A DNA stretch of 64,000 nucleotides from contig NZ_CP011786.1 in assembly GCF_001263395.1 (NCBI RefSeq), positions 434,001-498,000 of the forward strand. The letters are read 5' to 3'. The notes below the pieces were generated by a model. The model was not told the origin of the DNA. It searched no databases and saw nothing but the letters and a program-made list of their open reading frames with translations. Origin of the DNA: Bifidobacterium actinocoloniiforme DSM 22766 (lineage in GTDB: Bacteria > Actinomycetota > Actinomycetes > Actinomycetales > Bifidobacteriaceae). Of the stretch, positions 1 through 64,000 are shown piece by piece. Numbering within the stretch: the stretch's first letter is position 1; each line of letters opens with the position of its first letter. A program made the translations under genes and the position numbers.

Positions 1-1
1 G

Positions 2-409
2 TACGGGTCGGGTTCGTATGGTTCCCGTGGCGCTCGCGGCTCGCAGGGCGGGCATTCGGGCAGTGGCTACTACGGCTCCGGCAGGTCAACGGGATCACGG
101 GGCTCCTACGGCTCTGGCCGTGCCCACGGGTCGTCAGGCTCCTCCAAGGCGTGGTCCCAAAGCGGGCGGGTGACCACCAGAAGGACCAAGCCCACGAGGT
201 CGTCCCAGGCGGGGTCGGCCCAACCCTCCGGCTCCAAGCTCTCAATCGACGACTTCCACCGGGGAGACAAGGTCGCTCACGATCAGTACGGTTTGGGCAC
301 CGTCGTCGATGTGCAGGACAAAGGCCATAATTCGGTGCTGACCGTGGATTTCGGCTCCGATGGCGTTAAGCGACTCATGCTGCGGGTCGCTCCAATCGAG
401 AAGCTCTGA
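2..409 (+). CDS. pcrA: ATP-dependent DNA helicase PcrA/UvrD, C-terminal fragment
   Basis: Only the last 135 residues are in the window; the gene runs in from the left edge. The final ~50 residues (GDKVAHDQYGLGTVVDV ... GVKRLMLRVAPIEKL) match the C-terminal Tudor-like domain that closes actinobacterial PcrA/UvrD SF1A helicases, which act in repair and in clearing RNA polymerase or RecA from DNA. In PcrA this domain contacts RNA polymerase. It is preceded by about 50 residues of low-complexity Gly/Ser/Arg/Tyr sequence with repeated GSYGS- and GSGR-like units, a long disordered linker. The reading frame is open from base 2. The gene ends before a strong hairpin and converges on the CAP-domain gene. 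The helicase motifs are outside the window, so the assignment rests on the C-terminal domain alone. Confidence 0.8.
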   Translation, partial: YGSGSYGSRGARGSQGGHSGSGYYGSGRSTGSRGSYGSGRAHGSSGSSKAWSQSGRVTTRRTKPTRSSQAGSAQPSGSKLSIDDFHRGDKVAHDQYGLGTVVDVQDKGHNSVLTVDFGSDGVKRLMLRVAPIEKL

Positions 410-448
410 GCGGAGACTGCCCTAGTCCGACAAGGAATGGCCATACGG

Positions 449-487
449 AAAGGCCCCCGACCATGGCGTGATGGTCGGGGGCCTTTC
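449..487. terminator. Bidirectional rho-independent terminator
   Basis: A 16-bp perfect stem (AAAGGCCCCCGACCAT / ATGGTCGGGGGCCTTT) with a 7-nt or shorter loop lies between the convergent pcrA and CAP genes. The A-run on one side and T-run on the other allow it to work in both directions. Confidence 0.85.
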
Positions 488-522
488 ATGTGCTTCAAAA
501 CGCCTCGGCAAGCCGGCTGGAA

Positions 523-1716
523 TCAGTGGGCTGCCTTTCGCTTCAGGAGCACGGCGCCTCCTGCGGCCAGGCACAGTCCAAGGCCTACGGCTGCGACACC
601 GAAAACGCTGGCACCAGTACGCGCCAAGCCCAGTTGGCCGCTCCGGCTGCTGAGTGGATCACGTGAGCCGGAAGTCGAGCCTCCAGGGTTGCTGGGGGAG
701 GCGGAACCGGGAGCGCTGGGGGCACCTGGTGCGCCGCCAGAGTTGGAGGACGAACCATGTTGGTTGGGCTGGTTGGGCTGAGGAGGGGAGCTCAAGGATT
801 GAATCCTGGCTGCGATGTCATCGTAGGTCTTCTGCGCGGCGTTCACGGCCTCTTGGGCGGCGTTGACGTTTGCGCCGGCGTTCGACAGGAATGACCGGTA
901 GGACTGGAAGTTCGCGTAGTAGTCCTGGACCGTCATCGACCGCGATCCAGCCCAGGCGTTGGCGGAGCGCACCATGCGCGGGGTCAAGCCGAAGAAGAAT
1001 ACCTGGCCATAGGTGTTTCCACCGTAGGGGTTGGAGGAATTCCTGTGAATCGCGAAGCCGGTGATTTGGTAGGAACCGTTGACGATGTTGTCATAGTGGC
1101 CGGTTATGCCGTTGCCGTTGGTCTTATTCTGCTTTTCTGCCGTATACCACCTGGCGAAGGGGTCGTTTTCCGGGCTGTTCCAGGCCAGGTTCTCGCCGAT
1201 GTCGAATACCCTCGCGTGTTCGGTGTTGGTCGACGACCAGTCAGTATCCGCCTGGGACATAGCCATCAGGGTGTCTGAGACCTTGAGAGCGCCTTTGCCT
1301 TCCCCGGCCCGCAGTTCGTTGCACTTGTCGAGGTATTCAAACGTGGCGCCCATATTATCCAATGAGGTGGCGTCGTCGGATGCACCCAGGTGGATGCTGG
1401 GGCCGAGCTTGCCGTTCAAACCGCTGTCGGTCAGGACATCATAGGCTCCTGTGGCTCCGACGTATTTGAAGTAGCCTGCGGTTCCTTCTTCCTTCAGCGC
1501 TGTGGCTTGAGAGGCCATATCCTGCTTGGTCTTGAGATTGGCCTTGGCTTCGTCCAGGTTGGTGGAGGCCGCGGCCAGCTGCTCCTTGAGCTGCTTGAGC
1601 TCAGCGGTGTCATCGGCCAATGCGGGGCTCGCCGCACCGAGGGCGACGGCGCCTGACACGGCCACCGTCAGTCCCAGCTTGATCAGCCGGGCAATCCAAT
1701 CATTCGCTGCATGCAT
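523..1716 (-). CDS. Secreted CAP/SCP-domain protein with sortase-type cell-wall anchor
   Basis: The 397-residue product has a signal peptide (hydrophobic segment about residues 10-30, likely cleavage after PALA), a short coiled coil rich in Ala/Lys/Glu (~38-78) and a CAP-superfamily domain (~120-265, with CNELRAGEGKGAL, TEHARVFDIGENLAW and YGQVFFF). A Ser/Pro/Gly-rich spacer follows, then LARTG (about 364-368), a hydrophobic helix and KRKAAH. That tail is a sortase sorting signal with A in place of the usual P of LPXTG. It is probably exposed on the cell wall; the molecular role of bacterial CAP proteins is poorly defined. The ATG at 1716 is chosen because GAGGAAA lies 7 nt upstream; an ATG at 1767 is in frame but has no good ribosome site. 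Confidence 0.8.
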   Translation of the reverse strand: MHAANDWIARLIKLGLTVAVSGAVALGAASPALADDTAELKQLKEQLAAASTNLDEAKANLKTKQDMASQATALKEEGTAGYFKYVGATGAYDVLTDSGLNGKLGPSIHLGASDDATSLDNMGATFEYLDKCNELRAGEGKGALKVSDTLMAMSQADTDWSSTNTEHARVFDIGENLAWNSPENDPFARWYTAEKQNKTNGNGITGHYDNIVNGSYQITGFAIHRNSSNPYGGNTYGQVFFFGLTPRMVRSANAWAGSRSMTVQDYYANFQSYRSFLSNAGANVNAAQEAVNAAQKTYDDIAARIQSLSSPPQPNQPNQHGSSSNSGGAPGAPSAPGSASPSNPGGSTSGSRDPLSSRSGQLGLARTGASVFGVAAVGLGLCLAAGGAVLLKRKAAH

Positions 1717-1802
1717 ATTAGTATTTCCTCGTTCTCTCTCCGCGCCCGTAGCTACGCGACTGTGCATGGCTAAGCGAGCCTATCAGCTCTTCCCTACCCA
1801 GC

Positions 1803-1832
1803 ATCGTACCTAAAAGCGAGCCCCGAACACAA
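1803..1832 (-). promoter_or_regulatory. Putative promoter of the CAP-domain gene
   Basis: Reading the minus strand, TTGTGT is followed after 18 nt by TACGAT, about 85 nt upstream of the chosen start. The same stretch contains an imperfect stem ending in TTTT (GCAAGCC ... GGCTCGC, about 1811-1845) that could end the upstream permease transcript, so the two readings compete. Confidence 0.4.
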
Positions 1833-1869
1833 GACAGGCTTGCGCTAGGCCCAGGGATAGCGGGTGAAG

Positions 1870-3321
1870 CTAATCCTTGCCCTTGGAAGAGACGATGAAG
1901 TGCTCCTCCGAAGGCAGGGCCAGGTTGGCGATGACGGCGACGACAAAGGCGACCGCTATGCAGTTGGTGGAGAAGATGGATTGGAAGAGCGGTGGGAAGG
2001 CCGCGAAAATCTCATGGACCTGCGTGAAGCCGATACCTACAGTGAGGGATAAGGCCGCGATGGTGATGTTGCGTTGGGAGAAACCGGCTTCGGCGATCAT
2101 CTGGAAGCCGGAGAGGATGATGTTGCCGAACATCATGATTGTGCAACCGCCCAGGACGGCCTGGGGCAAGGAGTTGAAGACTGCTGCGATGCCGGGCACG
2201 AACGAGGCCAGGACCAGCAGGAGTCCGCCTGAGAAGATGACCTTGCGGTTGACGACTTTGGTCATGGCCACCAGGCCGATGTTCTGGGCGAAGGAGGTCA
2301 GCGGCAGGCAGCCGAAGAAGCCGGAGACGATAGAGATGGCGCCGTCGCCCGCGATGGCGCCGCTCATCTCGCGGTCGCTGGGCGTGCGGTCCAGGCCCAC
2401 CCGGCACAGGGCGGTCGTGTCGCCGATCACCTCGACTGAGGAGACGACGTAGAGCAGGGCGAAGGAGATGATGGCTCCGGCGTCGAACTCAGGTTTGAAA
2501 GGCATGACTCGAGGCAGGGAAACGACCTGAAGGTGCTGGAAACCGGAAAAGTTCACCATGCCCATGGCCAGCGCCACGGCATAGCCGATCACCAGGCCGA
2601 AGAGGACTGAAAGCTGCTTGGCCGTGCCCCTGGTCAGCAGTTGGAAACCCAGGCAGGCCACCAGGGAGATCGTGGCCAGAGTCAGGTTCTGCCAGGAGCC
2701 GAAGTCCTTGGCCCCGGCTCCGCCACCGAAGGATTGCGCGCCCACAGAGAGCAGGGAGAAGCCGATGGAGGTGACGACCACGGCCGAGACAATGGGCGGC
2801 ACGAAGCGGCGCCACCAGTTGGCCGTGAGCCCCAGGATCAGCTCCACCAGGCCGCCGACCATGACCGCGCCCACGACCACGCCGTAGCCCTGGTGGGAGA
2901 CGATGGACACCGCCGCGGCCACGTATGTAAAGGAGATGCCGGTCACCATAGGAAGGCGCCCGCCGACCTTCCACAAGGGATAGAGCTGGAGGCAGGTGCC
3001 CAAGCCGGCGACCAGCAGGCCGTTCTGGATGACCATCGCCGATTGATCAGGCGGCATCTTGGCGGCTGCCGCCACCAGGAAAATGGGCGCCAGGTTGGCT
3101 ACGAACATGGCCATGACGTGCTGCAAGCCGAAGGGCAGGCCCCGCCAGAAGGAGATCTTGCCGTTCAGGCTGGTCAAGGGGCTGGTCTGGTCCTGCTCCG
3201 GGCTTTGGATCCCGCCCTGCGCGCTGGGGGCGGACGTCCGCCCCCGCTTGGCTTCGGGTGCGCTTTCGGCTTGGGCCGCGCGCTCTGTGCTGTCTGTCTG
3301 CTGCTGGGGTGTGGCGCTCAC
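1870..3321 (-). CDS. NCS2-family nucleobase permease, xanthine type
   Basis: A 483-residue polytopic membrane protein of the nucleobase:cation symporter-2 family, probably importing xanthine or a related purine with a cation. After a ~65-residue hydrophilic N-terminal tail come the family's helices. The substrate-site region reads SFAQNIGLVAMTKVVNRKV, the form typical of xanthine/urate carriers rather than uracil carriers, and DTTALCRVG and EVIGD lie upstream of it. Length is normal. The start is the GTG at 3321, preceded by GAGAAGAAGG. It stands alone, so substrate is inferred from family motifs only. The pyrimidine-type paralogue lies at 26851-28182. Confidence 0.85.
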   Translation of the reverse strand: MSATPQQQTDSTERAAQAESAPEAKRGRTSAPSAQGGIQSPEQDQTSPLTSLNGKISFWRGLPFGLQHVMAMFVANLAPIFLVAAAAKMPPDQSAMVIQNGLLVAGLGTCLQLYPLWKVGGRLPMVTGISFTYVAAAVSIVSHQGYGVVVGAVMVGGLVELILGLTANWWRRFVPPIVSAVVVTSIGFSLLSVGAQSFGGGAGAKDFGSWQNLTLATISLVACLGFQLLTRGTAKQLSVLFGLVIGYAVALAMGMVNFSGFQHLQVVSLPRVMPFKPEFDAGAIISFALLYVVSSVEVIGDTTALCRVGLDRTPSDREMSGAIAGDGAISIVSGFFGCLPLTSFAQNIGLVAMTKVVNRKVIFSGGLLLVLASFVPGIAAVFNSLPQAVLGGCTIMMFGNIILSGFQMIAEAGFSQRNITIAALSLTVGIGFTQVHEIFAAFPPLFQSIFSTNCIAVAFVVAVIANLALPSEEHFIVSSKGKD

Positions 3322-3870
3322 GCTTACCTTCTTCTCGTTGTTACCGCGGAGGTGACTGCAATCTGGATGATGGTTAGGGCAGGTAATTGTGCTGGATTTA
3401 ACTGACTCGCATTCGCCCGGCTAAGGGCCGAGGCCGCCCCTAGCCGCTGCGGGCGGCGGGTGGCGCTGGCCGGGGGCGCGGACGCAGGAAGGCCATGCAC
3501 CCGTGGGATGCATGGCCTTCCGAAGTATTGTTAGCCGCTTGGACCCGGACTCCTGCCCTTGGATCGGGGCTGCTCCGTCCGCTGCGGCATGGCAGATGTT
3601 GAACCCGTAGCAGCGTCGGACGACGCGGGGACTTGTCTGCATACGCCTCTCATCTCTTACGGGGCTACCTGCAAGCGCTGTGGCCGCTGGGCGGTTTGGA
3701 GGACAATTGCTGGGGGCGGGAGCCGCTTGCCCGTACGGCGAAAGGCTCCGATACCCAGGAGCATACTTCGGGCCCTGACCAGGGCTGTGGAGCCGTGTCA
3801 TATGGCGGACGGGTGCGTTCCACTTATTGAGATGGGCCCTATCCGCCATCGACGGGCCTGCGCTCGCGGT
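3322..3870. other. 549-bp intergenic region with one perfect hairpin
   Basis: No open frame here looks coding: composition is erratic and there is no ribosome site. The clear structure is a 13-bp perfect stem at 3487-3521. I looked for tmRNA, RNase P RNA and SRP RNA signatures and found none. The promoter of the permease at 1870-3321 and the 3' end of the MFS transcript must lie in this stretch. Confidence 0.6.
3487..3521. repeat. Perfect 13-bp inverted repeat, possible terminator
   Basis: GGAAGGCCATGCA and its exact complement flank a 9-nt loop. Neither side has a T-run, so this is not a textbook terminator. It may stop the MFS transcript 350 nt beyond the stop codon or be part of a small RNA. 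Confidence 0.45.
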
Positions 3871-5223
3871 TCAGGCTACGCGGCGGGCGAAGCGGGTGGC
3901 GAATAAGGAGGATGCGGCCATCAAGACGGCGATGGCGAGCATGAGCGCAGGTAGAGGCAAGTGGTCGATCAGCGGCCCGTAGAGGGCCTGGCCCAGGGGC
4001 ATGGCGGCCATAGACAGGCTCATCGTGACGCCGATGACCTTGCCCACCAGCTGCCGGGGCGTCGCGGTCTGCTCGAAGGAGATGATGGTGACCGATACGC
4101 ACTGGAGGAGGCCCATTGCGACGGTCAGCGACAGGAGGAGGGTCAGGTAGGAGACACGCGCTGGGGCGGACAGTCCCATGCTAAGGGCCGCGGGCAGCAA
4201 GCACAGGCCGCTGAGGGCGATCAGCGCCGGCAGCAGGCGCATCGAGAACCAGCCAGGCTTGGTGGAGGTCACCACCGCGCCAGCCAGAGCGCCCGCCGAT
4301 ATGGCGCCCTCCGCCAGGCCCTGCAGCTGGTTGCTTAAGCCCAGCTCCTGGGTCACGATGTAGGGCAGGGCCACGTTGACGAAGGCGCAGAAGACGAGAT
4401 TGGCGAAGGTTACAAGGACATTGGCCACAAGCAGGGTACGCTGCCCGCCCAGAAAGCGGATCGCTTGGGCGAAGTCCGCCAGCAGGAGCCTCAAGGGGTG
4501 ACTGAGCGCCTGGCCCGCCTTGCCCTCGGCTGAGCCGCCGGCCTTGGCCTGGGCGGGGCTGCTGGGGGTGCGCGCAGCCAGGAGGATCCAAACGCTGGAG
4601 GCCAGGCAGGCGGCGCCGGCCATGATTACGACCGGGACGATGCCCGCGAAGCTGAGCAGCACCCCAGCGAAGATGGGGCCCAGCATCGTGGTCAGGGAGG
4701 TGGTTTGGGAGATGATGCCGGTGGCTTGTGTCAAGCGCTCGCGCTCCTGTTTGCCGCTGCTGTGGGTCTTACCGCCTGGCTGGGCATCGCCATGGGGGTG
4801 CTCGCCCAGGTTGACGATGAAGGGCACCCAGGCCTGCACGACCGGCCCGTAGAGGGCATGGAAGCCGTAGGCCAGCATCATCGCGGCGATGGTGAGGGCC
4901 ACCAGGTCGAAGCTGCGGGACAGGAGGAGGTAGGCCAGGGAGATGCCGGCGGTCAGGAAGTCGAGCAGGGCCATCGTCCGGCGCTTGTCCAAGCGGTCGG
5001 CCACCGCGCCGCCGACGGGGGTCAGGGCGACGGCGGGGATCAGCGCGAGGGCGATGACCAGGCCATAGAGGGAGGCGGAGCCGGTCAGGTTGAGCAGGTG
5101 GAGGGGGAGCGCGAAGGTCAGGGTCACCTGACCGAGGGAGGAGAGGATTTCAGTGACGAGCAGGGAAAGGAAGAGCGGGGTGAAGATGTTATTCTGAGCG
5201 GCGGCTGTGGGCTTGTGGTTCAT
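3871..5223 (-). CDS. MFS transporter, probable drug/small-molecule exporter
   Basis: A 450-residue major facilitator protein of about 12 helices. The loop after helix 2 carries GGAVADRLDKRRTM, the MFS motif A. Residues ~150-170 form a hydrophilic His/Gly/Ser/Lys-rich stretch (GEHPHGDAQPGGKTHSSGKQ), unusual within an otherwise compact protein. The ATG at 5223 is chosen because the membrane domain starts 13 residues later and AGGAC sits ~8 nt upstream; the open frame extends much further but is non-coding there. It lies 209 bp downstream of a divergently evolved TetR gene on the same strand and carries a copy of the same operator in its leader, so it is very likely a substrate-inducible efflux pump. 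Confidence 0.85.
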   Translation of the reverse strand: MNHKPTAAAQNNIFTPLFLSLLVTEILSSLGQVTLTFALPLHLLNLTGSASLYGLVIALALIPAVALTPVGGAVADRLDKRRTMALLDFLTAGISLAYLLLSRSFDLVALTIAAMMLAYGFHALYGPVVQAWVPFIVNLGEHPHGDAQPGGKTHSSGKQERERLTQATGIISQTTSLTTMLGPIFAGVLLSFAGIVPVVIMAGAACLASSVWILLAARTPSSPAQAKAGGSAEGKAGQALSHPLRLLLADFAQAIRFLGGQRTLLVANVLVTFANLVFCAFVNVALPYIVTQELGLSNQLQGLAEGAISAGALAGAVVTSTKPGWFSMRLLPALIALSGLCLLPAALSMGLSAPARVSYLTLLLSLTVAMGLLQCVSVTIISFEQTATPRQLVGKVIGVTMSLSMAAMPLGQALYGPLIDHLPLPALMLAIAVLMAASSLFATRFARRVA

Positions 5224-5289
5224 GGGGGAGGGTCCTGTTCGGTGTGTCGATTGGTGTGGCTGCTGGTGGTGGATGTTGTCGCCAGATAT

Positions 5290-5306
5290 ATACCGACGGT
5301 TGGTAT
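5290..5306. promoter_or_regulatory. TetR operator copy O3, in front of the MFS gene
   Basis: ATACCGACGGTTGGTAT is an imperfect palindrome centred on 5298, 67 bp upstream of the MFS start. It shares the half-site GTTGGTAT with two copies upstream of the tetR gene (6324-6340 and 6366-6382). Confidence 0.75.
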
Positions 5307-5432
5307 TTATAGTTTGCGAGAGTTCATTGATGATCTGCTGGCCTTGTCTGGAGGGGTGGGGCGGGGCCATTTCTATGCCTGGAGCGGGTTGTGTGGGAGC
5401 GGCGGACGGCGGCTTGGACCTGCCGCCGATGC

Positions 5433-6239
5433 TTATCGTCGCTGGGACTTCGGCCGCTTCGTCGGCTTGCCCTGCCGGGATTGGCGCTGCCGTTTCCTGG
5501 ACTGGTCTTCTTCGCTGGGCTGGGGCTCCGCGGTCTGTTCGGCCCTGCCTGCATCGCTGCCGTAAGAAGCAATCAGGTCGGCTAGGCCCCGGTCCTCGAC
5601 GGGGGCTCCCAGGGCCTTCATGGCGGTCAAGTAGACCTCCACCCGCGCCCTGAGTTCCTGGCTGGAACCGCTGGTGAAGAGGGGGTACATCCACATGTTG
5701 GCCAGCAGCATCTGGAGTTCCGCCACCTGCTGGGGGTGTTTGACCTGCATGGATCCGTCCTCGTCGCCACGGGCGAAGACCCCGCTCATGACGGTGCGGG
5801 CCGAGCGCATGAGTCCTAGGAATTGCAGGCCTATCAGCTTGGGGTTCTTCTCGGGGTTGAAGGAGCGCATGATGGGCTCGATGGCCGCCAGCTGCGGGCC
5901 TACGATGGTCGGATCGTGCTCCTCCTGCAGGATCTCCAGGCCGTTCGGCGCGTCTTCGCCGCTGGTGGCGCGTTTTCCTCGCCCGGCGCTGAGTTCGGTC
6001 TGCTCCTGCCAGCGGGCCGCCTTCTGCGGACTGACCTGGGCGAAGATGCGGTTGACGACCGCGTCGAAGAGGTCCTCTTTGGAGGCGAAGTGGTGGTAGA
6101 TGGCCCCCTTGCTCAGGCCTCCCAGGTGGTTGATGATGTCCTGCATGCTGGTCTCGTCGTAGCCTTGGCGGATGAACAGGTCGGTGGCCACGTCCAGTAT
6201 TTTCTGGACGGTCTCTTCCGGGTGGGCGTTGCGGGCCAT
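5433..6239 (-). CDS. TetR-family transcriptional regulator
   Basis: A 268-residue TetR/AcrR regulator. Residues ~1-60 form the DNA-binding domain (HPEETVQKILDVATDLFIRQ ... TSMQDIINHLGGLSKGAIYHHFASKEDLF), including the diagnostic GAIYHHF. The ligand-binding part (~80-230) is divergent, as usual. The last ~30 residues are a Lys/Arg/Gln-rich tail (RKRQRQSRQGKPTKRPKSQ), longer and more basic than the family norm. The ATG at 6239 follows GGAAGGAAG with 3-7 nt spacing; an in-frame extension to 6371 would run back through the operators. It probably represses itself and the MFS gene downstream, and dissociates when it binds the exported compound. Confidence 0.9.
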   Translation of the reverse strand: MARNAHPEETVQKILDVATDLFIRQGYDETSMQDIINHLGGLSKGAIYHHFASKEDLFDAVVNRIFAQVSPQKAARWQEQTELSAGRGKRATSGEDAPNGLEILQEEHDPTIVGPQLAAIEPIMRSFNPEKNPKLIGLQFLGLMRSARTVMSGVFARGDEDGSMQVKHPQQVAELQMLLANMWMYPLFTSGSSQELRARVEVYLTAMKALGAPVEDRGLADLIASYGSDAGRAEQTAEPQPSEEDQSRKRQRQSRQGKPTKRPKSQRR

Positions 6240-6323
6240 GATGCTTCCTTCCGTGGGCCTGACGGGCGACACGATGGTCAATCCGCTGTCGGCTGCCGGT
6301 TGCTGGTTTTCCAGAGGGGCAAG

Positions 6324-6382
6324 TAACCGACCGTTGGTATGCATCGTAGCAGTGGGCGTCCGTATATACAAACTGTTGGTAT
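6324..6382 (-). promoter_or_regulatory. tetR promoter with two operator copies (O1 and O2)
   Basis: On the minus strand TTGTAT (6371-6366) and TACGAT (6348-6343) are separated by 17 bp, a good vegetative promoter. Operator O2, 6366-6382 (ATACAAACTGTTGGTAT), covers the -35 box. Operator O1, 6324-6340 (TAACCGACCGTTGGTAT), begins 2 bp past the -10 box and covers the start point. The centres are 42 bp apart, four helical turns, placing both sites on one face of the DNA. Confidence 0.75.
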
Positions 6383-6624
6383 GTATAGTCTGTGCCGGCC
6401 GGACTTTCCCTCAGCGTGCGCCGGAAGTACTGAGATCCCATCGGCATGCGGTCCGGCCTGTGTGGCAGAATGTTCTCTTGGTGTCCGCGCTTATGCGGAA
6501 ACCTATCTGGAGTCTCAGCCCGTCAATGGGTCGGCGGCCATCGGCCGTTCAGCATTGGAGAGGCCTGACTCGGCGGCGCGAGCCGTCTGCGTTCAGATAA
6601 CGACAGAATAGCGAAGGAAATACT

Positions 6625-7251
6625 ATGACTAACGTTCAGCGTTCGCGTCGGCAGGTCCGCCTGTCCCGCGCCCTGGGCATCGCGCTGACCCCCAAGGCCC
6701 AGCGCCTGTTCGAGAAGCGCCCCTACGCCCCCGGTGAGCACGGCCGCACCCGCCGCCGCACCGAGTCGGATTACGCCATCCGCCTGCGCGAAAAGCAGCG
6801 TCTGCGGGCCCAGTACGGCGTCTCCGAGAAGCAGCTGCGCGCTGCTTACGAGCGCGGGACCAAGGAGTCGGGTCAGACCGGCGACGCCATGATGCGCGAC
6901 CTGGAGTCCCGTCTGGACGCCCTGGTCCTGCGTGCCGGCATCGCCCGCACCACCGCCCAGGCCCGCCAGTACGTGGTGCACCGCCACATCATGGTCGACG
7001 GCAACATCGTCGATCGTCCCTCCTACCGTGTCAAGCCCGGCCAGACCATCCAGGTCAAGCCCAAGAGCCAGACCACGGTGCCCTTCCAGATTGCCGCCGA
7101 GGGCGTTCACCGCGACGTGCTCCCCGCGGTCCCTGGCTACCTGGATGTGGATTTGGCCTCTCTGAAGGCCACCCTGACCCGTGAACCCAAGGTCGAGGAG
7201 ATTCCGGTGCAGGTCAACATCCAGTACGTGGTGGAGTTCTACGCCCGCTGA
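6625..7251 (+). CDS. rpsD: 30S ribosomal protein S4
   Basis: A 208-residue S4, which starts small-subunit assembly on the 5' domain of 16S rRNA. The N-terminal part (VQRSRRQVRLSRALGIALTP ... RPYAPGEHG) lacks the zinc-binding cysteines found in many S4 proteins, so this is the zinc-free form. The S4 RNA-binding domain spans ~95-155 (MMRDLESRLDALVLRAG ... QYVVHRHIMVDG). A good ribosome site (GAAGGA) sits 8 nt before the ATG. It is a single-gene unit ending in a strong terminator, away from the large ribosomal protein operons, as in other bifidobacteria and many actinobacteria. Confidence 0.97.
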   Translation: MTNVQRSRRQVRLSRALGIALTPKAQRLFEKRPYAPGEHGRTRRRTESDYAIRLREKQRLRAQYGVSEKQLRAAYERGTKESGQTGDAMMRDLESRLDALVLRAGIARTTAQARQYVVHRHIMVDGNIVDRPSYRVKPGQTIQVKPKSQTTVPFQIAAEGVHRDVLPAVPGYLDVDLASLKATLTREPKVEEIPVQVNIQYVVEFYAR

Positions 7252-7269
7252 TGTAGCTGTTCCACAGAC

Positions 7270-7296
7270 CCCCGCGCCCAACCGGCGCGGGGTTTT
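7270..7296 (+). terminator. rpsD terminator
   Basis: CCCCGCGCC and GGCGCGGGG form a 9-bp stem with a 5-nt loop followed by TTTT, 19 bp after the rpsD stop. Confidence 0.85.
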
Positions 7297-7473
7297 CTCG
7301 TACTCGGGCCCTCCCAATCCCGTAGCCAGCCGAATCTTGGGCGGGTCCTCACGCCAGGCCCTGGCTCAGCGGCCCGCCAGCGTGAGGAGCTGCCCAAAAA
7401 TGCTGGGAGCAGGGTTGGGGGAGCGCAGATTGGCGGGTAGGGGCTGGCTTCGGGCTGGTTCCGGGCCCGGTGC

Positions 7474-7479
7474 CATAAT
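7474..7479 (+). promoter_or_regulatory. -10 box CATAAT placed for leaderless transcription
   Basis: CATAAT ends exactly 7 nt before the ATG at 7487, so transcription would begin at the start codon. No ribosome-binding site with workable spacing precedes that ATG. Confidence 0.55.
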
Positions 7480-7486
7480 GGGAGAC

Positions 7487-8158
7487 ATGGTGCTCCACAT
7501 ATACGCTGTTCGTCATGGGCAGACTTACTTCAACCGCTACAACCGCCTCCAGGGTTGGTCGAACTCACCGCTGACGCCGTCCGGTTTGAGTGACGCCGAA
7601 CGCGCTGGGCACAAGCTGGAGGATGTGGCCTTCCAAGCGGCCTACAGCTCGGACACGACCCGCGCCCAGGTGACCGCCCAACGCATCATCGACCTCAACC
7701 AGGCTTCGGAGCCCAAGCCTGCCTTGCGGTGCGCGATGAACTTCCGAGAGCAGTTCTACGGTTACTTTGAAGGTCAAGACATGGGGATGGCCTGGTGGGC
7801 GGCGGGCGCCCCGCATGGCGCCAAGAGCTACCAGGAGATAGTGGAACGCTACGGGCTGGGGGCGACCCGGGACTTCCTCAAAGAGGCGGACCCCTTTCAC
7901 GACGCCGAATCGGACCAGGAGTACTGGCAGCGGGTGGAGGCGGGCTTCCGTCTGCTGGGGCGGGATGAGACTCTCGCCGACGGCGATAAGGTCCTGCTGG
8001 TTTGGCATGGCAACTCCTTGTTGAGCTTGATGCACCGGTTCGCCCCTGAGGGCTACGACCTGAGCGAGCGGCCCGCCAATGGCTCGGTCACCGTCTTCGA
8101 CTACGACCCTGAAGCCCCCTTCGACCAGGCGGTAGAGGTCTCCTCTTACAACCAATAA
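7487..8158 (+). CDS. Histidine phosphatase family protein (phosphoglycerate mutase-like)
   Basis: A 223-residue member of the histidine phosphatase superfamily. The phospho-accepting histidine is in VRHGQTYFNRYNRLQGW (RHG near residue 9), the general acid region reads NFREQFYGYFEG, and the second catalytic histidine is in VWHGNSLL (~176). This fold covers cofactor-dependent phosphoglycerate mutases and many small-molecule phosphatases; the substrate cannot be read from the sequence. The ATG at 7487 is preferred over that at 7478 because a -10-like CATAAT lies 7 nt upstream, fitting leaderless expression. It lies alone between rpsD and the DUF948-alaS cluster. Confidence 0.85.
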   Translation: MVLHIYAVRHGQTYFNRYNRLQGWSNSPLTPSGLSDAERAGHKLEDVAFQAAYSSDTTRAQVTAQRIIDLNQASEPKPALRCAMNFREQFYGYFEGQDMGMAWWAAGAPHGAKSYQEIVERYGLGATRDFLKEADPFHDAESDQEYWQRVEAGFRLLGRDETLADGDKVLLVWHGNSLLSLMHRFAPEGYDLSERPANGSVTVFDYDPEAPFDQAVEVSSYNQ

Positions 8159-8249
8159 GTCGGCAAGCGGGTGGACAAAGACTGCGGTGTATACCGGCGG
8201 CGTGGTAGCCTTAGCGAGTAAAAGCGTCACCCGGGAAAGAGGTTACAAG

Positions 8250-8687
8250 ATGGATGTCGGCCAGATTGCAGGCCTGATAGCGGCCATCGCGTTTGCGATT
8301 CTCGCGGGGTTCCTGATTTACCCGCTGATTCGCCTGGGCAAACTCTTCGATCAGATTGCTGACACCGTTCGGCAGACCGGCGTGCACGCGATGCCAGCCA
8401 TCGACGAGTCCGCCACCACGGTTCGCCAGGTCAACCAGTCCCTGGAAGACGTCAACCGGATTTCGGCCGCGGCGTCGACCACCGCCGGCAACCTGGGCGC
8501 CCTGTCCGACTTGTATGGGTCCATGCTGGGCAAGCCTTTGATCAAGTTGGCAGCCGGTATCTACGCCTTGCGCGTGACCGCCAGCTCCTTCTTCTCCGGT
8601 GGCAAGCGGAAGGCCGAGCGTCATGCCCAAGACGTCGCAGGCGGTGTGGCCGGTAAGCCCGGCAATGGACGGAACGAGGGGGTCTGA
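8250..8687 (+). CDS. DUF948-like membrane-anchored protein
   Basis: A 145-residue protein with one N-terminal helix (about residues 5-28, IAGLIAAIAFAILAGFLIYP), then a heptad-rich segment (DQIADTVRQTGVHAMPAIDE ... VNQSLEDVNRI) and a short hydrophobic patch. This matches the small DUF948 proteins that precede alaS in many actinobacteria; their function is unknown. The ATG at 8250 has GAAAGAGG 8 nt upstream, whereas an in-frame ATG at 8187 lacks a site. Its stop overlaps the next gene's ATG by one base, so the two are probably translationally coupled and may form a membrane-associated pair. Confidence 0.75.
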   Translation: MDVGQIAGLIAAIAFAILAGFLIYPLIRLGKLFDQIADTVRQTGVHAMPAIDESATTVRQVNQSLEDVNRISAAASTTAGNLGALSDLYGSMLGKPLIKLAAGIYALRVTASSFFSGGKRKAERHAQDVAGGVAGKPGNGRNEGV

Positions 8688-8935
8688 TGCTCAAACGAAT
8701 CGTATGGGTAGGCGCAGGAGTCGTCCTTGGTGTCATCGCCGCTTCCAAGGCCGAGGCTTATGTCAAGGCCAACACGCCACAGAAGGCCCGCGAATTCGTG
8801 CTTGGCCCGGACCAGGAGCATGTGGCGGAACGGACCCTGGCGAGCTTGACCTCTCAGTTCCGCGCGGTCAAGGACAGCCGCGAGGCCGAGCTCAACAAAC
8901 GTTACATCGACCGTTCCCGCAGCCAGGGGCGCTGA
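8687..8935 (+). CDS. Small membrane protein of the alaS cluster (DUF6167-like)
   Basis: An 82-residue protein with an N-terminal helix (IVWVGAGVVLGVIAASKAEA) and a charged C-terminal half (REFVLGPDQEH ... KRYIDRSRSQ). Its start overlaps the stop of the DUF948-like gene (TGATG). A protein of this size and pattern sits between the DUF948 gene and alaS in related actinobacteria. No function is known; co-location suggests it works with its upstream neighbour. Confidence 0.7.
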   Translation: MLKRIVWVGAGVVLGVIAASKAEAYVKANTPQKAREFVLGPDQEHVAERTLASLTSQFRAVKDSREAELNKRYIDRSRSQGR

Positions 8936-9040
8936 CCCACTAGCGCTGAATAAGCGGCGCCGCAGCCCAGTAAGGGCTTTTGCCATATTTGGACATCCTC
9001 GAATCAGCAGGGTGCACCCTGCAAGGAGCACAACAAACCC

Positions 9041-11719
9041 ATGCGCACATCTGAAATCGCGAAACGTTTCCTCGATTACTTCCAGGGGCAGGGGCATCTG
9101 GTCCAACCGTCGGCTTCGTTGATCTCACCGGACCCGTCGATTCTTTTCACCATCGCCGGCATGGTCCCCTTCATCCCCTACCTGATGGGGGAGCAGACAC
9201 CGCCCTCCCCGCGTATGGCCTCCAACCAGAAGTGCGTGCGCACCCTGGATATCGACGAGGTAGGCAAGACCACCCGCCATGGCACCTTCTTCCAAATGCT
9301 GGGAAACTTCTCCTTCGGTGATTATTTCAAGGAAGAGGCCATCCATTACGCATGGACCCTGCTGACCACTCCCCAGAGCGAAGGCGGCTACGGCTTCGAC
9401 CCCGAAAAGCTATGGGTCACCACCTACACCGACGACGAGGAAGCCCGCTCAATCTGGAGGAACGAGGGTTTCGATCCTGAGCACATGCAGGTCTTCGGTA
9501 TGGAGGATAACTTCTGGACCACCGGTGGCCCCGGCCCTGGCGGCCCCTGCTCGGAGATCTACGTCGACCGCGGATCCCAGTTCGGCAAGGACGGAGGCCC
9601 TGCGGCCGACGATAACCGCTTCATCGAGATTTGGAACCTGGTCTTCGAGAGCTTCCAGGTGGACAACGTCAAGTCCCCAACCGACCTGCATATAGCCGGT
9701 GAGCTGGAGCACAAGAACATCGACACTGGCGCCGGACTGGAGCGTCTGGCCTACCTGTTGCAAGGCAAGCAAAACATTTACGAGACCGACGAGGTCTTCC
9801 CGGTCATCCAAGCGGCGGGCAAGATCAGCGGCCACGAGTACGGGCAGGACGAGGAAGCCGATGTGCGCCTGCGCGTGGTGGCCGACCATGTGCGTTCAGC
9901 CTTGATGATCATGAGCGACGGCGTCCGCCCCTCGAACGTGGGCCGCGGCTACGTGCTGCGCCGCCTCCTGCGCCGCACAGTGCGCTCCATGCGCATGCTA
10001 GGCGTCGACGAACCGGTCCTTCCCTTGCTCTTCCCGGTCTCCAAGGAGGCCATGGCGCCCTCCTACCCGGAGCTCAACTCCACCTTCAGGGAGGTGTCTG
10101 AGGCCGCGTACGGCGAGGAGGACGCCTTCCGTCGCACCTTGGTCAAGGGGACCACGATCTTGGACATGGCCGTGAGCAAGGCCAAGGCCGCCCAGGATTC
10201 CACCGTCTCAGGCGAGGATGCCTTCACCCTGCACGACACCTATGGGTTCCCCATCGAATTGACTTTGGAGATGGCCCAGGAGCAGGGCGTCAAGGTGGAC
10301 GAGGCCAAGTTCCGGGAGCTTATGCAGGAGCAGAAGTCCCGGGCCCGTGCCGACGCCCTGCAGAAGCGCCACAATGTGGACCTGTCGGTCTATGACGATA
10401 TGAAGAAGGAACTGACCCAGCCGATCGAGTTCCTGGGCTACACCGACTTCACCTCCCGCTCCCGGGTGATTGGCATCATCCAAGAAGGCAAGGGAGCAGT
10501 GCCGGCGGCCACGGCGCCGGCTTCGCTGGAAGTGATTCTGGACCGCACCCCCTTCTACGCGGAGGCTGGGGGCCAGTTGGCCGATCAGGGCGAGATCCTG
10601 TCCGACGATGGGGCCGTCCTGGAAGTGGACGACGTCCAGAAGCCGGTCAAGGGGTTGATCGCCCACCGTTGCCGGCTGACGGAAGGCACCCTGACCCTGG
10701 ACGCTCAAGTGACCGCTACGATTGACCCCGACAGGCGCGGGGCCATCGCCCGCTCCCACACCGCCACGCATATGGTCCACAAGGCCCTGCGCGAGGAGCT
10801 GGGTCCCCAGGCCACCCAGCGCGGTTCCGAGGATGCCCCGAACCGTTTGCGCTTCGACTTCCAGTGGCCCAAGGCCCCGTCGCACGAGGCCATGGATGCA
10901 GTCGAGGCCCGGGTCAATGACCGTCTGCGCGACGATTTGACGGTCACCACCAAAGAGATGAAATACGACGACGCTATCGCTTTGGGCGCTCTGCACTTGT
11001 TCGGCGAGAAGTACGGCGATGTGGTCCGTGTGGTCACAATCGGAGAGGATGGGTGGTCCCGGGAGCTGTGCGGTGGGACCCACGTGGATCGTGTGGGCAA
11101 AATCGGCCAGGTCTCGATTATGTCCGAAGCCTCGGTCGGCACCGGTGTGCGGCGCGTTGACGCGGTCGTGGGGCAGGGCGCGTACGAGTACAATGCGCGT
11201 GAGCACGCCCTGGTCTCCCAACTCTCCGACAAGTTGGGCGCCAGGCCTGACGAGCTGGCCGAGCGTGTCTCCGCCCTACTGGCCAAGTTCAAGGAATCCG
11301 ACCGTCGCCTGGCTCGCATGTACGAGGATCAGCTTGCAGGTGCCGTGCCCGCCTTGGTGAAGCAGGCCCAGAGGTCGGCGGCCCCGGTCAAATTGGCCGT
11401 CGGGAATGTAGGGCACTTCGGATCGGTCGATGCCCTCCGCAAGACCGCCGCTGATGTTCGGGCTCAGATCGGGGACCAAGAGCCTGTGGTCGTGGCCCTG
11501 GCGGGTGTGAACGAAGAGGGCAAGCCCATCATTGTGGCGGCCACCAACGAGCTCGCCAGGAAGCGGGGCATCAAGGCCGGCGACCTGGTGCGCAGTGCTT
11601 CCAAGACCCTAGGCGGTGGTGGTGGGGGCAAGCCTGACTTCGCCCAGGGCGGCGGCCAGGACGCCAGCAAGATCGACCAGGCCCTGCAAGCCTTGAACGG
11701 GCAGGCGCTGGGCGCCTGA
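9041..11719 (+). CDS. alaS: Alanyl-tRNA synthetase
   Basis: An 892-residue class II synthetase of normal length that charges tRNA-Ala. The N-terminal catalytic domain has [17 protein letters not shown] (motif 2 region) and [15 protein letters not shown]. The editing domain, which hydrolyses Ser- and Gly-tRNA-Ala, has [11 protein letters not shown] and the zinc-site partner [12 protein letters not shown]. The C-Ala domain ends with [21 protein letters not shown] lies 12 nt before the ATG, rather far. It is followed 11 bp later by ruvX, so alaS-ruvX-mltG is probably one operon. Confidence 0.98.
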
Positions 11720-11730
11720 AGGTAGTAGCG

Positions 11731-12213
11731 ATGAGCCGGAAGCGATGGATGGGCGTGGACTTGGGCGAGGCGCGAGTTGGCCTGGCCCTGTCCGACCCCG
11801 AGCTCACACTGGCCCACCCCGCGGGCAATATCGAAGTGGCTGGCGACTACTTCCAGGCCCTGGATGAAGTGATAGCTCAGGTGGAGGAGGCGCAAGCCAC
11901 CCGCCTGATTATCGGTTACCCCCTGCTCCTGAGCGGGCAGGAGGGCCGGTCGGCTAAAAAAGCCAAGCGTTGGGTCCATGCCCTACAAGGGCGGATGGAT
12001 GAGTACGCCAGCAGTGGGCAGCTAGCGGTAGAACCGCCTGAGCTGGTCCTGCGCGATGAGCGCCTGACCACGGTCAGCGCTCACAGGCAGTTGTCCCAAG
12101 CCGGTTTGGATGGACGACTGCACCGCCCCAAGGTGGATCAGCAATCCGCGGTCGTATTGCTGCAAGCCGCCCTGGATGAGCACGCGGAAGCGACAAGGAG
12201 CGATATTGGCTGA
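11731..12213 (+). CDS. ruvX: Putative Holliday junction resolvase / pre-16S rRNA nuclease YqgF
   Basis: A 160-residue YqgF protein with an RNase H-like fold. The metal-binding pattern is present: WMGVDLGEARVGLALSD at the N terminus, GYPLLLSGQEG in the middle, and LRDERLTTVSAHRQL plus KVDQQSAVVLLQAAL near the C terminus. E. coli YqgF is reported to process the 5' end of 16S rRNA; resolvase activity has also been reported. It follows alaS by 11 bp and overlaps the likely mltG start. Confidence 0.92.
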   Translation: MSRKRWMGVDLGEARVGLALSDPELTLAHPAGNIEVAGDYFQALDEVIAQVEEAQATRLIIGYPLLLSGQEGRSAKKAKRWVHALQGRMDEYASSGQLAVEPPELVLRDERLTTVSAHRQLSQAGLDGRLHRPKVDQQSAVVLLQAALDEHAEATRSDIG

Positions 12214-13393
12214 CGACATGAGTGACTTCTTCGCAAGCAAGGCGCAATGGGTGGGCGGCGGCGACCCCATCCCTGCTCCTGTGCCACCGCCTCCCCCCGC
12301 CTCCCGCCGGCAGGCGCGACAGAACCGAAAGCGCGACAGGCGCAGACGCAAGGCCCGGCTGTTCGTGGCCCTAGCGGCCGTGGTCGTCGTCGTTGTCTGC
12401 GTCGTCACCGGAGTCAACTACATCCACCATGCCCCCGCGAGGATCGAACCGACCAAGAGCGTGGCGGCCGACTGGCCAGGGCCAGGGAACGACCCGGTGG
12501 AGTTCTCGGTCGAATCCGGCCAGGGCGCCGACGAAATCGCACGCAACCTGGTCACGGCTGGAGTGGTCAAATCGCCAGACGCCTTCCTGCAAGCCTTGGC
12601 TAACGCCGGATCGTCCTCGTCGATTCAACCTGGCACCTTCCAACTGAGGACCCACATGAAAGCGGCCGATGCCGCCGCGATCCTGACCGATCCCAAGCAG
12701 GCCGGCGGATTCCTCCAGGTACGCGCCGGCGACCGGTCCCGGGATGTGATTGAACGGGCCGCCCAAATCAGCGGGGTCAGCAAGTCCGACTTCGACCAGA
12801 TCATCGCGGCTCAGGGCCAAGGCATCCTGCCCCAGGAGGCCGCAGGCAGCTTCGAGGGCTGGCTCGAGCCTGGGGCCTACGACGTGAAAAAGCTGAAATC
12901 CGCCCAAGAGATCCTCAAGACCATGGTCGACAAGCGCGTCGCGAAACTGAACGCCCTCGGGGTGCCTCAGGGGGCGGACAGGGAGCGGGTCCTCAACATA
13001 GCCTCGATCACCGAGGCCGAGGTCAACAAGCCTGAGTACTACGGCAAGGTGGCCCGCGTGATCGATAACCGCCTGGGCACCGGCATGAGCCTGGGCATGG
13101 ACTCCACCGTGGCATACAGCAAGAACGTTTCGGCGCTTAAGCTGACCAACGACATGCTCAACGACACCTCCGACCCCTACAACACCCGCGTGCATCCGGG
13201 CCTGCCGCCCACGCCGATCGGCAACGCCGGTGACGCGGCCATCCAAGCGGCCATGAATCCTGAGGCGGGCAATTGGCTCTACTTCGTGACGGTCAACATG
13301 GACACGGGGGAGACCAAGTTCACCGATTCCTCCAGCGAATTCGATGGGTTCGCCAGGGAATACAAGGAGTGGGAGTCCCACCACAACGGCTGA
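12206..13393 (+). CDS. mltG: Endolytic murein transglycosylase MltG (YceG)
   Basis: A 395-residue protein that cleaves nascent glycan strands at the membrane. It has a proline-rich cytoplasmic stretch, a basic segment (RQARQNRKRDRRRRKARL), one helix (LFVALAAVVVVVVCVVTGVN), and a YceG domain with ASITEAEVNKPEYYGKVARV, carrying the catalytic Glu, then NRLGTGMSLGMDSTVAY and HPGLPPTPIGN. The start is probably the TTG at 12206, inside ruvX, because AAGGAG lies just 5 nt upstream. The ATG at 12218 would leave 17 nt, too far. The four-residue difference does not affect function. Confidence 0.93.
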   Translation: MADDMSDFFASKAQWVGGGDPIPAPVPPPPPASRRQARQNRKRDRRRRKARLFVALAAVVVVVVCVVTGVNYIHHAPARIEPTKSVAADWPGPGNDPVEFSVESGQGADEIARNLVTAGVVKSPDAFLQALANAGSSSSIQPGTFQLRTHMKAADAAAILTDPKQAGGFLQVRAGDRSRDVIERAAQISGVSKSDFDQIIAAQGQGILPQEAAGSFEGWLEPGAYDVKKLKSAQEILKTMVDKRVAKLNALGVPQGADRERVLNIASITEAEVNKPEYYGKVARVIDNRLGTGMSLGMDSTVAYSKNVSALKLTNDMLNDTSDPYNTRVHPGLPPTPIGNAGDAAIQAAMNPEAGNWLYFVTVNMDTGETKFTDSSSEFDGFAREYKEWESHHNG

Positions 13394-13434
13394 AATAGCC
13401 TCAGCCGGGAGCTCAAGGGTTGCAGACCAGGCCG

Positions 13435-13926
13435 CTAGAGAGCCCAGAACCAGGACAGCAGGTCGGCCAGGAGCGCCGCTGCCGCGATGACGGCCACGAA
13501 CGGCAGGCCCCGCCCACGGTCAGTTTCGCCTCGGCTGGTCCTTCCGGCCTGCCAGCGGGTGTGGAAGGCCAGGGCGGTCAGCCCGATCAGTCCCATCACC
13601 AGCCACCAGAGCAGGGCCGTCCGCCAGCCCAAGACACCCAAAGCCAGGCCGCTCAAAGCAGTGGCGGTCACGTCACCCAAGCCTAGGGAGCCGGGCTTGG
13701 CCAAGGCCATCGCGGTCTGTAGCAAGGTCGAAGCCAGGCCCACGGAAATGGCCAGGATCACCGGCCATAGCTCCTTGCTCCCAATCGCGCAGTAGACGAT
13801 CAAGGCGAGCAGTTGGATGAGGACACCTGCCAGGACGCCCAGGCGCGGCACCCGCCTGGAGCGCACATCCTCGACAGCGAGGGCGCAGGCCACTATCAGA
13901 CCGGGCAATGGAACAAGGTAGACCAT
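13435..13926 (-). CDS. Prepilin peptidase-like A24-family membrane protease
   Basis: A 163-residue membrane protein of peptidase family A24, which cleaves leader peptides of type IV or Tad-type pilins. Both aspartate motifs are visible: VEDVRSRRVP near the N terminus and GSLGLGDV around residue 78. There are about five helices. It is short and lacks the N-terminal methylase domain, as in Tad-system CpaA/TadV peptidases. It is transcribed opposite to its neighbours and has no pilin genes nearby. A TATATC box 7 nt before the ATG on the minus strand suggests leaderless transcription. Confidence 0.8.
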   Translation of the reverse strand: MVYLVPLPGLIVACALAVEDVRSRRVPRLGVLAGVLIQLLALIVYCAIGSKELWPVILAISVGLASTLLQTAMALAKPGSLGLGDVTATALSGLALGVLGWRTALLWWLVMGLIGLTALAFHTRWQAGRTSRGETDRGRGLPFVAVIAAAALLADLLSWFWAL

Positions 13927-13973
13927 CTTCTAAGATATACAACAATAAACGGGCGGAGACAAAAGGAGAGTCC

Positions 13974-14120
13974 ATGTTGCGTCGGCAAAGCTCGGGGGAG
14001 CCGCACAAGCCGTCAAGGGAACCAAGGCCTGATGCGGACGGATCAAGGTTCGTCCGCGTCTTCTGGGATGCCGTAAGCGTGGCCGCGAGCCCGCGGTCCC
14101 CACTGGGGACTCACAGGTGA
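13974..14120 (+). pseudogene. 48-codon stub resembling the N terminus of chorismate synthase (aroC)
   Basis: This short frame has an excellent ribosome site (AAAGGAG, 5 nt before the ATG) and its TGA overlaps the GTG start of aroK-aroB as GTGA. The first 12 residues, MLRRQSSGEPHK, resemble the nearly invariant start of actinobacterial AroC as I recall it (MLRWQTAGESHG), seven of twelve identical. The rest does not match AroC. In bifidobacteria aroC commonly sits just upstream of aroK-aroB, so the simplest reading is an internal deletion that left the translation start. A leader ORF that couples translation to aroKB is the alternative, and both could be true. Confidence 0.5.
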
Positions 14121-15742
14121 GCGTGGAGGGCGCCGGCCCCAAAGCCGTGATCATCGGAATGCCGGGCTCAGGTAAGACGCAAGTTGGACGGCTGGCAGCC
14201 ACTATCACCGACTTGCCCTTCAAGGACTCGGACCATGAAGTCGAGCGCCGGGCGGGTCGCTCGATCGCCAACATCATCGAGCAGGACGGGGAGCCGCGCT
14301 TCCGCCGCGTCGAACGGCAGGTGGTCTGCCGACTGCTCAAGAGCTTCGACGGTGGTCTGTTGGCCTTGAGCGGAGGTTCGCCGATGACGACGGACATCTA
14401 CGAGGAACTGATGGATTACCGTGGCCGCGGCGGTTGCATCATCTACCTGGACGCCGACCCTCAAGAGGCCAGCGCCCGTGTGGCGCGCAACTCCAGGCGC
14501 TCCCTCCTGGCGCGAGACCCGCATGAGCGTTGGAAGCAGCTCCACCATGAGCGTGCCCCTATATACGAGAGCTTGGCCACAACCACCTTACCATCCCACG
14601 GCAGCACTCCCGAGGCCATGGCCCAGTCCCTGGCCGAAGCCCTGTACGAGCGGGTGGTCCACATCTCCGGAGCCCACCCCTACGATGTGCGTATAGGGCC
14701 GGGCGTCAGCTCCCGTCTGCGTTTCCTGCTGGGGTCACAGGCGGTTCGGGTGGCGCTCATTCACACCCGTTCGGTCCAGCGGCACGCCGACCATGCCCGC
14801 GCCCTCCTGCGTCAGGCGGGCTACCGGGTCAGCGAGATTACAATCCCGGACGCGGAGGCCGGCAAGACCTTGCAGGTCGCGGACAAGACCTGGGATCGCT
14901 TGGCCCAGGATGGCTTCACCCGTTCCGACGCGGTCGTCGGCGTGGGCGGGGGAGCAGTGGCTGATCTGGCTGGGTTCGTCGCCGCCTCTTGGATGCAGGG
15001 CATCGCCTACGTCAACTGCCCCACTTCACTGCTGGCTATGGTGGATGCCTCGGCTGGCGGCAAAAGCGCGATAAACACGGCTCATGGCAAGAACCTCATC
15101 GGCGCCTTCCGCGCGCCCGAGGGCGTCTTGGCTGATTTGAAGACCCTGAAGACCCTGCCCCGCGAAGCCTTTGTTGAAGGATTGGGCGAGACGGCCAAGT
15201 GCGGGTTCATCATGGATCGCTCGATCCTGAGCCTGCTGGATGACCATGCCGACCAGTTGCGGGCATTCACCGGCGAGGAGCCCGCTTCATGGATTGAAGC
15301 GGTGCCTGCTGAGCTGATAGAACGCTCGGCGACGGTCAAAGCCAGATATGTCTCGGTGGATATGGACGAGACGGGTCCGCGCGAATTCCTCAGTTACGGG
15401 CACACATTGGGCCATGCGATCGAACAGGTGGAGCATTACACCTGGCGGCACGGGCAGGCCGTGGCCGTGGGCATGGTCTTCGCCGCTGAGCTCTCGCGCA
15501 TCTTGGGCCGCTGCGACCAGGAACTGGTGGACCTCCACCGTGAGCTCTTGGGTCGTCTGGGGCTCAAGACCGCATGGTCGGGAGGCCCCTGGGAGAAGGT
15601 CTTGGACGCTATGCGCCGTGATAAGAAGGCCCGGGGGGATCGGCTGCGGTTCGTCATCCTGGAGGGGGTGGGCCGCCCGGTCCACCTGGATGATCCGCCC
15701 GAGCAGGCCTTGCGGGAGGCTTTCGAACGGATACAAGAGTAG
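14117..15742 (+). CDS. aroKB: Bifunctional shikimate kinase / 3-dehydroquinate synthase
   Basis: A 541-residue fusion. Residues ~1-180 are shikimate kinase: P-loop GMPGSGKTQVGR, shikimate-binding FKDSDHEVERRAGRSI, LSGGSPM, and the lid arginines near RRSLLARDP. Residues ~185-541 are 3-dehydroquinate synthase: VGVGGGAVADLAGFVAASW (NAD site), PTSLLAMVDASAGGKSAIN, KNLIGAFRAPEGV, and the zinc ligands in EGLGETAKCGF, SYGHTLGHAIE and HGQAVAVGM. This order of domains is typical for bifidobacteria. Both halves look intact. Start is the GTG at 14117, overlapping the upstream stub. aroC, aroE and aroQ are not beside it here. Confidence 0.95.
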   Translation: MSVEGAGPKAVIIGMPGSGKTQVGRLAATITDLPFKDSDHEVERRAGRSIANIIEQDGEPRFRRVERQVVCRLLKSFDGGLLALSGGSPMTTDIYEELMDYRGRGGCIIYLDADPQEASARVARNSRRSLLARDPHERWKQLHHERAPIYESLATTTLPSHGSTPEAMAQSLAEALYERVVHISGAHPYDVRIGPGVSSRLRFLLGSQAVRVALIHTRSVQRHADHARALLRQAGYRVSEITIPDAEAGKTLQVADKTWDRLAQDGFTRSDAVVGVGGGAVADLAGFVAASWMQGIAYVNCPTSLLAMVDASAGGKSAINTAHGKNLIGAFRAPEGVLADLKTLKTLPREAFVEGLGETAKCGFIMDRSILSLLDDHADQLRAFTGEEPASWIEAVPAELIERSATVKARYVSVDMDETGPREFLSYGHTLGHAIEQVEHYTWRHGQAVAVGMVFAAELSRILGRCDQELVDLHRELLGRLGLKTAWSGGPWEKVLDAMRRDKKARGDRLRFVILEGVGRPVHLDDPPEQALREAFERIQE

Positions 15743-15796
15743 GCGCCCACCCGGCTGTGGTCGGTCCTGCCGGCGCATGTCGGGTGAGCGGCGTAA

Positions 15797-15852
15797 GGCG
15801 AAGTGCATGAGGGGGCTGGTGATTCAGGCCGAACGGCCCATTGCGCTTCGCC
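15797..15852 (+). terminator. Possible terminator or structured leader after aroKB
   Basis: GGCGAAGTGCATG pairs imperfectly with CATTGCGCTTCGCC, enclosing a smaller GGCC-GAAC-GGCC hairpin. There is no T-run. It lies 55 bp past the aroKB stop and 44 bp before the UvrA-like start. Confidence 0.4.
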
Positions 15853-15895
15853 CCCGGGTCGCGGCAGCGTCACAGGCGAGGGAGGGGTAGCGAGA

Positions 15896-18487
15896 ATGGT
15901 ACGAGCGGAAAAGGCCATGAGCGGGGCGGGGAGGGGTCCACAACCGCCGCAGGCGATTGAGGTGGAGGGGGCCAGGGTCCACAACCTGCGCAAGGTCAAT
16001 GTACGGGTGCCCCTGAACCGTCTGGTCGGCATCGCTGGCGTCTCCGGCTCCGGCAAGTCCTCCCTGGCGCTTGGTGTGCTCTACGCCGAGGGGTCGCGGC
16101 GGTACCTGGACGCTCTCTCGACCTATACCAGGCGGCGGATGACCCAGGCGGAGAAGCCCAGGGTGGACTCGGTGCGTTTCCTGCCGCCCGCGCTGGCCCT
16201 GAGGCAGCGGCCTGGGGCAGGGGGGATGCGTTCGACCTTCGGGACCTCCACCGAGCTGCTGAACGTCCTGAGGCTCATGTTCTCCCGCTTGGCCTCCCAT
16301 CGTTGCCCCAACGGGCACTACGTGGAGCCGACCATGAAGGTGGCCGCCGAGATCCCGATCCTCTGCCCGGTGTGCAAAGCCCGGGTCACGCCCCCGTCGG
16401 CCGAGGAACTGGCCTTCAACTCCCTGGGCGCCTGCCCTACCTGCCAGGGGACTGGCACGATTCACGAAGTGGACGATGCCGCTTTGGTGCCGGACCCGAA
16501 CTTGAGCATTGACCATGGTGCCGTCGTGCCCTGGCGGACGTTCGGCTTCAATGTGCAGCCCGATATTGTCCGCGAGTTCGGCGTGCGCACCGACGTGCCT
16601 TTCAAGGAGTTGAAGGACTGGGAGAAGAGGATAGTCTTCGAGGGCCCGGAAGAGAAGAAGCACATCACAATCACCTCGGTCAAGGGGGTGCACGAGCTGG
16701 ACTTCACCTTCCGCAACGCCCGCCTGACCGTCACCAAGGAGCTGGAGCGGGCCGGTGACGACAAGCGCATGGCCAAGGTCGCCAAGTTCCTGAAAGAGCG
16801 TACCTGTCCTGACTGCCAGGGCAGTCGTTTGGATCCGTTGGCCCGCGCCCCGCGCATTCAGGGACGGGGGCTGGCCGAGGTCACCGCCTGGTCGCTAGGA
16901 GACGTGCTGGCCTGGGCGTCCGACGTGCCGAAGAGCCTGCCCGCGGACATGCGCACTATGGCCAGCGACTTGGTCGACACGCTGGAAAGCATGGGGCGTC
17001 GGCTGATGCAACTGGGTCTGGGCTATTTGACCTTGGACCGTCCCTCCGCGTCCCTGTCCACGGGCGAGCGGCAACGGGCCCAGCTTTCCAGGGCCGTGCG
17101 TAATGAGACCACGGGTGTGCTCTACGTGCTGGATGAACCCTCAACTGGTCTGCACCCAGCGAACATCGAAGGACTGATCGGCGTGATGCGCGACCTGGTC
17201 GCGGCTGGTAACTCAGTGGTTTTCGTGGACCATGACGTGCGCGTGCTCAAGGCGGCCGACTACTTCATCGAGATGGGCCCAGGGGCCGGCCGTCTGGGCG
17301 GCCGGGTCATCGCCCAAGGCTCGCCGGAAAGGATCGCGGCCAATCCTGAATCGCGCATAGCAGGCTTCCTGACCGGCCGTGAACCGGTCCTGGTCCGGGA
17401 GCGTCAGCCTTTGCCGGCCGCGAAGGCGAGGGCTGACAAGGAAAGAGGGAATACGGGGCAAACGGACTGGATTCGTATGCGAACCAAGCCGATTCACACC
17501 GTTCATGCCATGGATGTGGCTATTCCCCGTGGGCGGATGACGGCGGTGACAGGGGTTTCCGGCTCAGGCAAGACGACGATGGTCCTCGAATCGCTCTTGC
17601 CGGCCCTGCAGGCGCAGGAGGAGGGCGGGAGGCTGCCTAGACACGTGGAAACGGTGGAAGCGGCTGGCATAGAGCGGGTTAGGCTGGTTGATTCCTCGCC
17701 AATAGGGATCAACGTGCGCTCCACCGTAGCCACTTACACTTCCGTCATGGACATGCTGCGCCGAGCTTTCGCCGATACGAGCGAGGCCAAGCGCCGAGGG
17801 CTCAAGCTCTCCGCATTCTCATACAACACTGGCTCCTTGCGCTGCCCCCAGTGCGATGGGACTGGCCAAATCAGCCTGGACGTGCAGTTCCTGCCCGATG
17901 TGACGATCACCTGCCCTGTGTGCGGCGGGTCACGCTATAAGCCTCAGACCCAGGAGATCAGGTTGACCACCCCGGCCCACCCGGAACCGATGAGCCTGCC
18001 CCAGTTGCTGGACATGGACGTCACCCAAGCTTTGCAAGCCTTCGACCGGGCGCCCGCAGGCCTTTACCAGCGCATCCGCAAGGCCTTGGGCACCCTGGAC
18101 GACCTAGGCTTGGGCTACCTGAAGCTGGGGGAGGACACGCCCTCGCTATCGGGAGGCGAGGCCCAACGCCTGAAGCTCTCCAATGAACTCGGCAAGCGGC
18201 AGACCACCTCTTTGTTCGTCCTGGACGAGCCCACGACAGGCTTGCACCCCCTGGACGTACGCACCCTGATCGGCGTCCTGCAGCGGCTGGTGGATGGGGG
18301 AGCCACGGTCGTCTTCATCGAGCATGACCTGGACATGATCGCCAACGCCGACTATGTGATCGACATGGGCCCTGGCGGCGGGCAGGAGGGCGGATCGATC
18401 GTGGCGGCCGGGACCCCCAGCCAACTGGCCCGCGACCCCAAGAGCGTCACCGGCGCCTACCTGGCTGAGCATCTGGGCGTGTCCTGA
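15896..18487 (+). CDS. UvrA-like ABC ATPase (UvrA paralogue)
   Basis: An 863-residue protein with two UvrA-type ATPase halves. Walker A motifs are GVSGSGKSSLALGVL (~50) and GVSGSGKTTMVLESL (~555). ABC signatures are LSTGERQRAQLSRAV and LSGGEAQRLKLSNELG. Zinc knuckles are CPVCKARVTP...CPTCQGTG and CPQCDGTG...CPVCGGSRY. It is about 100 residues shorter than canonical UvrA (~950), which suggests the UvrB-interaction region is missing. Such paralogues are linked to drug resistance in antibiotic producers, but the role here is unknown. The ATG at 15896 has GGAGG 10 nt upstream. It lies alone between aroKB and pyrG. Confidence 0.85.
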   Translation: MVRAEKAMSGAGRGPQPPQAIEVEGARVHNLRKVNVRVPLNRLVGIAGVSGSGKSSLALGVLYAEGSRRYLDALSTYTRRRMTQAEKPRVDSVRFLPPALALRQRPGAGGMRSTFGTSTELLNVLRLMFSRLASHRCPNGHYVEPTMKVAAEIPILCPVCKARVTPPSAEELAFNSLGACPTCQGTGTIHEVDDAALVPDPNLSIDHGAVVPWRTFGFNVQPDIVREFGVRTDVPFKELKDWEKRIVFEGPEEKKHITITSVKGVHELDFTFRNARLTVTKELERAGDDKRMAKVAKFLKERTCPDCQGSRLDPLARAPRIQGRGLAEVTAWSLGDVLAWASDVPKSLPADMRTMASDLVDTLESMGRRLMQLGLGYLTLDRPSASLSTGERQRAQLSRAVRNETTGVLYVLDEPSTGLHPANIEGLIGVMRDLVAAGNSVVFVDHDVRVLKAADYFIEMGPGAGRLGGRVIAQGSPERIAANPESRIAGFLTGREPVLVRERQPLPAAKARADKERGNTGQTDWIRMRTKPIHTVHAMDVAIPRGRMTAVTGVSGSGKTTMVLESLLPALQAQEEGGRLPRHVETVEAAGIERVRLVDSSPIGINVRSTVATYTSVMDMLRRAFADTSEAKRRGLKLSAFSYNTGSLRCPQCDGTGQISLDVQFLPDVTITCPVCGGSRYKPQTQEIRLTTPAHPEPMSLPQLLDMDVTQALQAFDRAPAGLYQRIRKALGTLDDLGLGYLKLGEDTPSLSGGEAQRLKLSNELGKRQTTSLFVLDEPTTGLHPLDVRTLIGVLQRLVDGGATVVFIEHDLDMIANADYVIDMGPGGGQEGGSIVAAGTPSQLARDPKSVTGAYLAEHLGVS

Positions 18488-18569
18488 GTCCGGCCAAGCG
18501 GGAGAGCGGGTCGCCGCCGCCCGCTCTTCGCCGCAAGCATGTCCGCCCCTTTAGGTCGGCTATGGATGA

Positions 18570-18575
18570 TAGATT
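18570..18575 (+). promoter_or_regulatory. -10 box TAGATT for pyrG
   Basis: TAGATT ends 8 nt before the pyrG ATG at 18584 and no ribosome-binding site is seen between them, fitting leaderless transcription. Confidence 0.45.
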
Positions 18576-18583
18576 GAAGTTCC

Positions 18584-20245
18584 ATGGTCAGACAACATGG
18601 AAATTCTCAAGAGCACGTCACCAAGCACATTTTCGTCACCGGCGGTGTCGTGTCCTCACTCGGCAAAGGACTCACCGCTTCCTCCCTTGGCAGGCTCCTG
18701 CGCAGCCGCGGCATCCGCGTTCTTCAGCAGAAGCTCGACCCTTACATCAACGTGGACCCAGGCACGATGAACCCCTTCCAGCACGGCGAGGTTTACGTGA
18801 CCGAGGACGGCGCTGAGACCGACCTGGACATCGGCCATTACGAGCGCTTCCTTGATGTTTTCCTGAGCCAAAAGGCCAACGTCACCACCGGGCAGATCTA
18901 CCAGTCGGTCCTGCGCAAGGAACGGGCCGGCGAGTACCTGGGCCAGTGCGTGCAGGTGATTCCTCACATCACCAACGAGATCAAGAGCCGGATGCGGGCC
19001 CAGGCAAGCGATGACGTGGACGTCATCATCACCGAGATCGGCGGCACGGTCGGCGACATTGAGTCCCAGCCCTTCATGGAGGCCGCCCGCGAGGTTCGCC
19101 GCGACATTGGCCCTGACAACTGCATGTTCGTGCACGTCTCCCTGGTGCCCTACATCGCCGCGGCCCATGAGCTCAAGACGAAGCCCACCCAGCACTCGGT
19201 CATGGCCTTGCGCCAGCTGGGCATCGCCCCTGACGCCCTGGTCCTGCGCTCCGACCGGCCGCTCAACCAGTCGATCAAGGACAAGATCTCCCTGATGTGC
19301 GACGTGGACGAGGAGGGCGTGGTCAACTGCGTGGACGCTCCCTCCATCTACGACGTACCCAAGATCCTGCATGACGAAGGGCTGGACGCCTACGTGGTGC
19401 GCGAGCTGGGCCTGCCCTTCCACGACGTGGACTGGGCCGAGTGGGATGACCTGTTGGAGCGGGTCCACCACCCCAGTTCCGAGGTGAACGTGGCGATCGT
19501 CGGTAAGTACATCGATCTGCCCGACGCCTACTTGTCCGTCTCCGAGGCCCTGAAGGCCGGCGGTTTCGCCAACCGTTCCAAGGTGAACGTCAAGTGGGTG
19601 GCGGCCGACGACTGCGAGACCCTGGCTGGGGCCCAGAAAGCCCTGGACGGCGTCGACGGGATCGTGATCCCCGGCGGCTTCGGCATCCGTGGCATCGAAG
19701 GCAAGATCGGCGCCCTGCGCTACGCCCGCGAGAACAAGCTTCCCGCACTGGGCCTGTGCCTGGGGCTGCAATCTATGGTGATTGAGTACGCCCGTCATGT
19801 GCTGGGCATGGAGGACGCGAATTCCTCCGAGTTCGAGTCCGACTGCGCCAACCCGGTCATTGCGACGATGGAGGAGCAGAAGTCAATCGTCGAGGGTCAC
19901 GGCGACCTGGGCCACACCATGCGCTTGGGCGCTTACCCGGCCGTGCTGGACCCAGACTCCCTGGTCGCCGGGCTCTACGGGGCCACTGAGGTCAGTGAGC
20001 GTCACCGGCACCGCTATGAGGTGAATGTGGCTTACAAGGAGCGCCTGAACCAGGCGGGTCTGCATATCTGCGGCACCAGCCCCGACGGCGAGCTGACCGA
20101 GTTCGTTGAATTGGACCCCTCCGTCCACCCCTTCTACGTGGGCACCCAGGCCCATCCGGAGTTCAAGTCAAGGCCCACTAAGCCCCACCCCTTGTTCGCC
20201 GGGCTGGTGAAGGCCAGTCTCGACCACCAAGCCGCGCGCAACTGA
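18584..20245 (+). CDS. pyrG: CTP synthase
   Basis: A 553-residue enzyme that makes CTP from UTP, ATP and glutamine. The N-terminal synthase domain starts at [19 protein letters not shown] and contains [14 protein letters not shown]. The C-terminal glutamine amidotransferase domain has GGFGIRG, the nucleophile in LGLCLGLQ, and [10 protein letters not shown]. Length is normal. It is probably transcribed as a single gene, with a TAGATT box 8 nt before the ATG and a very stable terminator after the stop. Confidence 0.98.
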
Positions 20246-20271
20246 GCGGTGGTAGTCGTCGCGCCTGATCA

Positions 20272-20310
20272 CGCGGGGACCCCGCTAGGTGCGGGGCCCC
20301 CGCGCGTTTC
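20272..20310 (+). terminator. pyrG terminator
   Basis: CGCGGGGACCCCGC pairs with GCGGGGCCCCCGCG (14 bp, one mismatch) around a 5-nt loop TAGGT, followed by CGTTTCTC. Confidence 0.75.
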
Positions 20311-20671
20311 TCTGCCGGGCGGGTCCCCTTCCTCTTTGAATACCCATCACGGTCCGCGGGCAGTCCATCGCGAATGTGCGGCAACTCAATCCCCGCCGGG
20401 TCGTTCTCTCGGGGTGTCCGCCGGAGCTTGGTAGTCGAGCGCTGCTCGATGGGCCCAGTCAGGGACGATGGACCGCGCAGGCAGGAGCGTCAGAGCGCCC
20501 CTTGCGCCGAGGCCATGCTGTGGGAGGAAGCTACGCCTGCGGTCTTCCCGCCAACGCGGTCTATGCCGCGCGCAAATGAGGTCTGGCGGTTTGCCACCGA
20601 GAAGGATATTCTGGATTCAATCAGCCAGGCCGCTCCGATGCGGTCCGCGGGGTGTAAGGAGGTCCGTACGC
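20311..20671 (+). other. Leader region of the suf operon
   Basis: About 360 bp without a convincing gene between the pyrG terminator and sufB. It contains CGAGCGCTGCTCG (20436-20448), a short palindrome that could be a hairpin or a protein site. No regulator gene of the SufR type is present here, and I could not assign a promoter with confidence. Confidence 0.4.
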
Positions 20672-22171
20672 GTGAGTGACAGCTCGAAGCAAGCGGATAC
20701 GGTGCGGGATGTGGAGATGAGTCAGTATGTCGCTGACCGATCCCGCGTCAATGAAGATAAAATCAAGCAGGATGACGAGATCCTCTCCCAATTCGGGGAT
20801 TACAACTATGGTTGGCATGACTCGGATGCCGCTGGCGAGGCCGCCCACAAGGGCATTGACGAGGACGTGGTCCGGGCCATCTCTGCGGACAAGCACGAAC
20901 CCGAGTGGATGCTCGAACGTCGCTTGCAAGGGTACAGGGCTTTCATCGACAAGCCCATGCCTAAGTGGGGCGTGGACCTGAGCGATTTCGACGCCCAGGA
21001 CTTCAAGTACTACGTGAAGCCGCTGGATAAGCAGGCCCAGTCTTGGGAGGACCTGCCTGCAGACATCAAGAGCACTTACGACCGTTTGGGCATCCCTGAG
21101 GCCGAGAAGAATAGGCTGGTCTCCGGCGTGGCCGCCCAGTACGAGTCCGAGGTCATCTATAACTCGATTCGTGAGGACCTGAAGGAACAAGGCGTCATCT
21201 TCATGGACACCGACACGGCCCTCCAGGAGCACCCGGACCTTTTCAAAAAGTACTTCGGCACCGTGATCCCGGCTGACGACAACAAGTTCGCCGCCCTGAA
21301 CACCGCGGCATGGTCGGGCGGCTCTTTCGTCTACGTCCCCAAGGGAGTCCACGTGGACATCCCCCTCCAGGCTTACTTCCGCATCAACACGCCGAACATG
21401 GGGCAGTTCGAGCGTACGCTGATCATCGCTGACGAGGGATCGTACGTGCACTATGTAGAGGGTTGCACAGCGCCTATTTACACGACCGACTCCCTGCATG
21501 CCGCCATCGTGGAGATCATCGTCGAACCCCACGCCCGCGTGCGCTACACGACCGTGCAGAACTGGTCCAACAACGTTTACAACCTTGTCACCCAACGAGC
21601 CTATGTGCGCGAAGGCGGCAGCATGGAATGGGTGGATGGCAACATCGGTTCCAAGGCGACCATGAAGTACCCCGCCTGCATCCTGGCCGAACCGTACGCC
21701 AGGGGCGAGACCATGTCCCTCGGCTTCGCGGGGCAAGGCCAGTACCAGGACACCGGCGCCAAGATGATCCACTTGGCTCCGCACACCTCATCCACCATCG
21801 TCTCCAAGTCCATCTCGCGCAACCTGGGCCGTGCCGCATACCGTGGATTGGTCAAAATCGCCAAGGGGGCGGAGCACTCCTCCTCCTCAGTGGTCTGCGA
21901 CGCCTTGCTCGTGGATGAGTACTCGCGCTCCGACACCTACCCACATGTGGATGTACGTGAGGACGACGTGACCATGTCCCACGAGGCTACGGTCTCCAAG
22001 ATTTCCGAAGACCAGCTTTTCTACCTGATGAGCCGTGGCCTGAGCGAGGAGGAGGCCCGTGGCATGATCGTGCGTGGCTTCGTGGAGCCCATATCCCGTG
22101 AGCTGCCTATGGAATACGCCTTGGAGTTGAACAGGCTGGTGGAGCTGCAGATGGAAGGGTCGGTCGGCTGA
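20672..22171 (+). CDS. sufB: Fe-S cluster assembly protein SufB
   Basis: A 499-residue SufB, the scaffold subunit of the SufBCD complex that assembles Fe-S clusters. Recognisable blocks are [52 protein letters not shown] and VQLGRAAYR-like [13 protein letters not shown]. The GTG at 20672 is fixed by AAGGAGGT 8 nt upstream; the open frame extends back to 20468 without support. First gene of sufB-sufD-sufC-sufS-sufU-sufT, the minimal actinobacterial SUF system. Confidence 0.96.
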
Positions 22172-22172
22172 T

Positions 22173-23399
22173 ATGGCACAGCGTGAAGCAACGAACATCC
22201 CGCAAGGCCCAAGTGGGGACCCCTACGCGGCCCCAGCTAGGATGCCCTCCAGCGCCGATAGGTCCCCGCGCTCCTTCAACCCGGGCGATTTCGCCATCCC
22301 CACGCGCAAGCAGGATGACTGGCGGTTCACTCCGGTTGAGCGCCTGGAGGAGTTCTTCCAACCCTTCCATGCCTCGGGCCGCACCGCGGTTGAGGTCAGC
22401 GCGATGGACGGAGGCCCCCTGGACCAATCTCAGGTCACGGTCAACACAGTCGGCATGGGTCAGGCGCCTTCCGGGACCGTCCTCAAGCCCAGCGATCGGG
22501 CGTCGGCCATCGAATGGGCCTGCGGGTCCAAGGCGACCGTGGTCTCCCTCCAGGGGCGAATCAGCCAGCCTGTGCTGGTTAAGGTCACTGGCGGCGGTCA
22601 GGACTTGGACGCTTTCCATCTGGTCATCCAGGTCGCTGATCAGGCCCATGCCGACGTGGTCGTCGAGCACGAGGGCGACGCCCGCTTGGCTGAGGGGGTC
22701 GAGATCATCACGGGCCGCGATTCCCAGGTCTCCACCACCTTCATTCAGGAGTGGGCTCCGACGGCCAAGGAGGTCAGCGATCAGCGCATCCACATGGGTC
22801 CCGGCGCCAGCCTGCGCCACTCGGTCGTCACCCTAGGCGGCGACGTGGTCCGCATCCGCATGGACCAGGAGTTCGGCGGCGAGGGCGGCGATCTGAACAT
22901 GCTGGGCATCTACTTCGTGGACCCCGGCCAGCACATCGAGCACCGGACCATGGTGGTCCACAACCACCCACGGTGCAAGTCCCGCGTGGTTTACAAGGGC
23001 GCTTTGGACGGCCCTAAAGCCCACTCCACCTGGGTGGGCAACGCCCTGATTCAGCCGACCGCTTCCGGCACCGACTCCTATGAGCTGAACCGGAATCTGG
23101 TTCTCACTCCCGGTGCGGTGGCTGATTCGGAGCCCAACTTGGAGATTGAGAACGGCGACATCGTCGGGGCAGGGCACGCCTCCTCGGTCGGCCGCTTCGA
23201 GGATGAGCAGCTCTTCTACCTCCAGTCGAGGGGCGTGCCCGAGCGGGAGGCCCGCAAGCTGGTGGTCCGCGGCTTCTTCGGGGAACTGGTCGAGGAGATA
23301 GGCATCCCATCCGTCTCCGGACATCTGATGAACGTCATCGACCGGCGGCTGTCCAAGGGGGAGAACGAAGAGATGAAGCACGTTTTGGAGGGTAACTGA
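22173..23399 (+). CDS. sufD: Fe-S cluster assembly protein SufD
   Basis: A 408-residue SufD, partner of SufB and SufC. N-terminal IPTRKQDDWRFTPVERLEEF and the C-terminal SufBD core (VVHNHPRCKSRVVYKGALDG, GTDSYELNRNLVLT, EDEQLFYLQSRGVPEREARK) are typical. It starts one base after the sufB stop and ends one base before sufC, so the three subunits are tightly coupled. Confidence 0.95.
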   Translation: MAQREATNIPQGPSGDPYAAPARMPSSADRSPRSFNPGDFAIPTRKQDDWRFTPVERLEEFFQPFHASGRTAVEVSAMDGGPLDQSQVTVNTVGMGQAPSGTVLKPSDRASAIEWACGSKATVVSLQGRISQPVLVKVTGGGQDLDAFHLVIQVADQAHADVVVEHEGDARLAEGVEIITGRDSQVSTTFIQEWAPTAKEVSDQRIHMGPGASLRHSVVTLGGDVVRIRMDQEFGGEGGDLNMLGIYFVDPGQHIEHRTMVVHNHPRCKSRVVYKGALDGPKAHSTWVGNALIQPTASGTDSYELNRNLVLTPGAVADSEPNLEIENGDIVGAGHASSVGRFEDEQLFYLQSRGVPEREARKLVVRGFFGELVEEIGIPSVSGHLMNVIDRRLSKGENEEMKHVLEGN

Positions 23400-23400
23400 T

Positions 23401-24180
23401 ATGTCGACACTGGAAATCAAGGATTTGCACGTCTCCGTGGAGACCAAAGAGGGACGCAAGCAGATTCTCAAGGGCGCCACGCTGACCATCAATTCGGGCG
23501 AAACCCACGCGATCATGGGACCAAACGGCTCCGGCAAGTCCACACTGGCATACACGCTGGCTGGCCACCCCAAGTACCTGGTTGATTCCGGCCAGGCCCT
23601 CCTGGATGGCGAGGACCTGCTGAAGATGACCCCTGATGAGAGGGCCAAGGCCGGGCTCTTCCTGGCCATGCAGTACCCGGTCGAGGTCTCAGGCGTCTCC
23701 ATGACGAACTTCCTGCGCACCGCCAAGACCGAGGTTGACGGCAAGGCGCCGGCGATTCGCACGTGGACCAAGGAACTGAACGAGGCGATGAAGCGTCTGC
23801 GGATGGACCCCAAGTTCGCCCAGCGTTCGGTCAATGAGGGCTTTTCCGGCGGCGAGAAGAAACGGGCCGAGGTCCTGCAGTTGGAGCTTCTGAAGCCCAA
23901 GTTCGCCATTTTGGACGAGACCGACTCGGGTTTGGACGTTGACGCTCTGCGCATCGTCTCCGAGGGGGTCAACCGGGCCAAGGGGAGCACGGGGCTGGGC
24001 ATCATGATGGTGACCCACTACACGCGCATCCTCAAGTACATCAAACCGGACATCGTCCACGTTTTCTCCGATGGCCGTTTCGTCAAGACAGGCGGTCCTG
24101 AACTGGCCGATGAGCTGGAGGAAACCGGCTACGACCAGTACTTGCCTGAGGGGTCCGACTCGGAGTCGGCTCTGGCCTGA
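23401..24180 (+). CDS. sufC: Fe-S cluster assembly ATPase SufC
   Basis: A 259-residue ABC-type ATPase that drives SufBD conformational change. Walker A is GPNGSGKSTLAYTLAGHP, the signature region is FSGGEKKRAEVLQ, and Walker B/Glu is FAILDETDSGLDVDALR. It lies one base downstream of sufD. The C terminus (SDSESALA) is acidic and slightly longer than in E. coli SufC. Confidence 0.97.
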   Translation: MSTLEIKDLHVSVETKEGRKQILKGATLTINSGETHAIMGPNGSGKSTLAYTLAGHPKYLVDSGQALLDGEDLLKMTPDERAKAGLFLAMQYPVEVSGVSMTNFLRTAKTEVDGKAPAIRTWTKELNEAMKRLRMDPKFAQRSVNEGFSGGEKKRAEVLQLELLKPKFAILDETDSGLDVDALRIVSEGVNRAKGSTGLGIMMVTHYTRILKYIKPDIVHVFSDGRFVKTGGPELADELEETGYDQYLPEGSDSESALA

Positions 24181-24273
24181 GGCCGCGAGCTGATTGACGA
24201 TTTCGCTGACGACGCCTCGCATGGTTGTGATTGGCTGGCGGCGTGGAACGGCTGGGTGAGTGAAGGAGTGGCC

Positions 24274-25545
24274 ATGGAAGGTTTCGCGGAGATTCGCGGG
24301 CAGTTCCCAGCTCTGGATCAGGAGGTGCACGGTCACCCACTGGTCTACCTGGATTCGGCGGCCACGGCTCAGAAGCCCCGGCAGGTCATTGAGGCCGAGT
24401 CCCGCTTCTATGAGAGCGATAACGCGGGCGTTCACCGGGGCGCTCACGAGCTGGCCGCTCGCTCGACGATGGACTTCGAGCGAGCCCGGTCCCAGATCGC
24501 GCGCCTGGTTGGGGCGGATGCCCGGGAAGGGCATGAGGAGATCGTGGTGACGGCCGGCGCGACGGCGGGCCTGAACCTGCTGGCCACCGCCTTCGGCAAC
24601 GCCAGTCAGGGCAGCGGGGGAGAGGCCGCGAAACGGTTCGCCCTTGGGCCGGGCGACGAGGTGGTGGTCAGCGAAGCCGAACATCATTCGGTCCTTTTGC
24701 CCTTCCAGGAGCTCTGCCGGCGCACTGGCGCCAGCCTCAAGTGGTTCGGCCTGGACGAGGAAGGCAGGATTCGCTCCGACACCGCTGACAGCGTCATTAG
24801 CGAGAGGGCCAAGGTCGTCGCCATCACCCATGTGTCCAACGTGACCGGGGCAATCACGGAATTGGAGCCGATCATCCGTCGGGCCCACGAGGTGGGTGCG
24901 CTCGTGATCCTGGACGTCTGCCAGTCCGTGCCCCACCTGCCGATTGATGTGCACGCCCTGGGCGTTGACTTCGCTGTCTGGAGCGCCCACAAAATGTACG
25001 GGCCCACCGGCGTGGGCTTCCTGTACGGACGCAGGGAGCTTCTGGAAGCCTTGCCGCCGGCCAGCTTCGGCGGTTCCATGGTGGAGTTGGCCTTTCTCGA
25101 TAAACCCGCCCAATACATGGCGCCGCCGGCCCGTTTCGAAGCGGGTACGCAGCCGGTCGCCCAGGTCGTGGCCGCCGGCGTGGCCGCCGAGTGGATGCTC
25201 CAGGTGGGGCTCGAGCGGATCGCTGAGCATGAGAGTGCGATTACCGCCGAGCTGCTGAAGCTGGGTGACATCGAGGGGGTGCGAATCCTAGGGCCCACAA
25301 GCCCCGAAGCCCGCATAGGCACGGTCGCTTTCGACGTTGCTGGCGTCCACCCCCACGACGTGGGCCAGTACGTTGACTCACGCGGCATAGCCATCCGAGT
25401 GGGCCACCACTGTGCTCAGCCCGTCCACCGGCATTTCGGTTTGTTCGCTTCCAACCGGGCTTCCACCGGCGTCTACAACAGCGTGGAGGACGCGGATCGG
25501 CTCTATGAGGCGGTAAGCGGGGTGAGGGCCTTCTTCGGCGTGTGA
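24274..25545 (+). CDS. sufS: Cysteine desulfurase SufS
   Basis: A 423-residue PLP enzyme that takes sulfur from cysteine for Fe-S assembly. It has YLDSAATAQKPRQVIEA at the N terminus, the PLP lysine in WSAHKMYGPTGVGFLYG, and the persulfide cysteine in RVGHHCAQPVHRHFG. The ATG at 24274 is chosen because GAAGGAG lies 5 nt upstream; an in-frame GTG at 24256 is less well placed. A segment around residues 110-130 (GNASQGSGGEAAKRFALGPG) is longer than in most homologues. Paired with SufU as sulfur acceptor. Confidence 0.95.
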   Translation: MEGFAEIRGQFPALDQEVHGHPLVYLDSAATAQKPRQVIEAESRFYESDNAGVHRGAHELAARSTMDFERARSQIARLVGADAREGHEEIVVTAGATAGLNLLATAFGNASQGSGGEAAKRFALGPGDEVVVSEAEHHSVLLPFQELCRRTGASLKWFGLDEEGRIRSDTADSVISERAKVVAITHVSNVTGAITELEPIIRRAHEVGALVILDVCQSVPHLPIDVHALGVDFAVWSAHKMYGPTGVGFLYGRRELLEALPPASFGGSMVELAFLDKPAQYMAPPARFEAGTQPVAQVVAAGVAAEWMLQVGLERIAEHESAITAELLKLGDIEGVRILGPTSPEARIGTVAFDVAGVHPHDVGQYVDSRGIAIRVGHHCAQPVHRHFGLFASNRASTGVYNSVEDADRLYEAVSGVRAFFGV

Positions 25546-25604
25546 AAGCGGTGGGAGGCGTTCACCTGAGGCTCAGATGGGCGGTGCAGGACCAGGGATG
25601 CAGG

Positions 25605-25610
25605 TAGGTT
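25605..25610 (+). promoter_or_regulatory. -10 box TAGGTT, internal promoter for sufU
   Basis: TAGGTT ends 7 nt before the sufU ATG. It would give sufU-sufT a separate leaderless transcript within the suf operon. Confidence 0.45.
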
Positions 25611-25617
25611 GGGGAGC

Positions 25618-26226
25618 ATGGCGGACGATTACGGCATGAGCGAGCAAGAGCTTGAGCAGATGTACCAGGAGGTCATCCTGGACGCGGCCAAGCACCCACA
25701 TGGCAGGATCGATTCAGCGGATCGTGATGACCCAGCCGCATACGACGGTTCCGGTGATGGCGCTGTCACGCTCAAGTTGGAGCACGAATACTGCGTGCCC
25801 GCTCAGTCCCAGCAGTTCAACCCCACCTGTGGCGACACGGCCACGGTGCATGTGGAAGTCTCGGACGGCTCTGACGGCGGTCCCAATCGTATCGAGCGCG
25901 TGGTGTGGGAGGGTCAGGGCTGCTCAATCTCCCAGGCCTCCCTGTCAATCATGGTGGACCTGGTCCAGGGGCGGAGCGTGGATGAGGCTATGGGTCTGGC
26001 GCGTGCCTTCCACCAGCTCATGGAGTCGCGTGGGGCCGGTTTGGACGACGAAGCAGCCCAGGAAGAGCTGGGTGACGCGATTGCCTTCCAGGGCGTCTCC
26101 CGCTATCCCATGCGCATCAAGTGCGCCCTCCTAGCTTGGGAGGGCTTGAAAGCGTCGGTGGCGACTGCGTTGACACGGATTGATGAAGGTGCGGGCGATA
26201 GCGCCGGGGACAAGGAGAGATCATGA
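25618..26226 (+). CDS. sufU: Zinc-dependent sulfurtransferase SufU
   Basis: A 202-residue SufU, which receives the persulfide sulfur from SufS and passes it to SufBCD. The metal/sulfur cysteines are in NPTCGDTATV, WEGQGCSISQASLS and RIKCALLAWEGL. The extra residues between the second and third cysteines are normal for SufU versus IscU. It carries a longer N-terminal region (IDSADRDDPAAYDGSGDG) and an acidic C-terminal tail. The ATG at 25618 is preceded by TAGGTT 7 nt away, consistent with a leaderless internal transcript. Confidence 0.92.
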   Translation: MADDYGMSEQELEQMYQEVILDAAKHPHGRIDSADRDDPAAYDGSGDGAVTLKLEHEYCVPAQSQQFNPTCGDTATVHVEVSDGSDGGPNRIERVVWEGQGCSISQASLSIMVDLVQGRSVDEAMGLARAFHQLMESRGAGLDDEAAQEELGDAIAFQGVSRYPMRIKCALLAWEGLKASVATALTRIDEGAGDSAGDKERS

Positions 26227-26681
26227 CGGAAGCGACAATGGAAGACACTGGGGGCGAGTCCCCGCAGGCCGCCGATCCGGAGCAGGCCCCCCTGAACGAG
26301 CGGGAGCCGGGCGAGGGAGGCATCGCCCTGAAGGCCGCGGACGAGATTGGCCGGGCCACGGCCAGGGATGTGCGTGAGGCCTTGCACCAGGTGATTGACC
26401 CTGAGCTGGGCATTGACGTGGTTGACTTAGGCCTGGTCTACGGCGTGGAGATTGATGAGAAAGGCAGGGCCATCATCACCATGACCTTGACCACCCCAGC
26501 CTGTCCGCTGACCAGTGTGATCGAGGACGAGTGCGCCCAGATGCTGGCGGGCCTGGTCGAGGAGTTCCGGGTCGACTGGACGTGGACCCCACGCTGGAGC
26601 CTGAAGATGATCACCCCGGAGGGGCGGGAGCAGCTGGCCGCCATCGGGTTCAATATCGACAACCTCCCCATCGCTTACTGA
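26223..26681 (+). CDS. sufT: SufT / MIP18-family (DUF59) Fe-S maturation factor
   Basis: A 152-residue protein. After ~45 charged residues comes a DUF59 domain with VIDPELGIDVVDLGLVYGV and TLTTPACPLTSVIEDE, the cysteine-containing signature of SufT proteins that help mature Fe-S enzymes. Its ATG overlaps the sufU stop (ATGA), closing the SUF operon. Confidence 0.93.
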   Translation: MTEATMEDTGGESPQAADPEQAPLNEREPGEGGIALKAADEIGRATARDVREALHQVIDPELGIDVVDLGLVYGVEIDEKGRAIITMTLTTPACPLTSVIEDECAQMLAGLVEEFRVDWTWTPRWSLKMITPEGREQLAAIGFNIDNLPIAY

Positions 26682-26791
26682 AGCCCGCCGTTTCACGCTG
26701 AGCCAGTGTGGGGCCGCGTCTTTCGCGAAGTTCTCCGATGAATAGCGCCCCTTCCCGGATTCCGTGATCCTGCTAGGTCCCGCCCTGGTAA

Positions 26792-26797
26792 TACAAT
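26792..26797 (+). promoter_or_regulatory. -10 box TACAAT of the pyrimidine-type permease gene
   Basis: TACAAT within TAATACAAT lies ~54 nt before the ATG. The leader contains a small hairpin, GCCGTG-ACCGG-CACGGC (26812-26828), just upstream of the ribosome site. Confidence 0.45.
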
Positions 26798-26850
26798 GGG
26801 GTTTCCGGTCCGCCGTGACCGGCACGGCGAATGAGAAGAAAGCATGTTGC

Positions 26851-28182
26851 ATGTCGATTTTCATGGGCTGGAAGCTTCACGGCGATGGTAAGACATTGGC
26901 TCCCGGAGAGGTTGTGGAGCCAGACGAGCGATTGACCTGGCCGCGTACTGCGGGCATCGGGGCCCAACACGTGATAGCGATGTTCGGGTCCACCTTCCTG
27001 GTTCCGATTTTGACGGGCTTCGATCCGTCGACCACATTGTTCTTTACAGCGCTTTCCACGGCGCTGTTTTTGTTAATAAACGCCAATGCGCTGCCCAGCT
27101 ACTTGGGCAGCTCCTTCGGCTTCATCGCGCCGGTCATGGCGGTGACCGCCGCCCATAAGGGATTGGCCGTGGCCTCCTTCGGAATCATGGTCACCGGCGC
27201 CCTGCTGGCGTTGATCGGTTTGATCGTCCACTTCGCTGGAGCCAAGTGGATAGACATCATCATGCCGCCGACCGTCACCGGTGCGATCGTCGCAATCATC
27301 GGCTTCAATCTGGCGCCCTCGGCTTGGAAGAACTTCAAGGCCGCTCCTGTGACGGCCTTGGTCACCCTTCTGGCGGTCATGCTGATCGCGGTCCTCTTCA
27401 GAGGCCTGCTTGGCCGTTTGAACATCCTGCTAGGCGTCATCGTCGGCTATGTCTTCGCGGTCAGTCAGGGGCAGGTGGACTTCACGGCGGTCAAACAGGC
27501 GGCTTGGTTCGGCCTGCCTCAGTTCCATCTGCCCCAGGCCGATTTGAGCGTCCTGGCCATGTTCTTACCGGTGTCCCTGGTCCTGGTGGCCGAGAACATC
27601 GGCCACGTCAAGTCGGTCTCCCTGATGACCGGGCGCGATTACGACGAGCATATCGGCACGGCCCTGATGGCCGATGGGATCGGCACCTTCTTCGCTGGTC
27701 TGGGCGGGGGCTCGGGAACCACCACCTACGCGGAGAACATCGGCGTCATGGCCGCCACCAAGGTCTACTCGACCGCTGCTTACTGGTGCGCCGCTTTGTT
27801 CGCCTTCCTGCTGAGTTTGTGCCCCAAATTCGGCGCCATCATCAATACGATCCCCGGGGGGGTCCTGGGTGGGGTCACGACCCTCCTGTATGGCATGATC
27901 GGCATGTTGGGCGTCCGTATTTGGGTCGACAACAAAGTTGACTTCGCCAAGTCGGTCAACATGACCGTCGGCGCGGTCGTCATGGTCATCGGCATCGCCG
28001 ATTTCACGTTCGCCATCCAGGGCGTCTCCTTCAACGGCATCGCCATTGGCTCCATCGCCACCCTGGTCATCTACCATGGTCTCAAGGCCCTGGGTAGACT
28101 GCGCGGCACCGTGGCGGGCGACGACTACATTCACGAGGACCCTGAGACTGAGTCCTCCGAGCCCTCACAACAGCGGCGGTAG
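26851..28182 (+). CDS. NCS2-family permease, uracil/pyrimidine type
   Basis: A 443-residue NCS2 symporter. The signature GGGSGTTTYAENIGVMAATK is the form of UraA/RutG-like uracil carriers, unlike the purine-type paralogue at 1870-3321. HVIAMFGSTFLVPILTGF at the N terminus is also typical of this branch. Around 14 helices, and a short acidic C-terminal tail. The ATG at 26851 is chosen because it starts the conserved part; upstream AGAAG is a weak ribosome site. It probably imports uracil for salvage. Confidence 0.88.
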   Translation: MSIFMGWKLHGDGKTLAPGEVVEPDERLTWPRTAGIGAQHVIAMFGSTFLVPILTGFDPSTTLFFTALSTALFLLINANALPSYLGSSFGFIAPVMAVTAAHKGLAVASFGIMVTGALLALIGLIVHFAGAKWIDIIMPPTVTGAIVAIIGFNLAPSAWKNFKAAPVTALVTLLAVMLIAVLFRGLLGRLNILLGVIVGYVFAVSQGQVDFTAVKQAAWFGLPQFHLPQADLSVLAMFLPVSLVLVAENIGHVKSVSLMTGRDYDEHIGTALMADGIGTFFAGLGGGSGTTTYAENIGVMAATKVYSTAAYWCAALFAFLLSLCPKFGAIINTIPGGVLGGVTTLLYGMIGMLGVRIWVDNKVDFAKSVNMTVGAVVMVIGIADFTFAIQGVSFNGIAIGSIATLVIYHGLKALGRLRGTVAGDDYIHEDPETESSEPSQQRR

Positions 28183-28333
28183 CCCGGGACTGGGCTGAAC
28201 CCATCGGGCGGATTCCCAAGTGGCCTGCCAACCAAGCTTGCGCCGGGGACCCGCCCGTTGCCATTCCCCTTACCTGTTTCAATGCTCATGTCCACCCATC
28301 GGTGTCACACTGGGCCAATACGGTGGCACCTAC

Positions 28334-29035
28334 ATGGGCGTCATTGGCCTGTGCTTGCTGCTGGTCATGGCCTGCGGGGTCCTGTTCATATGGCGTGAAC
28401 GCCAACTGGCGGCTGACATCATGCCCTTCCTGCCCATCGGCCTGCTCAAGCGCCCGGCCTACAGCCTGACCCTGCTGCTAGGCGCCCTGGGCGGGATGCT
28501 CTTCTCCCTCTTCGTCTACATTCCCACTTACGTGCACGTTGTCTTCGGGATGCCGGTGCGGCGCGCTGGCATGGTGATGGTCGGTGTAGGCCTTGGCAGC
28601 ATCATCGGTTCCTGGCTGGGCGGGCTCCTGGTCGACAACAAAGGCAAACGGTTCACTCTGGTGGTTTCCAGCCTGCTGATTGGCGTCGTGTCCATCCTGA
28701 TCACGTTCACCTTGACCAGCCTGCCGATGTTCCGCGTGCTCTCCCTGGCGTTGGGCATTGGGCTGGGGGCGATGATGTCCTCGCCCCTGCAAGTGATCGC
28801 CGGAAACATGGCCGACAGCGCCAACCGTATGCGGGCCATGGGGGGACTGTCGGCCACCAAGAAGATCGGCACCGCGATCGCGCCGCTGATTTTCGCCACC
28901 GCCATAGAGGTGGGCAAAAGCGGAGGGCAGGCCGGATTGCCCTCGTTCAGGAATATGTTTATGGTCGCGGCTGTGATCGCCTTATTGGCCGTGCTGATCA
29001 CCCTCTTCATACCATTGAAAGCGAAGGATGAGTGA
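28334..29035 (+). pseudogene. MFS transporter, C-terminal half only
   Basis: About 233 residues corresponding to the last six or so helices of a DHA2 (14-helix, EmrB/QacA-like) drug transporter: IGLLKRPAYSLTLLLGALGG, AGMVMVGVGLGSIIGSWLGG and LGIGLGAMMSSPLQVIAGNM. The N-terminal half, including motif A, is missing, and the 150 bp between the permease stop and this frame contain no remnant of it. No ribosome site precedes the first methionine. It is therefore a 5'-truncated gene, although the surviving frame is uninterrupted. Its TGA lies just before the hemH ATG. Confidence 0.75.
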
Positions 29036-29039
29036 CGAT

Positions 29040-29984
29040 ATGAATAAGCAAGCGATGACGGCGGTGCTGCTGATGGCCTATGGCACGCCGAGCGAGCAGG
29101 CGGACATTGAGCCCTATTACAGGAACATCCGTCACAATCACGCCAATCCAAATCCCCCCAAGGCCCTGCTGGACGAGCTGACGCGCCGTTACTTGGCCAT
29201 CGGCCTGCCTTCGCCGCTAGCTAGGATCACCCAGGCCCAAGGTGACGGTTTGCAAGCCTTGCTGGACGAGGAGGCGCCTGGAAAATACCGGGTTTACGTG
29301 GGGCTCAGGTACATCGAGCCGTTCATCGCGCAGACCGTGGAGCGCATAGTGGCGGATGGCGCCGAGAGGATTATCGGCCTGCCATTGGCGCCGGAGTACT
29401 CGTCCTTTTCCAGCGAAGGCTACCACAACATCGTCAGGGCGGCCCTGAAAGAACACCCGGACATCGACTACGCGCCGGTCAAGAGTTGGTGGCGGCAGGG
29501 GGAGCTCATCGACTTCTGGAGCCAGCAGCTGGAGGATTTGAAGGCGTTGACTGACCGGCCGGACACCAGGTTGCTTTTCAGCGCTCACAGTCTGCTCAGG
29601 CGGATCATCGAGCGAGGGGACCCCTACGGGCGGGAGGTCACCGATTTCGCCAAGGCCATCGCGGCTCAGGCTGGTCTCCGCCAGGACCAATGGACCCTTG
29701 CCTGGCAGAGCGCCGGTAGGACCAAGGAGCCCTGGATGGGGCCGGCTTTCGAGAGCGTGGCGCGGGAACTGGTCGCCGAGGATGGGGTCAAGACGGTGAT
29801 TTCGGCTTCCATAGGTTTCGTGGCCGAGAACCTGGAGATTCGCTACGACATCGACATTACGCTGAAAAAAATCATCCAAGATGAGGGCGGGCGGCTGATC
29901 AGGCTCTCCATGCCTAATGACGACATCAAGCTGCTCAAGACCCTTCGGTCCACCGTCCTGGACCTGGAGGAGCCGCAGGGCTGA
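29040..29984 (+). CDS. hemH: Ferrochelatase / coproporphyrin ferrochelatase
   Basis: A 314-residue class II chelatase that inserts Fe2+ into a porphyrin. The N terminus AVLLMAYGTPSEQADIEPYY and RYLAIGLPSPLARITQAQ fit the family; the metal-side histidine is in LLFSAHSLLRRIIERGDPYG and the acidic partner in GFVAENLEIRYDID. The latter usually reads GF..DHLE, so Asp-His is replaced by Glu-Asn while the key Glu remains. Gram-positive actinobacteria normally use coproporphyrin III. The ATG at 29040 is chosen for spacing from GGATGAG; an ATG at 29028 is in frame. No other haem gene is present in the window. Confidence 0.88.
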   Translation: MNKQAMTAVLLMAYGTPSEQADIEPYYRNIRHNHANPNPPKALLDELTRRYLAIGLPSPLARITQAQGDGLQALLDEEAPGKYRVYVGLRYIEPFIAQTVERIVADGAERIIGLPLAPEYSSFSSEGYHNIVRAALKEHPDIDYAPVKSWWRQGELIDFWSQQLEDLKALTDRPDTRLLFSAHSLLRRIIERGDPYGREVTDFAKAIAAQAGLRQDQWTLAWQSAGRTKEPWMGPAFESVARELVAEDGVKTVISASIGFVAENLEIRYDIDITLKKIIQDEGGRLIRLSMPNDDIKLLKTLRSTVLDLEEPQG

Positions 29985-30032
29985 AGCCGGACGCGGACAT
30001 CGGCGCACACCTGGGACGCGTTCATCGCGGGG

Positions 30033-30887
30033 TTAGCGACTGGGGCGGGTGGCGTAAAAGGCGACGGCGGAGGATGCGGCCACGTTTAAGGAGTCGACGC
30101 CGTGGCTCATGGGGATGCGGACGGTCAGGTCAGCAGCGGCGATGGTGCGGTCGGACAGGCCGTCGCCTTCGGTGCCGAAGATCAGGGCCAGCTTGTCCAC
30201 CTGGCCCTGATCCAGGCGGGCGACCAGCTCATCCAGGCTGAGTGAATCCTCCCGCAGGGCCATGGCGGCGCTGGTGAAGCCGAGCTCACGTAGCTGTTCG
30301 ATTCCGCGCTCAGGCCAGCCGTCCGGGTCGTCTCCGCCTATGCGGGTCCACGGCACCTGGAAGACGGTGCCCATCGAGACCCTGGCCGCCCGCCGGTAGA
30401 GGGGGTCGCCGCAGGAGGGCGTGACCAGCACGGCGTCCACATCCAGGGCCGCGGCCGAACGCATGAGCGCGCCCACGTTCGTGTGGTCCACGATGTTCTC
30501 CATGATGGCTACACGGCGGGCGCCCCGGCAGACCTCGTCGAGGGAGGGCAGGGGCCAGCGGCGCATGGCGGCCAAGGCCCCGCGGTGCAGGCGGTATCCC
30601 GTGATCGACTTCAATTGGGCGGGCGATGCCACGTAGACCGGGACTTGGGTGCCCCACCGGGCGTCGGCCCGCTCGAACAGGGGTTTCATACCCTCCAGCC
30701 ATGGTTCTTCCACCAGGAATGAGATGGGCTCCACTTGGGCGTCCAGGGCGCGCGCGATGACCTTGGGGGACTCGGCGATGAACAGGCCCTTGCTGGGCTC
30801 CAGCCGGTTGCGTAGCTGGAGCTCGGTCAGGTGGGTGTACGCCCCCAGTCGTTCATCCCCGATCGACTCCACCGGCACGATTCGCAT
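30033..30887 (-). CDS. SpoU/TrmH-family RNA 2'-O-methyltransferase
   Basis: A 284-residue SPOUT-fold methyltransferase. The SpoU motifs are MENIVDHTNVGALMRSAAAL (motif 1), LALIFGTEGDGLSD (motif 2) and RIPMSHGVDSLNVAASSAVA (motif 3). An N-terminal RNA-binding extension of ~110 residues is present (LFIAESPKVIARALD ... RGALAAMRR). The target nucleotide (tRNA or 23S rRNA) cannot be told from sequence. GGAG lies 10 nt before the ATG. It converges on hemH with a 48-bp gap and no obvious terminator. Confidence 0.88.
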   Translation of the reverse strand: MRIVPVESIGDERLGAYTHLTELQLRNRLEPSKGLFIAESPKVIARALDAQVEPISFLVEEPWLEGMKPLFERADARWGTQVPVYVASPAQLKSITGYRLHRGALAAMRRWPLPSLDEVCRGARRVAIMENIVDHTNVGALMRSAAALDVDAVLVTPSCGDPLYRRAARVSMGTVFQVPWTRIGGDDPDGWPERGIEQLRELGFTSAAMALREDSLSLDELVARLDQGQVDKLALIFGTEGDGLSDRTIAAADLTVRIPMSHGVDSLNVAASSAVAFYATRPSR

Positions 30888-31003
30888 AGCCGCCCATCTC
30901 CGTCCGTTTCCAGCCCTTTTCTTACGGCTTTCATCATAACCGAGGGCACTGCCGGCCTCTGTCGCGCAGGGATTGCCGGGTAAGGAGGCGGAGCCTAGAC
31001 AAC

Positions 31004-31032
31004 TTCAAAATATATTGAAATAGGAGTATGCT
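31004..31032 (+). promoter_or_regulatory. arsR-type promoter with palindromic operator on the -35 box
   Basis: TTCAAA (31004-31009) and TATGCT (31027-31032) are 17 bp apart. The perfect 5-bp-arm palindrome TTCAAAATATATTGAA (31004-31019) covers the -35 box and the spacer, which suits self-repression by the HTH protein encoded 30 bp downstream. Confidence 0.65.
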
Positions 31033-31061
31033 ATTGTTTAAACTTCTTAGAAGGAGCATGT

Positions 31062-31373
31062 ATGGGGATCCAGGAGACGATGTCCGCCTTGTCCGATCCG
31101 ATGGACCGGCGCATCCTTCGGCTCTTGCAGCAGGGAGGGGCCCAGGCCGGCGCGATCGGCGAGCAGGTGGGGCTTAAACTGTCCAAGCTCTCCTACCACC
31201 TGAAAAAGCTCAAGGGAGCAGGCTTGATCAGCGGGAGGAAAGACGGCACTCGCATCGTATACGAGCTCAATTTGACCGCCTTGGACGAGACCATCCTCTG
31301 GCTCTACCAGCTGCGCACCGGCACCAAACTGCCCGCGCTGGCCGCTCAGGCAAAGGCCACGAGCCAAGGGTGA
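31062..31373 (+). CDS. ArsR-family regulator (SdpR-like)
   Basis: A 103-residue winged-helix protein without metal-binding cysteines. The fold is clear: MSALSDPMDRRILRLLQQG, then a recognition helix in LKLSKLSYHLKKLKGAGLIS and a wing GRKDGTRIVYELN. AAGGAG lies 5 nt before the ATG. It is followed 88 bp later by an SdpI-family gene, the order found in the Bacillus subtilis sdpRI immunity operon, where SdpR represses the operon until SdpI captures it at the membrane. Here that mode of control is inference. Confidence 0.85.
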   Translation: MGIQETMSALSDPMDRRILRLLQQGGAQAGAIGEQVGLKLSKLSYHLKKLKGAGLISGRKDGTRIVYELNLTALDETILWLYQLRTGTKLPALAAQAKATSQG

Positions 31374-31461
31374 GGACCAGCTCCGGCGCAACCCACCGTC
31401 GCATCGCCCGGCCCTGTTCAGTTCAATCGGGGAACGGGCCAATCGGAATCGAGCATCTACC

Positions 31462-32277
31462 ATGAGCAACAATCACGAGCCCCTGGCGCCACCATCGAAA
31501 GTCAGCGAGACCGACAGCGACGGTCCTGGCCGGTCCCCCAGCAAGGGCCCTGGATCGCGTAAGACCTTGCTGGCGAGGCAAGGTTTTCTCGGCCTGGCCC
31601 TGTTAGTGCTTGGGCTGACTCCTGGTTTGGCTACCGTGGCATTCGTGCCCCGGCTTCCCGAACAAGTGCCGTTGCACTGGGGGGCGGATGGGCAGATCGA
31701 CCGTTGGGGGAGTAAGTGGGAGATCGTGGGCATGGCCGTCTTCTGCCTGGTCTTCAGCGTGGTCTGGCTGATCGCGGTCCGGTACGTGGGTCGGGCGGCC
31801 GAAAGGAGTGGCGACGAACCCCGAAGCAATGTTCGACTCTTTCTAAGACTCGGGCTCATCTCCCAACTGATGTTCAACGCCATCACTCTCGGTGTGATTT
31901 ACGTCGACTGGTCGGCGACGGCCGCTGAGCCGCCCGCCCTCTCCCTGGATTTCCCCCGCATGGCATGCGGTTGTCTGGGGGTATGCATGATCCTGGTGGG
32001 CGACATCATGCCGCAGGTCAAACCCAACCGGTTCATCGGCGCGCGCATGCCGGGCGCTTACGCCAGCCGCGACGCCTGGAGGCGGGTGCAGCGGGCCTGT
32101 GGTTGGTGTTTCATCGCCTTAGGGGCTGCCACCCTGCTGGCTGCTGTTGCGCAGGGTGCGGCCCTGGGATGGGTGGTGCTCCTATCCGGCATGGTCGCCA
32201 CATCCGTGTTCATGTTGGCCTACAGCGCCCAAGCCGGCAAGAAGCATGGCTCGGACGGGACCTCCACCAGGCGCTGA
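31462..32277 (+). CDS. SdpI-family membrane protein with DUF1648 domain
   Basis: A 271-residue membrane protein. After ~40 polar residues and one helix comes the DUF1648 signature LPEQVPLHWGADGQIDRWGS, then about five more helices. The SdpI signature PNRFIGARMPGAYASRDAWR lies near residue 190. In B. subtilis SdpI confers immunity to the SdpC toxin and signals to the repressor SdpR. There is no SdpC-like toxin gene nearby, so it may protect against toxins from competitors or respond to envelope stress. Confidence 0.83.
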   Translation: MSNNHEPLAPPSKVSETDSDGPGRSPSKGPGSRKTLLARQGFLGLALLVLGLTPGLATVAFVPRLPEQVPLHWGADGQIDRWGSKWEIVGMAVFCLVFSVVWLIAVRYVGRAAERSGDEPRSNVRLFLRLGLISQLMFNAITLGVIYVDWSATAAEPPALSLDFPRMACGCLGVCMILVGDIMPQVKPNRFIGARMPGAYASRDAWRRVQRACGWCFIALGAATLLAAVAQGAALGWVVLLSGMVATSVFMLAYSAQAGKKHGSDGTSTRR

Positions 32278-32566
32278 CCGGCCGGTGCAGGCCAACCCCT
32301 CGCCCCTGGAACGGCTCGCGGCACACCCTTGATCCCGGGACAAGGTTAGGGCAAGCCTTCCGAGCCGGGCGCGCCCTTTCCTGCCCTGGTGGAAAACGAC
32401 GGTAGGAGGCTGATGGGGGAATCATCATGAGCAGGGAGGGGCGGTTCCCGAACGCGGCTTGTTCAGCGGCGGTGGCGAGACTCGCGCCACGCTACACGAT
32501 GTCCTTACGGGCGAGCGAAGGCTCTGGGGAAACTGTGTGATATTCGGGGGAATAGGCTCATCGGCC
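32278..32566. other. Intergenic region between the SdpI-like gene and tRNA-Leu
   Basis: About 290 bp with no convincing gene. A 37-codon frame at 32427-32540 has GGAGG at a poor distance and no similarity I recognise. No terminator-like hairpin with a T-run is seen. Confidence 0.4.
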
Positions 32567-32657
32567 TGGTGTCCGGAGCGGGAGTCGAACCCGCATGCCT
32601 GTATAAAATAGGCACTAGCACCTCAAGCTAGCGCGTCTACCATTCCGCCACCCGGAC
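32567..32657 (-). tRNA. tRNA-Leu (anticodon GAG)
   Basis: Read on the minus strand, the acceptor stem GTCCGGG pairs with TCCGGAC, the anticodon stem CTAGC/GCTAG holds loop TTGAGGT, so the anticodon is GAG. A long variable arm (GCCTATTTTATACAGGC) marks it as a class II tRNA, and the T arm is GCGGGTTCGACTCCCGC. CCA is encoded at 32567-32569; the mature body is 32570-32657. Confidence 0.95.
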
Positions 32658-32826
32658 GAGTGCGAAGACAACATGAAAACTATAGCACTCCACCCCCTCG
32701 CTCGCACGGACGCCATCGAGGGCGTGTCGCCGGGCATGGCTTACGCGCCGCCGGCCAGGCGCTCGCAGGGTCGCCGGATTGGCTTCGCCGCGCTGGTTGA
32801 GCTGGCCCGTCTTCCGGCCTTGCCGC

Positions 32827-32832
32827 TAGGAT
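32827..32832 (+). promoter_or_regulatory. -10 box TAGGAT for rsmE
   Basis: TAGGAT ends 8 nt before the ATG at 32841 with no ribosome-binding site between, fitting leaderless transcription. Confidence 0.5.
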
Positions 32833-32840
32833 GGCCTACC

Positions 32841-33629
32841 ATGACCGACCCCCTTTTCCTCTTCGACCCCCTTTGCGACGATACGCCAGTCAAAGCCGAC
32901 GAGTTGCATACCGGGTGGAGGCTGACCCTGCCACCGAGCGTGCGTCGCCATGCCTTCTCCGCCATGCGCCTCGGCCTGGGGGACCGGCTCCAGCTCTCCG
33001 ACGGCGCTGGTCTGCGCATCAGCGCACTGGTGGAGGACCCTTCCACTGGCCTGGTCGAGGTGACCGGCGTGGGCAAGGAGCCAAGGCCCAGGACCTGCCT
33101 GACTTTGGTTCAGGCCCTGGCAAAGGGAGGCCGTGACGAGCAGGCTGTGGACATGGCTTGCCAAATCGGTGTGGACCGGGTGCTGCCTTGGCAGGCGGAC
33201 CGTTCGATTGTCAAGTGGAAGAGCGGCAAGATGGAGCGTAAGTGGGGCGCCCTCTTAGACGCCGCAAGCGAGCAGTCCCGCAGGTCCTGGAGACCGGTCC
33301 TGGAGCCCTGCCTCACCACCAAGTCCCTGGTCGCGTACTGCCGTCGTGAGTGCGAGTCAGGCGCCCTGGTCATCCTCCTCCACCAGGACGCGACCCGCTC
33401 CTGGGCGCAGACGCGCCGGGGCCTGGAACGCTTGGCCAAGGACAACGACGAGCCAAGGGTGGCAGTCATCGTCGGACCTGAGGGAGGTGTGAGCGAGCAG
33501 GAGGCGGACGAGCTGACCCGAGTCGGCGCGATCGCCACGACCTTGGGCCACAATATTCTGCGCGCTTCCACGGCTGGTGTTGTGGCCCTGACCGCTGTCT
33601 GCGATGCCCTGGGGCGCTTCAACGGCTGA
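32841..33629 (+). CDS. rsmE: 16S rRNA (uracil(1498)-N(3))-methyltransferase RsmE
   Basis: A 262-residue SPOUT methyltransferase that modifies U1498 of 16S rRNA. The N-terminal PUA-like domain contains HAFSAMRLGLGDRLQLSDG; the catalytic knot has QALAKGGRDEQAVDMACQIG, AASEQSRRSWRPVLEP, VIVGPEGGVSEQEADEL and TLGHNILRASTAGVVAL. Length is normal. The ATG at 32841 is chosen over upstream in-frame starts because a TAGGAT box lies 8 nt before it, indicating a leaderless message. Confidence 0.94.
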   Translation: MTDPLFLFDPLCDDTPVKADELHTGWRLTLPPSVRRHAFSAMRLGLGDRLQLSDGAGLRISALVEDPSTGLVEVTGVGKEPRPRTCLTLVQALAKGGRDEQAVDMACQIGVDRVLPWQADRSIVKWKSGKMERKWGALLDAASEQSRRSWRPVLEPCLTTKSLVAYCRRECESGALVILLHQDATRSWAQTRRGLERLAKDNDEPRVAVIVGPEGGVSEQEADELTRVGAIATTLGHNILRASTAGVVALTAVCDALGRFNG

Positions 33630-33690
33630 GCCCACCGCTGCAGGGATTTGATCCCTACGCGCGAGCGGGGCGTTTATCCGGCTTACGCCA

Positions 33691-33696
33691 TAAGAT
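33691..33696 (+). promoter_or_regulatory. -10 box TAAGAT upstream of the HIT gene
   Basis: TAAGAT ends 7 nt before an ATG at 33704 that opens a 17-codon frame, so the transcript is predicted to begin with that ATG. Confidence 0.45.
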
Positions 33697-33703
33697 GGTA
33701 GGC

Positions 33704-33757
33704 ATGGCACAGGGCCCGGCTGGGGCTCAGGCGAGGGTTAGGAGCGCGAATGGTTGA
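33704..33757 (+). CDS. 17-codon leaderless upstream ORF, overlapping the HIT gene
   Basis: The frame reads MAQGPAGAQARVRSANG and stops at TGA 33755-33757, just inside the HIT gene whose ATG is at 33750. Its ATG sits 7 nt after a -10-like box. It may be translated from the 5' end and help load ribosomes onto the HIT start, which also has its own site (TTAGGAG, 5 nt spacing). It could equally be a 5' UTR that happens to begin with ATG. Confidence 0.35.
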   Translation: MAQGPAGAQARVRSANG

Positions 33758-34097
33758 GAGCCATGCGGAGGATGACTGCCTTTTCTGCGGCATCATCGCC
33801 GGGCGGGTGCCCAGCGAGAAGGTCTATGAGGACGAGAGTCTGTACGCGTTCAAGGACGTCAATCCCAAGGCTGCTGTTCATGTTCTGATTGTGCCCAAAC
33901 GCCATTATGCCAACGTGGCCGAGCTGGCCGCGGCGGACCCCGAGCTTCTGGCCAGCATGGTGATCAAGGCTCAAGACATCGCCGATCAGGCCTTCCACGG
34001 GGCCTACCGATTGATTTTCAACACCGGGAAGGACGCGGGCCAGTCGGTCTTCCACGTCCACGCCCACGTACTGACCGGAGAGGTCATGGATGAGTAA
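33750..34097 (+). CDS. HIT-domain protein (HinT-like nucleotide hydrolase)
   Basis: A 115-residue histidine-triad protein. The triad reads HVHAHV near residue 101; DDCLFCGIIAGRVPSEKVYE at the N terminus is typical of the HinT/PKCI branch, including the CxxC half-site. These enzymes hydrolyse nucleoside phosphoramidates such as AMP-lysine. The ATG at 33750 has TTAGGAG 5 nt upstream. It heads the HIT-phoH-ybeY-corC-era run. Confidence 0.93.
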   Translation: MVESHAEDDCLFCGIIAGRVPSEKVYEDESLYAFKDVNPKAAVHVLIVPKRHYANVAELAAADPELLASMVIKAQDIADQAFHGAYRLIFNTGKDAGQSVFHVHAHVLTGEVMDE

Positions 34098-34124
34098 AGC
34101 GATGGGTGGGACGGGGCATTCAGG

Positions 34125-35240
34125 GTGGCTGTGACCAAACGCGCAATCACGATTCCCTCCGGGGTGGACCCGGTGGCGGTGCTCGGACCGGGCGACTCAG
34201 TCTTGCGGGAGGTCGAGCGGGCCTTCCCAACCGTCAACATTCTTGCTAGGGGCAATCGCATCCTCCTGCAAGCGGACTCAGCCGAAGCTGAGGGCCAGGC
34301 TCTACGGGCTCAGCGGCTGTTGGAGACCGTGATTGATTCTGCGTACTCGGCCCCCCTCGACGCGGGAGCCGTGCAGGAGCTCTTGGACCGGGACCGCTAC
34401 GGCGAAGCCGCGCCCGCGCCCACTGCCGGATCGTCCGCCCCCGTGGTCAAGGAAGGACGCAGAGCTGATTCCTGGCTCCACGAGGCCGATTGGGAGGGGC
34501 TGTTTGAAGGGGAGGGGCGGCGTGCTCGCGTCCCTGGCGTCATCGCCTACGCGGCAGGGCGGCCGGTGCGACCCAAGACACGAGGACAGACCGGCTATGT
34601 GAACGCGATCGCCAGTCATACGATCACCTTCGGCATCGGCCCCGCAGGTACCGGCAAGACATACCTGGCGGTGGCCAAGGCGGTCCAGGCCTTCCGCTCG
34701 CGGCAGGTCAGCCGGATCATCCTGACTCGGCCAGCAGTGGAGGCGGGGGAGAACTTAGGTTTCTTGCCTGGCGGGCTCACCGAGAAGGTCGACCCCTATC
34801 TGAGGCCTTTGTATGACGCCTTGTCCGATATGCTGGGTGGCGAGCGGATGCGCCATTTCATGGAGAACGGGGCGATTGAGGTCGCCCCCCTGGCTTACAT
34901 GCGTGGTCGGACGCTCAATGATGCGTTCGTGATTCTGGACGAGGCCCAGAACACGACCCGCCAGCAGATGAAGATGTTCCTGACCCGGCTGGGCTTCAAC
35001 TCGAAGATGGTCATCACCGGTGACGTGACCCAGGTGGACTTGGGCCTCCCCGCTTCTGGCCTGGTGTCAATCGAGGAGATTCTGGGGGGCGTCGAAGGCA
35101 TCGCCTTCGTGCACCTGGCCGCCGGCGACGTGGTCCGCCACCAGCTGGTCGGCCGTATTGTCGAGGCTTATGAGCGTTACGCCAGCGCTCGCCCGCAGCG
35201 GAAGCAAACGACTAGCGATCCGGGGGAGGGACGGTCATGA
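34125..35240 (+). CDS. phoH: PhoH-family P-loop ATPase
   Basis: A 371-residue PhoH/YbeZ-like ATPase. Walker A is [20 protein letters not shown] (~165), followed by [38 protein letters not shown] (Walker B) and [13 protein letters not shown]. The N terminus shows the KH-like segment usual for YbeZ. It probably assists the endonuclease YbeY, whose gene overlaps its stop (ATGA), in RNA quality control. Start is a GTG at 34125, with a second GTG two codons later; ribosome site weak (GGGACGGGG). Confidence 0.93.
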
Positions 35241-35800
35241 GCGTGGAAGTGACCAACGAGACCCAGTGGCTGATTGAGCCGAAGATCTTCTCTGACCTAG
35301 GGTTGTGGGTCTTGGACCAGATGCGCGTGTCCACCCAATCGGACATGACGATAATCTTCAACGACCCGGAACCTATGGCCGTCCTCCATGAGCGTTGGAT
35401 GGGACTGGAAGGGCCGACCGACGTGATGAGCTTCCCGATGGACGAGCTGCGCCCCGGCGAGGGCGGCTCCCTGCCCGAAGGCATCTTGGGCGACATCGTG
35501 ATCTGCCCCTGGGTGGCCAGTAAGCAGGCCGTAGCTGCCGGCCATTCGACCATGGAGGAGATGCTCCTGTTGGCCGCCCACGGTTGCCTTCACCTCTTGG
35601 GCTACGACCATACGACCCGGGTCCAGGAGCATCAGATGTTCGGCCTGCAACGCCAGCTCCTGCTCACATTCCTTGCCCAGCGGCCAGGGCCGATCGAGCG
35701 GGCCGCGCTGCCAGCCGGCGCGCCTGACGCCCTGGAGGTTTACGAACGCGCCCATCCGGGCGCTTCGGGTGGGCACGACCAAGGCAGGCGGGCCTCATGA
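35237..35800 (+). CDS. ybeY: Endoribonuclease / rRNA maturation factor YbeY
   Basis: A 187-residue YbeY with the zinc site [13 protein letters not shown] and preceding [14 protein letters not shown] and [11 protein letters not shown]. It takes part in 16S 3'-end maturation and ribosome quality control. A C-terminal extension of ~35 residues ([20 protein letters not shown]) follows the core. The gene overlaps phoH and corC by four bases each. Confidence 0.94.
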
Positions 35801-37182
35801 GCGCTCAAATGGTCCTATCGGCGATTGGTCTGGTCTTGGCCGCCCTTCTGCTGGTCTGGCTGTCCCTGGTCATGGCCGCTGCTGAGGGCGCGGTCTCAAG
35901 GGTCACTAAGTCCAGTCTGAACAACCTGATTCTGGGACTGCAGACCGACGGTGAGCTCAGTCAATTCTCACGCATGAAGCGCATCGATAAGGTTCACCGG
36001 GTCCAGTCCCTGATCGTCGACCGCCACGCCACCACCGGATCCTGCGCCTTCTTCCGCGTCTCCTGCAATATCCTGACCGGCATCCTGGCCTCCTGCTTGG
36101 CGGCTTTGTTCGCCCTGCCCCTGTGGGCCAACCTCCTATGCGGTTTTGTTTTCGCCATTCTCGTAGCCATGGTTTCGGTCATGACCCGCCCTCGGGTCAG
36201 CGGGGCCCGCAAGCCTGTGGACATCATGCTGCGGCATGTGCGGGCCATCGGCCTGGCTGTGCGCTTAACCCCCTTCGCCCGTTCCGCCAGGGAGGAACGT
36301 GGAGGCAAGACGGGCCGTTTCAGCGACCTTTCGGATGACGAGGAACTGGAGAAAATCCAGATTGAGCAGGGACGGGCTATGGTCGATCAGCTGGTCGAAG
36401 CCGGCGCTTTCGACCCGGAGATCTCGGAAATGCTGGATAACGTCCTGACGCTGTCAAGCACGCTGACGCGCGAGATCATGGTGCCCCGCACCGACATGAT
36501 CTGCATCGGTCAGGACACGTCACTGTCTTCGGCGCTCAAGCTCTTCTCCCGTTCCGGCTTCTCCAGGGTTCCGGTGATTGGTGAGGACGTGGACGATTTG
36601 AAAGGCGTCCTCTATCTCAAAGACGTGGTCAAAATCATCGCCTTCGAGCGCGAAGCCGGCTCCCGTACTGCAGGGTCCTTGGCACGTGAAGCGAACCTGG
36701 TTCCCGAGTCCAAGCCAGTGGACGACCTCTTCCACTCCATGCAGCGCAGTCGCCACCACCTGGCTGTGGTTGTCGATGAATATGGCGGCGTCGCAGGCCT
36801 GGTCACGATCGAGGATGCGATTGAGCAGATCGTCGGCGAGCTTGAGGACGAGCACGACCGGATTCAACGCGAGGAACCCCAGAAAATCGGGCCCAACGTC
36901 TGGAAGCTGCCCGCCCGCACCCCAATCGCCGTCCTGGAGGAGATCTTCGAGATAGACATAGACGAGGACGATGTGGACACGGTCTACGGGCTGTTGACCA
37001 AACTCCTTGGATCAGTGCCCATCGTCGGCTCTTCGGCCGTGACGCGAGGTCTGAAACTAACCGCGGCGGACGCGGCTGGTCGGCGCAAGAAGATCGCCAC
37101 CATCATCGTGGAGCCAGCCGCGCGTTCGGCAGAACAGGGCGGGCAGGCCGAGCGTGAAGACGCGGCCGCAAGCCAGGAGTAG
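35797..37182 (+). CDS. HlyC/CorC (CNNM-like) transporter with CBS domains
   Basis: A 461-residue membrane protein: N-terminal DUF21 region with about four helices (ending ~155), then two CBS domains ([20 protein letters not shown] ... [20 protein letters not shown] and [20 protein letters not shown]), then a CorC_HlyC domain ([16 protein letters not shown]). It is likely a Mg2+/Co2+ efflux protein by family. The ATG overlaps the ybeY stop. In actinobacteria it regularly sits between ybeY and era. Confidence 0.92.
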
Positions 37183-37256
37183 TCTGAAATCTCACAGTGC
37201 GCGGCCAGACCGGGCAGCGGGTTCAAACGTTCAATCGGAAGCAGGGAGTTACGGAT

Positions 37257-38270
37257 ATGAGTCAAGCAGGCGACGCCAACCAGGGCGGCCACACGCGGGA
37301 GGCGGACCGGCCCAAAGCGGGGGCGGAACCCTACCGGTCGGGCTTCGCGGCCGTCGTGGGTCGGCCCAACGTTGGCAAATCCACTTTGATCAACGCTTTG
37401 GTGGGGCGGCAAGTCGCGATCGCCTCCTCGCGTCCGGAGACCACGCGCAAGGCCATCCGGGGGATTGTGACCACCGAAGGGGCCCAAATCGTGCTTGTGG
37501 ACACCCCAGGCATACACAAGCCGAAGACCCTGTTGGGCAAGCGGCTCAATGAGGTGGTCCAGGACTCCCTCTCGCAGGTGGACGCGATTGCCTTCCTGCT
37601 GCCGGCCGACCAGGAGATTGGGCCGGGTGACCGGCGGATCCTGAGTCGTCTGCGCCAGGATTTCGCAAACCAGAAGCCCGATGGAGGATGGAAGTGGCGT
37701 CGGCCGCTGATCGCAGTGGTCACCAAGATCGACGAGCTGGACCGCAAGGCCCTTATGGCCAAGCTGATTGAGATCAGCACCTTCGCCGATTTCTCCGACG
37801 TGGTCCCTGTATCGGCCCTGGCCAATGACAACCTGGATGAAGTCAAGCGGGTCCTGATCGCCGCCATGCCAGCCGGACCTCAGATGTATCCGGCTGAACA
37901 GGTGAGTGAGGAGAAGCCGGAGGACACGATAGCCGAGCTGATTCGCGGGGCCTTCCTGGAGGAGCTCGACGACGAGCTGCCCCACTCCCTGGCCGTCGTC
38001 GTCGACGAGATCGAGATGCCTGGCCAGCCCTTGGACCCAGCCGGACACACCTCGGACAAAGCCCTGGTGCGTGTCTCGATTTTCGTGGAGCGCGACTCCC
38101 AAAAGCCCATCATCATCGGACGTGGCGCCGAAAACCTGGTTCGTGTCAAAAAGCGCCTGCGCACGCAGGTCAACCGAATCCTAGGAGTGAAGGCCAAGCT
38201 GGATCTGCACGTGCGGGTGGCGAAGAACTGGCAAGGCGACCCCAAGCAACTTCAACGCCTCGGCTTCTGA
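37257..38270 (+). CDS. era: GTPase Era
   Basis: A 337-residue ribosome-assembly GTPase. G1 is GRPNVGKSTLINALVG, G3 is VDTPGIHKPKTLLGK, G4 is TKID, and the C-terminal KH domain contains IFVERDSQKPIIIGRGAENL. The ATG at 37257 has GGGAG 8 nt upstream; an in-frame ATG at 37197 is unsupported. An insertion near residues 130-150 (NQKPDGGWKWRRP) is bifidobacterial-looking. It ends in a very long hairpin. Confidence 0.95.
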   Translation: MSQAGDANQGGHTREADRPKAGAEPYRSGFAAVVGRPNVGKSTLINALVGRQVAIASSRPETTRKAIRGIVTTEGAQIVLVDTPGIHKPKTLLGKRLNEVVQDSLSQVDAIAFLLPADQEIGPGDRRILSRLRQDFANQKPDGGWKWRRPLIAVVTKIDELDRKALMAKLIEISTFADFSDVVPVSALANDNLDEVKRVLIAAMPAGPQMYPAEQVSEEKPEDTIAELIRGAFLEELDDELPHSLAVVVDEIEMPGQPLDPAGHTSDKALVRVSIFVERDSQKPIIIGRGAENLVRVKKRLRTQVNRILGVKAKLDLHVRVAKNWQGDPKQLQRLGF

Positions 38271-38323
38271 ACGATAGCGCCCCGTTTCGCCTGGGTGGGC
38301 AAGGCGAAACGGGGCGCTATCGT
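38271..38323. terminator. Perfect 21-bp inverted repeat between convergent era and acyl-CoA ligase genes
   Basis: ACGATAGCGCCCCGTTTCGCC and its exact complement flank an 11-nt loop directly after the era stop. T-runs are weak on both sides (CTACTTTTT lies 15 bp further). It probably ends both convergent transcripts. Confidence 0.7.
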
Positions 38324-38336
38324 AAGTGGATGGACC

Positions 38337-40376
38337 CTACTTTTTAGTATTTTTTGGCTTCTTAGGCGTGTACATGCGCGTCCTGAGCAGGTCGGCGTAA
38401 CGTTCCAGGACCTTGGGCCGGATGACCTTCATGGACGGTGTCATCAGCCCGTTCTCCTGGGAGAACTCCTCGGGCAGGATGATGAACTTGCGCACCGACT
38501 CCGCCCGCGAGACCCCCTCATTCGCCTTGTCCACGTATTCTTCCACTTCGGCGCGGACCGCCGCGTTGGAAGCGGCCTCCTCCATCGACATGTCGGAACC
38601 CAGGCCCTCGGAGCTTAGCCAGGAGCGCAGGGCCTCCTCATCCAGTGTGACCAGGGCGGAGATGAAGGGCCGTTTGTCGCCCAAGATCAGGGCCTGGGAG
38701 ACGATTGGGGAGCGTTCGATGATCTCCTCAATGGGCCTGGGGGAGACGTTCTTGCCGCCCGCCGTGATGATCAGATCCTTCTTCCTGCCGGTGATGTAAA
38801 GGAAGCCATCGTTGCTCAGACGTCCCAGGTCGCCGGTGCCGTACCAGCCGTCCGCTGTGAAGACCCCAGCCGTGGCCTGTGGGTTCTTGTGGTAGCGGTG
38901 GAAGACGCAGGTCCCCTTGACTTGGATCTCGCCGTCCTGGGCGATGCGAATCGAGAAACCTGGGAAGGGGATGCCCACTGAACCCTGCCGGTAAGGGGTG
39001 CCCAGGGGGCTGAAGGCGCAGGGGGCGGTGGTCTCGGTAAGGCCGTAACCCTCGTAGACGGGAATCTTCGCGCCACGGAAGAAGCTGAGGAGGGAGTGGT
39101 CCAGCGGCGCTCCGCCGGAGACGATCCACTTGGCCCGCCCTCCCAGCACCTCACGCAAGGATGAGTAGACCAGCGGGTCGAAGGCGGCCCTTCGTAGGGC
39201 GTCCTTGCGGGTGGGCTTGCCCCGCTTGGCCACATCGGACATGTAGTCTCGGGCGGCGCAGGCGGCTTGGGCGAAGACGACGCCCTTGGGCCCGTGCCCG
39301 GCTTTCTGCGTGGCAGCGTTGTAGATCTTCTCGAAGACCCTGGGCACGCCGATGACAACGGTTGGCTTGGACTCCTGCAAGTCGGAGAGCAGGTTATTGA
39401 GCCCCTGGGAGATGTAGACCTGCATGGAGGCCGAGATGACCCCGTATGATATGGCCCGTGCGAAGGTGTGGGCCTGGGGGAGGAAGAGGAGGATGGACCC
39501 GTCTGGGTCATCGGTCAGGTTGGGGATGAATGAGGTGAGGTTGCGGGCCAGGGTGCAGTAGTGCTCGTGGGTCATTTCAACGCCCTTGGGGGCCGCTGTG
39601 GATCCGGAGGTGTAGACGATCGAGCACAGGTCGGTCTTCTTGACCGAGCGGATGCGCTCGTCCAGCTCTTCGTCCGATACGGAGTTGCCGTAGGCCTGGA
39701 GCTCTTGGAGGGCGCCAGTCTCCAGGCAGGCGATGCGTTCCAGGGAAGGGCACTCCTCGATGGCCCCATCGGCCTTCTCCCGCATGGCCTTGGTCTGGAC
39801 GATCAGCAGCCGGGCGTCGGAGTTGTCGACGATCAGACGAATCTGCTCGGCCGAATCGGTGTCGTAAATCGTAGCGATGACGCCGCCGATGGACAGGACC
39901 GCCGCGTCGACGATGTCCCATTCATAGGAGGTTTGGCACATGAAGGCGACCGTATCGCCCTTCTTCAGCCCCGAATGAATCAAGCCTTTGGCGGCCGTGC
40001 GGATGTCGTTCAAAACCTCGGAACCAGTGCGGTACACCCACTCGCCGTCTTGACGGAAGTGGAGCATGGGGGAGTCCGGAGCCCGCTTGGCGCGGCCCTC
40101 GTACAGGGTGTAGACGGTCATGTCGTCGGGCACTTCGCCGGCGCCCGCCGTACACGCGGTGAGCAGCCCTGATTTCGCGTCCATGTACGTAGTGGTGGGG
40201 TAACCGTTGGACCAGTCATGCGTGTTGGGCAGGCCCACATCGCTGCCGGGCGCATGGACGAGGCTCTGATTGCCGGGATTGTCGGCTAAGGCCTTCTGCG
40301 GTTCGGGGCCACCATTGCCTGAAGCCTTCTCGGACCGCTTGTGCGCGTAGGACTTAATCGTCTCGAACAATGCCAC
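38337..40376 (-). CDS. Long-chain fatty acid-CoA ligase (AMP-forming)
   Basis: A 679-residue ANL-superfamily ligase. The AMP/ATP motif is [20 protein letters not shown], then VYEGYGLTETTAP and TADGWYGTGDLGRL, with the C-terminal catalytic Lys region SVRKFIILPEEFSQENGLMT. It activates fatty acids to acyl-CoA, probably for lipid incorporation since no beta-oxidation genes are seen. The start is a GTG at 40376 with GGAG ~8 nt upstream. The C terminus ends in Lys-rich KKPKNTKK. A second member is at 60531-62546. Confidence 0.9.
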   Translation of the reverse strand: MALFETIKSYAHKRSEKASGNGGPEPQKALADNPGNQSLVHAPGSDVGLPNTHDWSNGYPTTTYMDAKSGLLTACTAGAGEVPDDMTVYTLYEGRAKRAPDSPMLHFRQDGEWVYRTGSEVLNDIRTAAKGLIHSGLKKGDTVAFMCQTSYEWDIVDAAVLSIGGVIATIYDTDSAEQIRLIVDNSDARLLIVQTKAMREKADGAIEECPSLERIACLETGALQELQAYGNSVSDEELDERIRSVKKTDLCSIVYTSGSTAAPKGVEMTHEHYCTLARNLTSFIPNLTDDPDGSILLFLPQAHTFARAISYGVISASMQVYISQGLNNLLSDLQESKPTVVIGVPRVFEKIYNAATQKAGHGPKGVVFAQAACAARDYMSDVAKRGKPTRKDALRRAAFDPLVYSSLREVLGGRAKWIVSGGAPLDHSLLSFFRGAKIPVYEGYGLTETTAPCAFSPLGTPYRQGSVGIPFPGFSIRIAQDGEIQVKGTCVFHRYHKNPQATAGVFTADGWYGTGDLGRLSNDGFLYITGRKKDLIITAGGKNVSPRPIEEIIERSPIVSQALILGDKRPFISALVTLDEEALRSWLSSEGLGSDMSMEEAASNAAVRAEVEEYVDKANEGVSRAESVRKFIILPEEFSQENGLMTPSMKVIRPKVLERYADLLRTRMYTPKKPKNTKK

Positions 40377-40481
40377 CTGTGCTCCTAACCGCTAATCTAT
40401 ACACTCAAGCCTATCCTGCCACTTGGAAATTGGGCGTCTGGAGGAAACCCCGGCCTATGCGGCTCCGGACAAATATAAAAA

Positions 40482-40511
40482 AGCCCGGAATCCGAAAGCG
40501 GATTCCGGGCT
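40482..40511 (-). terminator. tRNA-Ala terminator
   Basis: AGCCCGGAATCCG and CGGATTCCGGGCT form a 13-bp perfect stem with loop of 4 nt; on the minus strand it is followed by TTTTTTA. Confidence 0.9.
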
Positions 40512-40516
40512 GCCCG

Positions 40517-40589
40517 TGGAGCTAGGGGGAATCGAACCCCCGACCTTCTCCATGCCATGGAGACGCGCTACCAGCTGCGCCATAGCCCC
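40517..40589 (-). tRNA. tRNA-Ala (anticodon GGC)
   Basis: On the minus strand the acceptor GGGGCTA pairs with TAGCTCC, the anticodon stem TCTCC/GGAGA holds ATGGCAT so the anticodon is GGC, and the T arm reads GGGGGTTCGATTCCCCC. CCA is not encoded. A terminator follows 5 bp after the 3' end. Confidence 0.95.
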
Positions 40590-40742
40590 GTGTCGCGAAC
40601 CTTTGACAGCATACACCCACGTTGCTTGAGCGTGCAAGTCAGTGTGTCGCGGCGCCATCGCTAGGGTTCAACGTTGCCGGCAGCGACCGATGGGGCTGGG
40701 CCGGCGCCCCTTGCGCGGCCTGCGTCCAGCCGCTTTGACGCC

Positions 40743-40748
40743 TATGAT
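40743..40748 (+). promoter_or_regulatory. -10 box TATGAT for the 2-hydroxyacid dehydrogenase gene
   Basis: TATGAT ends 6 nt before the ATG at 40755; no ribosome-binding site lies between. Confidence 0.5.
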
Positions 40749-40754
40749 GGTGGC

Positions 40755-41798
40755 ATGGATGCAACACAGCATTTTGACTCCGGTCCGTCCGCATCGGCCC
40801 CAGGCCGTCAAGGCCAGGCCCCGGACCCCGCGCAGGTGCGAATCGTCAACTGCTTGCCCCTGACCGACCAAGAGCGAGCCCGATTCCAGCAAGCCGGGCG
40901 TGGAGCCCAGCAGCGCTTCATCGCAGATGCTTCCAACAGGGACCAGCCAAGTTGGAAGATGGACCTGCCCGCTGATTTGGTCCAATGGGCGACCGTTGTG
41001 ATCGGCAACCCACCAGCCGCGCAGGTGGCCTCTTGTGGGAGTTTGGAATGGCTGCAGACCGCCACGGCCGGCGTCGACGCCTACCAGAAGGAGGGGGTCC
41101 TGCCTTCGGGAGCCATGCTTTCGGGGGCTTCAGGCGCCTTCGGCCAGTCCGTCTCCGAGCACATGTTCGCGCTGATGTGGTCCCTGATGAAGGGGCTCGG
41201 CCTCTACAGGGACCAGCAGCGGCTGGAGCGCTGGGGCTACTTGGGTCAAGCCTTGTCGCCGCGCGGGGCGACCGTCCTGGTGGTTGGCACCGGTGATTTG
41301 GGTTCACATTTCGCTTGTCTGGCCCAGGCGGTCGGGGCCAAGACCCTCGGTGTACGGAGGAGCCCCGAGCACCCGGCCGAAGGCATCGACGCCATGCACG
41401 GTTTCGACGAACTGGACGACCTGCTGCCCCGGGCCGATGTCGTGGCCCTGGCGGTGCCTGCCTCGCCCGACACCCACCACTTGATTGATGCCCGTCGCCT
41501 GGACTTGATGAGCCCGCAAGCCATACTGATCAACGGAGGGAGAGGCGATGCGGTGGATTGCGCCGCCCTGTCCCAGGCCTTGGAGGAGGGGTCGATCAGG
41601 GGCGCCGGCTTGGACGTCACCGAACCTGAGCCCCTGCCAGCCGGGCACCCGTTGTGGCGGCAGGAGCGTTGCGTGATCACCCCGCACGTGTCCGGCGGCA
41701 CTAACCTGTCGGCCAATGGGGAGCGCATCGTTGCCATTGCTTTGGACAACTTGACCCGTTACATGCAGGGGCGGGCCTTACGCAACCGCGAGCGCTGA
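40755..41798 (+). CDS. D-isomer-specific 2-hydroxyacid dehydrogenase family protein
   Basis: A 347-residue NAD(P)-dependent oxidoreductase. The Rossmann motif is VLVVGTGDLGSHFACLAQ (~175), followed by ADVVALAVPASPDTHHLIDA, ILINGGRGDAVD (catalytic Arg region), LDVTEPEPLPAGHPLW (Glu) and ITPHVSG (His). Substrate is unknown; close families include glyoxylate/hydroxypyruvate reductases and phosphonate dehydrogenases. The ATG at 40755 fits a leaderless start. It stands alone after tRNA-Ala, divergent from it. Confidence 0.87.
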   Translation: MDATQHFDSGPSASAPGRQGQAPDPAQVRIVNCLPLTDQERARFQQAGRGAQQRFIADASNRDQPSWKMDLPADLVQWATVVIGNPPAAQVASCGSLEWLQTATAGVDAYQKEGVLPSGAMLSGASGAFGQSVSEHMFALMWSLMKGLGLYRDQQRLERWGYLGQALSPRGATVLVVGTGDLGSHFACLAQAVGAKTLGVRRSPEHPAEGIDAMHGFDELDDLLPRADVVALAVPASPDTHHLIDARRLDLMSPQAILINGGRGDAVDCAALSQALEEGSIRGAGLDVTEPEPLPAGHPLWRQERCVITPHVSGGTNLSANGERIVAIALDNLTRYMQGRALRNRER

Positions 41799-42174
41799 TG
41801 GAGCCCCACAATGGGCGGCTCCAGGTTGGCGGCGGCCCAAGCCCTGATCCCGGCCGTCGGCGCGCCAAACGGCGCCGGCCCTCGACAATGGCTGCCACCA
41901 GGGCGACCGTGATCCGAAAACGCTGGTGACGGCCGACGCCATGTCTGAATCCCATAGGCGCCACCCGGGCTTGCGCTTCCCCTAGGGGTTTGGAGACCAC
42001 CCTGGTTGTTTCGTGGCTGCCCGAAGGCGTCGCATCGTGTTGAGGTCAACAGCCGGGCTATCCTAGGAGGGCTGGCCCGGTAGGCGAGTCTCTAGCGCCC
42101 CGCCACGGGGCAGGGCCCAGTACCATAGGCAATCGGGAAGGTCATGGGTTACGCAGCGGAAGGCGGTGACAGCG
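41799..42174 (+). other. Structured leader region upstream of corA
   Basis: No gene is seen in this 376-bp stretch. It is rich in hairpins: TGGAGCC/GGCTCCA at 41799-41823 right after the dehydrogenase stop (possible terminator), a GC-rich dyad around 41852-41880, and GCCCCG-CCA-CGGGGC at 42097-42111, ~65 nt before corA. I do not recognise an M-box or ykoK-type magnesium riboswitch, but structure before a Mg2+ channel gene could be regulatory. Confidence 0.45.
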
Positions 42175-43125
42175 ATGATGAGGGTATTCAGCACGATGGC
42201 CGGGCAGATCGAGCAGATAGGTGCCGCCCGCAAAGGCTCTTGGATTTGCCTGTCTGAGCCCACCGATGTGGAGCTGGCTGGCGTGGCCCAAGACACCGGC
42301 ATCAGTCTGGCCGACCTGCGCGCACCGCTTGATGACGAGGAGCGAAGCCGCGTGGACGTGGAGGATGACTACACGATGATCATCGTTGACATCCCCACGA
42401 TGGAGGAGCGCGAGGGTCGTGATTTCTACGAGACGATCCCCCTGTCGATCATCGTGACCGAGGACCTGATCATCACGGTGTGCATGCAAGACACCGTCCT
42501 GCTTCATCCCTTCATGGAAGGCACGATCCGCGGTTTCAATACCTTCATGAAATCCCGCTTCATCCTGCAAATCCTCTACCGCAACGCCGGCATGTACCTG
42601 CGCTACCTGCGCATCATCGACCGCGAGTCCGATAAGCTCGAGCTCAAGCTGCGCTACTCCATGCAGAACCGGGAGATTCTGATGCTCCTGGAGCTCAGCA
42701 AGGCCCTGGTCTATTTCGCCACAAGCCTGAAGTCCAATGAGATCGTGCTGGAGAAGCTGACCAGCCTGGACCGCATCAAGCAATACCCGGACGATGAGGA
42801 CCTCCTGGGCGATGTGATCACTGAGAACAAACAGGCCATCGAAATGGCCAATATATACTCTTCCGTGCTTTCCGGCATGACCGATGCCTTCGGCTCGATT
42901 GTGTCGAACAACTTGAACAACGTCATGCGCATCTTCACGATCATCTCGATCTCACTGTCGGTGCCCACCTTGATCTTCTCCATGTACGGCATGAACTTCC
43001 AGAACGGCATGTCAGGCATGCCATTGACCGATAAGCCTTGGGGGTTCGTCGCAGTGGTCCTGCTATCAGCGGCGCTCACGGCCCTGGTCACCTGGTTCCT
43101 GACCCGCTCGCGGATGTTCAAATGA
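42175..43125 (+). CDS. corA: CorA-family magnesium/cobalt transporter
   Basis: A 316-residue CorA-type channel. A soluble N-terminal domain and long helices precede two C-terminal helices, with the YGMNF signature at the pore mouth. The loop after it (QNGMSGMPLTDKPWG) has the family's usual pattern in Gram-positive members. Start choice: ATG at 42175 or 42178; the GTG at 42166 is possible, with GGAAGG upstream. It is followed 10 bp later by an orphan solute-binding lipoprotein gene. Confidence 0.92.
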   Translation: MMRVFSTMAGQIEQIGAARKGSWICLSEPTDVELAGVAQDTGISLADLRAPLDDEERSRVDVEDDYTMIIVDIPTMEEREGRDFYETIPLSIIVTEDLIITVCMQDTVLLHPFMEGTIRGFNTFMKSRFILQILYRNAGMYLRYLRIIDRESDKLELKLRYSMQNREILMLLELSKALVYFATSLKSNEIVLEKLTSLDRIKQYPDDEDLLGDVITENKQAIEMANIYSSVLSGMTDAFGSIVSNNLNNVMRIFTIISISLSVPTLIFSMYGMNFQNGMSGMPLTDKPWGFVAVVLLSAALTALVTWFLTRSRMFK

Positions 43126-43135
43126 GGACGGGGAT

Positions 43136-44005
43136 ATGGCCGGCAAAGGGTTGAGGGGACTGAGACGGCTGGCCGTGGCCCTCGGGGCTTTCGCCCTGAC
43201 CGTGGGGCTCGGTGGGTGCGGGGGGCGGGCCTCCGCTTACGACGTCAGCTCCATCGGGCCGAAGATTCACGTGGGGGTGCTCGCCGACCAGCCTGGACTG
43301 GGCTTCGTGCGCTCCGGCAACCGCTCGGGTCTGGACTTGGATGTAGCGCGCTACCTGGTGCATGAGCTGGGGTTCGTTCCCTCGCAGATCGTGTGGCATG
43401 ACGTGTTGCCCAGCGACCGCGAGGAGGTTTTGGAGGCAGGCCAGGTGGACATGGTCGTGGCCGCCTATTCGATCACCTCCGCCCGCCAGGAGCAGGTGGA
43501 CTTCGCCGGTCCCTATTTTGTGGCGGCCCAGGACCTGCTGGTGCGCAAGGCCGACTCGCACCTGGGCGGCGTCCAAGACCTGCGCGACCGCAAGGTGTGC
43601 GTTTTGTCCGGCTCCACCTCGGAGCAGGCGATCAGCAACCAGGCCCCCCAGGCTCGAATCCAGGAACGCGAGAGGATCGGGGCATGCGTCACCGCCTTGC
43701 TGAGCGGGCAGGCGGATGCGGTATCAGGTGACGATATCGCCCTGGCCGGCGCGTCCTCGGTCATGGGCGGCGGGCAGCTGACCTTGGCTGGAGCCCGTCT
43801 CGGGGCCGAAAACTATGGCGTGGCCGTCCGGCGAGGGCAACCTGAACTGGTCGCGGCAATCGACAAAGCGCTCAACAAGATGCACTCGGACGGCTCATGG
43901 GGGAGGGCGGTGCGATCGGCCGCCTCCGCGATCGACTACCATGTCGATTTGACCGCCAGCGATCCATGGCGAGCCGGCTCCGCAGCTCCCCGCTCCAACC
44001 GTTGA
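43136..44005 (+). CDS. Orphan amino-acid-type solute-binding lipoprotein (SBP family 3)
   Basis: A 289-residue extracytoplasmic binding protein. A signal peptide ends in the lipobox VGLGGC (Cys28). The family-3 pattern follows: HVGVLADQPGLGFV, GLDLDVARYLVHELGF, VDMVVAAYSITSARQEQVDF, GPYFVAAQDLLVRK and the late YGVAVRRGQPELVAAIDKAL. Such proteins bind glutamate, glutamine or other polar amino acids. There is no permease or ATPase gene beside it; it follows corA by 10 bp and is probably cotranscribed with it, which is unusual. Confidence 0.85.
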   Translation: MAGKGLRGLRRLAVALGAFALTVGLGGCGGRASAYDVSSIGPKIHVGVLADQPGLGFVRSGNRSGLDLDVARYLVHELGFVPSQIVWHDVLPSDREEVLEAGQVDMVVAAYSITSARQEQVDFAGPYFVAAQDLLVRKADSHLGGVQDLRDRKVCVLSGSTSEQAISNQAPQARIQERERIGACVTALLSGQADAVSGDDIALAGASSVMGGGQLTLAGARLGAENYGVAVRRGQPELVAAIDKALNKMHSDGSWGRAVRSAASAIDYHVDLTASDPWRAGSAAPRSNR

Positions 44006-44073
44006 ACGAAGACGCATCCAGGCGCACGCGTCCACAGAGCGGACGACCGCTGGCCCGTGTCCACGCGAATGTG

Positions 44074-44079
44074 GATAAT
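44074..44079 (+). promoter_or_regulatory. -10 box GATAAT for leuS
   Basis: GATAAT ends 8 nt before the ATG at 44088. The gap has no ribosome-binding site. Confidence 0.5.
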
Positions 44080-44087
44080 CAGTGCCT

Positions 44088-47069
44088 ATGAGCGCGAATG
44101 AGAACAGTGAAAAACAGGCAGACGATGGGGCGACTAGCGAGCCCGCCTACCGATACAACGCCCAAATGGCCCAGACCATCGAAGGCAAGTGGCAGGAACG
44201 CTGGGACAAGGACGGCGAGTTCTGGGCGGCCAACGTCTCCGGAGGCCTGACCGATGGCCGGGGCCGGAACGCTGATGGAGCCACCCCCTATTTCGTGATT
44301 GACATGTTCCCCTACCCTTCGGGCAAGGGGCTGCACGTGGGCCACCCCTTGGGATACATAGCCACCGACGTGGTCTCCCGCTACCATCGAATGAAGGGGG
44401 AGAACGTCCTGCACGCCATGGGCTACGACGCCTTCGGCCTGCCGGCTGAGCAATACGCGGTCCAAACCGGCCAGCACCCTCGGGTCACTACCGAGCAGAA
44501 CATCGCCAACATGCGTTGGCAGCTGCACAGGCTGGGGCTCAGCTTCGACGACCGACGCAGTTTCGCCACGATCGACAACGGCTACATCCGCTGGACCCAG
44601 TGGATATTCTCGCGTATTTATGAATCCTGGTACGACCCTGACTTCCAACGGCGGGACGGCGGCCTGGGGTCGGCCCGACCGATCAGCGAACTGGAGGAGG
44701 CCTTCCGCTCCGGTGCCAAGCCGATTCCCGGTCATGAGGGCGGGGGAGCGGTTTGGGACCAGCTGGCCGAGGCCGAGCGCTCCGAGATCCTCAACGGGTA
44801 CCGCCTGGCGTACATCTCCAAATCGCCGGTCAACTGGTGCCCGGGCTTGGGCACGGTCCTGGCTAACGAGGAGGTCACGGCCGAAGGGCGCTCCGAGCGC
44901 GGCAACTTCCCGGTATTCCAGCGCGAGCTCAAACAGTGGTCGATGCGCATCACGGCATACGGCCACCGGTTGATCGAGGACTTGGGACTCCTGGATTGGC
45001 CTGAGAAGGTCAAGCTCATGCAGCGCAACTGGATTGGCGAGTCGCACGGGGCCCTGATCCGCTTCCAGGTGGAAGGAGGCGACAGCCCCCAGAGCATGGA
45101 GGTCTACACGACGCGCCCTGACACCCTGTTCGGGGCCACATTCGCGGTCGTCTCGCCTGAGCACGCCCTCCTGGAGCATGTGCCCCAGGACTGGGGAGCC
45201 GGCATTCCCGACTCTTGGAAGGGCGGATACGAGACCCCGACCGCCGCTGTGGCCGCATACCGCAAGGCCGCGCAGGCCAAGACCGCCAAGGATCGCGTGG
45301 ATGAGGCCGGGGCCAAATCAGGTTTGTTCACCGGCCTGTACGTGGTGAATCCAATCACCGGCGCGCGCCTCCCTGTCTTCACCGCCGACTACGTGCTGAT
45401 GGATTACGGCACCGGAGCGATTATGGCCGTGCCCGGTGGCGACCAGCGCGACTATGATTTCGCCGCCAAGTATGGACTGCCGGTCATCTATACGGTCCAG
45501 CCCCTGCCCGAGTCGGGGGAGAGCCTGGACGATTACCGAGGCAAGGCCCCGTTCGTCTCCCACGATGGTGTCGTCGTCAACTCCAGTGTGGAGTCCACCT
45601 ACGCCAAGGGCGACGCCCTGAGCCTGGACGGCCTGCGTGTCGATGCCGCGATCGAAAAGGCCACCGCCTGGCTGGAAGCGGCCGGCGTGGGTCGCGGGGA
45701 AACCTCCTACCGGCTGCGCGACTGGCTCTTCTCCCGTCAGCGTTACTGGGGCGAGCCCTTCCCGGTGGTCTACGACGAGGACGGGCTGCCCCACTTGATT
45801 CCCGACGACCAGCTGCCGGTCAAGCTGCCGGAGGTGCCCGACTACAGCCCGAAGACCTTCGACCCTGACGATGCGGAATCCAGCCCGGAGGCCCCCCTGA
45901 GCCGCAACGAAGGCTGGGTCAAGGTGACCATGGACTTGGGCCAGGGGCCGAAGACCTACTACCGCGACACCAACACGATGCCCAATTGGGCCGGTTCCTG
46001 CTGGTACTACATGCGCTACATCGACCCCGGTGACGAGCGCCACCTGGTCGAGCCGGAGGAGTTCGACTACTGGCTGGGGCCCAACCACAACGCCAGCGCC
46101 GGCGCTTCCGGCGGCGTGGACCTGTATGTTGGCGGCGTGGAGCACGCGGTCCTCCATCTGCTCTACGCGCGGTTCTGGCACAAAGTGCTCTACGACCTGG
46201 GCTACGTGAGCTCGCCTGAGCCCTTCCATAAGCTCTTCAACCAGGGCATGATCCAGGCGTACGCCTACACCGACGACCGTGGCCAGTACCTGCCCGCCGC
46301 CGAAGTGGAGGGGCACGAGGAGGATGGCCGGACCGTATACAGCTGGCAGGGCCAGCACGCCAACCGCGAGTTCGGCAAAATGGGCAAGAGCCTGAAGAAC
46401 ATCATCACCCCGGACGACATGTACGCCACCTACGGGGCCGACACCTTCCGCCTCTACGAGATGAGCATGGGGCCGCTGGCCGAGTCCCGCCCCTGGAACA
46501 CGCGCAACGTGATCGGCGGCATGCGATTCCTCCAACGCCTGTGGCGCAACGTGATCGACGAACCCACCGGGCAGTTGAGCGTCAGCGAGGCGGAACCGGA
46601 TGAAGAGACGCTCAAGCTCCTGCACCGCACGATTCGTGACGTGACCGAGGAGATGGAGGGCATGCGCCCCAACACGGCGATTTCCAAACTGATTGTGCTC
46701 AACAACCATCTGACCGGTCTGAGCGACAAACCCCGGGCGGTCATCGAGCCCCTGGTCCTGATGCTCTCGCCAATCGCCCCTCACATCTGCGAGGAGCTCT
46801 GGAGCCGGTTGGGTCACAGCGAGTCCCTGGCCCACGCCCCTTGGCCCAGCTATGAGCAGCGCTACTTGGCCCAAGAGCAGGTCACTGCGGTGGTTCAGGT
46901 CAAGGGCAAGGTGCGCGGCAAGCTCCAGGTGAGCCCCTCCATCAGCGCCGACGAGCTTCAGGCGCAGGCCCTGGCCCTGCCCGCCATCCAGGACCGCTTG
47001 GCTGGCAAGGAGCCCCGCAAGGTCATCGTCAAGGCCCCCCGGATCGTTTCGATTGTGCCTGCCGACTGA
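44088..47069 (+). CDS. leuS: Leucyl-tRNA synthetase
   Basis: A 993-residue class I synthetase that charges tRNA-Leu. The HIGH motif is HVGHPLGY, preceded by FPYPSGKGL; the editing (CP1) domain includes TTRPDTLFGATF; the KMSKS loop is KMGKSLKNII (S to G, also seen in other actinobacterial LeuRS). The protein is longer than E. coli LeuRS (860) through insertions such as residues ~180-215, as is usual for bifidobacteria. The ATG at 44088 is chosen for the GATAAT box 8 nt before it; GTG at 44082 is in frame. Confidence 0.97.
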   Translation: MSANENSEKQADDGATSEPAYRYNAQMAQTIEGKWQERWDKDGEFWAANVSGGLTDGRGRNADGATPYFVIDMFPYPSGKGLHVGHPLGYIATDVVSRYHRMKGENVLHAMGYDAFGLPAEQYAVQTGQHPRVTTEQNIANMRWQLHRLGLSFDDRRSFATIDNGYIRWTQWIFSRIYESWYDPDFQRRDGGLGSARPISELEEAFRSGAKPIPGHEGGGAVWDQLAEAERSEILNGYRLAYISKSPVNWCPGLGTVLANEEVTAEGRSERGNFPVFQRELKQWSMRITAYGHRLIEDLGLLDWPEKVKLMQRNWIGESHGALIRFQVEGGDSPQSMEVYTTRPDTLFGATFAVVSPEHALLEHVPQDWGAGIPDSWKGGYETPTAAVAAYRKAAQAKTAKDRVDEAGAKSGLFTGLYVVNPITGARLPVFTADYVLMDYGTGAIMAVPGGDQRDYDFAAKYGLPVIYTVQPLPESGESLDDYRGKAPFVSHDGVVVNSSVESTYAKGDALSLDGLRVDAAIEKATAWLEAAGVGRGETSYRLRDWLFSRQRYWGEPFPVVYDEDGLPHLIPDDQLPVKLPEVPDYSPKTFDPDDAESSPEAPLSRNEGWVKVTMDLGQGPKTYYRDTNTMPNWAGSCWYYMRYIDPGDERHLVEPEEFDYWLGPNHNASAGASGGVDLYVGGVEHAVLHLLYARFWHKVLYDLGYVSSPEPFHKLFNQGMIQAYAYTDDRGQYLPAAEVEGHEEDGRTVYSWQGQHANREFGKMGKSLKNIITPDDMYATYGADTFRLYEMSMGPLAESRPWNTRNVIGGMRFLQRLWRNVIDEPTGQLSVSEAEPDEETLKLLHRTIRDVTEEMEGMRPNTAISKLIVLNNHLTGLSDKPRAVIEPLVLMLSPIAPHICEELWSRLGHSESLAHAPWPSYEQRYLAQEQVTAVVQVKGKVRGKLQVSPSISADELQAQALALPAIQDRLAGKEPRKVIVKAPRIVSIVPAD

Positions 47070-47076
47070 TCGCTGC

Positions 47077-47092
47077 GCACATTCGACCACAT
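47077..47092 (+). repeat. 16-bp repeat GCACATTCGACCACAT, copy 1
   Basis: An exact match lies at 57320-57335. Both copies are in non-coding DNA after a plus-strand gene. No function is known; see copy 2. Confidence 0.3.
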
Positions 47093-47093
47093 A

Positions 47094-47127
47094 GGCCCTC
47101 CCGTCTGGATTTCGACGGGAGGGCCTT
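47094..47127 (+). terminator. leuS terminator
   Basis: GGCCCTCCCGTC and GACGGGAGGGCC form a 12-bp perfect stem with an 8-nt loop, followed by only TT. Confidence 0.75.
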
Positions 47128-47141
47128 GGCATGATGGGCCC

Positions 47142-47894
47142 ATGCGCAACCATCAAGGCAGTCAGGATCACCGTCTTCAGCGGACGGGACTACAGGCGCG
47201 AGCGCCGAAGCGCAGGCGTCTTCCGCCGCCGCCCCCGTCCCTGGCATCGTCGCCTGGGATGGACGCGGACTCATCGGAACCGCGTATGCACAGGCCTGCA
47301 GCCTTAACCGCCTCCGATGGCTGGATTCCACTGGCGAAGGGCAGCCTGGCCGCCTTGAGCGGGGTGCGTCCGGGGGATGGCGACGCCCGGTCATGGGCTG
47401 TTGATTCGGAAGCTGCTCGGGACCGGCCCCGTCTGCTGGTCAAGCCGGTCCATGCCATGATTGTGATTCTGGTCCTGACTGTAGCCTTGTGCGCCAGCTT
47501 GACCCTCTTCATCCAGCAGGCCCGCAACTTGGAGCAGACGGGCTCGTTTGCTGCGTCCCATGCCAATTCGCCTCCTGCCACCGGTTCATCAAAGTCTTTC
47601 CATCCCCCCACGTCGGCCACCAAGCCCCAGCCTTCACCCCAGCGAGGCACCCAAGCTCCTGATGCAACGGTCCAGTCCCAGGCCGGGCCCCTGCCGCCGG
47701 GGGTTGTGGACCTCAATACGGCGGACGTCAACCAACTCGACAGTGTCAACGGAATAGGACCGGTCATGGCCAAGAGGATCATCGACTACCGGACGAGCAT
47801 AGGCCGGTTCAGCTCGGTCGACCAGCTTCTCCAAGTCAGCGGAATAGGCCCCAAGACCCTGGAGAAAATCAGGGACAGGCTGGTCGTGCGATGA
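47142..47894 (+). CDS. comEA: ComEA-like DNA-binding protein
   Basis: A 250-residue protein: a ~100-residue Pro/Arg-rich N-terminal tail, one membrane helix (VHAMIVILVLTVALCASLTL), a Ser/Pro/Thr-rich spacer, and at the C terminus the ComEA helix-hairpin-helix pair (VVDLNTADVNQLDSVNGIGP ... LLQVSGIGPKTLEKIRDRL). ComEA binds incoming DNA for the ComEC channel. The ATG at 47142 is 6 nt after CATGAT, suggesting leaderless transcription. Its stop overlaps the comEC start. Confidence 0.9.
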   Translation: MRNHQGSQDHRLQRTGLQARAPKRRRLPPPPPSLASSPGMDADSSEPRMHRPAALTASDGWIPLAKGSLAALSGVRPGDGDARSWAVDSEAARDRPRLLVKPVHAMIVILVLTVALCASLTLFIQQARNLEQTGSFAASHANSPPATGSSKSFHPPTSATKPQPSPQRGTQAPDATVQSQAGPLPPGVVDLNTADVNQLDSVNGIGPVMAKRIIDYRTSIGRFSSVDQLLQVSGIGPKTLEKIRDRLVVR

Positions 47895-49858
47895 ATCAGG
47901 ATGACAGGCAGCCCAACAGTGAGGCCCTGATGGATGCAAGGCGGGAACGGGGGAGCCAAGACTGGCGGATGCTGCCCTGTCTGCTGGCGGCCTGGTCGGC
48001 CAGCCTAGCCGCGCAGCTCCTCTTCGACCGTTGGCTGAGTCCTTCCGCCGCCGCGCGTTCGCAGAGCGCGGCCAAGTCCCAGGAGGGCGCGTCACAGCCG
48101 GTTGGCCGGTACTTCTTGGCCCTGGGGGTGACCGGAATCGTCTGCGTCGTAGCCGTAGCCTTGGTTTGGGTGGGTTGGCGCGGGCTCCAACCGTCGCGCC
48201 CGATTCGCATCCGCCGCACCCGTGGCACTCTCGTCGACCGCTTAGGCAGTCTGGTCACGCTGGTCCTCCTGATGGTCGTTACTGCGGCTGTGGAGGGCGG
48301 AGCCGGCCTTTCCTCGGCCATGGTGGCGGAAGGGGACGGGGCGGTCCGCGAGGCGTTGTCCGGCCCAACCATCATCACCGCGAGGGTCAGGTCGCGCTCG
48401 CCGACTATGGCTTCGGAACGACTGGGCCAGGAGTGCAGGGCCGATGTGACCATTGAGGGGTTGGATGCTTCCGGTTTGGTCCTCGGCTCGAGAGCGCCTG
48501 CCCGGCTCTACGCCAATGGGGCTGGTTGCGCCCTCCGTCAGGGTGGGGTCTACCAGGTGCACGGTGAGCTGCGATTGGCGGGTTTCGGCAGGTCACGTCT
48601 CTGGCTGACCCTTCCCAAGGAAGAGGCGAACCGGTCCAAAGGTTCCCGCTCGCCACCCCAGGCTGGCGGCGCCTTGCGCCAGTTGGAGGCGCCGGACCGC
48701 CTGTCCGCGGGCATGTCCGCCATGCAGGACGCCTTCCTCGCGCTGACCAGGGGTCTTGACGACCAAGGCAGGGTTCTGGTGCCAGGGCTGACCTTGGGGG
48801 TGTTGGGCCAGGAGTCCTACCTGTTCGGTGGTGGGTCCGGCGATCACACCGTTCCGGCGTACGCCAGCCGGCTGAGCATGAACTTCAAACGCTCGGGCAT
48901 CATGCACCTGATGGCCGTCTCAGGCAGTCACTTTCTCCTCATAGCCTCACTGGTCCGATGGTTCCTGCGCCGGATGCGTGCGCCGCGCTGGTTCCAAGCG
49001 GTGGCTCTGGCTGCCGCTTGCTTGTCGCTGGCCCGGGCGATGTACCCCTCCGACTCCGTGCTCCGGGCGCAGGCCATGAGCCTGCTGTCGGCCCTGGCCA
49101 TGGGGTTGGGGCGCAAGGGGCAGTCGGTGGCCGCTCTGTGCTGGACCGCCATGCTGACCCTGTTGGTCCATCCGTCAATGGCCCGCTCGTTTGGGTACGC
49201 GCTTTCCTGCGCCGCTGTCCTGGGCATAGCGACTGTCAGCGGCCCCCTGGCCGACGCTTGTCGGGACCATCTGCCCTCTTTTCTGGCGCAACCCTTGTCC
49301 GTGACCCTGAGCGCCCAGGCCGCCACGCTGCCGATACAAGTCCTTATGTCGCCGCAGCTGCCGGTCCTATCCGTCCTGGCCAACCTGATTGTGACGCCAT
49401 TCGTTGACGTGGCGACCCTGTGCGGGCTGCTGGGTCTGTGCTTGGCCATGCCGTGCCCGCCGCTGGCCGTGGTGCTGGTTCGCCTGTCCTCCTGGGGCAC
49501 CTGGGTCATGGAGCGAACCGCCACCGGCATAGGCGAGGCTGGCCTTGCCGTCCTGCCCTGGCCGGGTGGTTTGATTGGCTCCCTAGCCATCGCGCTGACC
49601 GAAGGAGCCCTGGTGCTTCTGGCATTATCGGCCGTCCTGCTCCGGCGCCGGCTGGGGCTGAGCCGCGATCCTGTAATGGGGTCGAACCGTTTGGAGCCGG
49701 GCCCAGCTCTGGGCGGCGCATCCTACCGTCCGACCGCCTGGCTGCGTCTGCGCTCCTGGTTCCACGACAGCTGGCAGCGCTTAACGGCCTTGTCCTTCAC
49801 CAAGGTGACCAGGGCCGGACCTGGGTCTCCCGCTTGTCCACCGATAAAGAGAAATTAG
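47891..49858 (+). CDS. comEC: ComEC/Rec2-family DNA-uptake channel protein
   Basis: A 655-residue polytopic membrane protein. Its ComEC competence domain shows SGIMHLMAVSGSHFLLIASL (~340) and FGYALSCAAVLGIATVSGP, with helices throughout 320-590. The C-terminal metallo-beta-lactamase domain of many Gram-positive ComEC proteins is absent, as is common in actinobacteria. It overlaps comEA by four bases and is followed 4 bp later by holA. Confidence 0.88.
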   Translation: MNQDDRQPNSEALMDARRERGSQDWRMLPCLLAAWSASLAAQLLFDRWLSPSAAARSQSAAKSQEGASQPVGRYFLALGVTGIVCVVAVALVWVGWRGLQPSRPIRIRRTRGTLVDRLGSLVTLVLLMVVTAAVEGGAGLSSAMVAEGDGAVREALSGPTIITARVRSRSPTMASERLGQECRADVTIEGLDASGLVLGSRAPARLYANGAGCALRQGGVYQVHGELRLAGFGRSRLWLTLPKEEANRSKGSRSPPQAGGALRQLEAPDRLSAGMSAMQDAFLALTRGLDDQGRVLVPGLTLGVLGQESYLFGGGSGDHTVPAYASRLSMNFKRSGIMHLMAVSGSHFLLIASLVRWFLRRMRAPRWFQAVALAAACLSLARAMYPSDSVLRAQAMSLLSALAMGLGRKGQSVAALCWTAMLTLLVHPSMARSFGYALSCAAVLGIATVSGPLADACRDHLPSFLAQPLSVTLSAQAATLPIQVLMSPQLPVLSVLANLIVTPFVDVATLCGLLGLCLAMPCPPLAVVLVRLSSWGTWVMERTATGIGEAGLAVLPWPGGLIGSLAIALTEGALVLLALSAVLLRRRLGLSRDPVMGSNRLEPGPALGGASYRPTAWLRLRSWFHDSWQRLTALSFTKVTRAGPGSPACPPIKRN

Positions 49859-49862
49859 CAGT

Positions 49863-50843
49863 ATGACACAAGATCAGTCGGCTGTCTGGCCGTTCACAAT
49901 CCTGACCGGCGGGGACGCTTTCCTGGCTGACCGAGCCATGCGCTCGCTGCGTGATCAGGCGAAAGCCGTCCGGTCTCAGGCTGAGGTGGTCGAGTTGGAC
50001 GCCGGCCAATGCGATGCCTACGCCTTCGATGAGGCGATCAGCCCCTCACTCCTATCCGAGGCTGGAGTCGTGCTGGTCAACAACCTGGATGATGCCCGGG
50101 ATGCATTAGGCGAGGCGATGGTCGCCTTTTGCGCTCAAGCCGTCAAGGATCCCGAATCCGACAGCGTCGTGATTTGCCGCCATTCGGGAGGTAATAAAGG
50201 CAGAAGGCTGCTGGCGGCGTTGGATAAGGCCGGGGCACGCAAGGAGCAGGTGCCCAACCTGAAACGGGCCGACGACAAACTAGGTTTCGTCCTCGATGAA
50301 TTCAAGCGGCGGGGTAGGCGTCTGGAGCCCCAAGCCGCCCAATTGCTGGTCAGCGTCTTAGGCGATCGCACCGCGGAGTTGGCCGCTATGTGCGAGCAGC
50401 TCTGCTTCGATTTCGACCAGGACCCACTGACCTTGGCCGTGGTCCAGGAGTATTTGACCGACGACCCCCAGGCGGGCTCCTTCCTGATTGCCGAACTGGC
50501 CATGGGCGGCAATGGCGCGCAAGCCATCGTCGCCATGCGCGAAGCCTTGCGGCAGGGAGTGGATGCTCTGGCCATGATTGGAGCCTTGGCTTTCAAAGTG
50601 CGCTTACTGGCCAAGGTCGCCGCCCTGGACGCTGGCAAGATCGACCAGAGCCAAGTGGGCGCGCCGCCCTGGCAGGTGCGCCAGGTTCGACGGCAGTTGA
50701 AGAGTTGGACTTCGTCCAGCTTGGCCCGGGCGATTGAAGCGTTGGCCCAGGCGGATGAACGACGCAAAGGGGTGGGCGGCGACCCTGGCTATGCGGTGGA
50801 GCGGGCCCTTAGGGTAGTGGCCTCCAAGGGGAAGGAAGCATGA
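49863..50843 (+). CDS. holA: DNA polymerase III delta subunit
   Basis: A 326-residue HolA of the clamp loader. N-terminal FTILTGGDAFLADRAMRSLR, the EVVELDAGQCDAYAFDEAIS block, and C-terminal LTLAVVQEYLTDDPQAGSFL fit the actinobacterial family, which is divergent from E. coli HolA. ATG preceded by GAGAAATTAGCAGT, no strong site; it follows comEC directly, as in many Gram-positive genomes. Its stop overlaps tsaE. Confidence 0.9.
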   Translation: MTQDQSAVWPFTILTGGDAFLADRAMRSLRDQAKAVRSQAEVVELDAGQCDAYAFDEAISPSLLSEAGVVLVNNLDDARDALGEAMVAFCAQAVKDPESDSVVICRHSGGNKGRRLLAALDKAGARKEQVPNLKRADDKLGFVLDEFKRRGRRLEPQAAQLLVSVLGDRTAELAAMCEQLCFDFDQDPLTLAVVQEYLTDDPQAGSFLIAELAMGGNGAQAIVAMREALRQGVDALAMIGALAFKVRLLAKVAALDAGKIDQSQVGAPPWQVRQVRRQLKSWTSSSLARAIEALAQADERRKGVGGDPGYAVERALRVVASKGKEA

Positions 50844-51439
50844 GCGAGATTAACGCGGATGACGGTCGTGCCCTGCTTCTGAAGGCCCCTACGGCTGAGC
50901 GGATGCGCGCGATAGGCGCGGCCCTGGCCCATATCGTGCGCGGCGGTGATGTGCTGGTGCTCTCAGGCCCTCTCGGAGCCGGTAAAACCACATTGGCGCA
51001 AGGCTTTGGACGGGGGCTTAAGGCTGATGGCCCAATCGTCTCACCGACCTTCACCATCGCTCGTGAGCTCCAGGGCCAGGCCGCTGATGGCAGTCCTCTG
51101 CGCTTGGTGCACGTGGATGCCTACCGGCTGGGCTCGGCCGGATACGAGCCGGGACAAGACAGCACAAACCTGCTCCTGGACCAATTGGAGTCCTTGGGTC
51201 TGGACGAGGAGCTGGAGGACCCAGGCGAGCGGACCGTGGTGCTGATGGAGTGGGGCCAGCAGATGGCTTCCGCCCTGGCCCCCGCCCGGCTCGAAGTGAA
51301 TATCGAGCGGCCTTTGAAAGCCGACGACGTGGGTGACGAGGCCCTTACCAGCAAGGGCCTGCGGATGGTTCGCATCCGGCCGGTCGGTGATTCCTGGAAG
51401 GAGAGGATGGGATGCGTGCGGAGGGTGATGGAAGCATGA
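50840..51439 (+). CDS. tsaE: tRNA t6A37 biosynthesis ATPase TsaE
   Basis: A 199-residue P-loop protein with LSGPLGAGKTTLAQGFGRGL, IVSPTFTIARE and LVHVDAYRL. TsaE binds and resets the TsaB-TsaD complex during formation of N6-threonylcarbamoyladenosine. The gene overlaps holA and tsaB by four bases each (ATGA). The protein is ~40 residues longer than E. coli TsaE. Confidence 0.93.
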   Translation: MSEINADDGRALLLKAPTAERMRAIGAALAHIVRGGDVLVLSGPLGAGKTTLAQGFGRGLKADGPIVSPTFTIARELQGQAADGSPLRLVHVDAYRLGSAGYEPGQDSTNLLLDQLESLGLDEELEDPGERTVVLMEWGQQMASALAPARLEVNIERPLKADDVGDEALTSKGLRMVRIRPVGDSWKERMGCVRRVMEA

Positions 51440-52239
51440 GCGGCAGTGATGGTAAGGCACAGGGCGCGGGGCAGGAAGGTCCCACGCTGATTATCGACAC
51501 CTCCTACGGGATGACCATAGGGCTGGAAGGCGGGGAGCCGGTTGTGGAGGAGGAGTCCCGCCGGCACGTCGAGCTTCTGGAGCCGACCTTGGACCGTGTC
51601 ATGCGCCAGGCCGGTTTGAAGGCGAACGATTTGCGCGCGATCATCGTTGGAGTAGGCCCTGCACCCTTCACTGGATTACGCACTGGGATTGTCGCGGCTA
51701 AGGCCTTGTCTTTCGCGACCGGAGCGCGTCTGCTGGGGCAGGACATCCTCTCGGCGCAGGCGGCGTGGACGTATAATGGGAGGGATCAGGTCGGCTTGGT
51801 TGAGTCGGCTGTCAGACGGCTGACGCTGGCGGTCAACGATGCTCGTCGGCGTCAGCTTTACTTTGCCTTATACGACCAACCCGACCCTGGATCAGGTGCG
51901 CCTGGGAAGCCGCTGATCAGCATGGACATCGACCATCCCGACCGCATCGTTGAGCGGGTCAATCAGGTATGCGCGGACCTGCTGGTCCAAGAACCCGGAA
52001 GGGCGGTCCAAGTGGATGTGGCTGGACGCGGGTTGGACCGGTACGAGAGCAGCTGGCAGGCCCTGGATTACGTGGGCCGGGTGGCGCAGGACGTCATTTT
52101 CGAAGGAGGGGCCGAAGGCTTACGGGTCTTCGCTCGCTGCGCGCTCAGGCAGCGCGAACCACGGCCTGTCGAACCCCTTTACTTACGCCGTCCTGACGTC
52201 TCGGTCCCTAAGCCGCTCAAGCGCGTGATGGGGGCCTGA
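51436..52239 (+). CDS. tsaB: tRNA t6A37 biosynthesis protein TsaB
   Basis: A 267-residue YeaZ/TsaB protein with LIIDTSYGMTIGL at the N terminus and the stretch VGVGPAPFTGLRTGIVAAKALS, the typical fold motif. It is the partner of TsaD. The ATG at 51436 overlaps the tsaE stop. Its own stop overlaps rimI by one base. Confidence 0.92.
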   Translation: MSGSDGKAQGAGQEGPTLIIDTSYGMTIGLEGGEPVVEEESRRHVELLEPTLDRVMRQAGLKANDLRAIIVGVGPAPFTGLRTGIVAAKALSFATGARLLGQDILSAQAAWTYNGRDQVGLVESAVRRLTLAVNDARRRQLYFALYDQPDPGSGAPGKPLISMDIDHPDRIVERVNQVCADLLVQEPGRAVQVDVAGRGLDRYESSWQALDYVGRVAQDVIFEGGAEGLRVFARCALRQREPRPVEPLYLRRPDVSVPKPLKRVMGA

Positions 52240-52769
52240 TGTACCGGCAGGTGGAAGCGCCCGACTTGGACGCCCTGGTGACCCTTGAGAAGACGGTGTT
52301 CGGCCCGGGTGCCTGGACTCGCGGGATGCTTGAGCAAGAGCTCAACGCGCCGGCCCGGACCTATCTGCTGTACGAGCAGGATGGCGAAATTCAGGCCTAT
52401 GGCGGTTTTTGGCATGATGGCGCAGACGCGGAGTTGATGACCATCGGTGTGCGCCCGGATTGTCGGGGCGCAGGCTTGGGCTCTGGATTATTGTCGCGCT
52501 TGATTGACCAGGCGCGGCACCAGTCGGCCGCCAGAATGCTCTTGGAAGTGCGTGTCGACAATGAGCCCGCCTTGGCCCTCTACCGGCGTTTCGGCTTCCG
52601 CCGACTGCGTTTGCGCAAACGCTACTACCAACCCGAGGGGATTGACGCATATGCCATGTCGGTGGATTTGCGGAGCCCCGCCGTGAGCGGGTTGCCGGTG
52701 GGCCACGAGGGCGCTCAGGCACGGATGGGCCAGACAGACAAGACAGGGATGGGACGGGACTATGAGTGA
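52239..52769 (+). CDS. rimI: GNAT acetyltransferase, RimI-like
   Basis: A 176-residue GNAT enzyme. The acetyl-CoA loop is VRPDCRGAGLGSGLLSRLID and the C-terminal block is EVRVDNEPALALYRRFGFRR. The position between tsaB and tsaD is that of ribosomal protein S18 N-terminal acetyltransferase in many bacteria. About 25 extra residues at the C terminus are low in complexity. It overlaps tsaD by 8 bp. Confidence 0.88.
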   Translation: MYRQVEAPDLDALVTLEKTVFGPGAWTRGMLEQELNAPARTYLLYEQDGEIQAYGGFWHDGADAELMTIGVRPDCRGAGLGSGLLSRLIDQARHQSAARMLLEVRVDNEPALALYRRFGFRRLRLRKRYYQPEGIDAYAMSVDLRSPAVSGLPVGHEGAQARMGQTDKTGMGRDYE

Positions 52770-53805
52770 AGCGGTGGTGCTGGGGATCGAATCGACCTGT
52801 GATGAGACGGCAGCCGCAGTCGTGCGCGGGCGGGAATTGCTGTCCAACGTGGTCGCCTCGTCGATGAACGAGCACGCCCGGTATGGTGGGGTGATTCCCG
52901 AGATTGCCTCCCGGGCCCATGCTGAGGCCTTCGTGCCGGTGGTAAGCCAGGCGTTATCGGATGCCCGGATGGAGTTGGCGGATGTGGACGCTATAGCGGT
53001 ATCGGCGGGTCCAGGTTTGGCTGGTTGCCTGGCTGTGGGCGTCTCCGGCGCTAAGGCTTTGGCCTGGGCGGCCGGCAAGCCCCTCTACGGGATCAACCAC
53101 GTCATCGGCCATATAGCGGTCACCCAGCTTCAATTCGGCGACTTCCCCGAAGGCACACTGGCTTTAATCGTCTCAGGGGGTCACACCTCCCTCCTGCATG
53201 TGCGTGACGTGGCGCGGCAGGTGGATGTGGTAGGCAGCACCCTGGATGACGCCGCGGGGGAGTGCTTTGACAAAATCGCCCGTATTCTAGGTTTTCCCTA
53301 CCCAGGCGGACCGCACATCGACCGGCATGCGCAAACCGGCAACCCCAAGGCCATCCGGGTCCCACAGGGGCTGACACAGGGCAGGGCGGGGGCGGAGCAC
53401 CCTTACGATTTCAGCTTCTCGGGGGTCAAAACCGCGGTCGCCCGCTGGGTGGAGGAGCAGGAGGACGCAGGTCGTCCTGTACCAATTGACGATGTATGCG
53501 CCTCCCTGGCCGATTCGGTAGCATCGGTATTGTCCCGTAAAGCCCTGGACGCCTGCGAGCTTTACGGTTCACACAGCCTGATTGTAGGTGGCGGTTTCAG
53601 CGCCAACTCCCAACTCAGGGCCAAACTAGCGCAGGAGGGAGCGGAGCGGGGCGTGCAAGTACGCATTCCTGAAGTTAAGCTCTGCACCGACAACGGCGCT
53701 ATGGTCGCCATGTTGGGGTCCAACCTGGTCCAGGCTGGCGTGCGTCCATCGCCAGCGGGTTTCTCCATCGACTCGGTCATGCCCCTGTCGAAAATCTGCA
53801 TGTAA
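52762..53805 (+). CDS. tsaD: tRNA t6A37 threonylcarbamoyltransferase TsaD
   Basis: A 347-residue TsaD (Gcp/Kae1). Features are VLGIESTCDETAAAVV, the metal-binding histidines in GINHVIGHIA, FSGVKTAVARWV and LIVGGGFSANSQLR. It transfers threonylcarbamoyl to A37 of ANN-decoding tRNAs with TsaB and TsaE, both encoded just upstream. It closes the comEA-tsaD operon. Confidence 0.96.
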   Translation: MSEAVVLGIESTCDETAAAVVRGRELLSNVVASSMNEHARYGGVIPEIASRAHAEAFVPVVSQALSDARMELADVDAIAVSAGPGLAGCLAVGVSGAKALAWAAGKPLYGINHVIGHIAVTQLQFGDFPEGTLALIVSGGHTSLLHVRDVARQVDVVGSTLDDAAGECFDKIARILGFPYPGGPHIDRHAQTGNPKAIRVPQGLTQGRAGAEHPYDFSFSGVKTAVARWVEEQEDAGRPVPIDDVCASLADSVASVLSRKALDACELYGSHSLIVGGGFSANSQLRAKLAQEGAERGVQVRIPEVKLCTDNGAMVAMLGSNLVQAGVRPSPAGFSIDSVMPLSKICM

Positions 53806-53861
53806 GCCGGTTGTTATCGCGCTGATCGGGCCGGGGGGAGAGGGGGCCAAGGAACAATACG

Positions 53862-53914
53862 TTGCCAAAGTGATGTTCTGTTGTATAAAAGTACTTTATG
53901 ATATAAAGTACTTT
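53862..53914 (+). promoter_or_regulatory. Promoter with doubled palindromic operator (AAAGTACTTT x2)
   Basis: TTGCCA (53862-53867) and TATAAA (53884-53889) are 16 bp apart. AAAGTACTTT occurs at 53888-53897 and again at 53905-53914, and the whole 27 bp reads as a near-perfect larger palindrome. It covers the -10 box and start point of the membrane protein/HTH operon, so the HTH protein downstream is the obvious candidate for binding it. Confidence 0.75.
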
Positions 53915-53961
53915 TTATCGGGGGATGTTCAATTGATGACGCACAACAGAAAGGCAGCACA

Positions 53962-54657
53962 ATGACGAAGTTCGATGAAGCCAACCATTGTCCAAGCGTG
54001 GCCGGCGACCCTGAATCAATCAGCGATCCCGCCACCGCTATGCGCATCATCGCAAGTGACCAGTCCAAGCTGAACGCCCGGTTCGCCGGCCGAAAACAGG
54101 TGATCTTCCTGGTCTGGGGGCTGGCATGGCTGGTGGGCTACCTGGTTCTGGCCTTCTCATCCATGACCCACCACGGGGAGCCGCAAGGGTGGGCCTACGT
54201 CCTGTTCGCCATCGCGCTGCTTTGCGGAGCTGTGCTCTTCGTGGCCTTCCATGTCCGGGCCAGTCGGGGATGGCGTGGGCAATCGCAGCTGAAAGGCGCA
54301 GCCTATGCCTGGTCCTGGCTGTTCGCCTTCGCGGCGGGCATGTCGATTTGCGGCCTGATCGTAGTGCATTTCGACCTGAGCGACTCGATGTCATGGCTTC
54401 TTTACAATAGCGTGGCGGCTTTCATCGTCGGCCTGCAATATATGGCTGGCGGTCTCTTAGGCAACTTCGACCTGCCCATGTACCTTGGCGGGCTCTTCAT
54501 GCTGGTGCTCTCGGTCGCCATGCTCCTGCTGACCAGCACCGTGGGCTTCTTCGTGATGGCCTTGCTGGGCGGAGGCAGTTTCCTTACGCTGGCTCTGGTT
54601 GTGCGCATCAACTCCCGGCGGCACAGCACTTCCGGGGTTGAGGGTGGGCGAGCATGA
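53962..54657 (+). CDS. Membrane protein of unknown function, paired with an HTH regulator
   Basis: A 231-residue protein. After ~45 polar residues (MTKFDEANHCPSVAGDPESI) come about six helices, for example VIFLVWGLAWLVGYLVLAF, WAYVLFAIALLCGAVLFVAF and MYLGGLFMLVLSVAMLLL. I do not recognise the family. AAAGG lies 8 nt upstream of the ATG. Its stop overlaps the start of the HTH gene (ATGA), and a double operator sits on the shared promoter. Similar pairs in Gram-positives often involve transporters or sensors, but nothing in this sequence settles a role. Confidence 0.8.
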   Translation: MTKFDEANHCPSVAGDPESISDPATAMRIIASDQSKLNARFAGRKQVIFLVWGLAWLVGYLVLAFSSMTHHGEPQGWAYVLFAIALLCGAVLFVAFHVRASRGWRGQSQLKGAAYAWSWLFAFAAGMSICGLIVVHFDLSDSMSWLLYNSVAAFIVGLQYMAGGLLGNFDLPMYLGGLFMLVLSVAMLLLTSTVGFFVMALLGGGSFLTLALVVRINSRRHSTSGVEGGRA

Positions 54658-54977
54658 GCGGGGATCTTGATCCGGTCATCCACGCCGCCTCGCGTTTGCG
54701 CATTATGGCTGTCCTGTCCCATATGGAAGCGGATGGGGAGATGTCGTTCGAGAACCTGCGTCAACTGTTGGATATGACCGCAGGCAACCTCTCGGTCCAC
54801 GCGGGCAAGCTTGAGCAGGCCGGTTACGTGCGCATCGCCAAGACCTTCGAAGGCCGTAAGCCAGCCACCTACCTGTCTTTGACGGACAAGGGCCGGGCCG
54901 CCTACCAGAACTACTTGCTGCAACTGCGCGCGCTGCTGACAGGGGAAGGCACCGCAAAGGGCGAGTCGGAGGGGTGA
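54654..54977 (+). CDS. Winged-helix transcriptional regulator (HTH_34/MarR-like)
   Basis: A 107-residue small winged-helix protein. IHAASRLRIMAVLSHMEADG precedes the helix-turn-helix FENLRQLLDMTAGNLSVHAG and a wing VRIAKTFEGRKPATYLSLTD. This matches the small transcriptional regulators of the PF13601 type (ArsR/MarR-like fold). It is translationally coupled to the membrane gene and probably binds the AAAGTACTTT repeats upstream of that gene. Confidence 0.88.
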   Translation: MSGDLDPVIHAASRLRIMAVLSHMEADGEMSFENLRQLLDMTAGNLSVHAGKLEQAGYVRIAKTFEGRKPATYLSLTDKGRAAYQNYLLQLRALLTGEGTAKGESEG

Positions 54978-55064
54978 AGTCCCGGCGGTCCAGGTACCCA
55001 GGCGTCTGGACCGTATCCTTCCCTCCCTTGGCGCCCCTGACCCATCCGATTCGACACGCCAAGT

Positions 55065-55093
55065 TTGCGGAAGGGCGGGCGCTCCGCTACTAT
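55065..55093 (+). promoter_or_regulatory. tRNA-Asn promoter
   Basis: TTGCGG and TACTAT are separated by 17 bp and end 36 bp before the tRNA. Confidence 0.5.
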
Positions 55094-55129
55094 ACATAAA
55101 TTGTGTTCAGCGAAAGTTGAACGCCGCAT

Positions 55130-55202
55130 TCCCGCGTAGCTCAGTTGGCAGAGCGTCTGACTGTTAATCAGAATGTCGCTGGTTCAAGCCCAGCCGCGGG
55201 AG
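55130..55202 (+). tRNA. tRNA-Asn (anticodon GTT)
   Basis: Acceptor TCCCGCG pairs with CGCGGGA, the anticodon stem TCTGA/TCAGA holds CTGTTAA so the anticodon is GTT, and the T arm is GCTGGTTCAAGCCCAGC. CCA is not encoded. Confidence 0.96.
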
Positions 55203-55338
55203 CTCGTCTCCTGGAGAGTGATTGGTTCTCCTTAATTTGCAGGTTTCCTGCCTCCTTGTGAAGTTTCATACGCATTCGCGTAAGCCCTCCCTTTGGAACC
55301 GTGATTCGTAATAGGCTTGTAGTAGCCCTTGCGCGGTG

Positions 55339-55366
55339 TTGACGATGACCCGCTCCAAGGTATTCC
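55339..55366 (+). promoter_or_regulatory. Possible promoter of the pyruvate oxidase gene
   Basis: TTGACG and TATTCC are 16 bp apart, giving a ~38-nt leader. The -10 box is weak. Confidence 0.35.
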
Positions 55367-55410
55367 AAGCAGACTGACCCATCTCGTCTGCCCCGTACAG
55401 GAGGTTGTGC

Positions 55411-57177
55411 ATGTCAAACGGAACGACTGCCGAAGGCAGGATCAACGCGGGCGACGCGGTATTGCGAGTTCTGGAGCAGTGGGGGGTGCCGCGCATCTAT
55501 GGTCTTCCCGGAGGCTCTTTCGACTCGATGATGAATGCCCTCCACAACGAGCGCGAGCGCGTGGATTTCATCCAAGTTCGTCATGAGGAAGCGGGCGCTA
55601 TCGCGGCCGCCGCCGAAGCCAAGCTGACTGGACGCATCGGCGTCTGCTTCGGGTCCTCCGGCCCCGGTGCGGCCCACCTGCTCAACGGCCTGTACGACGC
55701 TAGGGAGGACGGCGTACCCGTCTTGGCGCTCGTCGGCGAGGTGCCCCAGCAATTCATGAACACGGACTTCTTCCAAGCCATGGACGAAGTGCCGATGTTC
55801 ACCGACGTGGCAGTCTTCGACAAGGCCGCCACCAACGCCCAGGGTCTGCCCGTCCTGGTTGATGAGGCCATCCGCCGCGCTTATAAGTACAAGGGCGTCT
55901 CGGTGGTCATCATCCCCAAGGACCTGGCCTGGGACGACATCGTCGATCTGCCGGTGGCCACCGCGAAGAACTTCCGCGAACCGGCTCCGATTCCGCCCCG
56001 CCCCGATTTGATTCAGGAGGCGGTCAAGCTCGTCCAGTCGGCCGAACGCCCTCTGCTGTATTTTGGTATAGGGGCCAAGGACGCTCATGACGAGCTGATT
56101 GAAATGTCAGAGAAGTTCAGGATGCCTCTGACTTCAACTTTTCCTGCAAAGGGCATCGTAGAGGACGGCTACCCGGCTTACCTGCAGTCCGCTGGCCGCG
56201 TAGCCACAAAAACCGCCAATGAGGCCCAGTACGCCTGTGACGTGATGCTCTGGGTGGGCTCCGACAACCCCTTCGGCTCCCAACTCGTATCGCCTCACAC
56301 AAGGATCGTTCAGATCGACACCGACGGCGCCAAGTTGGGCAAGCGCTTTGAGCCCGAGGTGGCCCTGGCCATCCAAGCGGACGCCAAGCTGGCCCTGCGA
56401 GCGATTTTGGACGCCGGTCAGGAGCAGGAGTCCAAGCCCTTCTTCCGGGCCTGCATCAAGAGCAAGGAGAACTGGAACGAGTGGATCGACTCCTTCAAGG
56501 ACGATGCCTCTACCCCGCTACGACCCGAGCCCATTTTCAACATCATTAACGAGCAGATGGAGGATGATGACATCTTCATCCCCGACGTGGGCAATGTGGA
56601 CATCAACTTCCTACGCCTGGCCAAGATCAAGCCGTCCAACCGTTGGTGCGTCTCCGGCAAGCACGCCACGATGGGCTTCGCGGTCCCAGGCGCTTTGGCG
56701 GCCAAGCTGGAGTACCCGGATTCCACCGTCTACTCCCTGTCGGGCGACGGCGGTTTCGCCATGCTGAGCGAGGAGGTTCTGGCCCAGCTCAAGTACAACG
56801 CGCCGGTCATCAACGTGGTCTTCTCCAACGAGTCCTTGGGCTTCATCGAGGCCGAGCAGCTGGATGACTCCCATCAGCCCTTGTCTGGCGTGGACCTGCC
56901 GGACACGGACTGGGCCAAGGTGGGCGAGGGCTACGGGGCACTGGGCTTCACAGTGCGCACCCTGGACGATGCTAAACGGGCGTTCGCCGAGGCTAGGGCC
57001 GCCGACAAGCCCTCGGTCATCGACGTCAAGCTCACCCGCGAGCGTCCATTGGACACCCGCTACATGCACTTCTCCGAGACTTGCGAGGATCCCGAGCAGG
57101 TTAAGCGGTTCCAGGACCGTCTGCAGGCTGGTTCGCTCAAGTCCCTGGCATACTGGATGGCCCAGGAGAGCAAGTAA
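55411..57177 (+). CDS. Pyruvate oxidase (H2O2-forming, SpxB/Pox-like)
   Basis: A 588-residue ThDP/FAD enzyme. The N-terminal PYR domain has YGLPGGSFDSMMNAL and the ThDP Glu in VRHEEAGAIAAAAEAKLTG; then CFGSSGPGAAHLLNGLYDAR and DGVPVLALVGEV, a pattern close to lactic-acid-bacterial pyruvate oxidase. The C-terminal PP domain carries the GDG motif SLSGDGGFAMLSEEVLAQ followed by NAPVINVVFSNESLGFIEAE. It converts pyruvate, phosphate and O2 to acetyl phosphate, CO2 and H2O2. The ATG at 55411 has CAGGAGG ~7 nt upstream. Acetolactate synthase or glyoxylate carboligase are less likely. Confidence 0.88.
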   Translation: MSNGTTAEGRINAGDAVLRVLEQWGVPRIYGLPGGSFDSMMNALHNERERVDFIQVRHEEAGAIAAAAEAKLTGRIGVCFGSSGPGAAHLLNGLYDAREDGVPVLALVGEVPQQFMNTDFFQAMDEVPMFTDVAVFDKAATNAQGLPVLVDEAIRRAYKYKGVSVVIIPKDLAWDDIVDLPVATAKNFREPAPIPPRPDLIQEAVKLVQSAERPLLYFGIGAKDAHDELIEMSEKFRMPLTSTFPAKGIVEDGYPAYLQSAGRVATKTANEAQYACDVMLWVGSDNPFGSQLVSPHTRIVQIDTDGAKLGKRFEPEVALAIQADAKLALRAILDAGQEQESKPFFRACIKSKENWNEWIDSFKDDASTPLRPEPIFNIINEQMEDDDIFIPDVGNVDINFLRLAKIKPSNRWCVSGKHATMGFAVPGALAAKLEYPDSTVYSLSGDGGFAMLSEEVLAQLKYNAPVINVVFSNESLGFIEAEQLDDSHQPLSGVDLPDTDWAKVGEGYGALGFTVRTLDDAKRAFAEARAADKPSVIDVKLTRERPLDTRYMHFSETCEDPEQVKRFQDRLQAGSLKSLAYWMAQESK

Positions 57178-57319
57178 GTGCTCCAGCGGCGTGAGCGCTT
57201 ATGGAGGGGGGAGGGTTACCTGAGCCGATGAGTCGGCCGAACCGAGTGAGGGCCCCGGTCCGGTCGGCTTCGCCTCGCGCGGTTTGTCGTCATCAAGCCC
57301 GCCTGCGAGCGGGACCTCG

Positions 57320-57335
57320 GCACATTCGACCACAT
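57320..57335 (+). repeat. 16-bp repeat GCACATTCGACCACAT, copy 2
   Basis: Exact copy of 47077-47092. It sits in the 250-bp gap after the pyruvate oxidase gene, where I see nothing else but a small CCCGC/GCGGG stem. A single 16-bp coincidence in 64 kb is not very improbable, but both copies being non-coding is. Confidence 0.3.
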
Positions 57336-57427
57336 TGCCTTGTGAGCCTGGCCTCCGCCGGCTACCGGGGCGAGAATAGGGTTCCTGACCGGCGGTCGTC
57401 GGTCTGAAGCGCAGGGAGCCCATTGTG

Positions 57428-58060
57428 ATGAGTGAATCGGAGTCAAACCGACGGCTGGCAGTCCGCCGCCGAGCCATGAGGCGTTGGTTGGCGGTGCGTC
57501 GCGCGCTCAGGCTTCGAGCTCTTGCCATGGCGCTGCTCGTGCTGGGCCTGGGCCTGCTACCGGTTTCGCCCCTAGCTTCGGCAGCCCTTCCTCCGTCCGG
57601 TTCCCCACAGCGGGGAGTGGCAGGGGAGGGCTCCGGAGGGTGCGGTCCAGCTTGGCTTTGGCCGTTAGCGCCCGCCGATGGCGGCCCGCCAAGGATTCTT
57701 GCGGCTTTTGACAATCCGTCCAAGCCCTGGATGCCCGGTCACCGAGGCGTAGACTTGCAGGCCGCGGTCTCCGAGCCTATATTGGCGCCCGAATCCGGTG
57801 TCATCTCCTTTGCTGGGACGGTGGGCGGCAAGGATGTCGTCAGCCTCAGAATAGGGGGATTGACCTCCAGTTTCGAACCTGCCACAACCCAGAAGCCCTT
57901 GGGGAGCCGGGTGGCACGTGGACAGGCGTTCGCTAGGGTCGAAGGCGGTTCCGACCATTGCGATGGGCGCTGCCTGCACTGGGGGTTACGCCATGATCGT
58001 AAGAGCTACCTGGATCCAATCGGGCGAACCCACGCTCACAGGATCGTGCTGAAACCATGA
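57428..58060 (+). CDS. Secreted M23-family peptidase-like protein
   Basis: A 210-residue exported protein. A very basic N terminus (RRLAVRRRAMRRWLAVRRAL) precedes a signal helix (LAMALLVLGLGLLPVSPLAS). The M23 (LytM) domain follows: GHRGVDLQAAVSEPILAPES with the H...D zinc ligands, and GRCLHWGLRHD near the end, where HxH would be expected as H-W-G. It may cut or bind cell-wall peptides. The ATG at 57428 has AGGGAG 9 nt upstream. Actinobacterial M23 genes often lie close to rpsB, which is 5 kb downstream here. Confidence 0.83.
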   Translation: MSESESNRRLAVRRRAMRRWLAVRRALRLRALAMALLVLGLGLLPVSPLASAALPPSGSPQRGVAGEGSGGCGPAWLWPLAPADGGPPRILAAFDNPSKPWMPGHRGVDLQAAVSEPILAPESGVISFAGTVGGKDVVSLRIGGLTSSFEPATTQKPLGSRVARGQAFARVEGGSDHCDGRCLHWGLRHDRKSYLDPIGRTHAHRIVLKP

Positions 58061-58107
58061 CCGGTGAGCGTCTGCTGGGCCCAAAATAAGCTTATGCAAC
58101 CTCGCCG

Positions 58108-59742
58108 TCAGAGCCCGGCATCGGCCAGTTTGATATAGCCGGTGTCAATGAGCGAGCTCTTCAAATTCGATGCCGAGACGGCGAGCAGGGGCCGGGACAG
58201 CACGGGAAGCTGCCGCCCTTGCCGGTTCTGCTGGCTGACGTATTCCAAGCCCGTCAGTCCTTGGCCTGCGTTTAAGCTGCGGCAGACCACAGCCAGTTCA
58301 TTGGCCAATCCTTGCCGGTCCTCAATGCCGGTCATCCACTGCCGGCCCTTCACGATCTGGGGGATATTGTAGGTGTAGGCGCCGTAGCCCGTGATGATCG
58401 GCCACCGGTGTTCGTTCTGCGAGGCCTCATTGGATCGGTCCCGTCCCTCTTGATCGCCCTGCTCGCTGGAGTTGGAGCTGTCGGAGGGTCTGGGGTGCGG
58501 AACCGCGTGGCGTTGGAGGTCCTTCTTACCGGTCATATTGCCGACGATGTCACCGATCGAGATTTCGGGGTTGACGTCGGCGGAGGAGCCGGTGTACCCC
58601 ATGTCGGTCAGGGCGGAGATCGCGCCGGAAGCGATGAAGTCGTTCATGGCGATGACACCATCGATGCGCTGGCTCTTGCCAGCAGCCTCCGCTTTCTCCA
58701 TCCGAGCGGTCAACTGCTTATCCGAGATCCCGATGTCCGAACCCGGGTCGAACGCCACTGCGCGCCAGTCCTGTTCGCTGCTCTTGCCGTCCAAAAGCCC
58801 GGAGGGGCTGATGGCCCGTCCGTCCCGGAAGTACGGAGCCAGCACCCCCCATACCCCCTTGAAAGCATCCTGGGCGAAGCGGTCGGCCGAGGCGTTGGCC
58901 TGTGGGTCCTCCCGATCGGAAGCGCTTCGGGGGAGCATCACCTCCACTGCGCGTGGGTCGGTTCTGCTGGCCTTGTCGAGCTCAAGCTTGCTAACCAACT
59001 GCTGGGCCTGCAGGCGCCCTACCGCCTCGGCATTGGACATGCCCACCAGCAGGTCGGGCGTGAGCGTGGGCAGGTCGCTGGAGAGCAAGACCACGTGCAT
59101 GCCATCCTTTTGGGCCAGTTTGAGAGAGGATACCAGCCGCTGGTAAGCGTTGTCCTCCTGCTGGCGCTCGTCTTCCGCCTTGTCGCCGCTGCCGGGGTTT
59201 TCGGACTGGTCGGTTTTCCTGGAACCCGCCTGTTCCTTCTGCGGTTGCTGGATGGGGTATCCGACGTAATCGCCGTACTGCCTGGCAAGGGCATCGGGCT
59301 GGGCCGCCGGCGCCACGACCAGGGTTGTAGCCCGGGCCGCCGCCGACTTGGAGGGCGATGGGGCACCGTCGCTGCGGGCGCGGTGGGAGAGGTGGGATAC
59401 CACGTAGTCCTGCACCTGCCGGCTCTGCTCGTCCAGGTTCTTGCCGGTGCTGGTCGTGACCTGGTCCTTGTCGAATCCCAGCTTGGTCAGCGCGTCTTTG
59501 AGCTCAGGGGTGAATGCCGCCCACTTGTTTATCGGTGTGTGCTGGGACAGTGTAAGGCCGTCGGAAGGGGTGAAAATCGCCGCCGCTTGCGTCGTCTGCG
59601 TGCTGGCGGTCGGCTGCTTGGGGGAGGCCTCAGGGGCCGGTTCGCTCCAGGAGCAGGCCGACGCGCTGACCAGCAGGCACACGCCCACCGCTGCGCTTAC
59701 CGTTTTGGTGACCACTGCTTGTGCGCGTGTGAGCTCCACCAC
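58108..59742 (-). CDS. Sugar-binding-type lipoprotein (Peripla_BP_4-like) with unusual insertions
   Basis: A 544-residue lipoprotein with lipobox VSASAC (Cys30). The core follows the ABC sugar-binding fold: TLVVAPAAQPDALARQYGDY, LLSSDLPTLTPDLLVGMSNA, and DGVIAMNDFIASGAISALTD. It is much longer than usual (~350) because of two hydrophilic insertions, residues ~168-200 (KEQAGSRKTDQSENPGSGDK and on) and ~420-442 (PSDSSNSSEQGDQEGRDRSN). Start is a GTG at 59742 or 59739 after GAAGGAG. No permease genes are adjacent, so it may be a sensor or serve a distant transporter. Confidence 0.75.
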   Translation of the reverse strand: MVELTRAQAVVTKTVSAAVGVCLLVSASACSWSEPAPEASPKQPTASTQTTQAAAIFTPSDGLTLSQHTPINKWAAFTPELKDALTKLGFDKDQVTTSTGKNLDEQSRQVQDYVVSHLSHRARSDGAPSPSKSAAARATTLVVAPAAQPDALARQYGDYVGYPIQQPQKEQAGSRKTDQSENPGSGDKAEDERQQEDNAYQRLVSSLKLAQKDGMHVVLLSSDLPTLTPDLLVGMSNAEAVGRLQAQQLVSKLELDKASRTDPRAVEVMLPRSASDREDPQANASADRFAQDAFKGVWGVLAPYFRDGRAISPSGLLDGKSSEQDWRAVAFDPGSDIGISDKQLTARMEKAEAAGKSQRIDGVIAMNDFIASGAISALTDMGYTGSSADVNPEISIGDIVGNMTGKKDLQRHAVPHPRPSDSSNSSEQGDQEGRDRSNEASQNEHRWPIITGYGAYTYNIPQIVKGRQWMTGIEDRQGLANELAVVCRSLNAGQGLTGLEYVSQQNRQGRQLPVLSRPLLAVSASNLKSSLIDTGYIKLADAGL

Positions 59743-59933
59743 CGCTCCTTCGTATGTTTCGTGTGTGCGCCCCTAACCACCGAGACTAGGCAGAGGCGGG
59801 CTGACAGGTCCCCATTGTATGGCCTTGCATCCACATGCGCACACTCCACAGGGCTGCGCTTGCCGCTGGCGGAGCATGCTTGCGAAACTGATGGCGCGGG
59901 CCGTGACCCCAGGATCGGCCACATGGAGAGAAA

Positions 59934-60491
59934 GTGGATGCTATGAGCGAAGCGGTTTCTGGCCGAGCCGGGCTTGGCCCTGTGACGATGTCCCATCCTG
60001 CGCAATGCTGGCCCAAGAGGCAGGGCTCCGACCGGATGTCCATACGGACCTCCATCCCCATAGGCGGCGGGACGGGACTGACCCTTCCGGTGCGGTACGT
60101 GGACGCCGAACTGGCATGGAGGCCCCCGGACCTGTCCCTGGTCCACTCCCTGGCAGGCCAGGCCTCCTTGCTCGCTTGCAAGGCCTTCGATGTGGCGCGT
60201 GGGCACTTCGACCCCCGCTTGTTGTCCGGTTCGCTCACCCCCACCTGCCTGGAGCGCCTGACCTTATTCGCCCGCATCTTGGAGGGCTCGGATTTCGGCA
60301 GAGTGCGAAAGGCGGATTTCGGTTGGTCCTTCCCGCCGATCGTGCCGATGGAGGCTGAATTGTTCGCGGTGTGGCCTGGACGATTTGAAGCCGTGGTATC
60401 CCTGTCCCATGTCAAGGAGCACTTCCGGGCCAATGTCTCCTTGGAGGCCCGGGGAGGCGGTTGGATTTGCACCTTGCTCGACCTGGGCTGA
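59934..60491 (+). CDS. Rv3235-like (DUF6459) family protein
   Basis: A 185-residue cytoplasmic protein. The region ~85-185 (SLLACKAFDVARGHFDPRLL ... LERLTLFARILEGSDFGRVRK ... EAELFAVWPGRFEAVVSLSH) has the spacing of the actinobacterial Rv3235 family, usually found near secA or wag31-type genes and of unknown function. The N-terminal ~60 residues are low-complexity. The start is uncertain: GTG at 59934 is 3 nt after GGAGAG, ATG at 59943 is 12 nt after it. Confidence 0.6.
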   Translation: MDAMSEAVSGRAGLGPVTMSHPAQCWPKRQGSDRMSIRTSIPIGGGTGLTLPVRYVDAELAWRPPDLSLVHSLAGQASLLACKAFDVARGHFDPRLLSGSLTPTCLERLTLFARILEGSDFGRVRKADFGWSFPPIVPMEAELFAVWPGRFEAVVSLSHVKEHFRANVSLEARGGGWICTLLDLG

Positions 60492-60517
60492 ATCAGGCCA
60501 TTGACGGGCCCAACTCA

Positions 60518-60523
60518 TATAGT
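60518..60523 (+). promoter_or_regulatory. -10 box TATAGT for the second acyl-CoA ligase
   Basis: TATAGT ends exactly 7 nt before the ATG at 60531, with no ribosome-binding site between. Confidence 0.6.
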
Positions 60524-60530
60524 TGAGAGT

Positions 60531-62546
60531 ATGTTGCGTGAATACAAAGTCGAGGATATGCATCCGACGACCGACAAGGACACTATTTATTCTCTCCTGG
60601 CCCACCGCGTCGAGCGCGATCCCCAGGACTTGATCGCCCAGTGGCAGGACCCGGACAGCCGCGCCTGGCACGACGTGACCGCGGGGCAGATGCAGGAGCG
60701 GGTTCGCCAGGTCGCCAAGGGGCTTCTGGCCCTGGGCGTGCGCAAGGGATCCATGGTCGTGATTTACTCGGCCACCTGCTATGACTGGGGGGTCACCGAC
60801 TTCGCATGCGCAGCAATCGGCGCGGTCTCGGTGCCTATCTACGAGACCGATTCGCCTAAGCAGGCCGAGTCGATCGTCAAGGATGTGGACTGCGTCATCG
60901 CTTTCGCCGGCGACGCCGAACACGCCCAGGTCCTGGAGCGGCTGCGCGACGACCTGCCTAGCGTCAAGTATGTCTTCAACTTCCAGGCCGAGGGCCTGAA
61001 CGCCGTGTGCGATTTCGGCCAGTCGGTCACCGACCAGGAACTGGACCAGGCGATCTCCCAGGTGAGCGCCGACGACCTGGCCACAATCGTCTACACCTCG
61101 GGCTCCACCGGCAAGTCCAAGGGCGTCATGCTCTCCAGCAGGAACTTCACCCATATCGTGTTCGCGGGCTGGGAGGTCCTCTACCACATGCTGGCGGCCC
61201 CCACCAGGCTCATGCTTTTCCTGCCCCTGGCCCATTGCTTCGCCCGGTACATCCAGTACGTGGCGATCGGCGCCCAGGGCGTAGTCGGTTATGTCTCCAA
61301 CACCCGTCACCTCCTGACGGACCTGCGCTCCTTCCGGCCGACCTACCTGCTGGCCGTGCCCAGGGTCTTCGAGAAGGTGTACAACGCAGCATCCCAGAAG
61401 GCCGGCACTGGGCTGACTGGCCGCATTTTCGCTGGTGCTTTCCAACACTTCGTCAACTGGTCCAAGGATGAGCAGGGAGGCCGTGGCCATTCGCTGACCG
61501 CGCGTATGCAACACTCCTTCTATATGAAGGCCGTGGGTGGCAGCATTCGTTCGGCCCTGGGCTCGAACTTGAGCTTCCTGGCTTGTGGCGGCGCGCCGAT
61601 GAACGCCGACCTGGCCCACTTCTTCAACGGGATCGACGGCATCACCTTCATTCAGGGCTATGGCATGACTGAGACCGCCGCCCCTTGCTGCGTCAACTTC
61701 GAGGACGCCAATGAAGTGGGCTCCGTCGGCCGGCCGGGCCCCGGCATCGCGGTGCGGTTGAATGATGACGACGAGCTGATGGTCAAAGGCCCCTGCGTGT
61801 TCATGGGCTACTATAAGAACCCGCAGATGGACGCCACGGTTAAGGAGCCGGATGGCTGGCTGCACACCGGCGACCTGGCGAGGATCGACGATCATGGCTT
61901 CGTCTTCATCACCGGCCGCAAGAAAGACATCATCATCACCGCCGGCGGCAAGAACGTCTCGCCCGCGCCTATGGAGGAGACCATCTGCACCTGCCCGATC
62001 GTCTCCCAGGCCGTAGTGGTCGGCGACGGTCGCCCGTTCGTTGGCGCGCTCGTCACCCTGGATGCCGGAATGCTGGGCGCCTGGCTTAAATCCCAGCATT
62101 TGGACGAGTCGATGGGGGTGGAGCAGGCCTCGCACAACGATGCGGTGCGGGCTTTCATCCAGCAGTATGTGGACCAGGCCAACAGCGATGTATCCCGGGC
62201 CGAGTCAGTGCGCAAGTTCGTCATCCTCGACCAGGACTTCACTGAGGAGGACGGCACGATGACCCCCTCCCTCAAGGTGGTTCGCCCCAAGGTCCTGGAG
62301 CACTACGCCGACGTGATCGACCACGTGCTTTACGCTCCCAAGCCCGCAGGCGCCAAGCCCGCCTCGGCGCCAAAGCTGCGCGTCAAGGCGCCCGAGGCGG
62401 TGGCTCCTGTGCTCTCCAAGGCCAAGGACAGCGTGAGCGGGTCTCTGGCTACGGTCACCGAACGCCTGCGTGAGGCCAAGGCCGGTGAGCAGGACGAGGC
62501 CGAGCCTCGTCAAGACAGCGACAGCGACCAGCATGAAGGGGAGTGA
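60531..62546 (+). CDS. Long-chain fatty acid-CoA ligase (AMP-forming), second copy
   Basis: A 671-residue ANL ligase, paralogue of 38337-40376. Motifs are [49 protein letters not shown] and the Lys region [20 protein letters not shown]. The C-terminal ~80 residues are Ala/Lys/Pro-rich ([20 protein letters not shown]) then acidic, an added tail. The ATG at 60531 is fixed by a TATAGT box 7 nt before it; the open frame extends to 60501 only by chance. It overlaps def (GTGA). Confidence 0.9.
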
Positions 62547-63037
62547 GCGCGGCTGTGACCATCCGAGAGATTCGCGTTGTGCCGGACCCTGTACTCAGAA
62601 CGCCCTGCGAGCCGATTGAGCGTATCACCCCTGCGGTGCGGCGACTGGTGACCGACTTGGTCGACACCGTCAACGACCCAGGCAGGGCTGGCCTGTCGGC
62701 CAACCAAATCGGTGTCAGTCTGAGGGCTTTCTCCTTCAATATCGGTGGCCGCTTGGGCTATGTGATCAATCCGGTCATCGTCGAGACCAGCGGCGATCAG
62801 CTGGGCGAGGAGGGCTGCCTGTCCCTGCCCAATCTCTGGTACTCGACTCGCCGCGCCGACTACGCCAAGGTGCGCGGCATCGACCTGGACGGCAAAGAGA
62901 TCACGTTGGAGGGCCGCGGCATCATGGGGCGTATGCTCCAGCACGAGTGCGACCACCTGGAGGGCCACGTGTACATCGACCGCCTGGAGAAGGACGTGCG
63001 CCGCCAAGCCATGCGCCGTCTGCGCGCGCAGAGCTAG
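62543..63037 (+). CDS. def: Peptide deformylase
   Basis: A 164-residue deformylase that removes the formyl group from nascent proteins. The three motifs are GLSANQIG (usually GLAAPQIG), EEGCLSLP and [11 protein letters not shown]. The A-to-S and P-to-N changes in motif 1 keep the Gln that contacts the substrate. It starts at GTG 62543, overlapping the acyl-CoA ligase stop, with AAGGGGA just upstream. Followed by a hairpin and then rpsB. Confidence 0.93.
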
Positions 63038-63041
63038 GCAC

Positions 63042-63068
63042 GACCGGGGGGTGGGGCGCCCCCCGGTC
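63042..63068 (+). terminator. Hairpin after def
   Basis: GACCGGGGGG pairs with CCCCCCGGTC around a 7-nt loop, 4 bp after the def stop. There is no T-run. Confidence 0.6.
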
Positions 63069-63286
63069 AGCCGGCCGCTGAATGAGAACCCCTTATGCTA
63101 TGTTCAAACATGCGCGTCGTGCTATGCTTTCCACGCTGTCACGGGCGGGGAGGGCTGATGTTGACTGAACCCTAACCAGACGCGCGAAATCGCGCCATGC
63201 CCGCGACGCCCTGTGTCGGTCGGCCCATCATGGGCTGCATGCAGGTCCGCATGGCCAGGAAAGAACCGACAACGAAAGGCAATACG

Positions 63287-64000
63287 ATGGCACAGATCAC
63301 TATGAGCGAGATGCTTAAGGCGGGCGTCCACTTCGGTCACCAGACCCGGCGCTGGAACCCCAAGATGAAGCAGTACATCTTGATGGAGCGCAACGGGATC
63401 CACATCATCGATCTGTTCAAGACCCTCGACCGGATCGACCAGGCTTATGACTTCATCAAGCAGACCGTGGCCCACAATGGCACCATCCTCTTCGTAGGCA
63501 CCAAGAAGCAGGCCCAGGAGGCCATCAAAACCCAGGCCACGAGGGTGAACATGCCCTACGTCTGCGAGCGTTGGCTGGGCGGCATGCTGACCAACTTCCA
63601 GACCGTCACCAAGCGCGTGGACCGGCTCAAGGAGCTGGAGGAGATGGACTTCTCCGACGTGCATGGCTCCGGCCTGACCAAGAAGGAGCTCCTCCTCCTG
63701 AGCCGTGAGAAGGACAAGCTTGAGCGTCAGCTCGGGGGCATCCGCAACATGAACCGCACCCCTTCCGCCCTGTTCGTGGTCGACATCAACAAGGAGGCCT
63801 TGGCCGTCGAAGAGGCGCGCAAGCTGAGCATCCCGGTCGTCGCCCTGGTGGACACCAACACCGATCCCGAGAAGGTCAACTACCCGATTCCCGCCAACGA
63901 CGACGCGATCCGCGGCGTTAACCTGTTGACCACCCTGATGGCGGACGCAGTCGCCGATGGCCTGTTGGAGCGCTCCAACAAAGCTGCTAAGACCGAGGAG
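63287..64000 (+). CDS. rpsB: 30S ribosomal protein S2, 5' part
   Basis: The first 238 residues of S2; the gene continues past the window. [56 protein letters not shown] and [20 protein letters not shown] are typical. GAAAGG lies 7 nt before the ATG. The ~220-bp leader holds two TATGCT/TATGTT-like boxes (TGCTATG repeats near 63095-63125). The usual downstream gene is tsf, not visible here. The last residues (NKAAKTEE) begin the charged C-terminal tail. Confidence 0.95.

Follow-up and report, generated by a model that had tools for sequence, protein, structure and literature searches.

Organization of the Locus

The DNA analyzed here, referred to as the window, is a stretch of 64,000 nucleotides. 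The locus under study consists of two genes read on the forward strand: mem (53962–54657), an open reading frame encoding a membrane protein of 231 residues, and wh (54654–54977), which encodes a winged-helix protein of 107 residues and whose start codon overlaps the stop codon of mem in the sequence ATGA. An earlier note on this DNA described just such a coupled, overlapping pair. The genes are preceded by a doubled palindromic operator (53888–53914) and are bordered on the left by tsaD (52762–53805) and on the right by tRNA-Asn(GTT) (55130–55203, forward strand).

Among 27 genomes of the genus, the window species and G126 have mem-wh between tsaD and tRNA-Asn; in G137 it lies behind tsaD, and the tRNA-Asn of that genome is visible in locus L006. 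The order tsaD, mem-wh, tRNA-Asn is likewise found in B. aemilianum (L028). In most species of the genus that lack the pair, tRNA-Asn follows tsaD after about 80–300 bp, leaving an empty site. In these arrangements, the pair and its operator behave as an optional unit. Degraded copies of mem, with a split frame and internal stops, occur in two bifidobacterial genomes (L018/L024 in G025 and L023 in G038), suggesting that the cassette may be dispensable.

Conservation of the Gene Pair

A scan of 84,980 species together with a phylum sample gave a set of 83 actinobacterial loci, which includes the window itself and in which several entries repeat loci of the family. Comparison of the gene neighborhoods, as the earlier note had proposed, reveals that wh immediately follows mem in 80 of the 83, and two of the three others are matches at contig ends. 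The set includes Promicromonospora, Cellulomonas, Isoptericola, Actinomyces, Nonomuraea, and Acidimicrobiales. What had been put forward as a single undescribed candidate is instead a pair of genes widespread in actinobacteria; one annotated relative labels them “hypothetical protein” and “transcriptional regulator.”

Within the family, relatives of mem are found in 21 of 189 genomes. Three of these, all of genus g15, have no wh nearby; in 17 of the remaining 18 wh adjoins mem, and the last match (L019) stops at the end of its contig. The proteins from genus g15 (L020, L021, and L022, in genomes G186, G185, and G187) also lack the N-terminal DP..AL helix and carry long Ser/Lys-rich C-terminal tails.

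The association of wh with a membrane partner extends further than mem itself. In a class-wide sample, every one of the 25 relatives of wh directly follows a gene whose product has two or more hydrophobic segments, and 16 of these upstream membrane proteins are not detectably homologous to mem. Conservation of the linkage between wh and a membrane protein thus reaches beyond that of the membrane protein's sequence. No fusion of mem and wh was seen. The HTH_34 relatives L125–L140 in the class stand behind short membrane proteins with 2–6 predicted transmembrane segments, unrelated in sequence to mem. By eye, several of these unrelated partners begin with a similar, amphipathic short helix of the form DP/TP..A..L before TM1.

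The Winged-Helix Protein

The identification of the smaller protein as a winged-helix regulator is borne out, and the protein can be placed in a known family, HTH_34 (PF13601; E=1.4e-23, 83.3 bits against a gathering cut-off of 27, profile positions 2–79 of 80). Its nearest solved structure is that of archaeal PH1061 (1UB9; E=2.4e-6; profile E=6e-9). Scores for related families lie under their curated cut-offs: 15.3 against 27 for PadR, 23.2 against 27 for MarR_2, 20.2 against 22 for ArsR HTH_5, and 25.2 against 55 for HTH_metalloreg. There is no Pfam match to LytTR in wh. The genome holds three other matches to PF13601, all weaker than wh. A PADLOC assignment to the CRISPR regulator Csa3 (E=1e-7) is a winged-helix cross-match, rejected because wh is a single-domain protein with no room for a CARF domain.

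In the open-licence literature, no paper was found that names PF13601, and none that mentions PH1061 alongside “winged helix”; the family name therefore brings no function for wh. Residue 36 of wh, in the helix before the recognition helix, tracks the choice between AAAGT and AAACT half-sites, possibly only through phylogeny. The covariation of this position with the half-site C/G gives z 11.4 against a shuffle that ignores phylogeny, and it is not used here as evidence.

The Doubled Operator

Two perfect AAAGTACTTT palindromes, at 53888–53897 and 53905–53914, stand 17 bp apart from start to start upstream of mem, and together they provide four half-sites in an unstranded, 27-bp imperfect dyad. 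The doubled operator and larger dyad of the earlier note are therefore real. They are also the only copies in the genome, since the exact 10-mer does not occur elsewhere in its 1.83 Mb. Allowing up to one mismatch, the window has 3 matches where 0.23 are expected, a number reached in 0 of 100 shuffles of the window; the count exceeds chance. The doubled motif (up to two mismatches) is found in 3 of the 189 family genomes, and every copy is just upstream of a mem gene.

Alignment of the regions upstream of mem in bifidobacterial relatives reveals a common 17-bp dyad, represented in the window by ACTTTATGATATAAAGT (53893–53909, unstranded), for which the family consensus is RSTTTGYANYRCAAASY. 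A symmetric matrix built from 14 bifidobacterial sites only, applied at a threshold of at least 12 bits, finds a site upstream of mem in 67 of the 70 loci from outside the bifidobacteria; of 1,360 control tiles of 300 bp from the same loci, none reaches that score. A shuffle control of the footprint had also been run before the tile control. By phylogenetic footprinting, the doubled operator proposed in the earlier note is strongly conserved across relatives.

For 81 non-redundant sites, the logo gives the consensus quoted above, with TTT and AAA almost invariant and an outer half-site on either side. These outer half-sites, which played no part in selecting the 81 sites, match in at least 4 of 5 positions on the left in 58 and on the right in 41, and on one side or the other in 74; the background is 1.7% per fixed place. 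The inner dyad is the most constrained part of the operator among relatives, and the outer half-sites are less strict, which refines the original description. The form that this architecture takes in most actinobacteria is AAACTRGTTT-N7-AAACYRGTTT. Given this conserved arrangement of four half-sites, the doubled palindrome of the window can be regarded as its AAAGTACTTT version. Relatives differ in the half-site, which is AAAGT in some and AAACT in others (L012–L017, L031, L059, and non-bifidobacterial loci).

Within a genome, moreover, the operator is nearly unique. The genome of the window contains a single ASTTTN7AAAST core and no site with one mismatch; at two mismatches there are seven further sites, for a total of 8, compared with 19 for the reversed-pattern control. 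Of 12 related genomes, 8 contain the strict core, each with one copy at the mem-wh locus; the other 4 have no site for the strict pattern. Only 2 of the 8 contain a second strict site, with neither mem nor wh there. The dyad is therefore essentially unique per genome where the search found it, and it is placed at the mem-wh promoter. It follows that the likely regulon is the mem-wh operon itself. Further targets with degenerate sites, at two or more mismatches, are possible.

The Promoter

In the earlier note the promoter was read on the forward strand as TTGCCA (53862–53867), a spacer of 16 bp, and TATAAA (53884–53889), overlaid by the operator. That sequence is present and matches the consensus at 10 of 12 positions; it is the better-matching register in the window, and the same register is found at many non-bifidobacterial loci. 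The choice of register is uncertain. Most bifidobacterial relatives have another, TTGnnn-16/17-TAAA[G/C]T, in which the right half-site serves as the −10 element. The form TTGACA-16/17-TAAA[G/C]T is seen among them, and its counterpart in the window is TTGTAT (53881–53886), 17 bp, and TAAAGT (53904–53909), spanning 53881–53909 on the forward strand. This is a weaker match to the consensus, and here the dyad occupies both the spacer and the −10 element. Both registers are represented among relatives; a generic promoter scan listed neither.

Whichever register applies, the dyad covers the −10 or start region, or the −35/−10 spacer. A protein bound there would obstruct RNA polymerase, which fits repression. 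In one of the two registers, the position of the operator may also be compatible with activation.

The Membrane Protein

The AlphaFold model of mem, based on 36 aligned sequences (mean pLDDT 88.9), consists of six long helices at residues 23–69, 76–101, 108–137, 141–166, 171–189, and 192–228. The first of these passes from a predicted cytoplasmic segment into TM1, so that a cytoplasmic N-terminal helix is continuous with the first of six transmembrane helices. Both ends of the protein are probably cytoplasmic by the positive-inside rule, as judged from the basic character of the N-terminal helix, loop 2, and the C-terminal tail.

Recurrent motifs are DPxxAL, WGxAWLxGY, RGxS, and GGG. Invariant or nearly invariant residues are Trp52, Gly53, Trp56, and Tyr60 in TM1 and Gly203–Gly205 in TM6. 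The loop between TM2 and TM3 (residues 98–113) is conserved and basic, and its glycines are invariant or nearly so. Within the transmembrane helices Asn149 is the only conserved polar residue, and comparison across relatives finds no conserved charge. The lack of conserved charge weakens the case for an ion-coupled transporter.

The earlier note had recognized no family for this protein and had called for structure prediction and a remote homology search; the six-helix model came with no database match that gives a function. Neither mem alone nor its relatives bring any Pfam or NCBIfam match near cut-off. A profile search of the PDB found no relative, and Foldseek returned no match at E<=0.001 in the PDB or among viral structures, the best E values being about 0.3–0.45 (0.45 in the PDB). 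Thus the protein is, as supposed, without a Pfam or NCBIfam family or a solved fold. Candidate assignments to DUF2298, QoxC, RnfD, Bestrophin-like proteins, or T6SS lie far under their cut-offs, are inconsistent among members, and were rejected.

Mechanism and Alternatives

The explanation that we consider likely is that mem-wh is an optional, autoregulated two-gene cassette, its operon repressed by wh and its output being mem. We infer that wh is the protein that binds the operator, and that it acts as a repressor rather than an activator. It would occupy the four half-sites on the −10/start region, probably as two cooperating dimers, and when bound it would block RNA polymerase and so repress mem-wh. 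Some cue would lift wh off the DNA, whereupon chiefly mem would be made. Translational coupling through ATGA would match the amount of wh to that of mem, which would let the switch close again.

Because almost nothing else is apparently controlled, mem is probably the effector; the near uniqueness of the operator suggests that mem is what the circuit produces, and not a sensor serving a broader regulon. Its job and the cue can be guessed at: mem might, for example, protect the membrane or export a membrane-active compound, and the cue might act on wh directly or through mem. The constant pairing of wh with a membrane partner, together with the conserved cytoplasmic helix, makes a feedback contact between the two proteins plausible. 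It counts against this explanation that HTH_34 proteins are small and that no ligand site has been identified.

It is possible, and we entertain it tentatively, that wh is instead a membrane-tethered repressor. In that case mem would be the sensor, its N-terminal helix and TM2–TM3 loop holding or releasing wh depending on the condition of the membrane. With the same hesitation, the pair could then be compared with LytTR regulatory systems and HAAS-PadR pairs as a kinase-free, two-part system. The unbroken helix from cytoplasm into TM1 and the conserved, basic loop 98–113 would suit such a role, as would the position of all 25 class-wide wh relatives behind membrane-protein genes, 16 of them unrelated to mem, and the short helix before TM1 that several of these unrelated partners appear by eye to share. 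Since the outer loops of mem are very short, any sensing would take place in the membrane. The essentially unique operator argues otherwise, because a pure sensor would then control only itself, and the absence of any observed mem-wh fusion also weighs against tethering.

A somewhat doubtful but still possible interpretation is that mem is an ordinary transporter and wh a local ligand-sensing repressor of the TetR/MarR/PadR-like kind, which binds the compound that mem moves and so derepresses the operon. The gene layout of mem-wh matches that of many local-repressor/transporter pairs, and a near-unique operator on its own promoter and patchy presence as a cassette point the same way. Set against these features are the lack of any sequence or fold match of mem to a transporter (best PDB Foldseek E=0.45, no profile match) and the membrane helices themselves, with Asn149 their only conserved polar residue and no conserved charge.

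That wh activates its own operon, in a positive feedback like that of LytTR regulatory systems, seems quite improbable. Autoregulated operons of the LytTR type, which combine a regulator with a membrane protein, do use positive feedback (PMC6193735), but LytTR repeats lie upstream of −35, whereas the dyad here lies on the −10/start region or in the −35/−10 spacer.

Rather unlikely, in our estimate, is a broader generalization in which the pair would belong to a kinase-free actinobacterial family whose assorted small multi-TM proteins, each with a cytoplasmic N-terminal helix, capture and release a dedicated HTH_34 repressor. The same low expectation attaches to its joint form, in which the membrane protein would both sense the state of the membrane and be the only regulated product, making a self-contained membrane homeostat.

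Relation to Known Systems

The pair resembles both LytTR regulatory systems and HAAS-PadR pairs and belongs to neither. The LytTR systems HdrRM and BrsRM are operons of an autoregulated regulator and a multi-TM protein that operate by positive feedback (PMC6193735). They share with mem-wh the two-gene autoregulated organization, the combination of a soluble regulator with a multi-TM protein, and repeated operator elements at the promoter. In contrast, wh is a winged helix of the HTH_34 family rather than a LytTR protein, the membrane gene comes first in mem-wh, the sites are dyads that lie on the promoter, where LytTR systems have direct repeats upstream of −35, and repression is expected in place of positive feedback; no sequence relation is seen.

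HAAS-PadR-like wHTH systems have been proposed as an alternative to two-component systems (PMC11237479). The likeness lies in the constant pairing of a stand-alone winged helix with a multi-TM partner, observed here for 25 of 25 relatives of wh. However, mem and 35 relatives have no Pfam match to DUF1700, DUF1129, or DUF1048, the model of mem has one N-terminal helix instead of the three-helix HAAS fold, and wh scores as HTH_34 and falls under the PadR cut-off. Similarly, repressor-transporter pairs of the MarR, ArsR, PadR, and TetR types resemble mem-wh in having a small regulator with its own operator beside a membrane protein, but wh scores under the MarR, ArsR, and PadR cut-offs and mem matches no transporter family. 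By the Pfam cut-off and the profile match to 1UB9, the kinship of wh is clearly with the HTH_34/PH1061-like family.

We found no description of the mem-wh pair in open-licence papers, and one may exist elsewhere. Literature searches with AAAGTACTTT gave, among the matches listed, none on the pair by title, and GCAAACTAGTTTG gave no match. The pair constitutes an undescribed actinobacterial module that can be recognized from three independent features: an invariant order of the genes, an operator of four half-sites that recurs in dozens of genomes, and a family of membrane proteins with neither name nor solved fold. It is further evidence that two-component systems may have a common alternative in the stand-alone winged helix with a membrane partner. 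The near-unique operator and the clean empty sites in sister species make its function testable by simple deletion or strain-to-strain transfer.

Neighboring Genes

The pyruvate-oxidase-like gene at 55405–57177 was considered as a functional partner of the pair and rejected. In locus L156 it follows tRNA-Asn with no mem-wh present, and hence it belongs to the tRNA side. Distant pyruvate-oxidase-like copies (41% identity), which the tRNA-side reading does not account for, stand directly after mem-wh in B. subtile and B. tibiigranuli (L029:4348–6093 and L040:4410–6155).
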